From Sinomicrobium sp. (GTDB taxonomy: Bacteria; Bacteroidota; Bacteroidia; Flavobacteriales; Flavobacteriaceae): a DNA stretch of 64,000 nt. A program made the translations under genes and the position numbers. Shown here in pieces: positions 1 to 64,000 of the stretch. The stretch is from positions 1 through 64,000 of the forward strand of contig JAJUFH010000006.1 of the NCBI GenBank assembly GCA_029266035.1. Reading direction: 5' to 3'. The notes under the pieces were generated by a model that was not told where the DNA came from, ran no database searches, and worked only from the letters and a program-made list of their open reading frames with translations. Position 1 is the stretch's first letter. Every line of letters starts with the position of its first letter.

Positions 1-1
1 G

Positions 2-265
2 ACTTTGAAAACTTTTGAAGAAAAAGGCATTGTACACAGTATTCAGGAGAACACTACGGTCAAGTATATTCTGTGCCACGATGGGTGTGATGAAAATACA
101 CACAAGGATTGGCACTTACATTTCTATTGTAAGATTTGTAAACAGACAACCTGTAAGGAGGATTTTATAATACCGCAGAATGGAAACCAAAATTACCGTA
201 TTGACGAAATAAAACTATTTGGTAAAGGTATTTGTGAGAATTGTTTAAAGGAGAGTTTGCAATAG
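2..265 (+). CDS. Fur-family transcriptional regulator, C-terminal part (5' end outside window)
   Basis: Frame is open to the window edge (TLKTFEEKGIVHSI...); H/C-rich HLHFYCKICKQTTC metal-binding pattern typical of Fur/Zur C-terminal domains; directly upstream of a metal ATPase. Confidence 0.75.
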   Translation, partial: TLKTFEEKGIVHSIQENTTVKYILCHDGCDENTHKDWHLHFYCKICKQTTCKEDFIIPQNGNQNYRIDEIKLFGKGICENCLKESLQ

Positions 266-326
266 CATTGCAGACTCTCCCTGTGTAACTTTGTTATAAA
301 TATATATCAATTTTAATAAAACAGAT

Positions 327-2372
327 ATGGAACATAAGCATACTTACGATGCACAGGGCAAACAGCTTTGTTGCACACAGGAAGAAAAAATCTACACCAA
401 AGCAGGTGCAAAGAATTTGATACAGGACGACGATTGTTGCAGTACACAAAAGCATAATCAAAATCACAGCGATGATGACGGACACGACCATTCGCATTCG
501 GGAGGTACTGACAATATTTTCAAGATGTTTCTTCCCGCCATTATTTCCCTTACGCTCTTGCTTACAGGTATCGCAATGGATAATTGGTTTCCGCAAACGT
601 GGTTTACCGATTGGGTACGAATTATTTGGTACGTGGTGGCTTATGCTCCTGTTGGACTGCCTGTACTTAAAGAAGCGATTGAGAGTATTCGTAAAGGCGA
701 GATTTTCTCGGAGTTCTTTTTGATGGGCATTGCCACTATTGGGGCATTTGCAATTGGCGAATATCCCGAGGGTGTGGCGGTAATGTTGTTCTATGCTGTT
801 GGCGAGGTTTTTCAGACAATGGCTGTGTCGAGGGCAAAATCAAACATCAAATCGTTGCTTGACCAAAGACCCGATGAAGTAACGGTTTTAAAAAACAATA
901 AACCGCAAACAGTAAAGGCAGAAACCGTTACCATTGGCGAAATCATACAACTGAAACCGGGAGAGAAATTAGGCTTAGACGGAGAACTGTTGTCCGAAAC
1001 ATCATCGTTCAATACATCGGCTTTAACAGGCGAAAGCAAACCCGACACAAAGAATAAAGGCGAAACCGTTTTGGCGGGGATGATAAATCTCAACACCGTA
1101 TCGCAGGTAAAGGTTACGACCGCATATACCGACAGTAAGTTGAGCAAGATTTTGGAATTGGTGCAAAACGCCACTACACAAAAGGCACCAACAGAATTAT
1201 TTATCCGGAAATTTGCAAAAATCTATACGCCTATTGTCGTGCTGTTAGCCATAGCCATTTGCCTTCTGCCTTATTTCTTTGTAGAAAATTATGAGTTTAG
1301 AGATTGGTTGTACAGGGCTTTGGTATTTTTGGTTATTTCTTGCCCTTGTGCGTTGGTTATTTCCATTCCGTTAGGTTATTTCGGTGGTATTGGTGCTGCG
1401 AGCAAAAACGGAATACTTTTTAAAGGAAGTAACTTTTTAGATGCCCTTTCCGATATTCAAAACGTAGTGATGGATAAGACAGGCACAATGACAGAGGGCG
1501 TTTTTAAGGTTCAGGAAGTCAATTTCAATCCCAAATTTGATAAAGCTGAAATTCTGGAATTAGTCAACATTTTGGAAAGCCATAGCACACACCCCGTAGC
1601 AACTGCTATTCACGAATACGTGGGGAAACCGAATAATGAAATCCGATTAGAAAATACGGAGGAAATTGCCGGACACGGTTTGAAATCAACGGTAAACGGC
1701 AAGGATTTATTGGTCGGGAATTTCAAACTGATGGATAAGTTCGGCATATCATACGACTTAGACCCGAACAGCATCGTTTATACAACGATTGCCGTTGCTT
1801 ACGACAGCAAATTTGTCGGTTACATCACGATTGCCGACAGTATCAAAGAAGATGCACAGGAAACCATTACCTTATTGCATAAGCTCAATGTTAAAGCAAC
1901 GATGCTTAGCGGAGATAAAAGTACCGTTGTAAAATATGTGGCGGAGCAGTTAGGGATAGACAATGCTTTTGGAGATTTATTGCCCGAAGACAAAGTAAAC
2001 AGGGTTAAAGAAATCAAAGCCAAAGGCGAAAGCGTTGCTTTTGTGGGCGATGGTGTAAACGATGCTCCTGTTGTGGCATTGAGCGACGTAGGTATCGCAA
2101 TGGGTGGTTTGGGAAGCGATGCCACTATCGAAACTGCAGATGTGGTCATACAGGACGATAAGCCAAGTAAAATACCTATAGCAATCAACATCGGTAAACA
2201 GACAAAGAAAATCGTTTGGCAGAATATCACATTGGCATTTGGAGTAAAAGCGATTGTACTCGTACTTGGAGCAGGTGGATTGGCGACAATGTGGGAAGCT
2301 GTTTTTGCGGATGTTGGCGTAGCGTTATTGGCTATTTTGAATGCGGTAAGAATACAGCGAATGAAATTTTAA
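327..2372 (+). CDS. Heavy-metal translocating P1B-type ATPase (Zn/Cd/Pb type)
   Basis: 681 aa; CPC motif (SCPCALV), DKTGT phosphorylation motif, GDGVNDAP hinge motif; His/Asp/Cys-rich N-terminus. Confidence 0.95.
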   Translation: MEHKHTYDAQGKQLCCTQEEKIYTKAGAKNLIQDDDCCSTQKHNQNHSDDDGHDHSHSGGTDNIFKMFLPAIISLTLLLTGIAMDNWFPQTWFTDWVRIIWYVVAYAPVGLPVLKEAIESIRKGEIFSEFFLMGIATIGAFAIGEYPEGVAVMLFYAVGEVFQTMAVSRAKSNIKSLLDQRPDEVTVLKNNKPQTVKAETVTIGEIIQLKPGEKLGLDGELLSETSSFNTSALTGESKPDTKNKGETVLAGMINLNTVSQVKVTTAYTDSKLSKILELVQNATTQKAPTELFIRKFAKIYTPIVVLLAIAICLLPYFFVENYEFRDWLYRALVFLVISCPCALVISIPLGYFGGIGAASKNGILFKGSNFLDALSDIQNVVMDKTGTMTEGVFKVQEVNFNPKFDKAEILELVNILESHSTHPVATAIHEYVGKPNNEIRLENTEEIAGHGLKSTVNGKDLLVGNFKLMDKFGISYDLDPNSIVYTTIAVAYDSKFVGYITIADSIKEDAQETITLLHKLNVKATMLSGDKSTVVKYVAEQLGIDNAFGDLLPEDKVNRVKEIKAKGESVAFVGDGVNDAPVVALSDVGIAMGGLGSDATIETADVVIQDDKPSKIPIAINIGKQTKKIVWQNITLAFGVKAIVLVLGAGGLATMWEAVFADVGVALLAILNAVRIQRMKF

Positions 2373-2392
2373 ACCACTTCAATTTATGAGTT

Positions 2393-2629
2393 TTGAAAAG
2401 GAAAAAGAAAATACGCAAAAAGAAATATATCCCCAGTCGGCATATTTCTCAATCAAGTAAGCCTGTAAAAAGGGTAGAAAGATTGCATCATAGAATACTT
2501 AATTGGACAATGCTGATTTTCCTTTCTGCCATATTGATATTCCTAATTTTTGCTGTTGTCCGTCATATTTATCATCATTATATAGGCAATTTTCAGCACC
2601 ATCAACACCAACATCACCATCATCGTTGA
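2393..2629 (+). CDS. Small single-TM protein with basic N-terminus and His-rich C-terminal tail
   Basis: 78 aa; one hydrophobic segment (WTMLIFLSAILIFLIFAVV), tail FQHHQHQHHHHR; follows the metal ATPase on the same strand; start codon would be TTG. Confidence 0.55.
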   Translation: MKRKKKIRKKKYIPSRHISQSSKPVKRVERLHHRILNWTMLIFLSAILIFLIFAVVRHIYHHYIGNFQHHQHQHHHHR

Positions 2630-2739
2630 AATGGCAGATTAGAGATTTTTTTTGATACGGTAGATACAGAATTGTAGGCAATCCAAAAATGCGTTACTCT
2701 CTTTTGAGTAGCATTTTATCAAATCAAGCTTAAAATTAA

Positions 2740-3561
2740 ATGACAGTATATTATAAACAAGCAATCGAAAATTTAGAAGAAGAAATAAATAAATTGCACT
2801 TTGAACAGAGCGACTTATTGGTTTCTTATGAGAAAGCTATTAAACTCATTTTAGCAAAAATTTCTGAATTGAAGCAATACGTGCTGGATGTAGGGTTTAA
2901 AAACCAACAGGAAGAAATTTATTTTTTCAAACACCAGAAACCTGCCCTTGTTTCCAAATTGATTTACTATAACGCTGTTTATAAAATCGAAACCAAAAAG
3001 CCTTACGGAGAGAAACAAATAAAAAGATTTCTTAACAAAGAATTGAGTAAGCTCAAAAAATTCTTTGATAACAACATTGATTTTTATAAGTATTACCGTA
3101 GCAACAATTCCTTTCTCGACGTGAATTTCTTTATGAGAGGAAAACACGATATAAGGTTATGGTTAGATACATATTATTTTGAAGCAGACCATCGTTTTTG
3201 CACCTCCCACGATTATAAGGTTGCCAAAATATTAGCCAATGATTTGATACAAGCATATCTTGAAGACCAGCTAAACAATAATCATAAAAAGACGTTTAAT
3301 AATTCTTCACTCAATTGGACGGGAAGCAAAACGGCATTAACCGAGTTAATATACGCACTTTATGAACAAGGTGTGTTCAACAACGGAAATGCCGATATAA
3401 AACTAATTGCCAAAACATTTGAAAGCACCTTTAATATTGATTTGGGCGATTTCTATCATACGTTTATGGAATTGAAAGCCCGTAAAATTAACCGAACGAA
3501 ATTCCTTGACAGCCTGTGCGAAGCCCTGATAAAGAAAATGGACGAGCAGGACGGTAAGTAG
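2740..3561 (+). CDS. rteC: RteC-family protein (conjugative transposon regulator family)
   Basis: 273 aa; overall architecture and C-terminal FYHTFMELKARKINRTKFLDSLCEALIKKMDE characteristic of RteC proteins. Confidence 0.8.
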   Translation: MTVYYKQAIENLEEEINKLHFEQSDLLVSYEKAIKLILAKISELKQYVLDVGFKNQQEEIYFFKHQKPALVSKLIYYNAVYKIETKKPYGEKQIKRFLNKELSKLKKFFDNNIDFYKYYRSNNSFLDVNFFMRGKHDIRLWLDTYYFEADHRFCTSHDYKVAKILANDLIQAYLEDQLNNNHKKTFNNSSLNWTGSKTALTELIYALYEQGVFNNGNADIKLIAKTFESTFNIDLGDFYHTFMELKARKINRTKFLDSLCEALIKKMDEQDGK

Positions 3562-3568
3562 AAGTTAT

Positions 3569-4630
3569 TTAAGTATTTACTTGGGTGTATTCAAGATTTA
3601 TATTTTCAATGTCATAGACATTAGTTTCAATACACTTGAATTTTTCAGGATAAAATATTGCAACATTATAACCCTGCGAATATAATGAACTTCTAAATTC
3701 TATACCGTCAAATCCCATTGATTTTATCAGTTCTGAAAGATACTGCGTTGGCAGATAATCCAATTCGCTGTCATTCTTTCTTCTTGGCTTTGAAAGTTCT
3801 TCTTCCAATTTATCAATGAAAGAACCGTGTAACATAACTTCCTCTAAAGATTCTAATTCTGCAAGCCTGAATACATCGTATGTGGAGCGACTTAAATTAA
3901 CTACTCTTATGTCTTCTTCGAGTTTAAATGTACCGACAGAAACATAATCAAATAAACTTGCTCTTGCTTCATACAAAGTTGTTGTTATGTCATTGGCAAT
4001 ATAGAGATAAGAAATACCATTCGGATTGGCTCTTCCGCTTTTGGCTAATGCATTAGGGGGATTACCCATTTGTTCGAGAGGATACCCTTGTGGGTTATTA
4101 CTAATTCTTGCTCGGTAAAATTTCTTTCCCTTTTTGTAATCTTTCTGAAAATGTTTGAATAAGGATTTTAATTTTTCCAAATCCAAAGCATTTACAAAAT
4201 GAAACCTATTTACAGTTTTTATTTCTTCGGAAAACTTATCCCAAGAAAGGAAAAGAGGTTGAGTAACGTCTTCCTCTGCTCCTGTATTATGAAACCTTAA
4301 TCGTACAGGATTATCTAAAACATTTTGATAATTGGCAATGTCATCTTTAATAATTTCAGCGATGAGCTGTTTTATATTATTTGTATCAATTAGTTTTTGC
4401 GTAAATACTTTTTTATGAAAATCCGTAATAATTTGAATTTCCAATGGTTTTCCATTGGCAGTATCAACTTCATACAAGTCAATAATCCCAAGAAAGAAAG
4501 GGTTTAATTCGGAAGCCTCATAGATACTCACATTTTCGGACAGACAATAATCACAATTACCTGTTGTCTTGTTACCCAAAATGATAGCATTTATATAACT
4601 GCTCTCAAAACAATTTGTGCAACAATTCAT
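3569..4630 (-). CDS. RES-domain protein with N-terminal zinc-ribbon-like segment
   Basis: 353 aa; CCTNC...CDYC at N-terminus; FYRARI...GRANPNGISYLYIANDITTTLYEARAS RES signature. Confidence 0.8.
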   Translation of the reverse strand: MNCCTNCFESSYINAIILGNKTTGNCDYCLSENVSIYEASELNPFFLGIIDLYEVDTANGKPLEIQIITDFHKKVFTQKLIDTNNIKQLIAEIIKDDIANYQNVLDNPVRLRFHNTGAEEDVTQPLFLSWDKFSEEIKTVNRFHFVNALDLEKLKSLFKHFQKDYKKGKKFYRARISNNPQGYPLEQMGNPPNALAKSGRANPNGISYLYIANDITTTLYEARASLFDYVSVGTFKLEEDIRVVNLSRSTYDVFRLAELESLEEVMLHGSFIDKLEEELSKPRRKNDSELDYLPTQYLSELIKSMGFDGIEFRSSLYSQGYNVAIFYPEKFKCIETNVYDIENINLEYTQVNT

Positions 4631-4631
4631 A

Positions 4632-5573
4632 CTAAATCAATTTCAATACTAAATCTATATGGTTCATTAAGGAAAGTTTCTTTAATGTCCCTAATCCCGG
4701 AAAGTGTCCGTTCTCGTGAAAACGTCTAAATTCAGGTATAGCAATAGAGTTATAGCCTGTTTGGTCACACCAAGCAATGAGTTTATCTAAAGCCTCAGCA
4801 AACTTTCCTGCAATATCCGATGTGTCATCGTTTGAGTCAGAAACAAAATGCTTCACTTTTATTCTATTTGTTTGTGCTTCCGCATAAGATAAATGTATCG
4901 CAACAGCGTAGGGCAAAAACCCTGTTTCCGAATATTCCTCTCCAATAGAAAGATAGTCTGAAAAACCTTCAAATCCTTCGTCTTTGTAATAGATATGTTC
5001 TTCTGAAAAATTGCTTTCATCTACTTGCAAATAATCAGCATTCTTTGTTTGAGCATTGAAATAATCGTCAAGTTCAATCAGGGTATTTCTTTCAAAATTT
5101 CTAAAATATCTTCTACTTGTTGATGATAGATTGATTACATTATACCTAATAGCAAAATGTTCTTGATATGATTTAAGAATATCCGAAATGTTATCAAACA
5201 CGGCATTATGAATAATACTTAGAGCAGGAATAGCTTTTGTATATTGTTGTAAAATGCCAATAGCTTTTGAATGGTCTATCCTATTATGGAAAATAACACC
5301 TATCTGATAATTTGTATAATCTCCAACTGAACTACTAATAGTATTAAAGATTGCATTGGTATCTTTGAATGTTCCTACTTGTGGATTAACAACAACTGTA
5401 AAATTGATATCATGACTTGCTAATTCTTTTATTGTAGTCTTTAAAGTAGAAGAATCCTTGACAGGTTCAATAATAGGAGATACCTTGGCTTTATTTGGAA
5501 AAAGAACAGGTTTAGTTAATTCTCTTATTCCTATCAACTCAAACTGTTTTCCTCTTATATACGGTTGATACAT
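4632..5573 (-). CDS. sce7725-family protein (phage beta-protein-like)
   Basis: 313 aa; N-terminus YQPYIRGKQFELIGIRELTKPVLFPNKAKVSPIIEPVK matches the sce7725/beta-family start; overlaps the sce7726 gene. Confidence 0.75.
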   Translation of the reverse strand: MYQPYIRGKQFELIGIRELTKPVLFPNKAKVSPIIEPVKDSSTLKTTIKELASHDINFTVVVNPQVGTFKDTNAIFNTISSSVGDYTNYQIGVIFHNRIDHSKAIGILQQYTKAIPALSIIHNAVFDNISDILKSYQEHFAIRYNVINLSSTSRRYFRNFERNTLIELDDYFNAQTKNADYLQVDESNFSEEHIYYKDEGFEGFSDYLSIGEEYSETGFLPYAVAIHLSYAEAQTNRIKVKHFVSDSNDDTSDIAGKFAEALDKLIAWCDQTGYNSIAIPEFRRFHENGHFPGLGTLKKLSLMNHIDLVLKLI

Positions 5574-6424
5574 ACGCTTTTAGTTGCTAAAAAATTATAC
5601 AATCTTTGATATTCCTGCTCATTAAAATCCAAAGAATTACAAATGTGCTTTAGTTCTCTTGGGGTTTTAGATGATTTCAGCAAGTCGGGGTTCAATAACT
5701 TTCTTTCTTTTAATTTATTCAAAACCTGCTTTTGAAAATCAACTATATCAATTGTGGCAAGTAGTTCGTAACAAGCTCTAAAAATTTTTGTATTAGGAAC
5801 ATCAGGAACAGAACCAAAATTAACAGCAACTAAATCAAGATACTCTTGCTTTCTCAATATTTTAAAAATAGTTTCAAAGTCGAAGAAAGATTTATTTGCA
5901 TCTGCCTCTTTCATCGTTTCCAATTTATTTTTGGTATTTAATGCAATAATACCAATGCTTGTGTTTTGGTATTCAACTTGGAGCTTTTTGGCGTACTTTT
6001 CATCTGTAACAATATGTACCTCGTTGGCAAATTTTCGGTAGTCATTTATTTGTTTTGCCAACTTTTCTAATCCGTCAAGTTCCGTTTTAATCTCATAGAC
6101 TCTTACAGCACCGTTCAACATAACCAAGTCGGCTTTTGAAGCACCAATTTTTAGTTCATTAAGCGTTAATGTTGATTTTAAGCTATGAGTTTTTATAATA
6201 TCAATAATCAAATTATTTTTATAAATGTATTCACATCTATATTGCTTTTGTAACGACTTATATAACGACTTAATTATATCTAAGTTGGTTTCGTATGAGG
6301 TAGTGTTGAAGTATTTATCTATTTGTTTTTGAAATAGCACATAATCGTCTTCCCGTACTATCTTTTGGAACATAGGCGGGGAGAAAATTTGTGATAATAC
6401 TCTCAACTTTTGTATAGTTTTCAT
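5555..6424 (-). CDS. sce7726-family protein, possible PD-(D/E)xK nuclease-like fold
   Basis: 289 aa; KADLVMLNGAVRVYEIKTELDGLEKL (D...ExK); adjacent to and overlapping sce7725. Confidence 0.75.
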   Translation of the reverse strand: MKTIQKLRVLSQIFSPPMFQKIVREDDYVLFQKQIDKYFNTTSYETNLDIIKSLYKSLQKQYRCEYIYKNNLIIDIIKTHSLKSTLTLNELKIGASKADLVMLNGAVRVYEIKTELDGLEKLAKQINDYRKFANEVHIVTDEKYAKKLQVEYQNTSIGIIALNTKNKLETMKEADANKSFFDFETIFKILRKQEYLDLVAVNFGSVPDVPNTKIFRACYELLATIDIVDFQKQVLNKLKERKLLNPDLLKSSKTPRELKHICNSLDFNEQEYQRLYNFLATKSVCINRI

Positions 6425-6638
6425 ACTACTTCTTTACACTACAAAGGTAACAAATTACAAAAAGATAACTATTATAATGCTTGATAATTCGGTTTCGTGG
6501 CTTAAATAGGTTATAAATTTAGTCAAAAAAATGTACCAACATATACTTTAACATTATAAAACAGTATCAACAAATATATTTTTTCATTAGGGTTCTACTT
6601 AATGCTTTTAGGTAGTAGCTTCGTGACTTAACGAGTTT

Positions 6639-6693
6639 AACCGCTCCAAATCTTCCAAAAAATGTTTCGAGATTTGTTCGGTTTCGGCTACTA
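6639..6693. repeat. Direct repeat copy 1 flanking AbiE module
   Basis: aaccgctccaaatcttccaaaaaatgtttcgagatttgttcggtttcggctacta; about 51/55 identical to 8786-8840. Confidence 0.9.
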
Positions 6694-6696
6694 ACT

Positions 6697-6721
6697 AGGA
6701 CGGCTAAAAAGTCGTCCTTTT
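6697..6721. terminator. Intrinsic terminator-like hairpin next to repeat copy 1
   Basis: aggacg-gctaaaaag-(t)cgtcct followed by a T-run. Confidence 0.65.
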
Positions 6722-6894
6722 TTGTTTATGAAATTCACGGTTTACATATTATTTTCAAAAGCACACCTAAAACATTACACTGGGTTTACTTCTAATTTTT
6801 TAAAACACATATTTACAAATACTTATACTGATGAATCCTAAGGATTAGGGATTTTTTAGCTTTTATACACTCTCAAAACAGCCCCTAAACACCC

Positions 6895-6936
6895 ATATAA
6901 TTTTGTCAAAATATAAATAATGTGCCAAAATTATAT
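6895..6936. promoter_or_regulatory. Inverted repeat upstream of AbiEi-type gene, candidate operator
   Basis: atataattttg (6895-6905) and caaaattatat (6926-6936) are exact reverse complements with a 20-bp spacer. Confidence 0.5.
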
Positions 6937-6968
6937 AAATTATCCTTACATTTACCATAAAAAAGATT

Positions 6969-7694
6969 TTGGCAGAAACATTGGAAAAACATATTGGTCA
7001 TTATTTCAAAGGACATGAAAGGCTTTCCAAGCAGAAACTTGTTGGCTCCATCAAAAAGGATTTCCCGGATTGGTCCGACAATACGATTAATATGTATTTG
7101 TCCAAATTGAAAAAAGAAGGAATTATAAATACGCCTTCAAGGGGAATTTATGAGATAGATAGCCACACGCTTTTTCAGCCAAATATTTCAATCAAACTAA
7201 AAAGAATATTTAATAAAGTAAAAAGAGAGTTTCCTTATATATCTTTCTGTATTTGGGATAGTGTTTGGTTAAATGATTTTATGCTTCATCAACCGTTCAA
7301 GCATTATATCGTTGTGGAAGTAGAAAAAGACGCCTGCGAATCAGTGTTTAGCTTTCTTAGTGAAACGATGAAAAATGTTTTTCTAAATCCTGATGAGGAT
7401 ATTTTTAACCATTATATCCGCAATCTTGATGAGGCAGTAATTATAAAAAACATGGTTTCTGAATCACCTTTGACAGAAGTACAAAAGGTTATGGTTCCAA
7501 GATTAGAAAAATTTTTGGTGGATATGCTGATTGATACAGCTCTTTTTTCTGCACAGCAAAATGAAAAAGAATTTATTATGCGAAGTGCAATGGAGAAATA
7601 CACATTGAACGAATTAAAAATGCGCAGGTATGCTATCCGAAGAAACAGAGAGAAGGAAATTGAAAATATGATTAATATAATTTCGGCAAAATAA
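6969..7694 (+). CDS. AbiEi-type antitoxin (winged-helix, DUF6577-like)
   Basis: 241 aa; N-terminal wHTH (LSKQKLVGSIKKDFPDWSDNTINMYLSKLKKEGIINTPSRGIYEI); immediately upstream of AbiEii toxin; TTG start in ORF track. Confidence 0.75.
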   Translation: MAETLEKHIGHYFKGHERLSKQKLVGSIKKDFPDWSDNTINMYLSKLKKEGIINTPSRGIYEIDSHTLFQPNISIKLKRIFNKVKREFPYISFCIWDSVWLNDFMLHQPFKHYIVVEVEKDACESVFSFLSETMKNVFLNPDEDIFNHYIRNLDEAVIIKNMVSESPLTEVQKVMVPRLEKFLVDMLIDTALFSAQQNEKEFIMRSAMEKYTLNELKMRRYAIRRNREKEIENMINIISAK

Positions 7695-7718
7695 TTAAAA
7701 TATGCCAGTAGTATAAAC

Positions 7719-8759
7719 GTGATAAACTCAACATCATATACAATTGAGTGGATTATCAATTTGAGAAACAAATTGGGAAAACGTATTGACCCGAAATTGA
7801 TTGAAAAGGTAATATACGCTTTGACACTTTTGGAACAACTTCGCTTGAACAATTTGAATTTCGTTTTTAAAGGAGGAACAGCCCTGCTTTTAGCCACTGA
7901 AAACCCTAAGCGATTTTCGATAGATATTGACATCATTACAGAAGAAGCTGAGAATAAAATCAAGGAAATTTTAGAGAAGATTAGCCAATTAGAAATGTTT
8001 ATCCGTTGGGAAGATGACAATGATAGAAAACACACACCTGATGCACCAATCGGACATTTTAAAATATTTTACAAAAGTGTGATAGATGGTCACGAAGAGC
8101 CAATATTGCTGGACTTGCTCTATAGTCCAAATCCTTATCCTGAAACAAGAGAATATCCGATAAACCATAACTGGTTAGCCATATCAGGCGAAGATACTAC
8201 GGTGGTGCTGCCGACATTTGAGGCTATTTTAGGAGATAAACTAACAGCTTTCGCTCCGAAAACCACAGGTATTCTATATTCAAAAAACCGTCCTGTGGAA
8301 ATTATCAAGCAATTGTATGATATTAGTTTCTTATTTGACCGAACAACAAATCTCCGTGTTGTGAAAGAGAGTTACACAAGAGTCGTTACGGAAGAAATAG
8401 GTTACCGAAAATTAAACATAAATGCTACCGAAGTTTTGAAAGACACTTGGCAAGCTTGTTATATCTTGGCAAAAAGAAATATAAAGTCCGATGAATTCAA
8501 ACTTTTGCAATTAGGTATTAAGAACTTTACAAATTTCATTATTGAACGCTTTTCAATAGAGGAAGCGATAACAGCAGCTGCTAAAGTAGCTTATTTAACC
8601 TCATTACTCAATAAAGAAAATCAAGAAATAGAACGGTTTGAAAATCCGTTGGACATCAAAGATTGGCTGATTGAAGACCCAACCTACAATAAATTGAACA
8701 AGTTAAAAAAGACCAATCCGGAAGCATTTTTCTATTGGTATAAGAGTTTCGGGCAGTAA
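7719..8759 (+). CDS. Nucleotidyltransferase AbiEii/AbiGii-family toxin
   Basis: 346 aa; FKGGTALLLATENPKRFSIDIDIIT nucleotidyltransferase motif. Confidence 0.9.
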   Translation: MINSTSYTIEWIINLRNKLGKRIDPKLIEKVIYALTLLEQLRLNNLNFVFKGGTALLLATENPKRFSIDIDIITEEAENKIKEILEKISQLEMFIRWEDDNDRKHTPDAPIGHFKIFYKSVIDGHEEPILLDLLYSPNPYPETREYPINHNWLAISGEDTTVVLPTFEAILGDKLTAFAPKTTGILYSKNRPVEIIKQLYDISFLFDRTTNLRVVKESYTRVVTEEIGYRKLNINATEVLKDTWQACYILAKRNIKSDEFKLLQLGIKNFTNFIIERFSIEEAITAAAKVAYLTSLLNKENQEIERFENPLDIKDWLIEDPTYNKLNKLKKTNPEAFFYWYKSFGQ

Positions 8760-8785
8760 AGTTAACGCCAGAATTCATTGTTGTC

Positions 8786-8840
8786 AACCGCTCCAAGTCC
8801 TCCAAAAAATGTTTCGAGATTTGTTCGGTTGGGGCTACTA
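8786..8840. repeat. Direct repeat copy 2 flanking AbiE module
   Basis: aaccgctccaagtcctccaaaaaatgtttcgagatttgttcggttggggctacta; about 51/55 identical to 6639-6693. Confidence 0.9.
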
Positions 8841-8845
8841 AACAG

Positions 8846-8877
8846 GAGAAGTGATTAATAGTATCGCTTCTTTTATC
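8846..8877. terminator. Intrinsic terminator-like hairpin next to repeat copy 2
   Basis: agaagtgat-taatagt-atcgcttct followed by T-rich stretch; one G-U pair. Confidence 0.55.
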
Positions 8878-8892
8878 GCTCTTCCCCAAACA

Positions 8893-9732
8893 TCACTCCT
8901 CTACTCTTTGGGCGACAAATACTGATAAGGCATTTGCCCGTTCTGTACCCCTACTTAGATATTGTACCTCTCCATTTTTCCAAAGGGTAGCAATAGCTCT
9001 TGAATGGTTGAATGCATCACCCACCATATATACATCACCATCCGAAACAAATACAGAGTAGCCAAATGTTCCTGGGGCTGTTATTAGATCACCGTCGTTT
9101 AGCTGCTGTGCCACGCCATTTTCCCAAAGGGTATTGACATACGCTGTACCGTTGTGTGAATGGCCTGCCACATATACATCACTTCCCGCCACAAATACCG
9201 AATAGGTCCGGACACTACTCGCACCATCGCTTAGTTCCTGTGCTACGCCATTCTTCCAAATAGTAGCAACGTCTAATCCTTTATTTACAAAACCCGCTAC
9301 ATATACATCGCTACCTGAGACAAATACAGAACTGGCAATGGCCCAATCTGTGCCCTCGCTTAGCTCCTGTGCCTCGCTATTTTCCCAAAGGGTGGCAATT
9401 CTCTTCTCACCCCTGCCTGTATAGCCCGACACATAGACATCACTGCCTGAGACAAATACCGAATTAGCTTCTGTATCATTCACGTCTTCGCTTAACTCCT
9501 GTGCCTCACCGTTCTTCCACAGGGTAGCGACCGCGTTTGTGCCGTTATATACATTCCCCGCCACATACACATCGTAAACCGCCTCGGGTTCAGGATTAGG
9601 ATCGGGATTGTCAGGGCCTCCATCGTCATTAGAGCAACTAAATGCGACAATGGTGAGTATGGCCAACACTAAGACTTTTAAAGTACTTTGCAGGGGGTGG
9701 TTGTTTATACAGTGATTGCTGTTTTTTTTCAT
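8893..9732 (-). CDS. Secreted lipoprotein with five ~44-aa repeats (putative beta-propeller)
   Basis: 279 aa; lipobox-like VAFSCSNDD; five repeats of the type DVYVAG...ATLWKNGxAQxLSDG...SVFVSGS. Confidence 0.8.
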   Translation of the reverse strand: MKKNSNHCINNHPLQSTLKVLVLAILTIVAFSCSNDDGGPDNPDPNPEPEAVYDVYVAGNVYNGTNAVATLWKNGEAQELSEDVNDTEANSVFVSGSDVYVSGYTGRGEKRIATLWENSEAQELSEGTDWAIASSVFVSGSDVYVAGFVNKGLDVATIWKNGVAQELSDGASSVRTYSVFVAGSDVYVAGHSHNGTAYVNTLWENGVAQQLNDGDLITAPGTFGYSVFVSDGDVYMVGDAFNHSRAIATLWKNGEVQYLSRGTERANALSVFVAQRVEE

Positions 9733-10078
9733 AACTATTAGTTTTAATTAGTCCTGTAACTTCAAACTCAGTAGTTACAAGATTAAAACATGTTGTCATT
9801 GAATGCAATAGAGAATAAGTATAGAGGGCGTATCATTGAGTGTTTGAAAAAAGGACAAATAATCACAAAAACCCCTTAAACACTCCTTCTACCCCCTTAA
9901 AAACTCATTGAACTTGATATAAAGCAGCTGTTTTGAGGTATCTTTGAAGTTATCTTCAGACAAGACAGCGGCATGGTTAGAACAACTATAAATGCAGGCA
10001 ATGCTGTTTTCACCGACGAAATGGCTACGGTATCGGTTTGCCCCCCAATCATATAATTCATATATTTGTCTAAAGCTT

Positions 10079-10150
10079 TAGGGGTATTCTGAAAAGAATT
10101 GAGAGAGTCCCTTTGAACCTGATCCGGCTAACACCTGCGTAGGGAAAAGC
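10079..10150 (+). promoter_or_regulatory. TPP riboswitch (THI element)
   Basis: ggggtattct...ttgagagagtccctttgaacctgatccggctaacacctgcgtagggaa, conserved THI-box core; upstream of thiM. Confidence 0.95.
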
Positions 10151-10229
10151 AAAATGCATCAGTATTGATGTTTTTCTTTCTTTATTCTATAGTGTTTTCC
10201 TAAAGCGTTTTTTAATAAAAATTAGTTTA

Positions 10230-11030
10230 ATGGAAAACAATCTTTGGAATTACATTCAATCCGTAAAAAAACAATCGCCACTTGTTCATAATATCACCAA
10301 TTTTGTAGTGATGAACAATACTGCCAATGCGCTTTTAGCAGTTGGAGCTTCTCCGATTATGGCTCATGCAAAATCTGAAATCAAAGATATGGTCGCTATC
10401 TCCGGCGCAACAGTTATCAATATCGGAACCTTAGATGAGTATTGGTCTGAAGCTATGCTAATGGCTGCAGAGGAAGCGCATCGCAGCGGAAAAACTTGGG
10501 TTTTAGATCCGGTTGGAGCAGGCGCCACCGCTTTTCGAGATGAAATCTCAGCAAAACTTTTGGCATTTAAACCCACGATCGTGAGGGGGAACGCTTCAGA
10601 GATCATCGCCTTGGCCAAGGCCAACAAAACCACTACAAAAGGAGTAGACAGTACCGCTGAAAGCAATGAGGCAATAGACGCAGCCAAATATCTTGTAGAA
10701 CACTATCACTCCACTGTATGTATTTCGGGAGCAACAGATCTTATCATCGATGAAAAGACAACTTATTTTGTTAAAAACGGTCACCCCTTGATGACAAAGG
10801 TAACGGGATTGGGTTGTTCCGCTTCGGCCATAGTTGGGGCTTTTGCCTCAATTTCTGAAAATAGAACAGAAGCTACTGCCGCCGCTATGTCGCTATTGGG
10901 TATTGCGGGAGAATTGGCCGAAAAGATTTCTACGGGACCAGGGAGTCTTCAGCTAAATATTTTGGACAAACTGCACAATATTTCGGAGCAGGAGTTTTTT
11001 GAAAATGTAAAGGTTTCAAAAAATGAGTAG
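10230..11030 (+). CDS. thiM: Hydroxyethylthiazole kinase
   Basis: 266 aa; VHNITNFVVMNNTANALLAVGASPIMAH and TGLGCSASAIVGAF signatures. Confidence 0.95.
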   Translation: MENNLWNYIQSVKKQSPLVHNITNFVVMNNTANALLAVGASPIMAHAKSEIKDMVAISGATVINIGTLDEYWSEAMLMAAEEAHRSGKTWVLDPVGAGATAFRDEISAKLLAFKPTIVRGNASEIIALAKANKTTTKGVDSTAESNEAIDAAKYLVEHYHSTVCISGATDLIIDEKTTYFVKNGHPLMTKVTGLGCSASAIVGAFASISENRTEATAAAMSLLGIAGELAEKISTGPGSLQLNILDKLHNISEQEFFENVKVSKNE

Positions 11031-11658
11031 AATCCTTTCTTTTCCTTATCAGCTTTATCTCGTAATCTCTGAATCAGATTGCAAAGGTCGAGACTTCATA
11101 GATGTGGCTGAACAAGCAATTTTGGGTGGAGTTGACATTATTCAGCTACGGGAAAAAAATGCTTCCGATTCGGATTTTCTGGAAAAAGCAATTCGGCTGA
11201 AAGAGATTACCGACAAATATGGGATTCCCTTAATTATCAACGACAATGCTTTTGTCGCTAAGGAAATTGAAGCTTTTGGCATCCATGTAGGGCAAAACGA
11301 TATACATCCGACAATTTTAAGAGAAGATTTTTTCGACAATAAGATGATAGGTTATTCCATTGAGCATTTGGATCAACTCAAAAACAACGATACCCTTACT
11401 TCGGATTATTTAGGTGTCAGTCCGATTTTCAGAACAAAAACTAAATTAGATACGGTTACAGAATGGGGATTGGAAGGACTGATCGAAATTAGAGCGCTCA
11501 CCGAGAAACCACTGATAGCGATTGGAAATATACATCTTAACAACGCAAAAGACGTGATGAGATCGGGGGCAGATTGCATAGCGGTAGTATCAGAAATCTG
11601 CAGTGCTGAAAACCCTCAAAAAGCCGCTTTTGACCTAAAAAATGAAATCGAAAAATGA
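11023..11658 (+). CDS. thiE: Thiamine phosphate synthase
   Basis: 211 aa; IIQLREKNASDSDF, IINDNAFVAKEIEAFGIHVGQND signatures; overlaps thiM. Confidence 0.95.
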   Translation: MSRILSFPYQLYLVISESDCKGRDFIDVAEQAILGGVDIIQLREKNASDSDFLEKAIRLKEITDKYGIPLIINDNAFVAKEIEAFGIHVGQNDIHPTILREDFFDNKMIGYSIEHLDQLKNNDTLTSDYLGVSPIFRTKTKLDTVTEWGLEGLIEIRALTEKPLIAIGNIHLNNAKDVMRSGADCIAVVSEICSAENPQKAAFDLKNEIEK

Positions 11659-12488
11659 AAAAGTACAAATACCCTTCCGTCCTAGCTATCGCAGGGTTTG
11701 ACGGCAGTGGAGGTGCCGGAATTCAGGCAGATATAAAAACCATTTCGGCTTTAGGATGTTATGCCACCTCCGTTTTAACAGCTTTACCCGTTCAGAATAC
11801 CCAAGGGGTAAGAAATATATTCCATATTCCCGTCAAAGCCGTATCGGAACAGATCGAGGCCATTATGGACGATGTTTTTCCGGATGCTATAAAGATTGGA
11901 ATGGTGCATACCCCAGAATTGGTCGAGACCATTGTAAAGACTTTGGCCAAATACAAAAAGGTTCCGATTGTATTCGATCCTGTGATGGTCGCGACAAGTG
12001 GTCATCGGCTTATAGAAAAAGAAACTATCCAAACAATCGTCAAAGAACTTTTTCCTATTTCGGATATTCTCACACCCAATATGGATGAGGCTTCAATTTT
12101 GGCCGATATGCAAGTAAAAACCTTAGACGATATGAAAATAGCAGGAGAAAAGATTAAAGATCTTGGCGGCAAACACATACTGCTAAAGGGAGGTCATCAA
12201 ACTACTGCAAAAATCACTTCGCTATTTTACAGTGATAAACACAGTTCTCGGGTTTTTGAAAGCCTAAAATTAAACACCAACAACACCCACGGTTCGGGCT
12301 GTACGCTTTCTTCTGCAATTGCTTCGTTTATCGCACAAGGAAAATCTTTAAACGATGCGGTAGCCTGTGCTCAAGCTTATGTTTCAGAAGCAATCATCAA
12401 CGGGAGCGATGTACAAACCGGAAAGGGAAATGGCCCTTTAAATCACTTTTTTAACCCTCAAAAACTTATTAAAAATGAATTGGTCTGA
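11655..12488 (+). CDS. thiD: Hydroxymethylpyrimidine/phosphomethylpyrimidine kinase
   Basis: 277 aa; GFDGSGGAGIQADIKTISALGCYATSVLTALPVQNT. Confidence 0.95.
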   Translation: MKKYKYPSVLAIAGFDGSGGAGIQADIKTISALGCYATSVLTALPVQNTQGVRNIFHIPVKAVSEQIEAIMDDVFPDAIKIGMVHTPELVETIVKTLAKYKKVPIVFDPVMVATSGHRLIEKETIQTIVKELFPISDILTPNMDEASILADMQVKTLDDMKIAGEKIKDLGGKHILLKGGHQTTAKITSLFYSDKHSSRVFESLKLNTNNTHGSGCTLSSAIASFIAQGKSLNDAVACAQAYVSEAIINGSDVQTGKGNGPLNHFFNPQKLIKNELV

Positions 12489-13125
12489 GAAGGTCTGGAA
12501 TTCGACTGAGCGAATTTATAACGACATTATAAACATGTCTTTTATCGAGGAACTGTCAAATGGAACTTTAGACAAAAGTAAATTCCATTTTTACATCGGG
12601 CAAGACGCTCTGTATCTCGAACATTTCGGAAAAGCCCTTGCTTTAATTGGAAGCAAACTCCACAATAAAGCAGATGCCTTGGCCTATATGAGATTTGCAG
12701 AAAGTACTATTGTTGTCGAAAATGCCTTGCACGAATCCTTTTTTAAGGAAATGGGAATCCCGGATCAAAACATCTTACAACCGGCTTGTCATCACTATAT
12801 CCATTTTTTGAGAAGCACCGTTGCCTTTGAGCCCGTAGAAGTTGCAATGGCTGCAACTTTGCCTTGCTTTTGGATTTATAAAAAGGTAGGAGATTATATT
12901 TTAAGCCTTCCTCAGACCCCTAATAACGATTATCAAAGCTGGATCGATACTTACGGGGGAGATGATTTTGCGACTGCGGTTAAGACCGCCATTGAAATTT
13001 GCGACAGAGCGGCCGAAAATACTACTCCCGAGATAAGAACTCGAATGAATGAAGCTTATGCCACGGCTTCTCAACTGGAATTTCAATTCTGGCAAGCCGC
13101 ATACGATTTAAAGGTCTGGAAATAG
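12475..13125 (+). CDS. tenA: Thiaminase II / aminopyrimidine aminohydrolase
   Basis: 216 aa; TenA-like four-helix protein, FHFYIGQDALYLEHFGKALA; overlaps thiD. Confidence 0.9.
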   Translation: MNWSEKVWNSTERIYNDIINMSFIEELSNGTLDKSKFHFYIGQDALYLEHFGKALALIGSKLHNKADALAYMRFAESTIVVENALHESFFKEMGIPDQNILQPACHHYIHFLRSTVAFEPVEVAMAATLPCFWIYKKVGDYILSLPQTPNNDYQSWIDTYGGDDFATAVKTAIEICDRAAENTTPEIRTRMNEAYATASQLEFQFWQAAYDLKVWK

Positions 13126-13261
13126 TTTGATTTACAACTGTTAAATAACCGCATTATGCTGAATTATCAGCGGTGAGATATTATTTGGAGACATCACTAT
13201 GAAAAGACGTCGAATTTTGTATTTTTGCGCCAAGTAAAAACTAAAAACACTTTTAGTTTAC

Positions 13262-13336
13262 GGGTCATTAACTCAGTTGGTTTAGAGTGTCACCTTGACA
13301 GGGTGGAAGTCATTGGTTCGAATCCAATATGACCCA
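13262..13336 (+). tRNA. tRNA-Val (GAC)
   Basis: Cloverleaf gggtcat-...-ttGACag anticodon loop, ttggttcgaatccaa T-arm, atgaccc acceptor 3' strand. Confidence 0.93.
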
Positions 13337-13357
13337 CATTTTACTTTACCTCTACAG

Positions 13358-13386
13358 AAGCACCTTTTACTCGGTGCTTTTTTTAT
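13358..13386 (+). terminator. Intrinsic terminator downstream of tRNA-Val
   Basis: aagcacc-ttttactc-ggtgctt then T-run. Confidence 0.75.
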
Positions 13387-13519
13387 GTCTTTTATCTTCA
13401 CTTGTTTGGCGTCTTTTAAAGAGAGTTACAGCAGTAAATATTGCTGGATACTGCTTCGTAAATGTTAACCTCTCCCCCTTTTTCGTATAAAAAGGAAACG
13501 CTCAAAACTTGTAAAAAGC

Positions 13520-14242
13520 ATGAAAAATCTAATCGAAAACCTAAAGAGAAACCGCCAAAATGTGATTTGCGAATCACTCATTGCATTGACGGCTGTGCTT
13601 TTAGGTATACTGATTTTTAGTTGCTTTGAAAGTATCGACGATAGCAGCGAGACACCGACATTAGAAGCTATAGCCGAGATAGAGGCCGTGTTTTTTACTG
13701 AAGGTAGCTCTAAAGCTCCTGTGGTGAACTGGAAAGAGAATAAAGGCACATTTGTCTTGACGAGCGATCCTGTACAAGGATTGAGTATAGACCAAAACAC
13801 CGGAGTGTTGTGTTGGACAAAAGACCTTCCAATAGGAGAGCATATCGTCGAGATAACGGCTATCAACAGCAAAGGTAGCAGCTCCAGAACCATAGTGATC
13901 AACAACCCGCTTCAAGGTACATTCCGCGGTTTGAGCGATTTTATTTTAGACAAAGAGATCAACAAGGCCTCCTTTAAAACAGAGATGAAGTTTACTCCTG
14001 ATGGAAATATGACGGGAAGCAGCGATGAATACCAACTTGTAGGGAATTGGAAACTAAGCGAAGGAGAGCTATATGTAGAATTCACATTTGACCCTAATGG
14101 CGAAGCCCTCAGATTTTCTGTAGCACACCCATTGAGTTTCAGTGACGATGCGGTCTATTTAGGGCTAACAAGCCTACTCTACGTACCGGCGAGAAAAGAG
14201 GTTGGGAACATACATCTCTGCATGGGCGATTGTGAGTTGTAA
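13520..14242 (+). CDS. Putative lipoprotein with Ig-like domain, tandem paralog 1
   Basis: 240 aa; NTGVLCWTKDLPIGEHIVEITAINSKGSSSRTIVINNPLQG; C-terminal LCMGDCEL shared with the next two genes. Confidence 0.8.
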   Translation: MKNLIENLKRNRQNVICESLIALTAVLLGILIFSCFESIDDSSETPTLEAIAEIEAVFFTEGSSKAPVVNWKENKGTFVLTSDPVQGLSIDQNTGVLCWTKDLPIGEHIVEITAINSKGSSSRTIVINNPLQGTFRGLSDFILDKEINKASFKTEMKFTPDGNMTGSSDEYQLVGNWKLSEGELYVEFTFDPNGEALRFSVAHPLSFSDDAVYLGLTSLLYVPARKEVGNIHLCMGDCEL

Positions 14243-14326
14243 GGCACTGAAAAAAAAGTACTCTACAAATGTTAACCTTCCTCCCTTTTTTACATAAAAG
14301 GGAAACTCTTAAAACATTTAGGCAAT

Positions 14327-15082
14327 ATGAAAACTTTAAGCGAAAACCAACAAACAAACTATAGCACTGCGATATACAAATCACTAAGCCTATTGGCCAC
14401 AGTGTTTTTTAGTGTGCTGATTGTGAGTTGCTCCGGCAGTGACGGCGATGGCGACGGCTATGGAGCACCGACCTTAGAAGCTATAGCCGAGATAGACGCA
14501 ATGTATTTTAAGGAAGGTAGCACTACCACACCTACGATAGACTGGAATGGCCAACAGGGTACCTTTGCCTTGACCGGCACTCCGGTACAAGGCTTGAGCA
14601 TAGACAAAAACACCGGAGTACTCAGTTGGGGGAAAGACCTGCCGATTGGTGAGCACATTGTGGAGATCACAGCTACCAACAGTGTGGGAAACAGCTCCAG
14701 ATCTACAGTGATCAACAATCCCTTTCAAGGCTCATTTAAAGGATTTTACCAGTATTCTACTGCCTCGGTGGGCGGCGGTCCAACCTATGAAGTAAATATA
14801 AGCTTCACTCCCGATGGAAAGACCACAGGACGTATAGAATTATCATCAGGTACTAGATTACCATTTGATGGAATTTGGGAATTGACAGATGATGAGTTAT
14901 TTGTTGAAATCATAGTTAAAGCTCCAGAAGGTGAAACCGCTACATTATCACTGACGAGCGAACTGAATTCCAGTGATGATGCCGTTTATATAGGTCCTAC
15001 TACCCTGTACGTCGGTGAAGGCACTCCTGAGGAATACGCGTATGGAGATATACAACTGTGTATGGGCGATTGTGATTTGTAG
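14327..15082 (+). CDS. Putative lipoprotein with Ig-like domain, tandem paralog 2
   Basis: 251 aa; lipobox VSCSGSDGD; same Ig-like core, C-terminal IQLCMGDCDL. Confidence 0.85.
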   Translation: MKTLSENQQTNYSTAIYKSLSLLATVFFSVLIVSCSGSDGDGDGYGAPTLEAIAEIDAMYFKEGSTTTPTIDWNGQQGTFALTGTPVQGLSIDKNTGVLSWGKDLPIGEHIVEITATNSVGNSSRSTVINNPFQGSFKGFYQYSTASVGGGPTYEVNISFTPDGKTTGRIELSSGTRLPFDGIWELTDDELFVEIIVKAPEGETATLSLTSELNSSDDAVYIGPTTLYVGEGTPEEYAYGDIQLCMGDCDL

Positions 15083-15114
15083 AAAAAAGAAAACTCTTAA
15101 AACATTTAGGCAAT

Positions 15115-15858
15115 ATGAAAACTTTAAACGAAAACCAACAAACAAACTATAGCACTGCGACATATAAATTGCTAAGCCTATTGGTTGCTGTACTTTTTAG
15201 TGTATTGATTTTTAGCTGTTCTGACGATGGCGATCAGGCAGGATCACCGGTATTAGAAGATATGGCTCAAATAGAAGCCGTGTTACTTACTGAGGGCAAC
15301 TCTGCAACCCCAAAGGTAGTCTGGAACGGCGATCAGGGCACATTTGCTTTGACCAGCCCGCCGGTACAAGGCCTGAGCATAGACGAAAACACCGGAGTGC
15401 TCAGTTGGGGGAAAGACCTGCCAATGGGAGAGCATGCCGTAGAAATCACAGCCACCAACAAAGAGGGTAGCAGCTCTGTCTCTACCGTAATCAACAACCC
15501 TTTTCAAGGTAAATTCTCCGGATTATGGGATGGTAGTGACGACGGAGAATTGGAGAGCTCTCCTTTAGAAATAGAAATGGAGTTCTCCCCCGACGGGAGC
15601 ATTGGCGGAAGTATAATGGATCGTTTTGGCGAATATAATATTAGCGGAAACTGGGAATTAGATGATAGTGAACTATACGCAGAATTCACTTTTGATAGCG
15701 AGGGGTCGGGAACAGTCGAATTATCTTGGTCTGAAGAGCTTAATTTCGGCGATGATGGGGTCACTATTGGGATAACTACCTTTTACATAGGCTACGACCT
15801 TCCCGAGGGGGGTGAGTATGGAGATATACAACTGTGTATGGGCGATTGTGATCTGTAG
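15115..15858 (+). CDS. Putative lipoprotein with Ig-like domain, tandem paralog 3
   Basis: 247 aa; lipobox FSCSDDGD; same Ig-like core, C-terminal IQLCMGDCDL. Confidence 0.85.
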   Translation: MKTLNENQQTNYSTATYKLLSLLVAVLFSVLIFSCSDDGDQAGSPVLEDMAQIEAVLLTEGNSATPKVVWNGDQGTFALTSPPVQGLSIDENTGVLSWGKDLPMGEHAVEITATNKEGSSSVSTVINNPFQGKFSGLWDGSDDGELESSPLEIEMEFSPDGSIGGSIMDRFGEYNISGNWELDDSELYAEFTFDSEGSGTVELSWSEELNFGDDGVTIGITTFYIGYDLPEGGEYGDIQLCMGDCDL

Positions 15859-15905
15859 AAAAGCCGACAGTAGGTCATCATTCTGTCATTTATTCGGAAT
15901 AATGG

Positions 15906-15934
15906 TTTGCGTTTAGTGAAAAAAGCTAAATTTG
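15906..15934 (+). promoter_or_regulatory. Bacteroidetes-type promoter (TTTG ... TAnnTTTG) upstream of ECF sigma gene
   Basis: TTTG at 15906-15909 and TAAATTTG at 15927-15934. Confidence 0.45.
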
Positions 15935-15974
15935 TAACAACCGATAGTTAACTTTTTTCACGTGAATCCATTAA

Positions 15975-16553
15975 GTGGTGTATAGACGGACTGATGACAT
16001 ACTCCAAGCCTTAAAACAAGGTGACGACAGTGCTTTTAGACAGGTTTACGAAGCAAATAGAGATAAGTTTTTAAACTTCTCAAAACGTTATCAGTTGACC
16101 GAAGAAGACGCAGTCGACATCTATCAAGATGCCTATATTGTGTTTTACAACAACATTGTTGAGGGTAAAATAAAACAGTTTACGAGCAGCATCTCTACCT
16201 ATTTGTTCAGTATAGGCAAACACTTAATATACGACAGAATGAGAAAGAATAAATTGGAAAGTGAAGCTAACTTTGATTTCGCGGTAGTAAAAGATGAGGA
16301 GAGCTTGGCATCTCCATTAGATTTTGAAGATGTATCGTTGACTGAAGAGCAGCTATTAGTACAAAAACACTTCGGTAGCCTAGGAAAAAAATGTCAGGAG
16401 CTGCTCACTTTGTTTTACTACCGCGGATATACTATAAAAGACATCTTGGATTTGGGTGATTACAACAGCGAAAACGTGGTTAAAAGCCAGAAATCCAGAT
16501 GTATGAAAAATTTAAGGGATCGGATAAATGCAAGCAGCAAACAGTATGAATAG
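15975..16553 (+). CDS. ECF-type RNA polymerase sigma factor
   Basis: 192 aa; EEDAVDIYQDAYIVFYNNI (region 2) and CQELLTLFYYRGYTIKDIL...VVKSQKSRCMKNLRD (region 4). Confidence 0.85.
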   Translation: MVYRRTDDILQALKQGDDSAFRQVYEANRDKFLNFSKRYQLTEEDAVDIYQDAYIVFYNNIVEGKIKQFTSSISTYLFSIGKHLIYDRMRKNKLESEANFDFAVVKDEESLASPLDFEDVSLTEEQLLVQKHFGSLGKKCQELLTLFYYRGYTIKDILDLGDYNSENVVKSQKSRCMKNLRDRINASSKQYE

Positions 16554-17271
16554 GGAAGATTTGTTATATCGTTACTTTTCCCATACGCTTTCTCCATCAC
16601 AGAAGAAGGCCTTAGACGAGCTATTGCAGTCGGATGCCGACTTTAGGCGACAGTTTGAGTTTGAAGTCAACCTGAAACACGCAATCCAAAAAACGGAAAA
16701 CGAAAAGCTAAAGGCAAAACTACAGGGATTCGAAGCAGAAATACCAAATAAGACTAAAAAACCGAGCTGGTTTAACTCGCGAAATATAGCGATTGCCGCT
16801 TCTGTGGTGCTACTGATAGGTGTGGCAGGCTTTTATCATTTTTTTGGTCTCGATCACTCTGCATTGTACGAAGACAATTTTAAAACCTATCCTAATACCG
16901 TGTATAGCATTACCCGGAGCGATAGTGAAAATACGGTAGAACGCCAGGCCTTTGTAGCTTATGAGACAGAAGACTACGGCTTAGCTCTTGAAAAATTTAA
17001 GCAAATCCCAGCCGATTTGCGCGCTGATTATATCGGTTTCTACGAAGGCCAAGCTCTTCTAAATCTCGGTCGATGGGACGAGGCACTGCAACACTTTACC
17101 GATATTGTAGAAAACGGTCAAAGTTTTGTGGCGGAGTCGCATTGGTACCTATCGCTTATCTACCTGCACCAAAAGGACAAAACCAATGCCGCCAAGCATT
17201 TAAAAACCTTAATGGCCAACTATACCTACAATCGGGATAAAGCAAAAGCTCTGTTGGACAAACTGAATTAG
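16528..17271 (+). CDS. Single-TM tetratricopeptide-repeat protein (anti-sigma-like position)
   Basis: 247 aa; TM IAIAASVVLLIGVAGFYHFF; TPR-like C-terminal region; overlaps sigma gene. Confidence 0.7.
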   Translation: MQAANSMNREDLLYRYFSHTLSPSQKKALDELLQSDADFRRQFEFEVNLKHAIQKTENEKLKAKLQGFEAEIPNKTKKPSWFNSRNIAIAASVVLLIGVAGFYHFFGLDHSALYEDNFKTYPNTVYSITRSDSENTVERQAFVAYETEDYGLALEKFKQIPADLRADYIGFYEGQALLNLGRWDEALQHFTDIVENGQSFVAESHWYLSLIYLHQKDKTNAAKHLKTLMANYTYNRDKAKALLDKLN

Positions 17272-19970
17272 GGCATCTTTTTTCTCCGGCGGTACAAGCC
17301 AAAGCCCAATCCGGTTACAACGAGCAAAGCTACGCCCATATACCACTCGTTAAGCCTGCTTTTCACTACAGGAGCAGTGTTACCGGAAATTACAAATCCC
17401 GACCAGTAGTACGGATGGGAAAGTGCATTTTCTCTGTTTTCCGCGATAAAGTCTAATTTCGCTTTTCGCAAGGCGACGTCTTTTTTGTCCCCCTCGGAAA
17501 GATAACTGTAAAACTGATCCATAATTTTTGCAGAAGAGGCATCGTCAATTTTCCACAGCGAACTAGCTATAGCCGAGGCACCACTAAAATAAAAGCCCTG
17601 TGCCAAGCTCATAAAACCCTGACCACGTCGCAAATCGCCTATACCGCTTTCACAGGCACTAAGGGTAACTAAGCTGCTGTTCAAACTCAAATTGTACAAA
17701 TCACTGACGTACAACAAATGTTCATCCGCTCCATCGGGACGAAAGGCCAGATAGGAGAATTCGGGCAGACTATCGTTCAACACGGCATGGGTAGCAAAGT
17801 GCAGCAGACCGTAATCGCTACCTTGAGATACAAAATTGCACAGGGTAGCACGCTTGCCAACCAAAGCTTCCCCTTCAAAATAACGCAACACCGAGGCTAC
17901 CTCTTTCTCATTGCTCGGCAGCGGTAGCAGTCCGCCTGATTCAGAACCCTTAAATTGAGGAGCCACTCCTAAAACCCGTTGATTGCTGCTATTTTTTTCG
18001 GACAATTGCATCAGCAAGGTCGCTGAATTAACGTAGCTCACCACTCGGTCTTCGATAAGGTAGCGAACTCCCTTGCTCACAGTGTTCAACTGGTCGAACG
18101 GAATGTAGTTGAGCAAACCGTCGGGGGCTATAATCAACTTGTCTTTGTCGGGAAAAGCTTGGAGCAGTTCATCCAAAACACTGCGGTACAACTCAAACGA
18201 CTGCTGCGCCAATTTGTCTGTGTCAGATTTCGGATTGCTGATCGCCTGGTAGTAGCTCGTGATAAACCCGTTCAGATTCGGACTGACCGGGATTTTATGA
18301 AACACAGTTTTTTGACGGGAAACACCTATGCAGTATACAGCCTTCTCCCCGAAGAAATAAGACAGTAAAACCGCATTGGGATCCAGAGCTGATTGAAGCG
18401 TATTCGTCGCAACTACCTCAGCGTTGTACTTCAGGTTGAAGTAAGACGGATAGTCGGTCTCGATGGTTTTGACCAGGTCTCGGTGGCGATTTTTTAACAC
18501 AAACAACTGATCTCTTTGGACATCGTCGATTTGCTTGGCTGTATTTACATTTTTTTCTATCCTTCCTATTTCTGCCTTCAGTTCTTTTTCCTCTCGCAAC
18601 AAGGCTTCCGGCACATCGCCAAAACGCGTCGCCTTAGCCCCTAATAGGGCTTCGAGCAGCAATACATTTTTGCTTTTTTCAGCGTAATAAAAAGCGCGAT
18701 TCAACCAGCTGTTATCGCGAGTGGCATTGTAACGGTAATAGGCCGCCTCTATACCGGCCTCAAACAACGGAAAAGCATTGTCTATCAGGGCGAGTTTGTC
18801 GGCTCCACTCCTAAAAGAAGGCTTTAAACGATCTAATACCGCTACAGCAGTATCTACCGTTGCTATCGCCCGGCTGTAGCGTTCAGGAAGTTCAGATCGA
18901 TTGAGCATTCGGGCTTTGTCTTTCAGCACGTTTAGCATAAGAAACCTATTGAACGAAACCCTATCTTCCGATCCGCCCAACAATTCAAGAGCCCTGTTGT
19001 AATGAAACAGTGCAGTGGTAAAATCGCGATTGGCGTCGTATAGCAATCCTATTTTGTGGTCGAATTCGGCTATTTCAGGATGTGGCCTGCCCTCCCACTT
19101 TTTCTTTGTCAGCGACAAAGCTTTGTCGTATTCCTGCAGCGCCAAGTTATCTCGGTGCTCTGCGTGATAAATAGACGCTTTTACATCGTGGTACTGGTTT
19201 CTAAACGGGTGTTCCGGATTTGAGTTCGATTCCAAAATACGCAGGTAATATCGCGCACTATCGGGTTGATTTAGGGCGAGGTGATTGCTTGCCAGAGATC
19301 GGGCAATAGTAATAATAGTGTTTTGATTACCACCATTACTGAGGTTAAAATCTAATACACGGTCGAAATATCGGGTCGATTTTTCCAACTGCCCTGTCTG
19401 CTTGTACAAATCGGCCAGCAATCTGTAATCGCTGAAGAGCGCATCTCGGTCGTCGGGCTTTTTGGCCGAGATAAACCGAATATCCCGATTGTAAAACTGT
19501 GCTGCCACATCATACTTTCCTTCCTCGCTATTCATTTTAGCCAAATAGCGATAAGCTCCAGACAACAAATCAATCTCTTCAGGCTTCATAGGTGAATTTA
19601 CTTGCACCTCAAGGGAGGTGATTATTTCCTTAAAGGCCCGCTGCGCCTGCAGATAATCGTGAATTTCAAAATAGTAGACCCCTTGATCGTAGCAGAAAGA
19701 ATGGGCGTATACATCATAGTAGGGAAGAGGTCGTAAATAAGCGTCATGCTTTTTAAACACCACACTGAGCGAGTCTATGCTCTCCTTCATCAGGCCGAGG
19801 CTATAGTGATAACCGGCTAGCCGATTAATACTTATATAAGCTACAACCACATTCTCCCACTCCTCCTTTTCAGTATAGAAATGCTTGAGTCGATTAAAAT
19901 AGTAATAAGCCGAATCCCGATCGGTATAAAAATGAGTATAAGCCTTTTGAACCAGTTCATCTACAACCAA
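17268..19970 (-). CDS. TPR + CHAT-domain protein (caspase-like peptidase fold) with C-terminal TM helix
   Basis: 900 aa; LLHFATHA and VTLSACESGIGDLRRGQGFMSLAQGFYFSGASAIASSLWKIDD CHAT signature; TM YMGVALLVVTGLGFGLY; native signal peptide lies in another frame just upstream (20043-19987). Confidence 0.9.
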   Translation of the reverse strand: MVVDELVQKAYTHFYTDRDSAYYYFNRLKHFYTEKEEWENVVVAYISINRLAGYHYSLGLMKESIDSLSVVFKKHDAYLRPLPYYDVYAHSFCYDQGVYYFEIHDYLQAQRAFKEIITSLEVQVNSPMKPEEIDLLSGAYRYLAKMNSEEGKYDVAAQFYNRDIRFISAKKPDDRDALFSDYRLLADLYKQTGQLEKSTRYFDRVLDFNLSNGGNQNTIITIARSLASNHLALNQPDSARYYLRILESNSNPEHPFRNQYHDVKASIYHAEHRDNLALQEYDKALSLTKKKWEGRPHPEIAEFDHKIGLLYDANRDFTTALFHYNRALELLGGSEDRVSFNRFLMLNVLKDKARMLNRSELPERYSRAIATVDTAVAVLDRLKPSFRSGADKLALIDNAFPLFEAGIEAAYYRYNATRDNSWLNRAFYYAEKSKNVLLLEALLGAKATRFGDVPEALLREEKELKAEIGRIEKNVNTAKQIDDVQRDQLFVLKNRHRDLVKTIETDYPSYFNLKYNAEVVATNTLQSALDPNAVLLSYFFGEKAVYCIGVSRQKTVFHKIPVSPNLNGFITSYYQAISNPKSDTDKLAQQSFELYRSVLDELLQAFPDKDKLIIAPDGLLNYIPFDQLNTVSKGVRYLIEDRVVSYVNSATLLMQLSEKNSSNQRVLGVAPQFKGSESGGLLPLPSNEKEVASVLRYFEGEALVGKRATLCNFVSQGSDYGLLHFATHAVLNDSLPEFSYLAFRPDGADEHLLYVSDLYNLSLNSSLVTLSACESGIGDLRRGQGFMSLAQGFYFSGASAIASSLWKIDDASSAKIMDQFYSYLSEGDKKDVALRKAKLDFIAENRENALSHPYYWSGFVISGNTAPVVKSRLNEWYMGVALLVVTGLGFGLYRRRKKMP

Positions 19971-20059
19971 CGAGTCTCTATCACCCCTGAGCTCTTACCG
20001 TTATTAGCGACCATAAAATGCAAAAGAAAATAATTTTTCTCATACACAAAAGGAGGTTC

Positions 20060-20698
20060 TCAGTGGCTGATATTCCCCTGAGTTTGATAGTTAGTTACCT
20101 TATTTTGAGTGTCAATACGCGTAATATCAAGAGTAATAGGCCCAGTGTACTCTTTGTCGAGCTCAATCTTTTGATATTGCAATTCGTTTACTCCGGGCAA
20201 AGGACTGAGCTCTTCTTTGTCCGTTATGGCTAAGAGCTGCCCATCTTCGTCGTAAATCTTGACCTCTAGACTTCGTAACTTATCAGAGAACACTATATAC
20301 TTTAAGTTGGGTGTGAAACAAGATCCTGTTTCCTTACAAGGATTGGGCGGACGAGGAATAGGAAATACGCGTATGATAATCCCGGCCAAATCGGCAATGC
20401 CTTCCAATTCTGCATTCATTGCGGACTGTTGTTCCAAAGCAGCTTCTAAATCCTCCTCTACTTGGGCATTTCCTTGATTGTTGTCTATGATATCCTGCAG
20501 TGCATTGATCTCTTTCTCAACATCGATCAACGCTTCAGTCAGGTACTGCTTGTATATATCACCTTCGTAGGCGTAGTTTTCTGTCGTCAGCAAATCGGAT
20601 CCCTTATTATTCTTGTCGTCGTCTGAACAAGACAGCGTAAACAAGGCACAGCATAGCACTGCAAACAGATAAAACGATGGTTGGTTTTTCGTATACAT
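20060..20698 (-). CDS. Putative lipoprotein with coiled-coil segment
   Basis: 212 aa; lipobox LFTLSCSDDD; coiled-coil NALQDIIDNNQGNAQVEEDLEAALEQQSAM. Confidence 0.7.
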   Translation of the reverse strand: MYTKNQPSFYLFAVLCCALFTLSCSDDDKNNKGSDLLTTENYAYEGDIYKQYLTEALIDVEKEINALQDIIDNNQGNAQVEEDLEAALEQQSAMNAELEGIADLAGIIIRVFPIPRPPNPCKETGSCFTPNLKYIVFSDKLRSLEVKIYDEDGQLLAITDKEELSPLPGVNELQYQKIELDKEYTGPITLDITRIDTQNKVTNYQTQGNISH

Positions 20699-20820
20699 AA
20701 GGTGTAAAGTATAATGTTAAATATATCAAAAATAATTAAAATCTGCAATTTAAAGCACTTCTAATCGATTTACCCGACTCACTATCTCCTCAAAGTGTTT
20801 CGCTTTCCGGGTGAAATCAG

Positions 20821-21678
20821 CTAAAATCCGCTAAAGTTATACTCGCTAGACTTTATGCTCTTGACCTCCTTTCTAATGTCTTTGCAAACCATCTGCATTT
20901 TTTCTCCATCTTTTTTAGAGACAAATTCCAGCTCCATCACCCAAGCATCTTTACCGTTGGGAATAGCAGACATCGGTACATTGGGCATATCCGACATCCC
21001 CGAAAAACTGAGGGGTAGAGCGTTGGTAACCCACAGGGTGGCAACTCCCTCCTCCACTTCCATTTTATAACCCGAACAACTATACCCGAGTATGTTCTTT
21101 TTCCCTAGGGCGTTAATTTTCACCTTGTTTTCAGAGGCATTATTATTAACCTCATTGCGGCTGTACTGCATACTCATCCCTCTTTTGTCTCCGTCCTCAT
21201 CCATATACATCACCATCGTCTGGTTTCTCAAATCCAGTACACTGATTGCGTTTCTCGATACATCTGTTGGCGATTGTATGGCAAAGTATGAAGCCTTGGG
21301 TTGCAGCCAATACACTATTTCTTGCTTTTCTCCCGAACTGCTGATATCCATAGTAGCCTTGTAGCTAAAGTGAAACTCAGCCGGAACGTCAACCGCTCCA
21401 CCCATAGCATTCTGACTTACTCCTGCTTGAGAGGTCTGATTCACTTCGCTTTGCGCATTTTTTGAGGCCTTGCGATTGCGCTTCTCCTTTTTGTTATCCC
21501 CCTCAAAAATGACATCCAAACCGTCTTCTGTTTCTTCTGTGGCTTCTCTTTCTACCCGATTAGAAACGGTTTTCTCTACAGCTCTCTCTACGCTTTTCCC
21601 TAGTTTTTTTAAAAATTGACCCTGGGTAGTATTGCATACTACCAAGAGCATAACGATTGTTAATGTCAGTGTTTTCAT
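20821..21678 (-). CDS. DUF4412-like secreted protein
   Basis: 285 aa; signal peptide; YSCSGYKMEVEEGVATLWVT and VMELEFVSKKDGEKMQMVCKDI. Confidence 0.65.
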   Translation of the reverse strand: MKTLTLTIVMLLVVCNTTQGQFLKKLGKSVERAVEKTVSNRVEREATEETEDGLDVIFEGDNKKEKRNRKASKNAQSEVNQTSQAGVSQNAMGGAVDVPAEFHFSYKATMDISSSGEKQEIVYWLQPKASYFAIQSPTDVSRNAISVLDLRNQTMVMYMDEDGDKRGMSMQYSRNEVNNNASENKVKINALGKKNILGYSCSGYKMEVEEGVATLWVTNALPLSFSGMSDMPNVPMSAIPNGKDAWVMELEFVSKKDGEKMQMVCKDIRKEVKSIKSSEYNFSGF

Positions 21679-21746
21679 AATGTAATCATTTTTTGAGTTT
21701 AAACTTTTATATCTAAGGTCTACTACAGATTGGGGGGTTACTTATT

Positions 21747-22142
21747 TTATTCGATACTCGAATGGCGAACTTTCCTATTCCAACCGATGAAAAACAACAG
21801 TACAACTAATAAAATGCTACCAGCGACAAACAGCCAGGTTTTAGAAAAACCGAATGGTGTATTATAATCTGTTGCGTCTATTTCACCCTTTTCTGTCTGA
21901 TCGACGATAACCACAGAACTGGTAAGGCTATCCTGATCGGTGATGTCAATCCAACTCCAGTCTTTAGTCTGATATATATGCCCTTCTCCCCACTCGGATT
22001 CTATTTCCGGCAGCGGAATCCTAATTAGCTCTATATCGTCTTCGGGCTCTGTAACACTGGGCAGTTTCAACTGTTGGGCTACAGTAATACTCCAAAATAC
22101 CGAGATTAACAGGAGAAGATGCATAATAAGTATTCTTTTCAT
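21747..22142 (-). CDS. Hypothetical protein with signal peptide and C-terminal TM helix
   Basis: 131 aa; TM TWLFVAGSILLVVLLFFIGW. Confidence 0.55.
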   Translation of the reverse strand: MKRILIMHLLLLISVFWSITVAQQLKLPSVTEPEDDIELIRIPLPEIESEWGEGHIYQTKDWSWIDITDQDSLTSSVVIVDQTEKGEIDATDYNTPFGFSKTWLFVAGSILLVVLLFFIGWNRKVRHSSIE

Positions 22143-22411
22143 CGCGTATAGATTTAACAGCTATAAATAAGTTCAGTTACTTCCGTACTTTTATCGGATG
22201 GTTTCCATTTTATGTTCTTTTCTAAAAAAGGTTAACACAAATAGGCTTATAATTTAACCAGATATTCAAACAACTTAAATTCACGGCTCTATACTATTCG
22301 ATTATCACTATGCGATACTGTTAAAACCAATATTTCACCCTCCTTAATTTATATACCAACAACAGATTGCGCTATGGCACAGATATTGATATTTATCCAA
22401 AAATTTTTATC

Positions 22412-22909
22412 ATGAAAAAAAATGCATACAAACAAGCCGGTTTATCCCTGATTGCATTGCTGCTCTTTACGGGAGCTATGGCACAATCGACACTTACCAA
22501 AACCGACCTCTCCATCTATCCCAAAACTGAAAAGGGTTTTAAGCAGATGGTAATAGAGGTGCCTCATTCGGATAGTGACGCCGAAAAGAAAATTGAGTTT
22601 ACGGTAGGAAAATGGATGGAAGTAGGCAGCTGTAATCATCACGGACTTCAGGGAACCTTAGAAGAAAAAAACCTCGAAGGATGGGGGTACAACTACTATG
22701 TTTTTACGACCAACGGCAACGTAATCTCTACCCGTATGGCCTGCCCCGACAACAAGACCGTACATAAATTTGTGTCTGCCCAACCGGAAATGGTGAGGTA
22801 CAACGGAAAACTTCCGATCGTTATCTACGTTCCCGAAGACTGCGATGTTCAGTTTAGAATTTACAAGGCAGAAAAGGAGGTCTATCAAGCCAGCGAACTA
22901 AAACAATAG
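22412..22909 (+). CDS. eco: Ecotin (serine protease inhibitor)
   Basis: Signal peptide, then LEGWGYNYYVFTTNGNVISTRMACPDNKTVHKFVSAQPEMVRYNGKLPIVIYVPEDCDVQFRIYKAE, ecotin signature; start set at MKKNAYK rather than the ORF-track start 22367. Confidence 0.93.
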   Translation: MKKNAYKQAGLSLIALLLFTGAMAQSTLTKTDLSIYPKTEKGFKQMVIEVPHSDSDAEKKIEFTVGKWMEVGSCNHHGLQGTLEEKNLEGWGYNYYVFTTNGNVISTRMACPDNKTVHKFVSAQPEMVRYNGKLPIVIYVPEDCDVQFRIYKAEKEVYQASELKQ

Positions 22910-22987
22910 ACGACGAACTGTTCAGCAAATAGTTGTTTGTGAATTTGCAAAACCCTCAAACACAGAAAAAATGCTTAAATTTGAACT

Positions 22988-23275
22988 ATGCTAAGTCAAG
23001 AACAGATAGATATTATCATCAATACCATGAAGCCTTTTAACCCGACAAAAATCGGGATATTTGGCTCTGTAGCCAGAAATGAGGAACAGGGCAGCAGTGA
23101 TATAGATATATTGTATCATTTCAAGGATACTATTGGTTTGTTTAAGTTGATCCGCCTACAGCATGAATTACAGGATAAACTGCATAAAAAAGTAGACCTA
23201 GTATCTGAAAAATATGTCCACCCCAAGATTAAACCTTATATTTTGAATGACTTAAAAATCATTTATGGAGGTTGA
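22988..23275 (+). CDS. MntA-type minimal nucleotidyltransferase (antitoxin)
   Basis: 95 aa; GIFGSVARNEEQGSSDIDILYHF. Confidence 0.88.
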   Translation: MLSQEQIDIIINTMKPFNPTKIGIFGSVARNEEQGSSDIDILYHFKDTIGLFKLIRLQHELQDKLHKKVDLVSEKYVHPKIKPYILNDLKIIYGG

Positions 23276-23643
23276 CAAAAATTTGTTTAGGCTAGAGCAT
23301 ATCGAAGATGGGCATTAGAAAAATTGAAGAATTGGTCGATTTACTCAATACCTATGACAACTTTGAGAAAAAGTGGGTGGAGCAGTATGCCATAATTAGA
23401 AATTTTGAGATTATAGGTGAAGCTTCCAGTCATATCTCAGATGATTTAAAATCACAGTATCCCGAAATATTCTGGAATGAAATGAAAGGGATGCGGGATT
23501 TTATGATCCATGAATATTTCGGGCTTCAGCTGGACACTATTTGGGACACTGCCGTAAATGACATTCCTGTACTAAAGCAGCAAATTCAAAGCATTGTACA
23601 TTGTACAAGATTTAAAAAAGAGTTAGCCTATCTATTTTCTTAA
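23265..23643 (+). pseudogene. HepT/DUF86-type HEPN toxin gene with apparent +1 frameshift near 23310 (intact ORF only from 23308)
   Basis: Frame 1: MEVDKNLFRLEHIEDG then stop; removing one G from ggg at 23310-23312 gives RLEHIEDGIRKIEELVDLL; HEPN motif RDFMIHEYFG intact. Confidence 0.75.
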
Positions 23644-25997
23644 AGCTTTACAGTCTCTACTGTCTGGACTTCTCCGTTTAGCTTTACAGCAAGCTGTTCC
23701 GAAACATCCGAATAAATCCTGTATCGGGTTACTTTCCCCTGCTTCCACTCTAAATCTACCGTATATCCCCCTTGAGCCTTAAGCCCCTTGAAACTACCTG
23801 ATTCCGCCCATTGTGCAGGCAGTGCAGGCAGGAGTTCTATAAGTCCGGCATGGCTTTGTAACAGCATCTCGCCTATGGCAGTTGTAGCACCAAAGTTGCC
23901 GTCTATTTGGAAAGGCGGTCCGGCCGACAGCAAATTGGGATATACTCCTCCGCCATCTCCGTAGTTGACACCCATATCTTTGGTGGGCCTAAGTAGATTG
24001 GCCAACAACTTATAGGCTCGATTGCCGTCTTTTAAACGCGTCCAGAACAGCATCTTGTAGGCAATGGCCCAACTCGGACCATCGTCACCGCGCATTTCCA
24101 GTGTTTTTTTGGCGGCTTCAGCCAAGTCGGGGGTAGCTTCCGGCGTGATTAGATTGCCCGGATACAGTGCGTATAGGTGTGAGATATGCCTGTGGTGCAC
24201 ATCCACCTCTTTATACGGCCGCAACCATTCCATAATTCGTCCGTCCTCCCCGATTACAGCAACCGGCGGGATATCGTTCACCTTTGCTTTTAATTCGGCA
24301 TCGAAATCAGCATCTCCGCCGATTACTTCCGAAGCCGTGAGTAGATTTGTAAAAAGTTCCCTGACAATCTGATTGTCTATAGTAGGCCCCATGCAAACAT
24401 TGGTACGTGAACCGTCGGGCAGGTAAAACGTATTCTCGGGAGAAACCGAAGGAGCCGTTACCCACCAGCCTGTTACGGGATCTTCTATCAGCATATCCAA
24501 ATAGAATTGTGCTACCCCTTTGAGTATGGGATATATTTCCCGAAGATATTTCTCGTCTTTGGTATACAGATAGTGCTGCCATAAGTTGTTGCACAGCCAG
24601 CCTGATCCAGCATTAGATATCCCCCAAGAAGCCTCCTCTCCCGGAGAGGTATAGCCCCAGATATTGGTAATCACATGGGCTACCCAACCGTCGGAATTGT
24701 AATAGGCTTTGGCCGTTTTTTCGCCGGGTTCTACCATTCCAGCTACAAGATCCTTCAATGGCAGGTTGAGTTCTGAGAGATTTGCGGTTTCGAGGGGCCA
24801 GTGATTCATTTGAACATTGACATCCAAATGATAATCTCCATTCCACGGCGTCTGTACCTCCTTGGCCCAAAGCCCTTGTAAGTTTGGAGGTAGCAGTCCG
24901 GGACGCGTACTACAGATACTGAGATAACGACCGTACTGATAGAAAAGTGCGGCCAGTCCGTCATCTTTATCTCCCTCTTTCAAAAAGAGATCCAAACGGC
25001 AGTCTGTAGGAAGCTCGTCGCGTGAGGTGGACCCTAACTTTATATCTACTCGGTCAAAATAGCTTGAAAAACGAGCTATATGATTGCTCTTTTGTAGGGT
25101 ATACGACTTTTTACTCGCGGCTTCCAACTCCTTGTCTACTGCGACTTCATAGGCGTTTTGCTTGTAGTCGGTAGCTGCCGATATAAAGAGGATCACCTGA
25201 TCGGCATTTTTAATGTGTAATGCCTTATCTTCAACCTCAAGACTTCCCCCTTGTAATACAGGCTGCAATTTTACCATATAACGCATTCCGTCCCCATCTA
25301 TACCGTTGTTCAACTGCCCTTTCATCACTAGGATGCTGTCTTTTAAAAAGGTCTCGAAGCGCTCCTCCCTGTCCATACTGATTTTCAAACTGATCTTTCC
25401 GGTCCTGTTGGCAGTCAGTTTTACTACTGCAAGATCGTCGTCAAAACTGGTGAAGTACTCACGGCTATACGTCGTTCCGTTCTTGCGGAAGCTACTGTAA
25501 GCGACAGCTGTATTGAGGTCTAGCTTCCTGATATAATCGGAAATACCTGCTTCTCCACCCGCTTCATAACTAAAATCCAGATAGAGATTTCCCATCGTTT
25601 GATAGCATCCGAAAGGCACATTGGCACCATTTCCATGACCCGAACCCTCTCCTCTGGCTACAAAATGGGTATTGATAATTGCCTCTGCCTCCTTGTTTTT
25701 GCCTTCTTTCAACAGCTCTCTGATCTGCGGTAAATAAGTGTGTGCATCAGGACGGTCGGCATCCTGCGGTGCGCCCGACCACAAGGTGATATCGTTGAGT
25801 ACAATGGTCTCTTTTTCCACTCCGCTATCGGGCGTCATACCCAGGCGACCGTTGCCAAGCGGAAGGCTTTCTTCCCAAATTCCGGCCGGCTCGGCATACC
25901 AAAGCACATTGTCGTTTTCCTGTGATACCGCATTCGCTCCGAAAGCGACACTACACAGGATAGAGATCAAAAACTGTCTTTTAGCAAAAAGTGACAT
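23640..25997 (-). CDS. Glycoside hydrolase family 95 (alpha-L-fucosidase/alpha-L-galactosidase type)
   Basis: 785 aa; WYAEPAGIWEESLPLGNGRLGMTPDSGVEKETIVLNDITLWSGAP; PWNGDYHLDVNVQMNHWP. Confidence 0.92.
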   Translation of the reverse strand: MSLFAKRQFLISILCSVAFGANAVSQENDNVLWYAEPAGIWEESLPLGNGRLGMTPDSGVEKETIVLNDITLWSGAPQDADRPDAHTYLPQIRELLKEGKNKEAEAIINTHFVARGEGSGHGNGANVPFGCYQTMGNLYLDFSYEAGGEAGISDYIRKLDLNTAVAYSSFRKNGTTYSREYFTSFDDDLAVVKLTANRTGKISLKISMDREERFETFLKDSILVMKGQLNNGIDGDGMRYMVKLQPVLQGGSLEVEDKALHIKNADQVILFISAATDYKQNAYEVAVDKELEAASKKSYTLQKSNHIARFSSYFDRVDIKLGSTSRDELPTDCRLDLFLKEGDKDDGLAALFYQYGRYLSICSTRPGLLPPNLQGLWAKEVQTPWNGDYHLDVNVQMNHWPLETANLSELNLPLKDLVAGMVEPGEKTAKAYYNSDGWVAHVITNIWGYTSPGEEASWGISNAGSGWLCNNLWQHYLYTKDEKYLREIYPILKGVAQFYLDMLIEDPVTGWWVTAPSVSPENTFYLPDGSRTNVCMGPTIDNQIVRELFTNLLTASEVIGGDADFDAELKAKVNDIPPVAVIGEDGRIMEWLRPYKEVDVHHRHISHLYALYPGNLITPEATPDLAEAAKKTLEMRGDDGPSWAIAYKMLFWTRLKDGNRAYKLLANLLRPTKDMGVNYGDGGGVYPNLLSAGPPFQIDGNFGATTAIGEMLLQSHAGLIELLPALPAQWAESGSFKGLKAQGGYTVDLEWKQGKVTRYRIYSDVSEQLAVKLNGEVQTVETVKL

Positions 25998-26121
25998 AAC
26001 TGTTCTTATTACAGATTAAAACTACACCAGATATAAAACAGTAAATCTCCGTCGCAATAGCCTAAGTACACATATTACGCGGAGATTTACAAAATATTCT
26101 CAAAATACCTCTACAGCCTTC

Positions 26122-28068
26122 TTAATTTGAAGCATTCAAAAACTGAATGATAAAGCCTCCGCGAGGTGCCATAGTGTATGACCACTCCCCTTCTACGGGA
26201 TAGGTGTTGCTTTCAAAGTCCATCAAAGGATCCTCTCCTTCAGTAATAATCCTGAAGTGGGAGTACTCCCCACTGTATTTGCTGAGGTCTATTTTTACCT
26301 CATTCTCTTCTGCAGTACCGTTTATCCCTACGATATAAGAAAGTGCATCTTTTTGGCGTGAAAGCACGATTGCCTCGCCCGGTTCAGCCACGATATATTC
26401 GGTCTTATCCCAGGTAGCAGGCATTTCTTTCAACAATGTCTTTACATCTTCCGGCAGGGATTCAATCATCTTTTTAGAATCGGCAAAGTGAATTATCCCT
26501 GAGGTATAGATCATGGGAGTAGCCAATTCGTGTACTCCAGTATTCATCCGAGGGAATTTACGCATAGTCAAGGCCACCGGAGTGTAGTCGGCAGGACCAG
26601 CTACGTTTCTGGTAAATGGCAATACGGTGTTTTGCTCTGCGGCTTTTTCGGGGAAACGCTCTTCATAGAAGTAACTTTCAGCACCGAGGATAGACTCTGC
26701 CGTCATAAAGTTGGGCCAGGTTCTGTGCCAGCCTCTCGGCATAGTAGAGCCGTGGAGGTTGATCATTAAATGCCTTGCAGCAGCGTCTTCAAACACCCCT
26801 TGCAACGCATTCATCGTTTCCTGACGGTCAGAACACCAAAAATCGATTTTAACAGCAGTAATCCCCATAGCAGCTAACTCATCAAAGCGTTTTCTTCTGT
26901 CTTCTGGTTTAAAGTAGTCTGACGAATATCCCCAGACCATAGGCTTAACCCCTTTGGCTATAGCCTTGGCTATAATTCCATCTTTCTCGTTTGCCTTTTC
27001 CCATCCGGCATCGAAAAGTGTGTACTCCCAGCCAAAATTGGCAGCAAAATCAGTAAACTCATTATAGATTTCGGGAGATTGATCATCCGGTTCAGACCAC
27101 CAAGACCAAGAAGCTCTACCGGCTTCTATCCACGAGGTATCTTCTATCTTCGATTCTGGTGCGAGGTCGGTTATCAGTGTAGAAAGCAGTATATCTCCAG
27201 CCTGATCTCCTACGATAAACACCCGCCACGGCATGGTCCACGCCTGATCGTATTTTGGCAAAACATCGGCATTTTCGTCTATGGGAAGTGTAAATTTTTC
27301 ATCTTGTTTAGGAAAAGTGATGGTGTACAAGCCTCCTTCAGAATTCGGACTTAAATGACAACCGGGATAAGATCCGTCTGTAGCAGATTCTGCGATAAGC
27401 ACCCAGTTCTTTTGGTCGTTTACCTGAAAGAGCGCCGGCATACACCAGCCCACAGAAGGGTTTCGAGGTTCTGAGATGGTATCTCCAGGCTTTACGCTGA
27501 GATAGAAATCTTCGTATGCCGGAGTGACATAGCTTGCAGTATTATAGGGTTGCAACCAGCCTTTGGCATTTTCTTCTATCTGGAATCCGGTAATTTCTTC
27601 TTTAACGATACGTCCTCCTTCTTGCGCTTCGGGAAGGCGATAGCGGAAAGCAACCCCTTCTTCTCCGGCAGCCAAGTCGACCACTATAGTAGCCCCTGAA
27701 TTGTTGGCTAGGGTAATACTCTGATGTTGGAGCAAGTGACTAATTTCTTTCTGATTAGCCACTTTCAATTGATACTCTTCCCGTTTTTCCTCTATCGGAG
27801 AAATCTCGGTTATAGTCAATCCTTTGGTAAAATCCTGATCGGCAAGTACCAATCCTAGGGGTGACTTTCCGACTAGGGTTTCTCCATTTCTCTTTACCTC
27901 GTAATAAGGTGATCCGTTTTCATCCAGCGATAGAATTATGGTATTCTGTCCGTCCTTTGAAGACAGCTCCGGATTTTGAGCCTTATCACTTTCGGTACAG
28001 GAAGCCAGCAAAAAGAAAAAGCCGAAAACAGCCAGTACCCTTCCGAGGTTTACAAAATTGTGTTTCAT
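26122..28068 (-). CDS. Glycoside hydrolase family 97
   Basis: 648 aa; GRASWSWWSEPDDQ...YTLFDAGWE, ITAVKIDFWCSDRQETM, MINLHGSTMPRGWHRTWPN. Confidence 0.92.
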   Translation of the reverse strand: MKHNFVNLGRVLAVFGFFFLLASCTESDKAQNPELSSKDGQNTIILSLDENGSPYYEVKRNGETLVGKSPLGLVLADQDFTKGLTITEISPIEEKREEYQLKVANQKEISHLLQHQSITLANNSGATIVVDLAAGEEGVAFRYRLPEAQEGGRIVKEEITGFQIEENAKGWLQPYNTASYVTPAYEDFYLSVKPGDTISEPRNPSVGWCMPALFQVNDQKNWVLIAESATDGSYPGCHLSPNSEGGLYTITFPKQDEKFTLPIDENADVLPKYDQAWTMPWRVFIVGDQAGDILLSTLITDLAPESKIEDTSWIEAGRASWSWWSEPDDQSPEIYNEFTDFAANFGWEYTLFDAGWEKANEKDGIIAKAIAKGVKPMVWGYSSDYFKPEDRRKRFDELAAMGITAVKIDFWCSDRQETMNALQGVFEDAAARHLMINLHGSTMPRGWHRTWPNFMTAESILGAESYFYEERFPEKAAEQNTVLPFTRNVAGPADYTPVALTMRKFPRMNTGVHELATPMIYTSGIIHFADSKKMIESLPEDVKTLLKEMPATWDKTEYIVAEPGEAIVLSRQKDALSYIVGINGTAEENEVKIDLSKYSGEYSHFRIITEGEDPLMDFESNTYPVEGEWSYTMAPRGGFIIQFLNASN

Positions 28069-28127
28069 AGTGGTGTATTTTGAAAAGGCTCGGTCATCTG
28101 TTTAAACCGAGCCTTATTTTATTCTTT

Positions 28128-29651
28128 TTAATAGCCTGGATTCTGATCTTCAGGGTTAATATACTCATTCAACCTAATCTCAGTATCGGGTATAGGCCAC
28201 AGTTTGTGGAATTCCTGTATTGTTCCCGACGCTTTTGCCCAAGGATTGCGTTCTTTGATATAATCTACAAAGTTACCGGTACGGATCAAATCCATCTTAC
28301 GCCAGCCCTCAAAGCCGAGCTCTCTCATTCTTTCGTCCATAATCTTCACTCTAAACTCATCCTGAGACATTCCGGTAGGCCAGGCTTCTTCTGTGGTAAG
28401 ACTTCCTCCAAAGGCTCTTGCACGCACGGTAGAGTTTACGAGATTTACCGCCTCTGTCGTACTTCCCAACTCGTTTAAACACTCTGCTTTAAGCAGCAGT
28501 ATATCGGCGAGTCTCAGGTAGTAAATCAACCCTCCTGAATACCAGAAGTTCATCCCTTGAGTACGAACATCCTCAAATTTTTTGATATGAGGTTCCAACT
28601 CGTCGGCCTGACCGGTCCAGGTAATTGGAGGTATAGTCCCGTCGGGCATGGTAAAGTCGTAGCGGATACTGGCATCTCTACGCGTATCTCCAGTGAGACC
28701 TTCCCACACGTCTTCGTAATAATACTCAGTAGGCATAGCGAGGTCATATCCTCCGTAATAAACATTTACATCTTGATCGGCCACAGCCCGCGATCCAGCG
28801 TGATTCTGCACCATATTGTTGTCTGGCTCTATGTTGCTGAACTGGAAGGCGTAAATAATCTCACTGCTGTTTTGGTCGAGCGTAGTGTCAAACAAATCAG
28901 CATAGTTAGGCAGCAGGGAATAGTTTGGAATCACCAAGTCGAAGTACTCCATCGCTTTCTCAAAATCTCTAACCCCTGATTCTTCAGGAGCATACATATA
29001 CACCTTGCCCAACAAGGCCTGAGCAGCTCCTTTGGTAGGCAGCTTTTTTTCAACCTGGGTAGGCGGAAGGTGCTCTGCCGCAAATTCTAAGTCGCGTATA
29101 ATAAAGTCATAAACGTCTGGAAGAGGTTGTCTCTCATACCTTATGCTATCTAACTCAACAATCGGAATAGGTCCCCAAAACTGCGCCAGTTCGAAGTTGA
29201 CTGCCGCTCTTAGAAAAGAAGCCTGTGCCTTGAGGTCCTCGTTAGGTGCATAATACACTGCTTTCGCAGCAAGAGGTACAATCTCAGTTCTTTTATTCCA
29301 CTCTCCTGTCACGGCAGTATTAGGAGCACTCATTGCCCCGTCGTATTTATCCAAAGCGGCCTGCATACTGTTTTCCACAACCTGTTGCCCTCCCTGTTTG
29401 GCCTCGTCAGATCCCATAGAGAGATACAACATACTGCGGTCTTGTCGGGTACTTCTCCAGTCGGTGTAAAGACCGGATATGGCAAGGGCAGCATTGGTCT
29501 CATCTCCGAAAACCTCTTCTTCCGGAAGTGTTGTTTTAGGTTCTTCACTTAGAAAATCGGAACAAGATTGTAAATGGAAAGCGGCAATCACCACCAAAGC
29601 CAATCCCAATCTGTATTTTATATTCTTTTTCATTTGAGTCGTTTTATACAT
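28128..29651 (-). CDS. SusD/RagB-family nutrient-binding outer-membrane lipoprotein
   Basis: 507 aa; LQSCSDFLSEEPKTTLPEEEVF start; C-terminal ERMRELGFEGWRKMDLIRTG...LWPIPDTEI. Confidence 0.95.
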   Translation of the reverse strand: MYKTTQMKKNIKYRLGLALVVIAAFHLQSCSDFLSEEPKTTLPEEEVFGDETNAALAISGLYTDWRSTRQDRSMLYLSMGSDEAKQGGQQVVENSMQAALDKYDGAMSAPNTAVTGEWNKRTEIVPLAAKAVYYAPNEDLKAQASFLRAAVNFELAQFWGPIPIVELDSIRYERQPLPDVYDFIIRDLEFAAEHLPPTQVEKKLPTKGAAQALLGKVYMYAPEESGVRDFEKAMEYFDLVIPNYSLLPNYADLFDTTLDQNSSEIIYAFQFSNIEPDNNMVQNHAGSRAVADQDVNVYYGGYDLAMPTEYYYEDVWEGLTGDTRRDASIRYDFTMPDGTIPPITWTGQADELEPHIKKFEDVRTQGMNFWYSGGLIYYLRLADILLLKAECLNELGSTTEAVNLVNSTVRARAFGGSLTTEEAWPTGMSQDEFRVKIMDERMRELGFEGWRKMDLIRTGNFVDYIKERNPWAKASGTIQEFHKLWPIPDTEIRLNEYINPEDQNPGY

Positions 29652-29666
29652 TAAGAATAGGATGCA

Positions 29667-32600
29667 TTAAAAAGTAATATCCAATCCGGTTACAAACATA
29701 CGGGCTGTAGGATACCAGTCACCGTTTTCCGGGTCGTAACCCTTGTACTTCGTCCAGGTAACCAAGTTGTTTGCTGATACGTAAACCCTCAGGTTTGAAA
29801 GACCTATTTTAGAGAGGAAGTTCTCCTTAAAATTATAGGCTAGCGTGATGGTAGAAAGCCTTAAATAAGAGGCGTCTTGCAAGCTCCAAGAGGTGTCTCC
29901 GGCACCAAATCGCTGCGGATTGTCGTAGGTTGCTCTCGGTATATTGGTATTCATATTGTCTGGAGTCCAACGGTTGAGCATATCTGTATGCGCCGGCCAA
30001 AAGCCTGTTCCAGTCATCAAACGCTCGTAATAATCGCTTATTTTCTTGGCACCGTACGAATAGGTAAACACGGTGTTTAGCGAAAAGTTTTTATAGGTCA
30101 CCCCTGTAGAAAAACCACCGTAAAATTTAGGATCTGATTTTCCTACGATAACGCGGTCGTTCTCGTCGATGATCCCGTGTCCTGGCTCACCTGGAGCCTG
30201 CTGATCTTTGGGAAGTATATCTCCGGGACGCAGAGTCTTTCCGGGGAGCTGAAGACTGTTTACATAGTCCATATCCTCCGGTTGAATAATCCGGTCAAAT
30301 TCATAAGTATATATGGTATTCAGGGACTCTCCTAGGAAAAAGTTACCATCTCGTTGTATCTCGTTGTTGGTAAATCCTCCGGTATTGTATATGGCATTGG
30401 CATCTCCGTAGAGTTTGGTAATCTTGTTTTTATCTGCAGAAAAATTAACTGCAGCATCCCACTTAAAGTCTTCCTTATCCACAATAACACCATTCACAGA
30501 CAATTCCACTCCCCTGTTGGTCATCTCACCTACATTTGCAATAAGCTTACTAAATCCAGTATACATACTGGTCTGGTCGCGTTCTACAAGCAGATCGGAG
30601 TTCACAATATCAAAGTATTCAGCGCTTACATTCAGTCGGTTATTTAAGAATGACATGTCCACTCCTATATTAAACTGACTCTGCCGCTCCCATTGCAAAA
30701 AGGGATTACCCATTATGTCTCCTGCCACAAATTCACTTTGTCCACCTGAATATCTTGTACCATACAAGCTATAAAACGCATAATACTTATCCCCTAAGTC
30801 CTGATTCCCTACACTACCATAGCCCAATCGCAGTTTAAGCAGATCGAACACATTCTGCTCTGCCATAAAGTTTTCGTTGACCACATTCCAGGAAAGCGCT
30901 ACCGAAGGGAAAAAGCCCCAGCGGTTGCCGTCAGGAAAACGAGAAGAACCGTCAAATCTTCCACTTAGGGTTACAAAATAGCGGTTGTCGTAGTTGTAAT
31001 TTACCCTACCGAGATAAGACATCAAGGTATAACCCGAAAAATCCGAATCGAGTTCAAAGTTCGGCTTGTCGTATGCCCCTCCAATATCGTGATAACCAAA
31101 ATCGTCTATAGGGAAGTTTCTGGCTCTAGTATTGGAGTAATTAAACTGATACTTACTCATACTATGGGACACCAAGGTATTGAGGGTATGCTTGCCAAAA
31201 TTGGTATCATAAGAGATGGAGTTGTCCCACTGAAAATAATTTACCTGATCGAAATTGTGTTTAGCCTGCCCCTCAAAGTTATCTCTTTTAGCCTGTTGAA
31301 TATCTGAAGGGATATACTCGTAAAACTCCTGTCTTACGTGATCTATGGCAAAGGTAGTTCTGATTTTAAGTCCTTCTACAGGTGTAATCTCAGCGAAGTT
31401 TGAAGTCGTAATTTTACTTCGGGTTCTGTCTCGGTCTATGGTCAGGGTTTTTATCGGGTTTTCCATATTGATATCCCAGTTATTACCCCATCCGAGATAC
31501 AAACTATCTCTCGTCATCTCTATAGGTAGCAAAGGGTTTGCTTCGCGAGCATCTTCAAAGGCGGTTCTGTTTTCGTCGTTTACCGACTCTTGGCTGATAG
31601 ATTGCGTATAGGCAGTATTGGTACCTACCTTAAGCCAGGGTTTGATCTGGTAGTCGGCATTGATGCGTCCGGTATAACGCTTGTTTCCCGATCTTTTTAT
31701 CAAACCTTGCTGGTCGGTATACCCAAAACTCAGGTAAAAAGACCCTTTGTCTGACCCTCCTGAGAAGCTGAGCGAGTGGTTTTGCTGAACCGCTGTTCTC
31801 GAAATGGCATCGACCCAGTTGTAACTCTTTCCGGCAGCATAGGTATCTTTTTCGTAATCGGCAAACCAGTTGGGCAGCGCTTCATTTTGAATAAACTGCT
31901 CTCTACTGGCACCGGGGTTGGCGGTGTAATAATCGTCGGCAACATGAGAGTTTGCCAAGGCATCAAGCCTCAGCTCAAACATATCTCGAGCACCAAGGGA
32001 AAGATTAGAATTGGTGTACTCCTGTATTCCCAACCAGGTTTTATAAGTTACTTTGCCTTCTCCTCTTTCTCCTTTTTTAGTCGTAACCACTACGACCCCA
32101 TTGGCTCCTCTCGAACCGTATAACGCCGTAGCACTGGCATCTTTAAGCACGTTTACCGAGGCTACGTCATTTACGTTGGTCAGGTTGAAGTCGTTGTCCA
32201 TAATAACCCCGTCTACCACAAAAATGGGGTTTCCACCGTATTGTAAAGAGTTATTACCCCTAATGCGAATACTGGCATTTCCTCCCGGTGTTGGGTCGTC
32301 CTGTATAAACACCCCGGAGGCTCGCCCCTGCAACGCATCGTTAATACTGGTTACAGGTCGTTCTTCAAGTACTTCATTGTCTACATTGACAATAGCCCCT
32401 GTAAGATCTCCCTTTCTCATAGAAGTACCCACGATGACCACCTCTTCCAGTTGTTGAGAATCGGAAGCCATAGTCACATTGATCGTCGTCTTCCCGTCTA
32501 CGCGTATCTCCTGCGTTTTAAATCCGATATAACTGAATTCCAGAACAGCGTTTTCAGGCACATTCTGCAATACATAATTACCGTCGAAATCGGAGGAGGT

Positions 32601-32750
32601 CCCCTGAGTTGTGCCTCGTATTACAATATTAACACCGGGCAAGGGCACACCCTCTTCGTCTACCACAGTACCCTCAACGGACTGGGCAAATAACACATTG
32701 CCGGCAAACAATATAAATAAAAGACATAGACATCCAATTTGAAGTTTCAT
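29667..32750 (-). CDS. SusC/RagA-family TonB-linked outer membrane protein
   Basis: 1027 aa; VEGTVVDEEGVPLPGVNIVIRGTTQGTSSDFDGNY; VDGVIMDNDFNLTNVNDVASVNVLKDASATALYGSRGANGVVVVTTKKG. Confidence 0.97.
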   Translation of the reverse strand: MKLQIGCLCLLFILFAGNVLFAQSVEGTVVDEEGVPLPGVNIVIRGTTQGTSSDFDGNYVLQNVPENAVLEFSYIGFKTQEIRVDGKTTINVTMASDSQQLEEVVIVGTSMRKGDLTGAIVNVDNEVLEERPVTSINDALQGRASGVFIQDDPTPGGNASIRIRGNNSLQYGGNPIFVVDGVIMDNDFNLTNVNDVASVNVLKDASATALYGSRGANGVVVVTTKKGERGEGKVTYKTWLGIQEYTNSNLSLGARDMFELRLDALANSHVADDYYTANPGASREQFIQNEALPNWFADYEKDTYAAGKSYNWVDAISRTAVQQNHSLSFSGGSDKGSFYLSFGYTDQQGLIKRSGNKRYTGRINADYQIKPWLKVGTNTAYTQSISQESVNDENRTAFEDAREANPLLPIEMTRDSLYLGWGNNWDINMENPIKTLTIDRDRTRSKITTSNFAEITPVEGLKIRTTFAIDHVRQEFYEYIPSDIQQAKRDNFEGQAKHNFDQVNYFQWDNSISYDTNFGKHTLNTLVSHSMSKYQFNYSNTRARNFPIDDFGYHDIGGAYDKPNFELDSDFSGYTLMSYLGRVNYNYDNRYFVTLSGRFDGSSRFPDGNRWGFFPSVALSWNVVNENFMAEQNVFDLLKLRLGYGSVGNQDLGDKYYAFYSLYGTRYSGGQSEFVAGDIMGNPFLQWERQSQFNIGVDMSFLNNRLNVSAEYFDIVNSDLLVERDQTSMYTGFSKLIANVGEMTNRGVELSVNGVIVDKEDFKWDAAVNFSADKNKITKLYGDANAIYNTGGFTNNEIQRDGNFFLGESLNTIYTYEFDRIIQPEDMDYVNSLQLPGKTLRPGDILPKDQQAPGEPGHGIIDENDRVIVGKSDPKFYGGFSTGVTYKNFSLNTVFTYSYGAKKISDYYERLMTGTGFWPAHTDMLNRWTPDNMNTNIPRATYDNPQRFGAGDTSWSLQDASYLRLSTITLAYNFKENFLSKIGLSNLRVYVSANNLVTWTKYKGYDPENGDWYPTARMFVTGLDITF

Positions 32751-32991
32751 AGTAGTCTTGTATTTAATTAATAGATCATTATCGATAAAGCTTTAAAAAA
32801 CACAGATAAAGTAAGTTTTCTCAGACATAAAAAGCCAACTCAATAAACCTATGCTATACTATTCTATTTTATCAATGCAATTATACAAATATTTTCGATA
32901 CGTTGTTAAGTCTTTTTTAAGAATTCATTAAAAAAAATCCGCTATTTTATTCGTTTATACAACAAAACGGGCTCTCGAGGGCGATTTGGGT

Positions 32992-34584
32992 TTAGGCCAC
33001 TCCCAGGGGAGAAAAAAAGACAAAGACCAACACCATTGCCAAAAGCAAGACAAAAGCAGCCCAATACCGGTATCTCCACGGAGCGAGATCTATATCTGTT
33101 CTTACATTCTCTCGATAGCAATACTTCGGGAACCACCGTGTAGACAACAACATACAAGCTGAGGTTAGCACAAACAATACCCCTAACAAATGAAGGTAAT
33201 GCAGAGAAATATCCAATATAAAGTTGCAGATAAAATACGCGAGAATAAAAAAGACCAATCCTGTTTTTGCTGCTCCGGGAGGCACCTTTCGAGTTACAAA
33301 ACCTATAAATATAATGGTGAATACGGGCACCGAAAACATCCCGGTAAGCTGTTGTAAATAGGTGTAAAAACCGCTATCTACAAACATGATAAACGGCGCA
33401 CAACACATTGCCAATAGAGAAATCGCTATCTCAAATCGCTTTCCGTTGCGCACCAGCATAGCTTCTGTAGTCTTCCTACCTCGCAATTTCATCCAAGGCT
33501 TGTAAAGGTTGAGTATAAATAGGGTGCTGCTGCTGTTAAGCCCGGCATTAAATGTAGTTATGGCCGCACCCAATACTACAGCTGCAGTCAGACCCGTCAT
33601 CACCGCAGGCAGCGTATCTCTCACCACCAAGGGAAATACAGCTGCGGTATGAGGTAAATCGTCGTAGAGATGCACTCCAATGATACCTGGGACGTTGATG
33701 AGAAAAGGACACAGTAATTTTCCCACACAAGCCAATGCCATTCCTCTCTGACTATGAGACAAATTTTTTGCGGTCATGGCTTGCTGTACGATGTATTGTT
33801 CCATCCCCCAGTAATACAGATTGATAATAAACATTCCTGTAAAAATGGTGCCGAAGGGAATTTCATCGCCAACGCTCCCGATAGAGTTCAGGTGTTCTTT
33901 GTGATTGGCGAGCACCTGTTGTAAGCCCTCCCCCCAATTACCATCTCCAAGGTATTTGAATCCGAAATACGGAAAGGCTATTCCAATCACCAAAAAACCA
34001 ATACTGAGCACACTATCCGAAATGGTAATAGCTCTCAGTCCTCCTAATATGGAATACACCGCTCCAATCACCCCTATTGCCCACACTACAATCCAGATAT
34101 TCTGCCAATAGGTGAGCTTGAGAAAGTCGAGAAAGTCAAACATTCCGGTAAAAGCAACCGCTCCTCCGTACAATACTGCAGGAAGCAGGTTTGCGATATA
34201 GCTGATTAGGAACACCAGAGATACCAGCCGCTTTGTAGAAGCATCGTACCTCTTGCCTAGAAAGTCGGGAATGGTCATAGCTCCGGTACGGAAGTACACC
34301 GGTAAAAAAAACTCTGCCACCAGCAACATGGCCAAGACAGAACTGACTCCCCAGGCCATGACACTCATATTGTTGATATAAATAGACTCGTTCTCTCCTA
34401 TAAACTGGTTGGCACTTATATTGCTGAGGAAAAGAGCCCCTCCAACCACCCAAAAACTGTTTTTCTGATTGGCAAAAAACAAGCCTGTAGTAGTCTCTGT
34501 AGTCTTTTTTTTGGTTTTCCACCAAGAGACAAAGGCTACGATAAAGGTAAAAAGTATAAAGCTCGAAACAGTGGAAACATCCAT
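32992..34584 (-). CDS. Sodium:solute symporter (SSS/SLC5 family) sugar transporter
   Basis: 530 aa, multi-TM; GGALFLSNISANQFIGENESIY, QYIVQQAMTAKNLSHSQRG. Confidence 0.92.
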   Translation of the reverse strand: MDVSTVSSFILFTFIVAFVSWWKTKKKTTETTTGLFFANQKNSFWVVGGALFLSNISANQFIGENESIYINNMSVMAWGVSSVLAMLLVAEFFLPVYFRTGAMTIPDFLGKRYDASTKRLVSLVFLISYIANLLPAVLYGGAVAFTGMFDFLDFLKLTYWQNIWIVVWAIGVIGAVYSILGGLRAITISDSVLSIGFLVIGIAFPYFGFKYLGDGNWGEGLQQVLANHKEHLNSIGSVGDEIPFGTIFTGMFIINLYYWGMEQYIVQQAMTAKNLSHSQRGMALACVGKLLCPFLINVPGIIGVHLYDDLPHTAAVFPLVVRDTLPAVMTGLTAAVVLGAAITTFNAGLNSSSTLFILNLYKPWMKLRGRKTTEAMLVRNGKRFEIAISLLAMCCAPFIMFVDSGFYTYLQQLTGMFSVPVFTIIFIGFVTRKVPPGAAKTGLVFFILAYFICNFILDISLHYLHLLGVLFVLTSACMLLSTRWFPKYCYRENVRTDIDLAPWRYRYWAAFVLLLAMVLVFVFFSPLGVA

Positions 34585-34587
34585 TGC

Positions 34588-35628
34588 CTATAGTGAATTT
34601 CGCTCTATCAATACGGTTGGGAGCACCTCGTTGACCTTTTCCTTATTCAAGACAAAATCGGCAGCCTTACTACCCATAAGCGCAAAGTCTGTTGAAAATG
34701 TGGTCACCCCATCAAATATAATTTCCTTGATGATGTCGTCATTATGCGATATAAATCCGACATCCTTACCCAACTTAAACCCTTTAGCTTTGGTGTCTTT
34801 CAACATTTCCCAAAGCTCGAGGTTGTGTATGGTAAAATAGACCTTGCCCTTTTCGAGAGATCCCGGCTCATAATTGTCCCGTATCACCGCATTTATACGG
34901 TATTTTCGAACAAAATCATTAAAAGATTCGAGAATTTCCACAGGTTCGGCAGAATTGTCCTTTCTGAAGAAAAACACAAATTGATCAAACTTCTCAATCT
35001 TGTCTTTGAGTTTACAAAAGGCCTCGTAAGAAGACTTCCTGAACTCCTGAACTATATAATTATAATTCTCCTTCGTTTCCACATAGCGGTCTACCAGCAG
35101 CACCCTGTTTACGGGCAACAAACTCAACAGTTCGGGGGTATCGGCATTGGGGATGGGCGCTATGACATACATCCCGTATTTTCCTCTTATGCTGTTTACT
35201 ATATTGTCGAAGGCAGCATAGTTATTGTGGTGAAAGAAAACGTCCAGCTGTATGTTTTCGCCCAGCCCTTTTCTGAAATTCTCATAAAAGGTCTCCTGAA
35301 AAATATCGAAGGCGTAGATTACCAGAGCCACTTTTAACTCTTGCTGAATATCCTCTGTGGCTACAAAATACCCCAATCGGTTTTTCGACTCAATAATCCC
35401 ACTGTGAACGAGCTCTTTATAGGCCTTGACAATGGTCTCCCTGGCGAAGCCCAACTCCTGTATCATCTTGTTTACAGAAGGGAGCATCTCTCCTTTAGAG
35501 ATCAGTTTTTCATTAATGGCATTCAATACCCCCTGCACGATTTGCTCGTGTTTGGACAGGGAATTAACCGATTCCAATTCCCGAATCTGTCTTACCACTT
35601 GCTCCATGTAACTTGTGTATTTTGCCAC
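34588..35628 (-). CDS. GntR-family transcriptional regulator with periplasmic-binding-like sensor domain
   Basis: 346 aa; N-terminal wHTH LISKGEMLPSVNKMIQELGFARETIVKAYKELVHSGIIESKNRLGYFV. Confidence 0.9.
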   Translation of the reverse strand: MAKYTSYMEQVVRQIRELESVNSLSKHEQIVQGVLNAINEKLISKGEMLPSVNKMIQELGFARETIVKAYKELVHSGIIESKNRLGYFVATEDIQQELKVALVIYAFDIFQETFYENFRKGLGENIQLDVFFHHNNYAAFDNIVNSIRGKYGMYVIAPIPNADTPELLSLLPVNRVLLVDRYVETKENYNYIVQEFRKSSYEAFCKLKDKIEKFDQFVFFFRKDNSAEPVEILESFNDFVRKYRINAVIRDNYEPGSLEKGKVYFTIHNLELWEMLKDTKAKGFKLGKDVGFISHNDDIIKEIIFDGVTTFSTDFALMGSKAADFVLNKEKVNEVLPTVLIERNSL

Positions 35629-35657
35629 TAAGATATTATCTTCTGTTAAAACAAACC

Positions 35658-37862
35658 CTATTTAGCCACCCTTTTTAATTTGAGTACCACACTTGGGTTA
35701 TCTTTTTTCACATTCGGATTTACCCCAACTTTCATCAGATAATCCCCTGTATAGATCTCACTTTTGAAAACGGGCTGAGCTCCTGGGTAAACATTGATCT
35801 CCTCGACAGCATAGCTAGCGTCTGGGTCAAGCCCCTTGAGTTTGACAGGGGTAGGATTCCCTTGTTCGTAGCGATAATTTACCAGGTAGCTAAACACTAC
35901 AGCCTCCTCTTGCTGCTCTCCTACATACATCACCGAGGCGATATTGTTTTCCCACGGACTTCGAAGCCGGTACAGGTCGCCGTGCCATATCACATCTTCC
36001 AGCTCATTGTAATTAGCTATGGCCTGCTTGCAAAATTCCAATTCCTTATCTTCCAGCTCACTCACCACAATATCAAAGCCCAATTTACCCATCATAGCCA
36101 CATCGGTCTTGAATTTCACCGATTGATCACCCCAGTCGGTAACATGTGCAGCCATAGTGATGGCAGGATAAAAGAATGAGTACTCCCACTGCATATACAC
36201 CCGCTCTAAAGGATCGGTATTGTCGCTAGGCCAGAACTCTGTAAAGTACTGCAGAGCCCCGTAATCTACTCTTCCACCTCCACCGGAACACAGCATCATA
36301 GGCACTGTGGGATATTTTTCTCTAATCTTTTCCAGAACTTGGTAAAGTCCTTGTACATATCTGACATAAAATTCGGACTGATCTTCTCCCAGATAGTCAG
36401 AATACGCATTGTAGATTACAGCATTACAATCCCATTTAATATATGCGAGTTCGGGGTTTTCGGTAAAGAGATTATCTACCACTCCATACACAAACTCTTG
36501 AACTTCAGGATTGGACAGGTCGAGTACCAACTGATTCCTAAAATAATACTCTTCGCGTTGCGGTTGTTTGATCACCCATTCAGGATGTTTGTGGTACAAC
36601 TCACTGTCGGGACTCACCATTTCTGGCTCTATCCATATCCCAAATTTAACTTGGTTTTTCTTTGCCGTTTCTACTAGGGTTCCTATGCCATTAGGCAGTT
36701 TTTTGCGGTTGACATCCCAGTCTCCCAATGCCGCATCGTCGTTGTTTCGGGGATAGGTATTCCCAAACCAGCCATCGTCTAACAAAAACAGGTCAACGCC
36801 CAGTTTTTTGGCATCGCCAATCAACTTTTTCAGCTTCTTTTCGTTAAAGTCGAAATAAGTAGCTTCCCAGTTGTTCAACAAGGTTAAACGCGAACCCTGT
36901 CCGTCTAGCACCTTGTGGTTTCTGGCCCATCGGTGAATGTTTCGGCTCGCATTGCCCTTGCCCTTATTAGAGAAAGTAAACCAGAATTTTGGAGTGGTCA
37001 GATTTTCTCCCTTTTCCAATGTATATGCCGTAGCGTAGTTGTTAATACCGGAAATAATCCGCAGATTGTTTAATGGGTCTACCTCAAACTCGTTCCTAAA
37101 ATTGCCAGACCACTCCAGCCCTCCTATCAAGACATTGCCGTATTCCTCGGTGGCAGGCGCCCCAAGCGACACCGTAAAAACAGAGGGCTGAAACAAATTG
37201 GCTCGGCTTCCGAGTTTGGAGTCGAGCACCTTTACACCATGCGACAGTTTAGAAGTTTCAGGCTTCATTTCCATAGCCCAATCCCCGCTGTAGTGAGTCA
37301 GCCAAAAATCGTTGTTACCGTACAAATACAAATTGGCAGATGCAAATTTGCGCAACTGCAGTTCGCCCTCAGCTTTATTCTCAATAAGGCTCCAACTTTC
37401 TATCACATTTTCTTTCTCATACGATTTATAAAAAAGCTTCACCTCAAGAGCATACACCTTGTCTTTTAGCAAAAACATTGTTTCGGTCACACCAGGCGAC
37501 ACTTCTTTTTGTTCAGAAGAGACATATTCCAAACTCAGCGACATATTCCCATCTGCATGGGTTACCTCTACGGCTGGCTCCAAAAAATTTTTAGAACCCG
37601 CCGGGGTATAAGCCGAAGCGTATATTCCAGTATAGTTACTCCCCTGTTTATATTGAGCGGGTATCTTGCTATACTCGTCGTACTGTAATTTTTCTCCCAA
37701 GTATATCGCATTTAACTCGCTGTCTTCATTCACTTCAAATACAAGTGCATTTTCAGCTGTTTCTACAGTAATAATCTCCTGAGCAGCAACCTGAAGCAGC
37801 CCACACAATAACACTACAGGTATCATCAACCTTTTTAAAACGACGGTTAAGACTTTAATCAT
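35658..37862 (-). CDS. Alpha-galactosidase, GH36
   Basis: 734 aa; LLNNWEATYFDFNEKKL, LDDGWFGNTYPRNNDDAALGDW, YIKWDCN, SGGGGRVDYGAL. Confidence 0.93.
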   Translation of the reverse strand: MIKVLTVVLKRLMIPVVLLCGLLQVAAQEIITVETAENALVFEVNEDSELNAIYLGEKLQYDEYSKIPAQYKQGSNYTGIYASAYTPAGSKNFLEPAVEVTHADGNMSLSLEYVSSEQKEVSPGVTETMFLLKDKVYALEVKLFYKSYEKENVIESWSLIENKAEGELQLRKFASANLYLYGNNDFWLTHYSGDWAMEMKPETSKLSHGVKVLDSKLGSRANLFQPSVFTVSLGAPATEEYGNVLIGGLEWSGNFRNEFEVDPLNNLRIISGINNYATAYTLEKGENLTTPKFWFTFSNKGKGNASRNIHRWARNHKVLDGQGSRLTLLNNWEATYFDFNEKKLKKLIGDAKKLGVDLFLLDDGWFGNTYPRNNDDAALGDWDVNRKKLPNGIGTLVETAKKNQVKFGIWIEPEMVSPDSELYHKHPEWVIKQPQREEYYFRNQLVLDLSNPEVQEFVYGVVDNLFTENPELAYIKWDCNAVIYNAYSDYLGEDQSEFYVRYVQGLYQVLEKIREKYPTVPMMLCSGGGGRVDYGALQYFTEFWPSDNTDPLERVYMQWEYSFFYPAITMAAHVTDWGDQSVKFKTDVAMMGKLGFDIVVSELEDKELEFCKQAIANYNELEDVIWHGDLYRLRSPWENNIASVMYVGEQQEEAVVFSYLVNYRYEQGNPTPVKLKGLDPDASYAVEEINVYPGAQPVFKSEIYTGDYLMKVGVNPNVKKDNPSVVLKLKRVAK

Positions 37863-38247
37863 TTCCGGATAACTTTAATAATATTGATTAACAATTTTCA
37901 CCTCCGACACATGAAATAAACACATCACACATGTCTGTTCTATTCTATTCCACAATAATACTATAAATTGATTAAACCCGAAAATTATTTTTGTTTAATT
38001 TCAAAGCCCCCTCTTTGCAGCGCTATATCAAAAACACTTTTATATTTAACAAATATTTTATTGTTTAACGAATGTTTTTTTATTTTTCTTAACATTGACA
38101 TATTATCATAATTGATAGCTTAGCACTGTTTTTTTGACAACAAAAAACACACATAGGAAGATTAATTAAATCAAGGACAGAAAAAAATAAGAATTCCCCA
38201 TTTCTACACACGAACTCTGGCTTTAGTATCATTTAATAAATTAAACT

Positions 38248-39396
38248 ATGTACTCTTTTACAAAACACCATTATCGCTGGTTATTCAGTACACTTTTACT
38301 TATTTTATTATCGCATAGCCCTCTGAAGGCACAAAGTATTTCACTCTACACTCCCTACACCAAAATAGCGGTAGCTCCAGGAGAAACCATCAATTACACC
38401 GTCGATGTAATCAATAAAAGTGGTGGTATAAAGTCTTCAGCTATTACGGTTTACGGCCTCCCCGAAACATGGGATTACGATTTAAAATCTGGAGGATATA
38501 CCCTAAGAGAAATCGCTGTATTGCCGGGAGAAAAGAAGAATCTGACTCTCACGGTTCACGTGCCCTTAAAAATAGAAAAAGGCACTTACAACTTCGGGAT
38601 TTCCGCATCTGGATATACCCGTTTACCTCTTTCTGTCACAATCTCGAGAGAAGGAAACTCCCAGGCTCAGTTCACTTCCAAACAAAGCAATATAGAAGGA
38701 GCTGCAAACTCTACCTTTACCTATAATGCCGAACTTCGCAACGGCAGCAGTGAAAACGAGGCATACGCCCTCAGTGCTATGACAGAGCGAGGGTGGAACG
38801 TAATCTATAAGGCAGGTGGTAAAAAGATATCTTCAATCAATGTTGGTCCCAACCAAACAGAGCGAATCACCATAGAGGTATATCCTCCAGCCGAGATAAA
38901 GGCAGGAAAGTATAAAATCCCTATTATCGCGAGTTCTGGTAGCATCTCTGCACGCCTGGAGTTAGAAGCTGCAATTACCGGCACATACGACCTGCAACTC
39001 ACCACCCCCACGGGACTGCTGAGCTCCAAAGTCACCGCCGGAGATGATAAAAAAATCAAACTACTGCTCAGAAATACCGGTTCGGTAGGAATAGACAATA
39101 TCGATCTCAAATCGAAAGCTCCTTCAAATTGGGAAGTCACTTTCGAACCGAAAAAGATCAATCATCTCGAGCCAGGTCAGTCTGAAGAAGTTTACGCCAC
39201 TCTCGAGGCCGATAACAAAGCTCTAGCTGGAGATTATCAAGTAAACTTCCAAGCCAACTCCTCCGATGCTCGTTCGGAAGCCTCTTTCAGAATTTCAGTG
39301 CGCACCTCAATGCTCACAGGATGGGTTGGCCTGCTTATCATATTGTTGGCAGCGGGAGGTGTTTACACCCTGATTCGGAAATACGGAAGGAGGTAG
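38248..39396 (+). CDS. NEW3-domain membrane-anchored protein
   Basis: 382 aa; signal peptide, repeated beta-sandwich segments, C-terminal TM LTGWVGLLIILLAAGGVYTLI; adjacent to ABC genes. Confidence 0.75.
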   Translation: MYSFTKHHYRWLFSTLLLILLSHSPLKAQSISLYTPYTKIAVAPGETINYTVDVINKSGGIKSSAITVYGLPETWDYDLKSGGYTLREIAVLPGEKKNLTLTVHVPLKIEKGTYNFGISASGYTRLPLSVTISREGNSQAQFTSKQSNIEGAANSTFTYNAELRNGSSENEAYALSAMTERGWNVIYKAGGKKISSINVGPNQTERITIEVYPPAEIKAGKYKIPIIASSGSISARLELEAAITGTYDLQLTTPTGLLSSKVTAGDDKKIKLLLRNTGSVGIDNIDLKSKAPSNWEVTFEPKKINHLEPGQSEEVYATLEADNKALAGDYQVNFQANSSDARSEASFRISVRTSMLTGWVGLLIILLAAGGVYTLIRKYGRR

Positions 39397-39399
39397 CCC

Positions 39400-40368
39400 A
39401 TGGAAACACCTGTAATATCAACAAAGCAGCTGTGCAAAGATTACGGTGATATTCACGCTGTATGCAAGCTAGACCTCGAAATTAGGAAAGGAGAGATTTT
39501 CGGACTATTAGGACCAAACGGCGCAGGAAAATCGACCACTATACTCATGATTCTCGGACTCACTGAACCTAGTTCTGGTGAAGTGTCTGTCTGCGGATAC
39601 CACCCTACGACAAACCCTATAGAAGTAAAAAAAAGGGTAGGCTACCTGCCAGACAGTGTAGGCTTCTACGACAATATGTCCGGATTGGAAAATCTATGCC
39701 ATATAGCTAGACTCAATCGCATAAAAGAAAATGTAGAAGACACCGCTCTTCACTATCTCCAGAAAGTAGGACTGGATAGTGCAGCACACCGGAAAACTGG
39801 CACTTATTCGAGAGGAATGAAACAACGCCTCGGACTGGCCGATGTATTGATCAGAAAACCGGAAGTTATTATCCTAGACGAACCCACACTTGGAATAGAC
39901 CCCACTGGAGTTCGCGATTTCCTACAGCTCATTCGTGAATTGAGCCGTGAACAAGGACTTACCGTATTGCTGTCTTCTCACCACCTCCATCAGGTACAGC
40001 AGGTATGCGACCGGGTCGGGATTTTTGTCGGAGGTTCCCTGATCGCTCTTGGCGATATCCCCTCTCTCTCAAAAACACTACACCAAGGGCAAGCCTTTAC
40101 CGTAGAAGCCGAAATATCGGGTGATATCAATTTCAACAAGCATCCGGTAAAGAAAGAATTGCTCGCCATGAAAGAAGTAATCGAAGTAAAAGAAAACAAC
40201 GGAAGAGTACAGCTGTACTGCAGTAGTGATATCACCCCACTCATAGCGCGTACTTTAATCAATTCCGGACTGAATGTATCTTATTTATGTAAAAAAGAAT
40301 ACGGACTGGACGATATTTATCAACGATATTTTGAAGGAAATTATGAAACTAACCACAATATGGCATAA
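39400..40368 (+). CDS. ABC transporter ATP-binding protein
   Basis: 322 aa; GLLGPNGAGKSTT, YSRGMKQRLGLADVLIRKPEVIILDEPTLGIDP. Confidence 0.95.
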   Translation: METPVISTKQLCKDYGDIHAVCKLDLEIRKGEIFGLLGPNGAGKSTTILMILGLTEPSSGEVSVCGYHPTTNPIEVKKRVGYLPDSVGFYDNMSGLENLCHIARLNRIKENVEDTALHYLQKVGLDSAAHRKTGTYSRGMKQRLGLADVLIRKPEVIILDEPTLGIDPTGVRDFLQLIRELSREQGLTVLLSSHHLHQVQQVCDRVGIFVGGSLIALGDIPSLSKTLHQGQAFTVEAEISGDINFNKHPVKKELLAMKEVIEVKENNGRVQLYCSSDITPLIARTLINSGLNVSYLCKKEYGLDDIYQRYFEGNYETNHNMA

Positions 40369-41356
40369 CAGGATTTTTGAAGCCCTTAAAGACAACACTC
40401 AAACTTCGGCAACTTCACCTTCACCTTTTGTTGTAATGGTACAAAAGGAAATAAGCGATCACATCAAGAGTTGGCGTTTTATCGTACTCCTTCTCATGAT
40501 ATTGCTCACTTGCTTCGGATCACTGTACATATCGATAGCCAATCTACCCCAAGCCTTGGCAAACACCAACGACCCAAATCGTGATTTTGTATTTCTAAAA
40601 CTTCTAACTGCGTCAGATGGAACTCTGCCTCCTTTCCATATATTGCTCGGTTTTTTGGGACCCTTACTGGGAATAGGAATGGGGTTTGATGCCATTAATT
40701 CTGAACAGAACAACGGTACTCTCATACGAATCATGGCTCAACCTGTTCCTAGAGACTACCTGATCAATGCAAAGTTTACCGGCGCCATTGCCGTAGTCAC
40801 ACTGATGTTTACAATACTTAATCTGTTGTTGGTAGGACTGGGGATGATTATCACAGGGCTCTCCCCGACATTTGAAGAAGCACTTAGAATAGCGGGATTT
40901 GTCTTCGTATGCATCGTATATGTCGCCTTCTGGCTAAATCTGTCCATACTATTCTCGATAAAGTTTAGAAGAGCATCTACTTCGGCGCTTACAGCTATGG
41001 CCGTTTGGCTGTTCTTTACAGTTTTTTACCAAATCATTATAGGTATAAGCTCAAGAGCATTTGCCGCTTTAACAGTTCCAAAGGGCAGTTATATATTTCA
41101 AAAATTTCTGATAAGCCTGATCGACATCGCCCCCAGCAAGCTTTTTACCGACGCAACTTCTACGCTATTGATTCCATCAATACGGAGTCTTGGTCCGCTT
41201 TCTATGCGACAGATGCAGGGAGCCATCCCCTCTTCTCTGTCATTTACAGATAGCCTTATGATAATATGGCCTCAACTTACAGGACTCATTGCAGCAAGCA
41301 TACTGTGTTTTGCCATCTCTTATTACCTGTTTATGAGAAAAGAAATAAGATCATGA
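40343..41356 (+). CDS. ABC-2 type transporter permease
   Basis: Multi-TM; overlaps ATPase gene; start set at MKLTTIWHNR rather than ORF-track start 40274. Confidence 0.85.
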   Translation: MKLTTIWHNRIFEALKDNTQTSATSPSPFVVMVQKEISDHIKSWRFIVLLLMILLTCFGSLYISIANLPQALANTNDPNRDFVFLKLLTASDGTLPPFHILLGFLGPLLGIGMGFDAINSEQNNGTLIRIMAQPVPRDYLINAKFTGAIAVVTLMFTILNLLLVGLGMIITGLSPTFEEALRIAGFVFVCIVYVAFWLNLSILFSIKFRRASTSALTAMAVWLFFTVFYQIIIGISSRAFAALTVPKGSYIFQKFLISLIDIAPSKLFTDATSTLLIPSIRSLGPLSMRQMQGAIPSSLSFTDSLMIIWPQLTGLIAASILCFAISYYLFMRKEIRS

Positions 41357-41491
41357 CTTTTTTACATAGCCCAGCATTTAAATTTATCAGTTGGCAACTA
41401 CAATCTTCAATTCGGCCGAAATCAGAAGAAAGGTGATCAAAACCATTGCTTTCCAGAATGAATACTACAAGTTTATTTACCAGAGATTTAT

Positions 41492-42742
41492 TTACCCGGT
41501 AACCAACTGCACCGTATTTTGCAGTCGCTGTTTCAACAATACCTCCTTGTCCTTCTCCAAACTGTCGAGAGCCTCTTGGGTAGCATGCCTTATGGTATAG
41601 AGCGACACCCCCTCCACGCAATCCACCTTAAACTTGCCCTTGAGTATACGAAGCAAGTCGTGGAGATTGTTGAATTTGTTGTCTGCGCATACCGAAAAAC
41701 TGATGGCAGAGTTCTGAATCACATCCACCTTCATCCTGTGATCGTGTAGCAATTTGAATATTTCACTGATATTCTCTTCTACAATAAAAGAAAAGTCGAG
41801 AGATGACAAGGAGATCAGCACTTGGTCTTTTTTCACTATAAAGCAGGGTACCTTGGGCTCCAAGTCGTGCCCTTTACCTACTTTGGTACCCTTTTCCGTC
41901 GGGTTTAGAAACGACTTGACATGTAGCGGTATCTCTTTTCGCTGAAGAGGCTGCAGGGTTTTTGGGTGAATTACCGAAGCGCCATAAAACGCCAATTCTA
42001 TGGCCTCTGTATACGATATCTGATTGAGCAATCTGGTATTTTCAAAATAACGCGGATCTGCGTTGAGCACCCCCGGAACGTCTTTCCATATCGTCACGCT
42101 CTCCGCATTGAGACAATACGCAAAAATGGCAGCGGTATAGTCAGATCCTTCTCTCCCCAGTGTGGTAGTAAAGTTGTTGGGGTCGCTCCCCAAAAATCCC
42201 TGAGTAATGTTTAGCAATTCTTTATTTACTCCCTCATTGATATTTTGCTGCGTCCTCTCCCAATCTACATTGGCATCCCGATATCGATCGTCTGTCTTTA
42301 TGAGGTTTCTCACGTCGAGCCAAGTGTTCCTCACACCCACCTCTTTCATATACTGACTCAGTATTGTAGTGGAGACCAGCTCTCCAAAACCTATAACCTG
42401 ATCGTATACAAAGTTATAATTGGGCGACTTGTTGCGTTCTAAAAAAGAGCTCAATTCGGCAAAAAGACCATCAACTTTCCAGAACACGGGATGACTCTCT
42501 TTCTCAAAAAGCTCTAACAGTATCTCATTGTGGTACTTTCTAACCTCTTGTAGTGAACTCTGCAGCTCTTCAGTATTCTCAAAGTAGTTGCGAATCACCT
42601 CCTCGAGGGCATTCGTAGTCTTTCCCATAGCAGAAACCACCAACAAAGTATTTTCATACCCCACGGTTTCCAATACTTTAACCACATTTTTCACACCAGA
42701 AGCATCCCTTACCGACGCCCCTCCAAATTTAAATATTTTCAT
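41492..42742 (-). CDS. Aspartate kinase
   Basis: 416 aa; MKIFKFGGASVRDASGVKNV; TTLGREGSDYTAAIFAYCL; C-terminal ACT-like region. Confidence 0.93.
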   Translation of the reverse strand: MKIFKFGGASVRDASGVKNVVKVLETVGYENTLLVVSAMGKTTNALEEVIRNYFENTEELQSSLQEVRKYHNEILLELFEKESHPVFWKVDGLFAELSSFLERNKSPNYNFVYDQVIGFGELVSTTILSQYMKEVGVRNTWLDVRNLIKTDDRYRDANVDWERTQQNINEGVNKELLNITQGFLGSDPNNFTTTLGREGSDYTAAIFAYCLNAESVTIWKDVPGVLNADPRYFENTRLLNQISYTEAIELAFYGASVIHPKTLQPLQRKEIPLHVKSFLNPTEKGTKVGKGHDLEPKVPCFIVKKDQVLISLSSLDFSFIVEENISEIFKLLHDHRMKVDVIQNSAISFSVCADNKFNNLHDLLRILKGKFKVDCVEGVSLYTIRHATQEALDSLEKDKEVLLKQRLQNTVQLVTG

Positions 42743-42818
42743 GTTCTTAAGATTATAGGTAAACTATACACAAGCACTCCCCTACTGACATCAATCCGTT
42801 TTACTTCATCTCGACCTG

Positions 42819-43304
42819 TTATCCATTGTTGTCCAAATACCTGGCAATCCCCTGTGCATCCAGGTGTACTACATCCCAATCCCGAAGTATTTTAGCTCCT
42901 TGTTTCTCGTAAAAATCAATCGCCGACTGATTCCAATCGAGCACCTCCCAGCAGATACGTCTCACCCCCTGCTCGTGGCCGTACTTTACAACTTCCGACA
43001 ACAATGCCTTACCCAAGCCTCGACCTCTATATTTTTCAGATACGATTAGATCTTCTAAGTGAAGTGCCATTCCCTTCCAAGTAGAATATCTCGGATAGAT
43101 CAGAGCGATTCCTGCTATTTCACCTGCCACATCAGCGACAAAACAGTGAAATAGTGGTCGTGAACCAAATCCATCACTCACCAAATCGTCTGACGTAATT
43201 TCTACAGCCTCAGGCTCCTTTTCGTAATCTGCCAATTCTTGAATAAGACGTAAAACTTCAGGCATATCTCCTCGGCCGGCACTTCGTATGGTATAGGATT
43301 GCAT
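42819..43304 (-). CDS. GNAT-family N-acetyltransferase
   Basis: 161 aa; [44 protein letters not shown]. Confidence 0.92.
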
Positions 43305-43481
43305 GTGCTTTATAAAATTAAAAATAGATGTTTTAAATATAACACAAAGTTATATAAGTTTTTTGGGTCTAAAAATAAAATCTCCCCGAAATCGTTTTCG
43401 TTTCACAATTTTATCGATATTTGTGATGTCAAAATCCAGAGCAGAAATCCGCGTTATCTCTGCCACCAGCACATAGTAACC

Positions 43482-44489
43482 ATGAGAAAAAACAAGACCC
43501 TGGGCGAATTTATCATTGAAAACCAGGCCGAATTTCAATACTCTTCAGGCGAATTATCCAAACTCATCAACGCCATCAGACTGGCGGCAAAAGTAGTCAA
43601 CCACGAGGTAAACAAAGCCGGACTGGTCGACATTACCGGCAGTTATGGAGACATCAATGTTCAAGGAGAAGAGCAACAAAAACTGGATGTATTAGCTCAT
43701 GAAAAATTTATCCAGACGCTTTCCAATCGCGAAATTGTATGCGGTATTGCCTCTGAAGAAGAGGAGAGTTTTATCTCGATTAACAGTCTCGACCACCGGC
43801 ACCAGAACAAATACGTCGTCCTTATAGATCCCTTAGACGGATCGAGTAATATTGACGTCAATGTTTCGGTAGGAACCATTTTTTCCATATACCGCAGAGT
43901 AACCCCTATCGGGACACCAGTGACTTTGGAAGATTTTCTACAGCCCGGGAAAAATCAGGTTGCCGCGGGATATGTCGTGTACGGAACCTCTACCATGTTG
44001 GTGTATTCTACAGGACATGGGGTAAACGGTTTTACCCTCAATCCGGCCATAGGCACCTTCTACCTGTCCCATCCCAATATGCAATACTCCGAAGACGGTA
44101 ATATCTATTCGGTAAACGAAGGGAATTACATCCACTTTCCACAAGGAGTTAAAAACTACATCAAATACTGTCAGCAAGAAGAGGGTGACCGACCTTATAC
44201 CTCGCGGTATATCGGATCTCTAGTTTCCGATTTTCACAGAAATATGATTAAAGGAGGTATCTACCTCTACCCCAAAAGCAGCAAGGCTCCCAACGGAAAA
44301 TTACGCCTTCTCTACGAGTGTAACCCTATGGCATTTATAGCCGAGCAGGCAGGTGGCAGTGCGAGTGACGGCTTCCGCCGCATTCTCGACCTACAACCTA
44401 CAGAATTGCACCAACGCACACCTTTTTTCTGTGGAAGCAAGAATATGGTATCAACACTTGAAGAGTTTATGCATAAGTCGCCCATTTAA
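43482..44489 (+). CDS. fbp: Fructose-1,6-bisphosphatase class 1
   Basis: [50 protein letters not shown]; start set at [10 protein letters not shown]. Confidence 0.96.
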
Positions 44490-44553
44490 AGCGATTTGCA
44501 TAATTATTGGGTGATTTTTGTTACCTTTGTGTCAAATCTCATACCGTACAACC

Positions 44554-44910
44554 ATGTCTAAAACACAAAACCATCCTGATACCAACGGGGTTTCCATAGA
44601 TCCCTCATCTAAGATCGAGGCCATCAAAAACCTCATATTTGGTGAAAACATACAGGAATACAACTCCGAATTTGAAGCGGTAAAAAAAGACATTCTTCAG
44701 AAAAAGAAAGAGTTACAACAACTCCTTGAAGAGACGAGAACTGAACTAATGCAGTCTATAGACAGTTTGTCGACAGATCTAAACATCAGAATTACAGAAC
44801 TCGAAAATTCGCTACAGGAAAAAGCAGAGACTCTAGGACAGGAAAAAGTGGACAAGTCGACCCTCGGAAAACTCCTCATTCAGATCGGAGAAAAGATAAG
44901 AGACCATTAA
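44554..44910 (+). CDS. Small coiled-coil protein, first gene of small-GTPase operon
   Basis: 118 aa from MSKTQNHP; heptad-rich; N-terminal motif resembling the next gene. Confidence 0.65.
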   Translation: MSKTQNHPDTNGVSIDPSSKIEAIKNLIFGENIQEYNSEFEAVKKDILQKKKELQQLLEETRTELMQSIDSLSTDLNIRITELENSLQEKAETLGQEKVDKSTLGKLLIQIGEKIRDH

Positions 44911-45031
44911 CATTCCGAAGTATTTTCCCTTCAGACTTTTCCCGCACAGAAAACAGGATTGAAACTCGCCCCCCTTTCCTTTCTGCATCACAATAGACCA
45001 AACAACCGGGTAAGAACAACTATCTTTAGCG

Positions 45032-45859
45032 ATGAATGAGAACGACAAACTAAACATCCTCAAAGATATTCTCCTTACTGACGACAGGGAGTATGCAGAA
45101 ACCATTGCCAATCGATTAAAGGCACTGGAAAGGACGCTCCATACCCGATCTGAACTGGAAGAAAGGATAGACCCCATAATCAAAACGAAACTGGAAGAAT
45201 TCACGTCGGAGATTCCGCGTACTCTGGGTCCCACCATTACTGAGACCTTGAAAATTGAAATCAAGAAATCTAAAGAACAGGTAGTAGAAGCCCTCTATCC
45301 CATAATGGGTAGAATGATTAAAAAATATGTGCTTCAGGAAATTGAGCTACTCTCCGAACGCGTCAGCAATCAATTGGAAAACAGCTTCTCGGCAAAAGCT
45401 TGGAAGCGAAAGCTAAAAGCCTTATTTACTGGGGTAAGAGAAGAAGACCTCATACTGTCTGAAATCGGCAATACCTCTGTTGAACAGGTGTTTGTCATAG
45501 AAAAGAACTCGGGCATACTCCTCGGTAATTACGCAAAAACCGAAACCATAGATAAAGAGATGTTTTCGGGTATGCTCACAGCTATCAAATCATTTGTAGA
45601 AGACGCGTTTAGAGGGAAGGGACAGAACCTCGAACTCATCGAATACGAACTGTATCACATACACATACAGAGCTTTGTTTCGTACTACGTTGCAGTAGTA
45701 GTATCAGGACAGTACAATACCCCAATCAAAAACAAACTGCAAGATATCATTTTCAGTTTTTCCCAAAACTTTCTGAGCCTGATGATCTACAATCCAGATA
45801 TCGACAAAAAAGACATCGTTAACGAACTAAATTATTACTTTAAGAATGACAATATCTAA
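45032..45859 (+). CDS. Coiled-coil protein related to the N-terminal region of certain OmpA-family proteins (ALYPIMGRMIKK...VEQVFVIEKNSGILL...FSGMLTAIKSFVEDAF)
   Basis: 275 aa; motif series recognised from memory; overlaps the GTPase gene by 14 bp. Confidence 0.7.
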   Translation: MNENDKLNILKDILLTDDREYAETIANRLKALERTLHTRSELEERIDPIIKTKLEEFTSEIPRTLGPTITETLKIEIKKSKEQVVEALYPIMGRMIKKYVLQEIELLSERVSNQLENSFSAKAWKRKLKALFTGVREEDLILSEIGNTSVEQVFVIEKNSGILLGNYAKTETIDKEMFSGMLTAIKSFVEDAFRGKGQNLELIEYELYHIHIQSFVSYYVAVVVSGQYNTPIKNKLQDIIFSFSQNFLSLMIYNPDIDKKDIVNELNYYFKNDNI

Positions 45860-46331
45860 AAAAATCGTATTGTTGGGACATTTTGGAGTAGGAAAGACCT
45901 CCCTAGTACGACGATTTGTAGAAAATACATTTTCAGACAATTACAAAGTCACCATCGGAGTTCACATCCTCAAAAAAGAAATGGACCTCCCCGAAAACCA
46001 AGTCAATCTCATCATCTGGGATATAGAAGGCAATGAAGACATCACAGCCACCAGATCGTCTTACCTTATGGGATCGCACGGTTTTATCTATGTTTTTGAC
46101 ACCACCAGAAAATCTACTTTCGAAAATCTCAAACGCGATTTAGACCACCTCAAAAACAATTACAACAACGTACCTATCATTGTAGTGGGAAATAAAAACG
46201 ACCTGATAACCTCTGCCTATCTAAAAGAAAACAGTTCGCTTTTTGAACAAGTCGACTATTTCACCAGTGCCAGGACCGGAAAGAATGTAGAGCTTATTTT
46301 TGAAGACCTGACCAAAAAAATGATATCCTAA
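45846..46331 (+). CDS. Ras/Rab-like small GTPase (prokaryotic)
   Basis: 161 aa; G1 GHFGVGKTS, switch I T in YKVTIGVH, G3 WDIEGNE, G4 NKND, G5-like TSAR. Confidence 0.92.
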   Translation: MTISKKIVLLGHFGVGKTSLVRRFVENTFSDNYKVTIGVHILKKEMDLPENQVNLIIWDIEGNEDITATRSSYLMGSHGFIYVFDTTRKSTFENLKRDLDHLKNNYNNVPIIVVGNKNDLITSAYLKENSSLFEQVDYFTSARTGKNVELIFEDLTKKMIS

Positions 46332-47839
46332 TGCTCGAATTCTACAAAAAACAACACCTCTACCCTAAAGTACAATTTATAGTCATTGCGAAAAACGGAG
46401 AGGTTACAGCGTCAGACGACAATCTATTCCCTCTAGAACCAGGATCCGATATCGCGGAGTTTCATCCTTTTTTTGAAAGTGTAATCCCCCTGCTAGCTGA
46501 CAAAAACACACAGTTGTCGTACTACTGTATTCACATAAAAGACAAAATATGTGATGTAGATTGCAAAACCTTTGAAGGCAAAGATCCTCTTATCGTTATC
46601 CACGATCTCACCGAACACTATGAATCGCTGCAGTTAGTAACTCAAATGCGTAACGAAACCGTAATAGAGTCGGAGATACTCTCGCTTCAGAACACCTACC
46701 TACAGGAAAAAGAAGCCTTTAAACGCACTTTTATCGCCAACTTTAGTCACGAGTTGAGAAATCCACTTACCGGGATATTCTCGTTTACCGAAATGCTCGA
46801 AAAGACTCATCTCTCCGACGAGCAATACGATCTCGTTGAAGTTGTTAAATCGCTGTGTCAGGATTTGAATATTATGATTGAAGATATTCTCGACCTATCC
46901 AAAATTGAGGTCGGCAAATTCTTCACAAAAGACGAAGTGTTCGATTTCGATGAAATGCTCGACACCGTCAATTTTATTTATTCGACCAAGGCCAGACAGA
47001 AAAACTTAAATTTCCAAATTCACCGCGACGAAAAAATCCCGCAATATATCGAAGGAGATCAGAGCCGAATAAAACAACTACTTGCCAACACCATAGAAAA
47101 TGCCATAAAGTTTACCGATGAGGGGCAAGTAGACCTATACCTGAAATTGAACAACAAAAGAGCCAATAAAGTCAACATACAATTTGAAATTACCGACACG
47201 GGCATAGGCATCGCAAAAAAAGATCTCAACGACATCTTTACCAGCTTTACTCAGGTGCATAAAGACAATAAGTATCCCGGATCAGGATTGGGTTTGGCGA
47301 TAGTCAAAAACTTGGTCACTTTGATGGAAGGAAATATCTCGGCAGAGAGTGAACTGGGAAAAGGAACGAGCATACGGTTTAATCTCAAATTAAAATTTCC
47401 CCTTCATCACAGAGAAAAGCAAAAGAAAAAAACACAGGAGAGCGATATACTGTTCAACAATCCTGACAAATACAGCATATTGCTCATCGAAGACAACAAA
47501 ATCAGTCAAATCATCGTACTCAAAATACTAGCATCTCAAGGAGCCTTCTTTCTCGATATTGCTGAAAATGGCGCTCAGGCTATGGAGAGGGTAGAAGAAA
47601 ACGATTACGACCTCATTCTGATGGATTTGCGACTTCCCGATATTTCCGGCTACGAACTCGCCCCGTTAATACGAGACTTGCCCGAAAAGAAATATGCCAA
47701 AACACCTATTGTAGCTCTTTCGGGCAGTATGATGGGAGACGGAAAAAATGACTATAAAAAAGCTGGCATCAACGACATCCTACAAAAGCCGTTTCAAGAG
47801 CTACAATTGTTAAAGCAACTCAAAAAGTTTTTTAAATGA
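46331..47839 (+). CDS. Hybrid histidine kinase with C-terminal receiver domain
   Basis: 502 aa; FSHELRNPLTGIF H-box, NAIKFTDEG, DTGIGIAKKDL, GSGLGLAIVK; receiver LLIEDNKIS...LILMDLRLPDISG...LQKPF; start overlaps GTPase stop (taATG). Confidence 0.95.
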   Translation: MLEFYKKQHLYPKVQFIVIAKNGEVTASDDNLFPLEPGSDIAEFHPFFESVIPLLADKNTQLSYYCIHIKDKICDVDCKTFEGKDPLIVIHDLTEHYESLQLVTQMRNETVIESEILSLQNTYLQEKEAFKRTFIANFSHELRNPLTGIFSFTEMLEKTHLSDEQYDLVEVVKSLCQDLNIMIEDILDLSKIEVGKFFTKDEVFDFDEMLDTVNFIYSTKARQKNLNFQIHRDEKIPQYIEGDQSRIKQLLANTIENAIKFTDEGQVDLYLKLNNKRANKVNIQFEITDTGIGIAKKDLNDIFTSFTQVHKDNKYPGSGLGLAIVKNLVTLMEGNISAESELGKGTSIRFNLKLKFPLHHREKQKKKTQESDILFNNPDKYSILLIEDNKISQIIVLKILASQGAFFLDIAENGAQAMERVEENDYDLILMDLRLPDISGYELAPLIRDLPEKKYAKTPIVALSGSMMGDGKNDYKKAGINDILQKPFQELQLLKQLKKFFK

Positions 47840-47884
47840 TGTACTAGTTCCGCTCTGACAAAAAAAGGCATTAGCGACTCGACT

Positions 47885-48316
47885 CTATCGATTCATGTGT
47901 TTCATCTCTTCTTTGAAGGTGTCGAGATCTACCCCGTGAGAAACCAAATCGTATGCCTTGGCTATGATATACTTTACATTCCCCGGTGTGAATCCCAGTC
48001 CCACTCCCAACTTGTGCAACATAGCAGTCTCTTCCTCGTCAGCTATATGATCTGCATACACCATACGGACAAGATCGTAAAGGCGCTCCAGTCTCGAGTC
48101 GTAAAAAAAAGGAGGGTTTATAGGGTATTTCGCAGGATCCACCAGAATTGCAGCGTAGTCTTCTTCCGAGATATTGAGATTGACAGCCAGGCGATCGAGA
48201 AATGCTCTTTCCTCTTCATTAATCCCGCCATCCGACAGTGCTACGCGGACAATCGCCGCAAAATGATCTCTGTTTCGCTCCAAAAAGGCACTGGAATACA
48301 AATCTAATATTGACAT
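47885..48316 (-). CDS. TerB-family-like protein
   Basis: 143 aa; IVRVALSDGGINEEERAFLDRLAVNLNISEEDY and VYADHIADEEETAMLHKLGVGLGF. Confidence 0.75.
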   Translation of the reverse strand: MSILDLYSSAFLERNRDHFAAIVRVALSDGGINEEERAFLDRLAVNLNISEEDYAAILVDPAKYPINPPFFYDSRLERLYDLVRMVYADHIADEEETAMLHKLGVGLGFTPGNVKYIIAKAYDLVSHGVDLDTFKEEMKHMNR

Positions 48317-48401
48317 AGCTAAGTAATATTAAAGTTTTAAAAACTTTCTTGAGTGTTCGCCGCAAATATACATTTTATCCGAGAATCTGTTTTTATTACC
48401 T

Positions 48402-51400
48402 TTGCACAAAATTTTTAGCGTGAATAACACCCAGGCATTGCCAGTTTCTTTTTCGGCAGCCATAGGGGCTCCCGCCCCTTCACAGTCTCCGCAAATGCGA
48501 AAACTGAGGAGTGCTATTGCCTCCGCTCAAACTTCGGAAAAAATATATGTGGGCGGACTGGTCGGCTCATCGCTCTCATTTGTCGTTGCTCAGCATTTCA
48601 CAGAGAGTGAACTCCCACATATGCTCATCCTCAACGACAAGGAAGAAGCTGCCTATTACCTCAACGACTTGGAGCAGTTACTCGGAGAAGGAAACGTGCT
48701 CTTTTATCCAGGGAGCTACCGCAGGCCATATCAAATAGAAGAAACCGACAATGCCAATGTATTGCTTCGGGCCGAAGTACTCAACCGGATAAATTCTAAA
48801 AAGAAACCCGCGCTCATCATCACCTATCCCGATGCCCTCTTTGAAAAGGTTGTCACTCGCAAAACTCTAGAGCAAAACACCTTAAAAATGAAAGTAGGAG
48901 AAAGTATTTCTCCCGACTTCGTCAATGAAGTGCTTTTCGAATACCACTTTAGAAGGGTTGACTTTGTGTCAGAACCCGGTGAATTTTCCGTTCGAGGCGG
49001 CATTATAGACGTCTTTTCATTTTCTAATGACGAACCTTATCGCATAGAGTTTTTTGGAGATGAGGTAGACAGTATCAGGACATTTGACGTAGAGACACAG
49101 CTCTCGCTCAAAAAATTAAATAAAATAAGTGTCATCCCAAATGTAGAACAGAAGGTAGTGGGCGAGATGAGGGAGAGTTTTCTCAGCTATATTCCTGGAA
49201 AAACGGTGATCTTCCGTCAAAATAGCGGAATGTTTAGCTCCAGAATCGACCAACTCTTCGCAAAGGCAGAAGAGGCTTTTACCTCCCTACAAGGAACCGT
49301 AAAACACGCCAGCCCTGAAGAACTGTTCTGCAGCTCGCGGCTATTGGAAAAACAGTTTACCGAATTTGTCGTCGCCGAAACCGAAAAGTTGGCGTCGCTT
49401 AGCCTTACAGAAAAAGACAGCCCGTACAAAGAAATAGTCACCTTTCACACCCGACCACAGCCCTCGTTCAACAAGCAGTTCAACCTGCTATTGGACGATC
49501 TCGCACAAAACCGTGAAAATGGATACACAAATTACATCTTTTGCAGCAGCGAACAGCAGGCGCAACGCTTTCACGATATTTTTGAAGAACTGCAAGGAGA
49601 TATCCCTTACAAAACGGTGATATTCCCGATATATCGAGGATTTATAGACGACGACCTAAAAGTGGTGTACTATACCGATCACCAGATTTTTGAGCGCTAT
49701 CACAAGTTTAATCTCCGCAACGGCTATGCAAAAAAACAAGCCATCACCCTCAAAGAACTAAACCACCTGCAAATAGGCGACTACGTTACGCATATAGACC
49801 ACGGTATAGGCAAGTTTGGCGGACTGCAAAAGATACAGGTGGAAGGCAAACCACAGGAGGCCATAAAACTGATTTACGGAGAACGCGATATTCTCTATGT
49901 GAGTATTCACGCCCTGCACAAAATCACCAAATACAACGGCAAGGACGGAAAACCTCCAAAAATTTACAAACTGGGCAGTAACGCTTGGAAAAACCTCAAG
50001 AAAAAGACCAAAAACAAGGTTAAAGAAATCGCCTTCAACCTGATTGAGCTATACGCCAAAAGGCGAACAAAACAAGGCTTCTCCTTTGCCCCCGACAGCT
50101 ATCTACAACACGAATTGGAGGCTTCGTTTATCTACGAAGACACCCCAGACCAGAGCAAGGCTACCAAAGAGGTCAAAAACGACATGGAAAGCGAGCACCC
50201 TATGGATCGCCTCGTATGTGGAGATGTGGGCTTTGGAAAAACAGAAGTCGCAATCAGAGCTGCCTTTAAGGCGGTAGACAACAGTAAGCAGGTGGCGGTA
50301 TTGGTGCCTACCACCATCTTGGCCTTTCAACATTACAAAACCTTTAGCGAGAGACTCAAAGACCTCCCTGTTACTGTCGATTACCTCAACCGCTTCCGCA
50401 GTGCAAAAGAGAAAAAAGACATACTGGAACGACTGGCCTCAGGTAAAATCGATATCGTAATCGGAACACATCAACTGGTAAACAAGAATGTAAAGTTTTA
50501 CGATCTCGGGCTACTCGTGGTAGACGAAGAACAAAAATTTGGGGTAGCAGCAAAAGACAAACTCAAAACCCTAAAAGAAAATGTAGACGTGCTCACCCTC
50601 ACAGCTACCCCCATTCCGAGAACGCTACAATTCAGTCTTATGGCAGCGCGCGACCTGTCGGTTATCACCACTCCGCCCCCCAACAGATATCCTATAGAAA
50701 GCCATGTAATACAGTTTAGTGAAGAAATAATACGCGATGCTGTCTCTTATGAAATACAACGTGGCGGACAGATATTTTTTATTCACAACCGCATAGAAAA
50801 TATCGCTGAAGTTGCCGGTATGATACAACGACTGGTGCCAGACGCCAAAATAGGTATCGGCCATGGACAGATGGATGGCAAAAAGCTGGAACAGCTGATG
50901 CTCTCCTTTATGAACGGCGAATTTGACGTATTGGTGTCGACCACTATCGTAGAAAGCGGTCTAGATGTTCCGAATGCCAACACCATCTTTATCAACAACG
51001 CCAACAACTTTGGGCTGAGTGATCTTCATCAAATGAGAGGACGTGTAGGCCGAAGCAACAAAAAAGCTTTTTGCTACTTTATCACCCCTCCCTATTCGGC
51101 TATGACCGATGATGCCAGGAAGCGCATACAGGCTCTTGAACAATTTTCCGAACTGGGAAGCGGATTTAACATAGCGATGAAAGACCTCGAAATAAGAGGA
51201 GCCGGTGATTTGCTAGGAGGGGAACAAAGCGGCTTTATCAACGATATCGGTTTTGATACCTACCAAAAAATACTGAGTGAAGCCATAGAAGAGCTCAAAG
51301 AAAATGAGTTTAGCGATCTCTACGGCCACGACGATACCAAAGAGTATGTACGAGACACTCAAATCGACTCCGATTTTGAACTGCTTTTCCCCGACGAATA

Positions 51401-51836
51401 CGTTAACAGCGTTACAGAACGACTCAATCTGTACAATCAGTTGAGCGCGGTGAGCAATGAGGGAGAACTCAAAAAATACGAAGACGATCTAAAGGATCGC
51501 TTTGGCCCCTTGCCGGTACAGGTCACAGATCTACTCAACAGTGTAAGACTCAAGTGGATCGCCGCTTCTATGGGATTGGAAAGACTGATTCTCAAAAACG
51601 GAAAAATGGTGGGCTATTTTATAGCTGACCAGCAGAGTCGTTTCTATCAGAGCAAAACTTTCCTCCATATTGTACAACTGATACAGCAACACCCAAAAGG
51701 CTGTAAAATGAAGGAAAAAGACACTCGATCAGGGCTTCGTCTGCTGCTTACTTTTGAAGATATCACCTCAGCCGACAAAGCGTTAAACGCCTTAAAACCC
51801 TTTGTACTCCGTGAAGAAGAGACCCCAACTCCCTAA
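48402..51836 (+). CDS. mfd: Transcription-repair coupling factor
   Basis: 1144 aa; MDRLVCGDVGFGKTEVAIRAAFKAV, VDEEQKFGV, LTLTATPIPRTLQFSLMAARDLSVITTPPPNR, QMRGRVGRSNKKAFCYF. Confidence 0.97.
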   Translation: MHKIFSVNNTQALPVSFSAAIGAPAPSQSPQMRKLRSAIASAQTSEKIYVGGLVGSSLSFVVAQHFTESELPHMLILNDKEEAAYYLNDLEQLLGEGNVLFYPGSYRRPYQIEETDNANVLLRAEVLNRINSKKKPALIITYPDALFEKVVTRKTLEQNTLKMKVGESISPDFVNEVLFEYHFRRVDFVSEPGEFSVRGGIIDVFSFSNDEPYRIEFFGDEVDSIRTFDVETQLSLKKLNKISVIPNVEQKVVGEMRESFLSYIPGKTVIFRQNSGMFSSRIDQLFAKAEEAFTSLQGTVKHASPEELFCSSRLLEKQFTEFVVAETEKLASLSLTEKDSPYKEIVTFHTRPQPSFNKQFNLLLDDLAQNRENGYTNYIFCSSEQQAQRFHDIFEELQGDIPYKTVIFPIYRGFIDDDLKVVYYTDHQIFERYHKFNLRNGYAKKQAITLKELNHLQIGDYVTHIDHGIGKFGGLQKIQVEGKPQEAIKLIYGERDILYVSIHALHKITKYNGKDGKPPKIYKLGSNAWKNLKKKTKNKVKEIAFNLIELYAKRRTKQGFSFAPDSYLQHELEASFIYEDTPDQSKATKEVKNDMESEHPMDRLVCGDVGFGKTEVAIRAAFKAVDNSKQVAVLVPTTILAFQHYKTFSERLKDLPVTVDYLNRFRSAKEKKDILERLASGKIDIVIGTHQLVNKNVKFYDLGLLVVDEEQKFGVAAKDKLKTLKENVDVLTLTATPIPRTLQFSLMAARDLSVITTPPPNRYPIESHVIQFSEEIIRDAVSYEIQRGGQIFFIHNRIENIAEVAGMIQRLVPDAKIGIGHGQMDGKKLEQLMLSFMNGEFDVLVSTTIVESGLDVPNANTIFINNANNFGLSDLHQMRGRVGRSNKKAFCYFITPPYSAMTDDARKRIQALEQFSELGSGFNIAMKDLEIRGAGDLLGGEQSGFINDIGFDTYQKILSEAIEELKENEFSDLYGHDDTKEYVRDTQIDSDFELLFPDEYVNSVTERLNLYNQLSAVSNEGELKKYEDDLKDRFGPLPVQVTDLLNSVRLKWIAASMGLERLILKNGKMVGYFIADQQSRFYQSKTFLHIVQLIQQHPKGCKMKEKDTRSGLRLLLTFEDITSADKALNALKPFVLREEETPTP

Positions 51837-51956
51837 AATTAGAGCTTATTGTCGAAGTTCAAACCCGCTTTTTTTTGTGAAACCCTGAAATGTAAGCAAG
51901 ATTCAAATTATGAATTCGTTATATTTGCAAAGAAGCCCAAAAAACAGTTAACATTT

Positions 51957-52835
51957 ATGAGTAAGTCGTTTGAAAGATACCAAAAGCGAAGACTGATTTC
52001 ATCGTATTTCTCCGTAATACTCAGTATATCGCTTGTGTTGTTTCTGTTGGGTATGTTGGGCATGATGGTTATCAACACCAAAAAACTGGCCGATCACTTC
52101 AAAGAACAGGTAGCTGTATCTATTTTTCTGAAAGACGACGCCAAAAAAACAGAGATAGAACAACTGCAAAAAAGCCTTGCCCTAGCCGAGTACACCAAAT
52201 CGGTCAGCTTTGTCTCTAAAGAAGCTGCTGCAGAAGCACAGAGTGCGGAAATGGGAGAGAATTTTATGGATTTTTTAGGATACAATCCCTTGCAGAATTC
52301 CATAGACGTCAGATTAAAAGCCGATTTTGTAGACGCTCAAAAACTGGAAGAAATTGCCGGAGAAATAGGAACAAAAAATTTTGTGGACGAAGTGTCCTAC
52401 GACCGTCCTCTTATCACTCTGCTCAACGAAAACATCAAACGCTTAAGTCTTTGGATATTACTGGCCAGTGGTGCCTTTACCATTATAGCTGTGCTGCTGA
52501 TAAACAGTTCGATTCGACTGTCTATCTACTCAAAACGGTTTATTATCAAGACTATGCAGATGGTAGGAGCCACAAAGCGCTTTATACGACGGCCATTTAT
52601 ACAAACCAGTGTTAAACTGGGCGTTATAGGTGCCGTAATTGCCATAGCCGCTATGGTTGCCTGCCTGTACTATTTCGACCGACTATTCCCGGAACTCGGA
52701 CTCTTGCAGGATCCCGCTCTACTCCTGATACTGTTTGCCGGCATCTTCCTCATGGGAGCGGTTATAAGTTGGATTAGCACCTATTTTGCAGCTCAAAGAT
52801 TTCTGAACCTGCGCACAGACGATTTGTATTACTAA
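51957..52835 (+). CDS. ftsX: FtsX-like cell division permease
   Basis: MSKSFERYQKRRLISSYFSVILSISLVLFLLGMLG; four TM segments. Confidence 0.9.
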   Translation: MSKSFERYQKRRLISSYFSVILSISLVLFLLGMLGMMVINTKKLADHFKEQVAVSIFLKDDAKKTEIEQLQKSLALAEYTKSVSFVSKEAAAEAQSAEMGENFMDFLGYNPLQNSIDVRLKADFVDAQKLEEIAGEIGTKNFVDEVSYDRPLITLLNENIKRLSLWILLASGAFTIIAVLLINSSIRLSIYSKRFIIKTMQMVGATKRFIRRPFIQTSVKLGVIGAVIAIAAMVACLYYFDRLFPELGLLQDPALLLILFAGIFLMGAVISWISTYFAAQRFLNLRTDDLYY

Positions 52836-52847
52836 TAAAACAACACC

Positions 52848-53108
52848 ATGAGTAAAAAAGATAAATCACAACGAGAATTCATATTCCAAAAAAAGAATTA
52901 CACCGTGATGTTTGCTGGTCTCGCTCTGATAGCACTGGGATTTATCCTAATGAGTGGAGGCGGCACAGACGATCCGACGACCTTTAATTCAGAAATATTT
53001 AGCTTCAGGAGAATAAGACTTGCCCCCACTCTTGTCATTGTCGGTTTTGCCATGCAGATATACGCCATCCTGCTTTCTCCTAAGGCTAAAAACAATAAAA
53101 ATGAATAG
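52848..53108 (+). CDS. DUF3098-family small membrane protein
   Basis: 86 aa; ALGFILMSGGGTDDPTTFNSEIFSFRRIRLAPTLVIVGF. Confidence 0.85.
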   Translation: MSKKDKSQREFIFQKKNYTVMFAGLALIALGFILMSGGGTDDPTTFNSEIFSFRRIRLAPTLVIVGFAMQIYAILLSPKAKNNKNE

Positions 53109-53226
53109 TGGATCAACTGTGTATTCGACCAATACCCGCTCTATCAAAACATTGAGTTGTCAAATATTCAATAAACCCTATTTCCCTTCGTTTAGTCTGA
53201 TAAATGATCTAACCCGACAGTAACAC

Positions 53227-54021
53227 ATGGACATTATTGACGCAATTATCCTAGGAATCGTCCAGGGTCTTACCGAATTCCTTCCCGTATCATCCAGCGG
53301 TCATCTCGAAATAGGGAAAGCCTTGCTTGGCGACAACTCCCTACCCGAAGAGAGCCTTGTCTTTACCGTAGTTCTCCACTTTGCCACTGCTCTGAGTACC
53401 ATAGTCATATTTCGGAAAGAGGTTGTGGAAATCCTAAATGGACTCTTCCGTTTCAAAGACAACGAAGAAACGAGATTTTCCATTAAAATCATCCTCTCCA
53501 TGATTCCGGCAGTATTCGTAGGGCTGGTATTTGAAAAGCAACTGGAGCAACTCTTCGGAGGGAACATATTGCTGGTGGGATCTATGTTGCTCATCACTGC
53601 ATTGCTGCTCTATTTTGCAGATCGTGCCAAAGACACCACAAAAAACGTCACCTACAAAAATGCAATTATTATAGGGATCTCTCAGGCTATCGCACTGCTC
53701 CCCGGCATATCCCGAAGTGGGGCTACCATCTCCACTTCTGTATTACTCGGTATAGACAAAAGCAAGGCCGCAAGGTTTTCTTTTCTCATGGTAGTCCCTC
53801 TCATATTCGGAAGTATTGCTAAAGAACTGCTCTATGGAAACATCAGTTTTCAAGCAGAGCAAATCACCCCCCTCGCCGCAGGTTTTGCTGCAGCTTTTTT
53901 CTCCGGACTCCTCGCTTGTACTTGGATGATAAAGCTAGTGCGCAACAGCAAACTCACCTATTTTTCAGTGTACTGCCTCATCGTAGGAATTGTGGCTATT
54001 ACTTATTCATTTTCACAATAA
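53227..54021 (+). CDS. uppP: Undecaprenyl-diphosphate phosphatase
   Basis: 264 aa; IVQGLTEFLPVSSSGHLEIGKALLG; LLPGISRSGATISTSVLLG. Confidence 0.97.
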   Translation: MDIIDAIILGIVQGLTEFLPVSSSGHLEIGKALLGDNSLPEESLVFTVVLHFATALSTIVIFRKEVVEILNGLFRFKDNEETRFSIKIILSMIPAVFVGLVFEKQLEQLFGGNILLVGSMLLITALLLYFADRAKDTTKNVTYKNAIIIGISQAIALLPGISRSGATISTSVLLGIDKSKAARFSFLMVVPLIFGSIAKELLYGNISFQAEQITPLAAGFAAAFFSGLLACTWMIKLVRNSKLTYFSVYCLIVGIVAITYSFSQ

Positions 54022-54023
54022 CG

Positions 54024-54728
54024 ATGGAAAAAAATTCTGCCGAATACTTCACAGAAGGACAGATTCTACTAATAGACAAACCGCTACACTGGTCGTCTTT
54101 CCAGGCGGTAAACAAGATTAGATGGGCGATTCGTAAAAGTTTTGGTCTCAAAAAGATCAAGGTAGGGCACGCCGGCACCCTCGATCCCCTCGCTACAGGT
54201 TTGTTGATTGTATGCACCGGAAAATTCACAAAAAAAATACCGGAACTACAGGGGCAGGTCAAAGAATACACCGGTACCATTTCTCTCGGGGCAACCACGC
54301 CTTCGTACGATTTGGAAACCGAAGTAGACCAATCCTATCCCACTGCACATATCAGCCCGGAACTGATTCGAGAGACCGCTGCAAAATTCACCGGAGAAAT
54401 TGCCCAGATTCCTCCTGTATTCTCCGCTATTAAAAAAGACGGGAAGAGATTGTACGAACACGCGCGAAAAGGACAAGAAGTAGAGATAGAACCTAGAAAT
54501 ATAACTATTCACTCTTTCGAGACAGACGACAGTCATTTTCCCGACATCTCCTTTAGAGTGGTGTGTAGTAAAGGCACTTACATACGTTCTCTCGCTCACG
54601 ACTTCGGACAGGCGATGCAATCAGGGGCACATCTTTCCAAACTCCGTCGCACAGCTATTGGCAACTACCGGGTAGAAGAAGCCATTACACCCGATGCCTT
54701 TGTGGAAGGCCTTCGTGAAAATCCGTAA
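54024..54728 (+). CDS. truB: tRNA pseudouridine(55) synthase
   Basis: KVGHAGTLDPLATGLLIVCTGKFTK; QIPPVFSAIKKDGKRLYEHARKG; start set at MEKNSAEYF. Confidence 0.96.
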   Translation: MEKNSAEYFTEGQILLIDKPLHWSSFQAVNKIRWAIRKSFGLKKIKVGHAGTLDPLATGLLIVCTGKFTKKIPELQGQVKEYTGTISLGATTPSYDLETEVDQSYPTAHISPELIRETAAKFTGEIAQIPPVFSAIKKDGKRLYEHARKGQEVEIEPRNITIHSFETDDSHFPDISFRVVCSKGTYIRSLAHDFGQAMQSGAHLSKLRRTAIGNYRVEEAITPDAFVEGLRENP

Positions 54729-54818
54729 TTTTTTAGTATTTTTCACGAGAAAACCACATCCCGAGACGATGTGTTTTGTGCCACCCAATTATTTTGTGCT
54801 TCGGGCGTTATATAAAAT

Positions 54819-55553
54819 ATGGAACTGAACGGAAAACAATACGCATTGCTGATATCATCACTTGTCATGATGCTCCTACTGCTTACTCTGTTTAATATCC
54901 ACCTCTCGACACAGCAAAAAAAAGAACGACTAATCGAACTGCAAGTAGAGGAAATAGTCGAAGAAAATATCCAACTACCAAAGGAGAGTAGCCGAATTAA
55001 AACGCATATGGCCTATAACGAATCGGTAAAGAGTAAGTTTGAAGAGGAAATTAAGGAATTTAAAACACTGGAAGAGCTCAGAGAAGGGAAAAGAGCTGAA
55101 GAAAGTGAAGAAGAACAGGAAGAAGATGCTTCAGACAACACTTCCAACACCGCAGAAAACGAATCTATAGACGGTGGCATCTATAGGGAAAAGCAGTCGG
55201 AAAAAACTCCCGAAAAATCTAAGGAGTCCGAAGGAGACAACAGTACCCATAACACGGTATTGCACAATAACACAAACCGACACAGCTCTATTTCTTATTC
55301 CCTAGTAAACCGTATTCACCGTTATCTTCCAAACCCGGTATACACCTGTTCTGCCCAAGGCAAAATAGTGATCAATATACGAGTCAACTCAGCTGGAAAA
55401 GTAACCCGAGCCGATTTTAACAGAAAGAGTTCCACATCTGCCAACGGCTGTCTTGTAGACCAAGCCATCACCTATGCCTTAAAAGCCACTTTCAACAGCA
55501 GGGAAGGAAGCGGAGAACAGCAGGGCACCATCACCTACCTCTTCCAAGGATAA
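54819..55553 (+). CDS. TonB-like energy transducer family protein
   Basis: 244 aa; N-terminal TM, acidic low-complexity linker, C-terminal CSAQGKIVINIRVNSAGKVTRADFN. Confidence 0.65.
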   Translation: MELNGKQYALLISSLVMMLLLLTLFNIHLSTQQKKERLIELQVEEIVEENIQLPKESSRIKTHMAYNESVKSKFEEEIKEFKTLEELREGKRAEESEEEQEEDASDNTSNTAENESIDGGIYREKQSEKTPEKSKESEGDNSTHNTVLHNNTNRHSSISYSLVNRIHRYLPNPVYTCSAQGKIVINIRVNSAGKVTRADFNRKSSTSANGCLVDQAITYALKATFNSREGSGEQQGTITYLFQG

Positions 55554-55560
55554 CAACTCA

Positions 55561-56748
55561 CTATTCCGGCAAGCTAATCTTTCCCATGCTCACCCATGGA
55601 TAAGCCGAAGAACCTTCCAATTCCGGACTACCAGCCAAGGTTTCATTGGCCAGTATAGCAAACAATACCGCCTCTTTAGCATCAGGGTCAAGCCCTAATA
55701 CAGAGGTGTCGACAAACTCCATTTCAGGACAAGCCTCCCGGAGCAATTCCATCAACAGGGGATTTGAAGCTCCACCGCCACTGACAAAACCACTTATTTT
55801 CCCTCTGCAATCCAAACCTCTTATACATTTTACAATTCCGGCCACGGTAAAATGAGCCAAAGTGTGAAGAACATCTTCGGGAGATATCACTTCGGCACAA
55901 CGCTGCTGTGCATGGTCTATATAATGCTCATTAAAAAGTTCGGGGCCTGTAGTACGTGACCCTTCTTCTTTAAAAAAAGGATGATCTAACAAAGCCTTCA
56001 ATAACTTTTCGTTCCGCTGTCCTTGCCGTGCGATCTTTGCATCTCGGTCGAAAGGCAGGTCGAAATGCTTTTTTACATAAGCATCCATAAGTGTATTCCC
56101 AGGGCCGGTATCAGTACAGAAGGCTTCGTTAAACCCAGCTCCGGCTTGAAGAAAAGTCAAGTTGGCAATTCCACCTATATTGAGTAAAACCCGTGATTCT
56201 TCCACATCGGAAAAAAGCAAGTAATCGCCGTATGCGGCCAAAGGTGCTCCTTCGCCTCCCGCTGCAATATGCTTCTGCCTGAAATCAGACAAGGTTATAA
56301 TCCCTGTTTTTACTGCTAAATGATCGCCATCGCCCAACTGAAGGGTCGCATTAGAATATTCATCCCGTTCGTGATAGCGTTTGGGCGCGTGATAAATGGT
56401 TTGCCCGTGACTGGCCACAAGATCGACCTCTTCCGGTTGCACTGCCCAATTCTTCAGAGCTTGTAGTATCATAGCGGCGTGTACCTCCGCTATATGGGGG
56501 TTCAACAGACATAATTGAGCTATGCTTCCAGTTTCCTTAGCAAATACTTCGCTTATACTATTCCTAAACCCATCCGAATAGGGAACGGTGACAAATTGCA
56601 ACAGCTCTACTTCTGTTTTCTGTCCGTGCCCCTCCACCCTACAGAGTGCTATATCTAGTCCGTCGAGAGAAGTACCACTCATCAGACCGACAATCAGTCT
56701 CGATTTTTTTCGGGAGATCTCATATAGTTTTGCAATCGACCGCTTCAT
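55561..56748 (-). CDS. anmK: Anhydro-N-acetylmuramic acid kinase
   Basis: 395 aa; GLMSGTSLDGLDIALCRVEG; VLLNIGGIANLTFL; CTDTGPGNTLMDAYV; VSGGGASNPLLM. Confidence 0.95.
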   Translation of the reverse strand: MKRSIAKLYEISRKKSRLIVGLMSGTSLDGLDIALCRVEGHGQKTEVELLQFVTVPYSDGFRNSISEVFAKETGSIAQLCLLNPHIAEVHAAMILQALKNWAVQPEEVDLVASHGQTIYHAPKRYHERDEYSNATLQLGDGDHLAVKTGIITLSDFRQKHIAAGGEGAPLAAYGDYLLFSDVEESRVLLNIGGIANLTFLQAGAGFNEAFCTDTGPGNTLMDAYVKKHFDLPFDRDAKIARQGQRNEKLLKALLDHPFFKEEGSRTTGPELFNEHYIDHAQQRCAEVISPEDVLHTLAHFTVAGIVKCIRGLDCRGKISGFVSGGGASNPLLMELLREACPEMEFVDTSVLGLDPDAKEAVLFAILANETLAGSPELEGSSAYPWVSMGKISLPE

Positions 56749-56920
56749 TGTAGTTTTTTAGTTGATTCGTTCGTAGTTTGTCAAAGGTAATCAACAATCT
56801 GTTCTATCTATATCACCTCCTATTTTTTGATCTGCATTGAGTTGAAATAAATTACCTTGTCAGGGCGACAAGAAACCGTTAGACGAAACAATCACAATTT
56901 ATATATACAAGACGCCGTAG

Positions 56921-56940
56921 AGACGCAAAATTTTGCGTCT
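56921..56940. repeat. Perfect 20-bp palindrome in intergenic region
   Basis: agacgcaaaattttgcgtct. Confidence 0.85.
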
Positions 56941-57170
56941 ACCCCCATTGACGAATTGATGTGGTACAATTGGAAATCTTGTATCGGATGCTTTAATAAA
57001 ATTTATTCAATACAAATATGTATCGAATAAAATGTTAATGTCCGGAAACCTGAGTAGGAATAGAAGTTTTGGGATTGGAGTTTACGTTTTGTCTAAATAA
57101 CTCAATTACCATCACCCGCCATGGCAAGGAGTGCAAGGCAAAGCTGCGCGCGACGTGGACATCGGGAAAT

Positions 57171-57195
57171 AGTTGTTTAGTTGTTTAGTTGTTAG
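57171..57195. repeat. Short tandem repeat (ttgtttag)n
   Basis: agttgtttagttgtttagttgttag. Confidence 0.85.
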
Positions 57196-57263
57196 TGTGT
57201 ATTAATCAATGGGTGTTGTGCAATTAAATCCTTACTTTTACGCAAACAAACGTCAACACACTT

Positions 57264-60086
57264 ATGTCTGCACAGAAACGCCTTTTTTTACTGGATGCTT
57301 ACGCACTAATTTTCCGTGGGTATTACGCCTTTATCAAGAATCCGAGGATCAACTCTAAGGGAATGGACACCTCGGCCATTATGGGCTTTACCAATTCCCT
57401 GCTCGATGTGATTCGGCGTGAAAAACCCGATCATCTCGCGGTGGCATTCGACAAAGGAGGCTCGGCAGCTCGTACCGAAATGTTTGAGGCGTATAAGGCC
57501 AATCGAGACGAGACCCCGGAGGCGATTAGAATTGCTGTCCCTTATATTCAGTCCATTCTAAAAGCCATGCATATTCCGGTCATCGAAAAGGAGGGATTTG
57601 AAGCAGACGACATCATAGGAACCTTGGCTAAACAGGCTGAAAAGAAGGGGTATCTCACCTATATGGTTACTCCCGACAAGGATTTTGCTCAACTGGTTTC
57701 CGAAAACATATTTATGTATCGCCCCGCACGTATGGGCAACGGGATAGAAATATGGGGGATACCCGAAGTTCAGAAAAAATTTGAAGTGGAGACACCTGAA
57801 CAAGTGATCGATTACCTCGGGATGATGGGTGATGCGGCAGACAATATCCCCGGATTTCCGGGAGTAGGTGATAAAACCGCTAAAAAATTCATCAAGGAAT
57901 TCGGCAGCGTGGAAAATCTGATCGCCAATGCCGACAGCCTGAAAGGCAAGATGAAAGAAAAGATAAAAGACAATGCCGAACAGGGATTGCTCTCTAAGGA
58001 GCTCGCCCGAATTATGCTGGACGTTCCGGTGACGTTTCACGAAGAGGATTTTGAATTAAATACTCCTGATTTTGACCAGGTAAAAGAGATCTTCCAAGAA
58101 CTGGAATTTCGCCGTCTTACCGAAAACTTCATAAAGATATTCAGTCCGGAAACCACAGTAGAAAGCAATACGACAACCTCTTCGGGCTCACCCTCACCTC
58201 AGTCGGGCACACAGTTTGACCTCTTCGGAAATCCGGGAGAAGAGAGTGTTCAAGCCGAATCGGACAGCGGGTATAAATCTCTGGAAAACAGCACTCATCT
58301 GTACCAGTTGGTAAACACTCCTATGGCGAGAGCCCTGCTGTTGCAAAAACTAATGCTTCAGACGAGTGTTTGCTTTGACACCGAAACCACCAGTCTTAAG
58401 GCATTACAGGCCACACTCGTCGGGATCGCCTTCTCCTGGGAACCCGGAAAAGGATATTATCTCGCGCTTCCCGAAGAGCGAAAAGAAGCTCAGGCCATCT
58501 TGGAAGAGTTCCGCCCTTTTTTTGAAAATGAAGACATCGAAAAAACAGGACAAAATCTAAAATACGATATCAAGGTACTCTCCAATTACGGTATAGCGGT
58601 AAAAGGAAAGTTGTTCGACACCATGATTGCCCACTACCTCATCAATCCAGATATGAGACACAATATGGATGTACTGGCCGAGACCTATCTCAACTACAAG
58701 CCTTTACCCATAGAAACTCTTATCGGTAAAAAAGGGAAGAATCAAGGGTCTATGCGCGATGTAGCTCTCGAAAAACAGACAGAATACGCGGTAGAAGATG
58801 CAGATATCACGCTGCAACTAAAACAGTTGTTTCAGTCAGAACTCCCCAACCGAAATGCCCTTAAGCTATTTGAAGACATTGAAGCTCCTTTGGTACAGGT
58901 GCTTTCAGATATGGAAATCGAAGGTATTCGAGTAGATACAGCCTATCTGAATTCACTGTCTCAAGCCTTGGACAAAGACATTAAGGTTCTCGAAAAAAAC
59001 ATCTACGAACAGGCTGGAGAAGAGTTTAACCTAGCCTCCCCAAAGCAGCTTGGCCCAATACTATTCGACAAACTCAAACTGGTAGACAAACCAAAAAAGA
59101 CCAAGACAGGTCAGTATTCTACCGCAGAAGATGTGCTCTCCTATCTCGCCAAAGACCACCAAATTGTCGAAGACATACTGATGTGGCGACAATTGCAGAA
59201 GTTACAGAACACCTATGTCGATGCTCTGCCCAACGAGATCAACCCCAACACAGGGCGTATACACACTGTGTATAGTCAGGCGGTTGCGGCTACAGGTAGG
59301 TTGAGCAGCAACAATCCCAACCTGCAAAACATCCCTATCCGTACCGAAAGGGGTCGACAGGTACGAAAGGCTTTTATTGCCCGAGATAAGGATTACACCC
59401 TCCTGGCTGCCGACTATTCGCAGATAGAGCTTCGCATCATCGCTGCGCTCAGCGAAGAAGAAAATATGATTAAAGCCTTTGCTGAAGGACAGGATATCCA
59501 CGCCTCTACTGCGGCTAGGGTTTTCGGAGTTCCTTTGGAGGAAGTGACCCGCGAACAGCGGAGCAATGCCAAAACGGTAAATTTCGGTATTATCTACGGG
59601 GTTTCCGCTTTCGGGCTCAGCAACCAGACAACGCTGTCGAGGAGTGAGGCCAAAGAACTCATTGACACCTATTACAAGACCTATCCAAAACTAAGAGCTT
59701 ATATCAACAAGCAGATACACTTTGCACAAGACCACGGCTATGTTGAAACCGTACTCGGAAGAAGGCGTTACCTGCCCGATATCAATTCCAGAAACCAGGT
59801 AGTTCGCGGAGCTGCCGAGCGGAATGCTGTAAATGCCCCTGTTCAGGGTAGTGCGGCCGATATCATCAAAATAGCCATGATAAATATCCATCGCAAGCTT
59901 AGAGAAGGCAAATTCAAAACTAAAATGCTGCTACAGGTGCACGATGAACTGGTATTTGACGCCTACAAGCCGGAGCTGGAAACCATCAAGCCGCTGATTA
60001 AATCGGAAATGGAAAACGCATACAAACTCAGCGTTCCCCTCGACGTAGAAATAGGACTCGGAGAAGACTGGCTCAGTGCACACTGA
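57264..60086 (+). CDS. polA: DNA polymerase I
   Basis: 940 aa; 5'-3' exonuclease, 3'-5' exonuclease-like (CFDTETTSLKALQATLVGIAFSW) and polymerase motifs (AADYSQIELRIIAALS, LLQVHDELVFD). Confidence 0.97.
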   Translation: MSAQKRLFLLDAYALIFRGYYAFIKNPRINSKGMDTSAIMGFTNSLLDVIRREKPDHLAVAFDKGGSAARTEMFEAYKANRDETPEAIRIAVPYIQSILKAMHIPVIEKEGFEADDIIGTLAKQAEKKGYLTYMVTPDKDFAQLVSENIFMYRPARMGNGIEIWGIPEVQKKFEVETPEQVIDYLGMMGDAADNIPGFPGVGDKTAKKFIKEFGSVENLIANADSLKGKMKEKIKDNAEQGLLSKELARIMLDVPVTFHEEDFELNTPDFDQVKEIFQELEFRRLTENFIKIFSPETTVESNTTTSSGSPSPQSGTQFDLFGNPGEESVQAESDSGYKSLENSTHLYQLVNTPMARALLLQKLMLQTSVCFDTETTSLKALQATLVGIAFSWEPGKGYYLALPEERKEAQAILEEFRPFFENEDIEKTGQNLKYDIKVLSNYGIAVKGKLFDTMIAHYLINPDMRHNMDVLAETYLNYKPLPIETLIGKKGKNQGSMRDVALEKQTEYAVEDADITLQLKQLFQSELPNRNALKLFEDIEAPLVQVLSDMEIEGIRVDTAYLNSLSQALDKDIKVLEKNIYEQAGEEFNLASPKQLGPILFDKLKLVDKPKKTKTGQYSTAEDVLSYLAKDHQIVEDILMWRQLQKLQNTYVDALPNEINPNTGRIHTVYSQAVAATGRLSSNNPNLQNIPIRTERGRQVRKAFIARDKDYTLLAADYSQIELRIIAALSEEENMIKAFAEGQDIHASTAARVFGVPLEEVTREQRSNAKTVNFGIIYGVSAFGLSNQTTLSRSEAKELIDTYYKTYPKLRAYINKQIHFAQDHGYVETVLGRRRYLPDINSRNQVVRGAAERNAVNAPVQGSAADIIKIAMINIHRKLREGKFKTKMLLQVHDELVFDAYKPELETIKPLIKSEMENAYKLSVPLDVEIGLGEDWLSAH

Positions 60087-60096
60087 GCCGATCTTC

Positions 60097-63000
60097 TTAT
60101 TTTATATTGACCCTTATCCCTTCGGAATGTGCGCTCATCTCAGGAGCGTACATACACTGTAGGGAAGTGATTCCGTTGGAAAAATCACCACTGTTATTTG
60201 CTCTGAGATCGTATTCAAAAACATAAACTCCCTTCTGCATACGGTCGGCAAAAAAGTTGGTAGCGGCATCGCGAGTGCTTTCGTAATACCCCAGATTGCC
60301 CTGCCAACGATATCCCGACAACACATTAACCGGCTCAAAGCCACTGGCGCGCATATCTTTAATATGTACGAACTCCAGATCTCGATCGTTCTTTATCTCG
60401 AGGCGAACAGTCACCAAATCTCCTACTCTTATAGGTGTTTTTTCGGTGATGGGTTGTAATTCCGGACCTTTATCCGTCATTTTTTTCAGGAAGAGTTCCT
60501 TTTTAAAACGCAGGCCGGTCTCGGCAGAAGTGATCTTATCCAAGTCCTCAAAATACTGCCAGTACAGCGCTCCCCAAACCACACCTGGTGAGGTTTTTTC
60601 TATATTCACCTCACCCATTTCCGACTTAATCTCCTCTCCTTGCCAGCTTGTTTTTACATAACCACTACCTCGCTGTGTTTCTTCCATTTTCTCAATATCC
60701 AGCTTATTCTCACCAAGGCTTACAGCCAATCCTCCTTCCGTATTCACCCAATCTTTACCGGTACTCATCAGTGCATAAACCGCTTCGGTAGTCGCTTTGG
60801 TAGACGCCCAGCGATTGGTCTGTCTGTTTTTCAGCAACCACACCTTCATCAATTCCACACTCTCGGTATCGTTCAACACCTCGTCGAAAGCCTCTATCAG
60901 CAATGCCTGAGTTTCTATGGGGGCATTTTGCCAATACCAACCCGGAAGGTTGTCTTTCCAGTACATTCCCATCTCGTCGCTCACCACCGACTGCTCTTTT
61001 GCCGACCGCAGCAATTTTCTCGCCTGAGTATCTTTTCCAAAACGGTGGTATACCAGCGATAACATAGCCTGGTAATATCGAGATTTGCCAAATTGTTCTT
61101 TTTCAAACTGCTTCAGAAAATAGTCGGCCATAGCTTTTCCTGTATCGCTCAGAGGATAATCTTCCAGGAAATAACTTCGCGCATACATCCAGTACACCCC
61201 ACTGTATAAAGAAGGAGTATGCTCCTCATTTTTCTGATAGCGATCCCATTCAGCTTTCATCTCCCCATCGATATATCTTATTCCATTTTGTATAATATTT
61301 TCTGGGCTAATCTCGAAATCCTTATCAAACTCCACACCCATGGCCTGCAAATGACCAAAACCGGAAACAATATGAGTGGTAATATAGCGGTTAGGAGCAC
61401 CTCCGTCAAACCAGGGGAAGGCTCCGGACGACAATTGCTTGCTCTGCAATTTTCGGAAAGTAGACTGCAGCTCATTACGCATATTGTTCAAGTCGAAGAG
61501 CACTGCGATTCGCTTCATCTGTTCGCTTTCACTGGCTGCCTGACGTACCCAAGGGGTTTCTTCAAGCAGTAGGGATTTCAGCTCTTCATTGAGCTCAAGT
61601 TTGGACTGTAACTGTCCCTTGCTATTCCAATCGTCAAAAACCGCCTTTATTTTAGGATTGGAGTTCACCAGTTGTTGAGAGATAACATTGCCGTACAATC
61701 GAGAAAACACCTGCTCAGAACAATCGTAAGGAAACTCTCTTAGATACGGCAGCGAAAACACAGCATACCATACCGGATTGGTCGTCATTTCGAAGGTGAG
61801 CCTGAAATTGTCCCGTGTTGCAGATTGTGTGTGCAATAGTTTATCCAATTCAAATCGCTTTTGCTGTCCTTCTCTTATGTGTAAGGGCAGTGTTTCGGTG
61901 ACCAGCATTCTATTGGTCAACACCGGCAATGCCGATTCTTCCCCGTCGGAATAGTTTCCCGCTTTGGCCACCACTCTATACACAATAGCCTGCTGTCCTT
62001 TCGGAACTTTTAAAGTCCACCCCACATTGGCGCTTTGTCCTTCCCCGGCGGCAAATTCGCGGTTGTTGTTGTCATTGCCGAAATCGGCATCAACCGGCTG
62101 CATACTAAAAGCGTCAAACAATTGCAATTGAGCTGTTCCGGACAATGACTCCCCGGACAAATTGGTCACCTTAGCTTGAAAATCAATGACATCCCCTTCC
62201 CTTAAAAATCGAGGTGGATTGGGCACGATCATCAATTCCTTTTGAGTGCGCACACTGGCCTCGTAATTGGCCGTTTGCAGTTCTGGTGTATGCGCCAAAG
62301 CCATAAACTTCCACTCCGTAAGGCTTTCGGGAGTAGTAAAACTTACCTTTACATTTCCTTCCTTATCCGTTTTGAGATGAGGAAAGAAAAATGCAGTTTC
62401 CTGTAGGGCTCGCCGCGGCTGAACAGAAGACAAATCCGCTTCAGTATCACCAGGCGATGGCGGAGAAGGGGGGGCACTTGACATTTCAAATGGCACATCA
62501 TCCATCACGGTCGATTCAGATATTGAAGCATAACCCTGAATTTGTGTTTGTTTTTTAGGTGTTCCCGAACTAATCGAACCAGTTCCTCTTATCATTACAG
62601 TTATTCCTTTCTTATAATTGATATCAAAACCATACCAATCAATGTTTTCAAACCAAGGTTTACTATGTGGCACCTTAGTAAAATTGCGCAACAATTGATT
62701 AAAATAGCTAGATCCATATGCGGCAGAGGTATTCCACCTTCTCCTGCTGTATTCCTTCAACATACTTTTGCCGGGACTCCATTGTATATCATGTGGCTTA
62801 AACTGATCGAGAGAAGCATCGTACATAGTGGCGAGCATCTCAGTTCCCTTTGTGGTCAGTTTGGCGAGGAAAGCATCTGTCCCTTTCCCGCTTACCGTAA
62901 GTTCCCAATGCTCTTCATCTCCCGGTTGTAACTTGTCGCGCATGGTACCGGCAGTGATTTCCAAAGTATTTTCTTCTAAAGGAACGACGATGGTCTCCAC

Positions 63001-64000
63001 TCCTTGCTGGGCGGTATTGAATTTTCCGAAGTAATAATGTACAAAGACATTGCCTCTGTAATCTTCCTCTACAGGAAAGGAGAAGGTTTTTGTCCCCCTG
63101 TTTATCTTGAGTATTTCCCGTTTTACGATCTCTCCATCGCTCTCCAATTCTACCACCATCACAACATCATGAGCAGCACTGGCGAAAGTCAGCCGGGCTT
63201 CTTCTCCCGGACTATAGCTATCCTTGTCGACTGTCACAGACAGCAACTCATTGTCTACAGGCTGTTTTTTATCCCTCTTATACAAGTATACTAACTGTTC
63301 TGTAGGAATGCTGTCTTTTCCGTCTCGAATATACCCTCGCAACAGGTAATGACCTTCTTCCCACTCTTTTCCGGGTTTTACCGCAATCTCCTTACTCTTC
63401 CCGGTATCGAAATTAGTCGAAATCACCGGCCTTTCCTCTTTCCAGTTTTCTTTTTTGTTTTCGTCTCCATAGGGATCGTTTGGAAACAGGCGTACGAATT
63501 CATCTTTACTGTACAATTCGTAATCCCCTTCCGGTAGCTGAACTTCCCGCAATACCCGTTCCGGAGGAACTATCTTGGTCAGGCTCAGCTCTCCTTTTGC
63601 CGGCACAAACTGTCCGTTGAGATTTTGGGTGTGCAGTCCTATCTTTTCCAAATCTTCCCAAGCCATCTTCGACGGCATATCCAGATGAAGAGTATATCTG
63701 AGGTCTCCTACCGCAATGTTCTGACTTCCGGATCGAGTCTCTCCGTTGACATCTGTAACATCCGCTTCTACGGTATAGCTATAAGTACGCGGATTTTTTG
63801 CCTTCTCCTTAGAAACCGGAGTTATCGCCTCAAAGGGAATCTCAAAACGCCCTTCGGTATCTGTAGTCGTTTCTCCATGTGTAATCTCCTCTCTCGGTTC
63901 TGGGCGAATTACGCTCTGTCTCCACCAGGGAATATATGGATATATCGCCTGGCGATACACCCTGTACACCACCTTTGCACCGTCTATATTCGCACCCGAG
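60097..64000 (-). CDS. Alpha-2-macroglobulin family protein (N-terminus outside window)
   Basis: 1291 aa visible; bait/MG-domain style region, LTEWKFMALAHTPEL, REFPYDCSEQVFSRLYGNV thioester-like motif; frame open toward the window edge. Confidence 0.9.
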   Translation of the reverse strand, partial: SGANIDGAKVVYRVYRQAIYPYIPWWRQSVIRPEPREEITHGETTTDTEGRFEIPFEAITPVSKEKAKNPRTYSYTVEADVTDVNGETRSGSQNIAVGDLRYTLHLDMPSKMAWEDLEKIGLHTQNLNGQFVPAKGELSLTKIVPPERVLREVQLPEGDYELYSKDEFVRLFPNDPYGDENKKENWKEERPVISTNFDTGKSKEIAVKPGKEWEEGHYLLRGYIRDGKDSIPTEQLVYLYKRDKKQPVDNELLSVTVDKDSYSPGEEARLTFASAAHDVVMVVELESDGEIVKREILKINRGTKTFSFPVEEDYRGNVFVHYYFGKFNTAQQGVETIVVPLEENTLEITAGTMRDKLQPGDEEHWELTVSGKGTDAFLAKLTTKGTEMLATMYDASLDQFKPHDIQWSPGKSMLKEYSRRRWNTSAAYGSSYFNQLLRNFTKVPHSKPWFENIDWYGFDINYKKGITVMIRGTGSISSGTPKKQTQIQGYASISESTVMDDVPFEMSSAPPSPPSPGDTEADLSSVQPRRALQETAFFFPHLKTDKEGNVKVSFTTPESLTEWKFMALAHTPELQTANYEASVRTQKELMIVPNPPRFLREGDVIDFQAKVTNLSGESLSGTAQLQLFDAFSMQPVDADFGNDNNNREFAAGEGQSANVGWTLKVPKGQQAIVYRVVAKAGNYSDGEESALPVLTNRMLVTETLPLHIREGQQKRFELDKLLHTQSATRDNFRLTFEMTTNPVWYAVFSLPYLREFPYDCSEQVFSRLYGNVISQQLVNSNPKIKAVFDDWNSKGQLQSKLELNEELKSLLLEETPWVRQAASESEQMKRIAVLFDLNNMRNELQSTFRKLQSKQLSSGAFPWFDGGAPNRYITTHIVSGFGHLQAMGVEFDKDFEISPENIIQNGIRYIDGEMKAEWDRYQKNEEHTPSLYSGVYWMYARSYFLEDYPLSDTGKAMADYFLKQFEKEQFGKSRYYQAMLSLVYHRFGKDTQARKLLRSAKEQSVVSDEMGMYWKDNLPGWYWQNAPIETQALLIEAFDEVLNDTESVELMKVWLLKNRQTNRWASTKATTEAVYALMSTGKDWVNTEGGLAVSLGENKLDIEKMEETQRGSGYVKTSWQGEEIKSEMGEVNIEKTSPGVVWGALYWQYFEDLDKITSAETGLRFKKELFLKKMTDKGPELQPITEKTPIRVGDLVTVRLEIKNDRDLEFVHIKDMRASGFEPVNVLSGYRWQGNLGYYESTRDAATNFFADRMQKGVYVFEYDLRANNSGDFSNGITSLQCMYAPEMSAHSEGIRVNIK

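What the first reader, a model, noticed from the sequence alone, without database searches (positions are those of the whole stretch)
3569..6424. sce7726-sce7725-RES three-gene operon, candidate undescribed defence/toxin system
Seen: three minus-strand genes with a 19-bp overlap and a 1-bp gap, implying co-translation, in a mobile-element context next to an AbiE module. Established: sce7725/sce7726 are named families of unknown function; RES domains occur in toxins acting on NAD+. Inference: nuclease-like + phage beta-protein-like + NAD+-targeting effector would fit a multi-component anti-phage or interference system.
Basis: partly seen in the sequence, partly recalled or inferred. Interest (0 to 1): 0.75.

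Follow-up and report, generated by a model that had tools for sequence, protein, structure and literature searches.

The report
NAD-toxin relative of phage-satellite defence operon
Three adjacent genes on a mobile DNA element form a widespread unit that shares two of its parts with a proven anti-phage system of the satellite phage P4 but carries a different toxin, one predicted to destroy the cell's NAD+, so it is probably an unrecognised virus-triggered self-sacrifice system that can be tested directly in E. coli.

Summary
The trio is a real unit. All 80 genome loci kept for relatives of this sce7725 have sce7726 just upstream, and 78 of 79 testable ones have RES just downstream, across at least six phyla. 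The three proteins co-diverge (r 0.94-0.96) under purifying selection. Catalytic residues are invariant: PD-(D/E)xK in sce7726, and the NAD+-phosphorylase residues of RES. The key identification is that sce7726 belongs to the family of phage P4 cII, and sce7725 is a remote homologue of P4 Beta. P4's gop-beta-cII is a proven anti-phage system (PMC9122126) in which Gop is toxic without Beta. Here the Beta-cII core is kept and Gop is replaced by RES. Other Beta-cII loci carry other partners. In four E. coli strains inspected the RES trio lies in islands with Kiwa, Pycsar, AbiE or BREX. In flavobacteria it sits at the end of a mobilisable element that carries tet(X) in three genomes. Best reading: abortive anti-phage/anti-element system with a NAD+-destroying effector; new variant of a known kind. 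Phage protection, toxicity and the roles of sce7725/sce7726 are untested.

The parts
5555..6424 (-). sce7726-family gene (289 aa), homologue of P4 cII; PD-(D/E)xK nuclease-like protein (E90, D99, E111-x-K113, Q125)
   Evidence: NF033832 151 bits; PADLOC 'cll' E 1.5e-13; P4 cII hits the same NCBIfam model at 151 bits; AF2 pLDDT 95.6, best PDB fold matches include 3dnx, SfsA and EndoMS; D99, E111, K113, Q125 in 93/93 homologues, E90 in 92/93
4632..5573 (-). sce7725-family gene (313 aa), TIM-barrel-like, remote homologue of P4 Beta (PF14350)
   Evidence: NF033831 285 bits; hhalign against 10 Beta proteins: probability 95.4%, pair E 2e-8, 297 columns nearly end to end, unrelated controls at most 1%; AF2 pLDDT 93.3, PDB matches are TIM barrels at TM about 0.4
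3569..4630 (-). RES-domain gene (353 aa), predicted NAD+ phosphorylase effector; N-terminal C4xxC7/C26xxC29 zinc-ribbon-like motif and HEPN_RES_NTD1-like region
   Evidence: PF08808 E 2e-13, PF18870 27.3 bits against cut-off 27.4; R173, R175, R200, Y210, E221 in 90/90, S314 and N322 in 88/88 ungapped, C4, C7, C26 in 90/90, C29 in 87/90
3532..6694 (-). 3.16-kb block shared at 96% with Chryseobacterium, Kaistella and Gelidibacter and at 99.5% (as part of a longer match) with Avrilella; upstream edge at 6694 is exact
   Evidence: blastn of window against fetched loci, edge sequences
6639..6700 (-). 62-bp element-end repeat; copy 1, just upstream of the trio
   Evidence: direct repeat D3; same sequence at the edge in five genomes
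8786..8847 (-). 62-bp element-end repeat; copy 2 (90%), downstream of AbiE
2740..3561 (+). RteC-family gene, convergent with RES; carried by the same element
   Evidence: PF09357 E 2.5e-82; RteC homologue at the same place in L026-L028
6969..8759 (+). AbiEi (6969-7694) and AbiEii (7719-8759): neighbouring cassette, not part of the trio
   Evidence: PADLOC AbiEi 2e-91, AbiEii 2e-139; outside the shared block

Best explanation
A mobile three-gene immune module built on the Beta-cII core of the P4 gop-beta-cII anti-phage system, with a RES-domain NAD+ phosphorylase in place of the Gop toxin. Proposed working: the RES protein is the effector and, when released, converts NAD+ to ADP-ribose-1''-phosphate plus nicotinamide, so the cell stops growing or dies before phage is made. 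sce7725 (Beta-like, TIM-barrel-like) holds it silent in uninfected cells, as Beta does for Gop. sce7726 (PD-(D/E)xK, cII-like) engages invading nucleic acid or its processing and sets the switch. Shown here: conservation as a unit, co-divergence, purifying selection, homology of two parts to cII and Beta, intact catalytic residues, and a defence-island setting in E. coli. Inferred: toxicity, silencing by sce7725, sensing by sce7726, phage protection.
For: Trio order in 80/80 (sce7726) and 78/79 (RES) genome loci, plus plasmids and ICE. Co-divergence r 0.943-0.955, 0/999 permutations. dN/dS 0.03-0.23. P4 cII is a member of the sce7726 family; sce7725 vs Beta hhalign 95.4%. In 297 Bacteroidota genomes every sce7725 over the cut-off (8/8) and every Beta gene found (4/4) sits beside sce7726. 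P4 gop-beta-cII blocks lambda and P1, and Gop is toxic without Beta (PMC9122126). RES active-site residues invariant and matching NatT R23, R82, Y93, S184, N193, a proven NAD+/NADP+ phosphorylase (PMC11535050). E. coli: 18/5426 genomes carry the trio, in the four inspected beside Kiwa, Pycsar/TIR/caspase genes, AbiE, BREX or type I restriction. Carried on mobile elements: flavobacterial mobilisable element, P. aeruginosa IME (PMC9394441).
Against: No functional datum for any member. sce7725 is not recognised by Pfam Beta_protein itself, so its Beta role is by remote homology. Gene order and strand differ from P4, where gop and beta are co-directional and cII convergent. In 13 genome loci the flanking genes were only modestly richer in PADLOC matches than control stretches, and that comparison is blurred by redundant models and housekeeping helicases. 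One trio-like locus lacks RES (L101) and some sce7725 loci do too (L016, L020), so RES is not indispensable. sce7726 also occurs without either partner.
Confidence: 0.66

Rival explanations
1. A selfish toxin-antitoxin (addiction) module: RES is the toxin, sce7725 (with or without sce7726) the antitoxin, and the function is to stabilise the plasmid, ICE or IME that carries it rather than to stop phage.
For: Carried on plasmids, an ICE and mobilisable elements (PMC9394441). RES domains are classic TA toxins (PMC9503650). Gop/Beta was first seen as toxin/antitoxin.
Against: Three large conserved proteins with an invariant nuclease-like active site are more than addiction needs. The homologous P4 module does stop phages. 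In E. coli the trio occupies interchangeable slots among defence systems.
Confidence: 0.18
2. The trio acts mainly against competing mobile elements (plasmid or ICE interference): sce7726 cuts or senses incoming DNA and RES is a back-up killer.
For: Sits at the end of mobilisable elements beside mobilisation genes; PD-(D/E)xK fold with invariant active site.
Against: The only functional datum in the family is phage protection (lambda, P1; PMC9122126). No plasmid data.
Confidence: 0.1
3. RES makes a signal (ADP-ribose-1''-phosphate) that the sce7725 barrel binds to license the sce7726 nuclease, so the nuclease is the effector and RES the alarm enzyme.
For: sce7725 is a TIM-barrel-like protein with invariant polar residues (E36, N63, D206, H227, H242, K298, H305), i.e. 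ligand- or enzyme-like. sce7726 keeps a full catalytic set.
Against: In Beta-cII loci the RES slot is filled by non-enzymes (2-TM Gop) or regulators, which fits an effector/partner slot better than a signal maker.
Confidence: 0.06

Closest known systems
gop-beta-cII of satellite phage P4 (DefenseFinder/PADLOC gop_beta_cll; PMC9122126)
   Same: cII belongs to the same NCBIfam family as sce7726; Beta is a remote homologue of sce7725; three-gene, mobile, toxin plus restraining protein plus PD-(D/E)xK-type protein.
   Different: Gop (133 aa, membrane protein) is absent and replaced by a soluble 353-aa RES protein; all three genes co-directional in the order sce7726-sce7725-RES; sce7725 falls below Pfam Beta_protein detection.
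RES-Xre toxin-antitoxin modules (MbcT, ParT, NatT)
   Same: RES domain with the five residues named for NatT (PMC11535050).
   Different: No Xre antitoxin gene; RES is C-terminal to a conserved about 150-aa N-terminal region with four Cys; obligate sce7726-sce7725 partners. PMC11535050 states that no RES TA system had been implicated in immunity.
NAD+-depleting immune systems with TIR or SIR2 effectors (Thoeris, DSR, SIR2-HerA)
   Same: Same proposed strategy of infection-triggered NAD+ destruction.
   Different: Different enzyme fold and chemistry (phosphorolysis by a RES ART-fold domain); unrelated sensor genes.
Other Beta-cII loci found here (L106, L107: TM protein plus M78 peptidase; L139, L140: XRE plus M78 peptidase; L141: SocA/Panacea)
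   Same: sce7726-family gene next to a PF14350 Beta gene.
   Different: Different third/fourth partner; sce7726 convergent with Beta.

Membership tests
gop-beta-cII defence system | cII component | tested here: met
   sce7726 hits PADLOC cll (E 1.5e-13); P4 cII and sce7726 share NF033832; hhalign 99.7%
gop-beta-cII defence system | Beta component recognised by PF14350 or PADLOC | tested here: not met
   No PF14350 hit, no PADLOC hit
gop-beta-cII defence system | Beta-superfamily homologue at profile level | tested here: met
   hhalign probability 95.4%, E 2e-8 for the pair, 297 columns; controls at most 1%
gop-beta-cII defence system | Gop toxin | tested here: not met
   No Gop-like membrane protein among the three genes; the third gene is RES
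gop-beta-cII defence system | gop-beta co-directional, cII convergent | tested here: not met
   Here all three co-directional; P4 layout
gop-beta-cII defence system | Protection against phage | not testable with these tools
   Needs plating assays
RES NAD+ phosphorylase toxins | RES domain with catalytic R, R, Y, S, N | tested here: met
   PF08808; invariant R173/R175, R200, Y210, S314, N322, placed against NatT residues by spacing (PMC11535050)
RES-Xre toxin-antitoxin module | Adjacent Xre-family antitoxin gene | tested here: not met
   Neighbours are sce7725 and RteC
RES NAD+ phosphorylase toxins | Depletes NAD+ and is toxic | not testable with these tools
   Needs expression and metabolite assay
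PD-(D/E)xK nuclease superfamily | Fold and E...D...ExK...Q motif | tested here: met
   AF2 model pLDDT 95.6 matching PD-(D/E)xK-type folds, best 3dnx E 1.9e-4; invariant residues
PD-(D/E)xK nuclease superfamily | Nuclease activity | not testable with these tools
   Needs purified protein
HEPN_RES_NTD1 (PF18870) | Score above gathering cut-off | tested here: inconclusive
   27.3 bits against 27.4
sce7726 and sce7725 NCBIfam families | Score above curated cut-off | tested here: met
   151/70 and 285/60 bits

The most novel reading that the evidence does not exclude
A modular immune family exists in which a Beta-like barrel protein and a cII-like PD-(D/E)xK protein form a constant control core and the killing or regulatory part is swapped: membrane Gop in P4, membrane protein plus M78 peptidase, XRE plus M78 peptidase, SocA/Panacea, or a RES NAD+ phosphorylase. 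The RES branch would be the first immune system using RES-type NAD+ phosphorolysis.
Probability: 0.5. Interest if true: 0.78.

Novelty: new variant of a known kind. Interest (0 to 1): 0.63.

Why it matters
It ties two widespread families of unknown function (sce7725, sce7726) to a validated anti-phage system. It gives the long-puzzling RES toxins a plausible immune role: PMC11535050 notes that immunity systems known to target NAD use TIR or SIR2 only, and that no RES TA system had been implicated. It also predicts a general rule, a Beta-cII core with exchangeable effectors. Because 18 of 5426 complete E. coli genomes carry the trio, it can be tested in laboratory E. coli K-12 with standard phages.

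Tried and rejected
Scan of viral contigs with the single sce7725 protein found no relatives. Sequence search of solved structures found nothing significant for any of the three. BFVD top match of the sce7725 model (Gordonia phage Powerball A0A5J6TRS2, E 2.9e-7) could not be tied to Beta_protein: Beta searches of the phage set found P4, Pmp11 and Rac-SA53 but not it. A PADLOC census of genes flanking the trio in 13 genomes against stretches elsewhere in the same genomes (147 vs 54 model names) is not usable as an enrichment statistic, because models are redundant and control hits were mostly UvrD-type helicases; I rely on the annotated E. coli islands instead. The literature search including 'cll' returned leukaemia papers. 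hhalign of the trio RES with a single Xre-partnered RES protein was weak, so RES identity rests on Pfam and residue conservation. Considered and rejected: AbiE as a fourth component (outside the element edge, absent in the other genomes); a chance run of ORFs (excluded by recurrence and dN/dS); a housekeeping NAD gene (patchy, 9/297 Bacteroidota genomes with any sce7725 match, one of them weak). A Bacteroidetes -7-like box (TACCTTTG, 6449-6442) precedes sce7726, but I found no -33 partner and do not claim a promoter.

Full report
OBSERVATION. They score as sce7726 (151 bits, cut-off 70), sce7725 (285 bits, cut-off 60) and RES (50.9 bits, cut-off 23.2) with a borderline HEPN_RES_NTD1 region (27.3 against 27.4 bits). 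The window is a flavobacterial chromosome contig (relatives at 97-100% in Flavobacteriales).

IT IS A UNIT. An alignment-based scan of one genome per species (GTDB r220) found 471 stretches encoding sce7725 relatives; the best 80 were kept with up to 10 kb on each side. In all 80, sce7726 lies directly upstream on the same strand. In 78 RES lies directly downstream. One exception ends at a contig edge (L029) and one truly lacks RES (L101, where a Schlafen/AlbA_2 gene follows). Median gaps are 1 and 2 bp. Hosts span Bacteroidota and their relatives (Balneolaceae, Chlorobiaceae, Ignavibacteriales), Bacillota, Pseudomonadota, Gastranaerophilales and Anaerolineae. The 80 are the closest relatives of this sce7725, so the count is biased to this type. 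The unbiased check is the even sample of 297 Bacteroidota genomes: eight sce7725 genes over the cut-off, all beside sce7726, seven of them followed by RES. Annotated plasmids of Pseudorhizobium, Rhizobium, Shinella and Moraxella and an ICE in Salmonella houtenae show the same trio. Pairwise distances of the three proteins over 73 dereplicated loci correlate at 0.943-0.955 (0 of 999 permutations; shared ancestry contributes to this). All three genes are under purifying selection, dN/dS 0.03-0.23.

WHAT THE PARTS ARE. sce7726: AlphaFold2 model at pLDDT 95.6, matching PD-(D/E)xK-type folds in the PDB (3dnx E 1.9e-4; weaker SfsA, EndoMS, XPF, Hjc). D99, E111, K113 and Q125 occur in 93 of 93 homologues and E90 in 92. 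RES: R173, R175, R200, Y210 and E221 in 90 of 90, S314 and N322 in all 88 ungapped. The spacing fits the active-site residues R23, R82, Y93, S184, N193 given for NatT, a proven NAD+/NADP+ phosphorylase (PMC11535050). The N-terminal region carries C4xxC7 and C26xxC29, nearly invariant. sce7725: pLDDT 93.3, TIM-barrel-like by PDB comparison (TM about 0.4).

THE KEY LINK. PADLOC calls the sce7726 protein 'cll', the cII protein of the P4 gop-beta-cII system. I fetched P4: its cII scores 151 bits on the sce7726 model, and RefSeq annotates P4-type loci as gop, beta family protein, sce7726 family protein. sce7725 is not found by Pfam Beta_protein, but a profile of 96 sce7725 proteins against ten Beta proteins aligns 297 columns with probability 95.4% and pair E 2e-8, starting at the shared N-terminal motif Y-x-P-x-(L/F)-R-x-x-x-x-E and reaching the C-terminal segment; four unrelated pairings gave 1% or less. 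With seven Betas it was 89%. gop-beta-cII protects E. coli against lambda and P1, and Gop is toxic without Beta (PMC9122126). So the trio keeps the Beta-cII core and has RES where P4 has Gop.

MODULARITY. In the Bacteroidota sample all four Beta genes found lie beside sce7726. Their partners differ: XRE plus M78 (ImmA/IrrE) peptidase (L139, L140), an M78-peptidase-like ORF read by eye (L138), SocA/Panacea (L141). On plasmids: small membrane protein plus M78 peptidase (L106, L107). In Pasteurella phage Pmp11 a Gop-like small protein precedes Beta (L111). Prophage Rac-SA53 has Beta and cII alone. sce7726 also occurs without either. This suggests a constant core with exchangeable partners; that is inference from a small sample.

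SETTING. 18 of 5426 complete E. coli genomes carry the RES trio at 97-98% to the Salmonella copy; 39 carry gop-beta-cII. In the four E. coli islands opened, the trio sits beside KwaB (Kiwa), a cyclase/Pycsar-effector, TIR and caspase set, type I restriction, AbiE or BREX. One strain has a frameshifted RES. In flavobacteria a block (window 3532-6694) is 96% identical in Chryseobacterium, Kaistella and Gelidibacter and ends at exactly the same base upstream of sce7726, with unrelated DNA beyond. In Gelidibacter the element can be followed over about 12.5 kb: end repeat, trio, RteC, Tet(X) (843 bits, cut-off 750), relaxase, large serine recombinase, then chromosome. A P. aeruginosa IME with integrase, relaxase and this trio is mentioned in PMC9394441. 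In the window the AbiE pair lies outside the element edge, between two copies of the 62-bp end repeat.

MECHANISM. Best-supported proposal: RES is the killing arm (NAD+ phosphorolysis), sce7725 the Beta-like restraint, sce7726 the nuclease-like trigger acting on foreign nucleic acid. Shown: co-conservation, homology, catalytic residues, setting. Inferred: toxicity, restraint, trigger, protection. The main rival is an addiction module for the mobile element; the test that separates them is phage plating against element stability in K-12.

KNOWN OR NEW. The literature held here mentions sce7725/sce7726 only in gene lists and one proteomics table, where sce7725 was detected as a protein in E. coli isolates. 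None of the searches gave a functional account of this trio; preprints and most subscription papers are not in the library, so a description elsewhere cannot be excluded. By the membership test it is not gop-beta-cII (no Gop, Beta below model threshold, different layout), but it probably works like it: a new variant of a known kind.

Noticed in passing
window 6639-6700 and 8786-8847; G000:C31:1211-1265; G000:C29:382230-382285: A 56-62-bp element-end repeat occurs four times in this genome, each next to defence-type genes: the RES trio, AbiE, a HsdR type I restriction plus HerA-type gene group (C31), and another AbiEii-like pair (C29). It may mark a recurring integration site for defence cargo.
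   Followed up: partly
edges at window 6694/6695 and in L025, L027, L028, L170, L171: By eye, the insertion points lie directly after intrinsic-terminator-like hairpins (in L026 after a tRNA-like sequence), as if the element targets the 3' side of terminators.
   Followed up: no
L172:4463-5596 (Gelidibacter); similar genes in L026, L027: A Tet(X) tetracycline-inactivating monooxygenase gene travels on the same small mobilisable element as the trio in Gelidibacter; similar genes, read by eye, stand at the same place in Chryseobacterium and Kaistella.
   Followed up: partly
L025:12643-13947: In Avrilella the RteC gene is interrupted by a 1.3-kb insertion with a transposase-like ORF and a 4-bp overlap of the flanks.
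   Followed up: no
L016:8642-9367: A trio-like locus without RES has, on the opposite strand after sce7725, a 241-aa protein with several hydrophobic stretches, possibly another effector type.
   Followed up: no
L020 and L024: Enterococcus faecium plasmid p114-2 and a contig filed as a Listeria phage carry sce7725 without RES and with a shortened or unrecognised upstream gene.
   Followed up: no
window 9004-9596: Five imperfect tandem units of about 132 bp inside a secreted repeat protein gene (8893-9732), with related genes elsewhere in the genome (C29).
   Followed up: no
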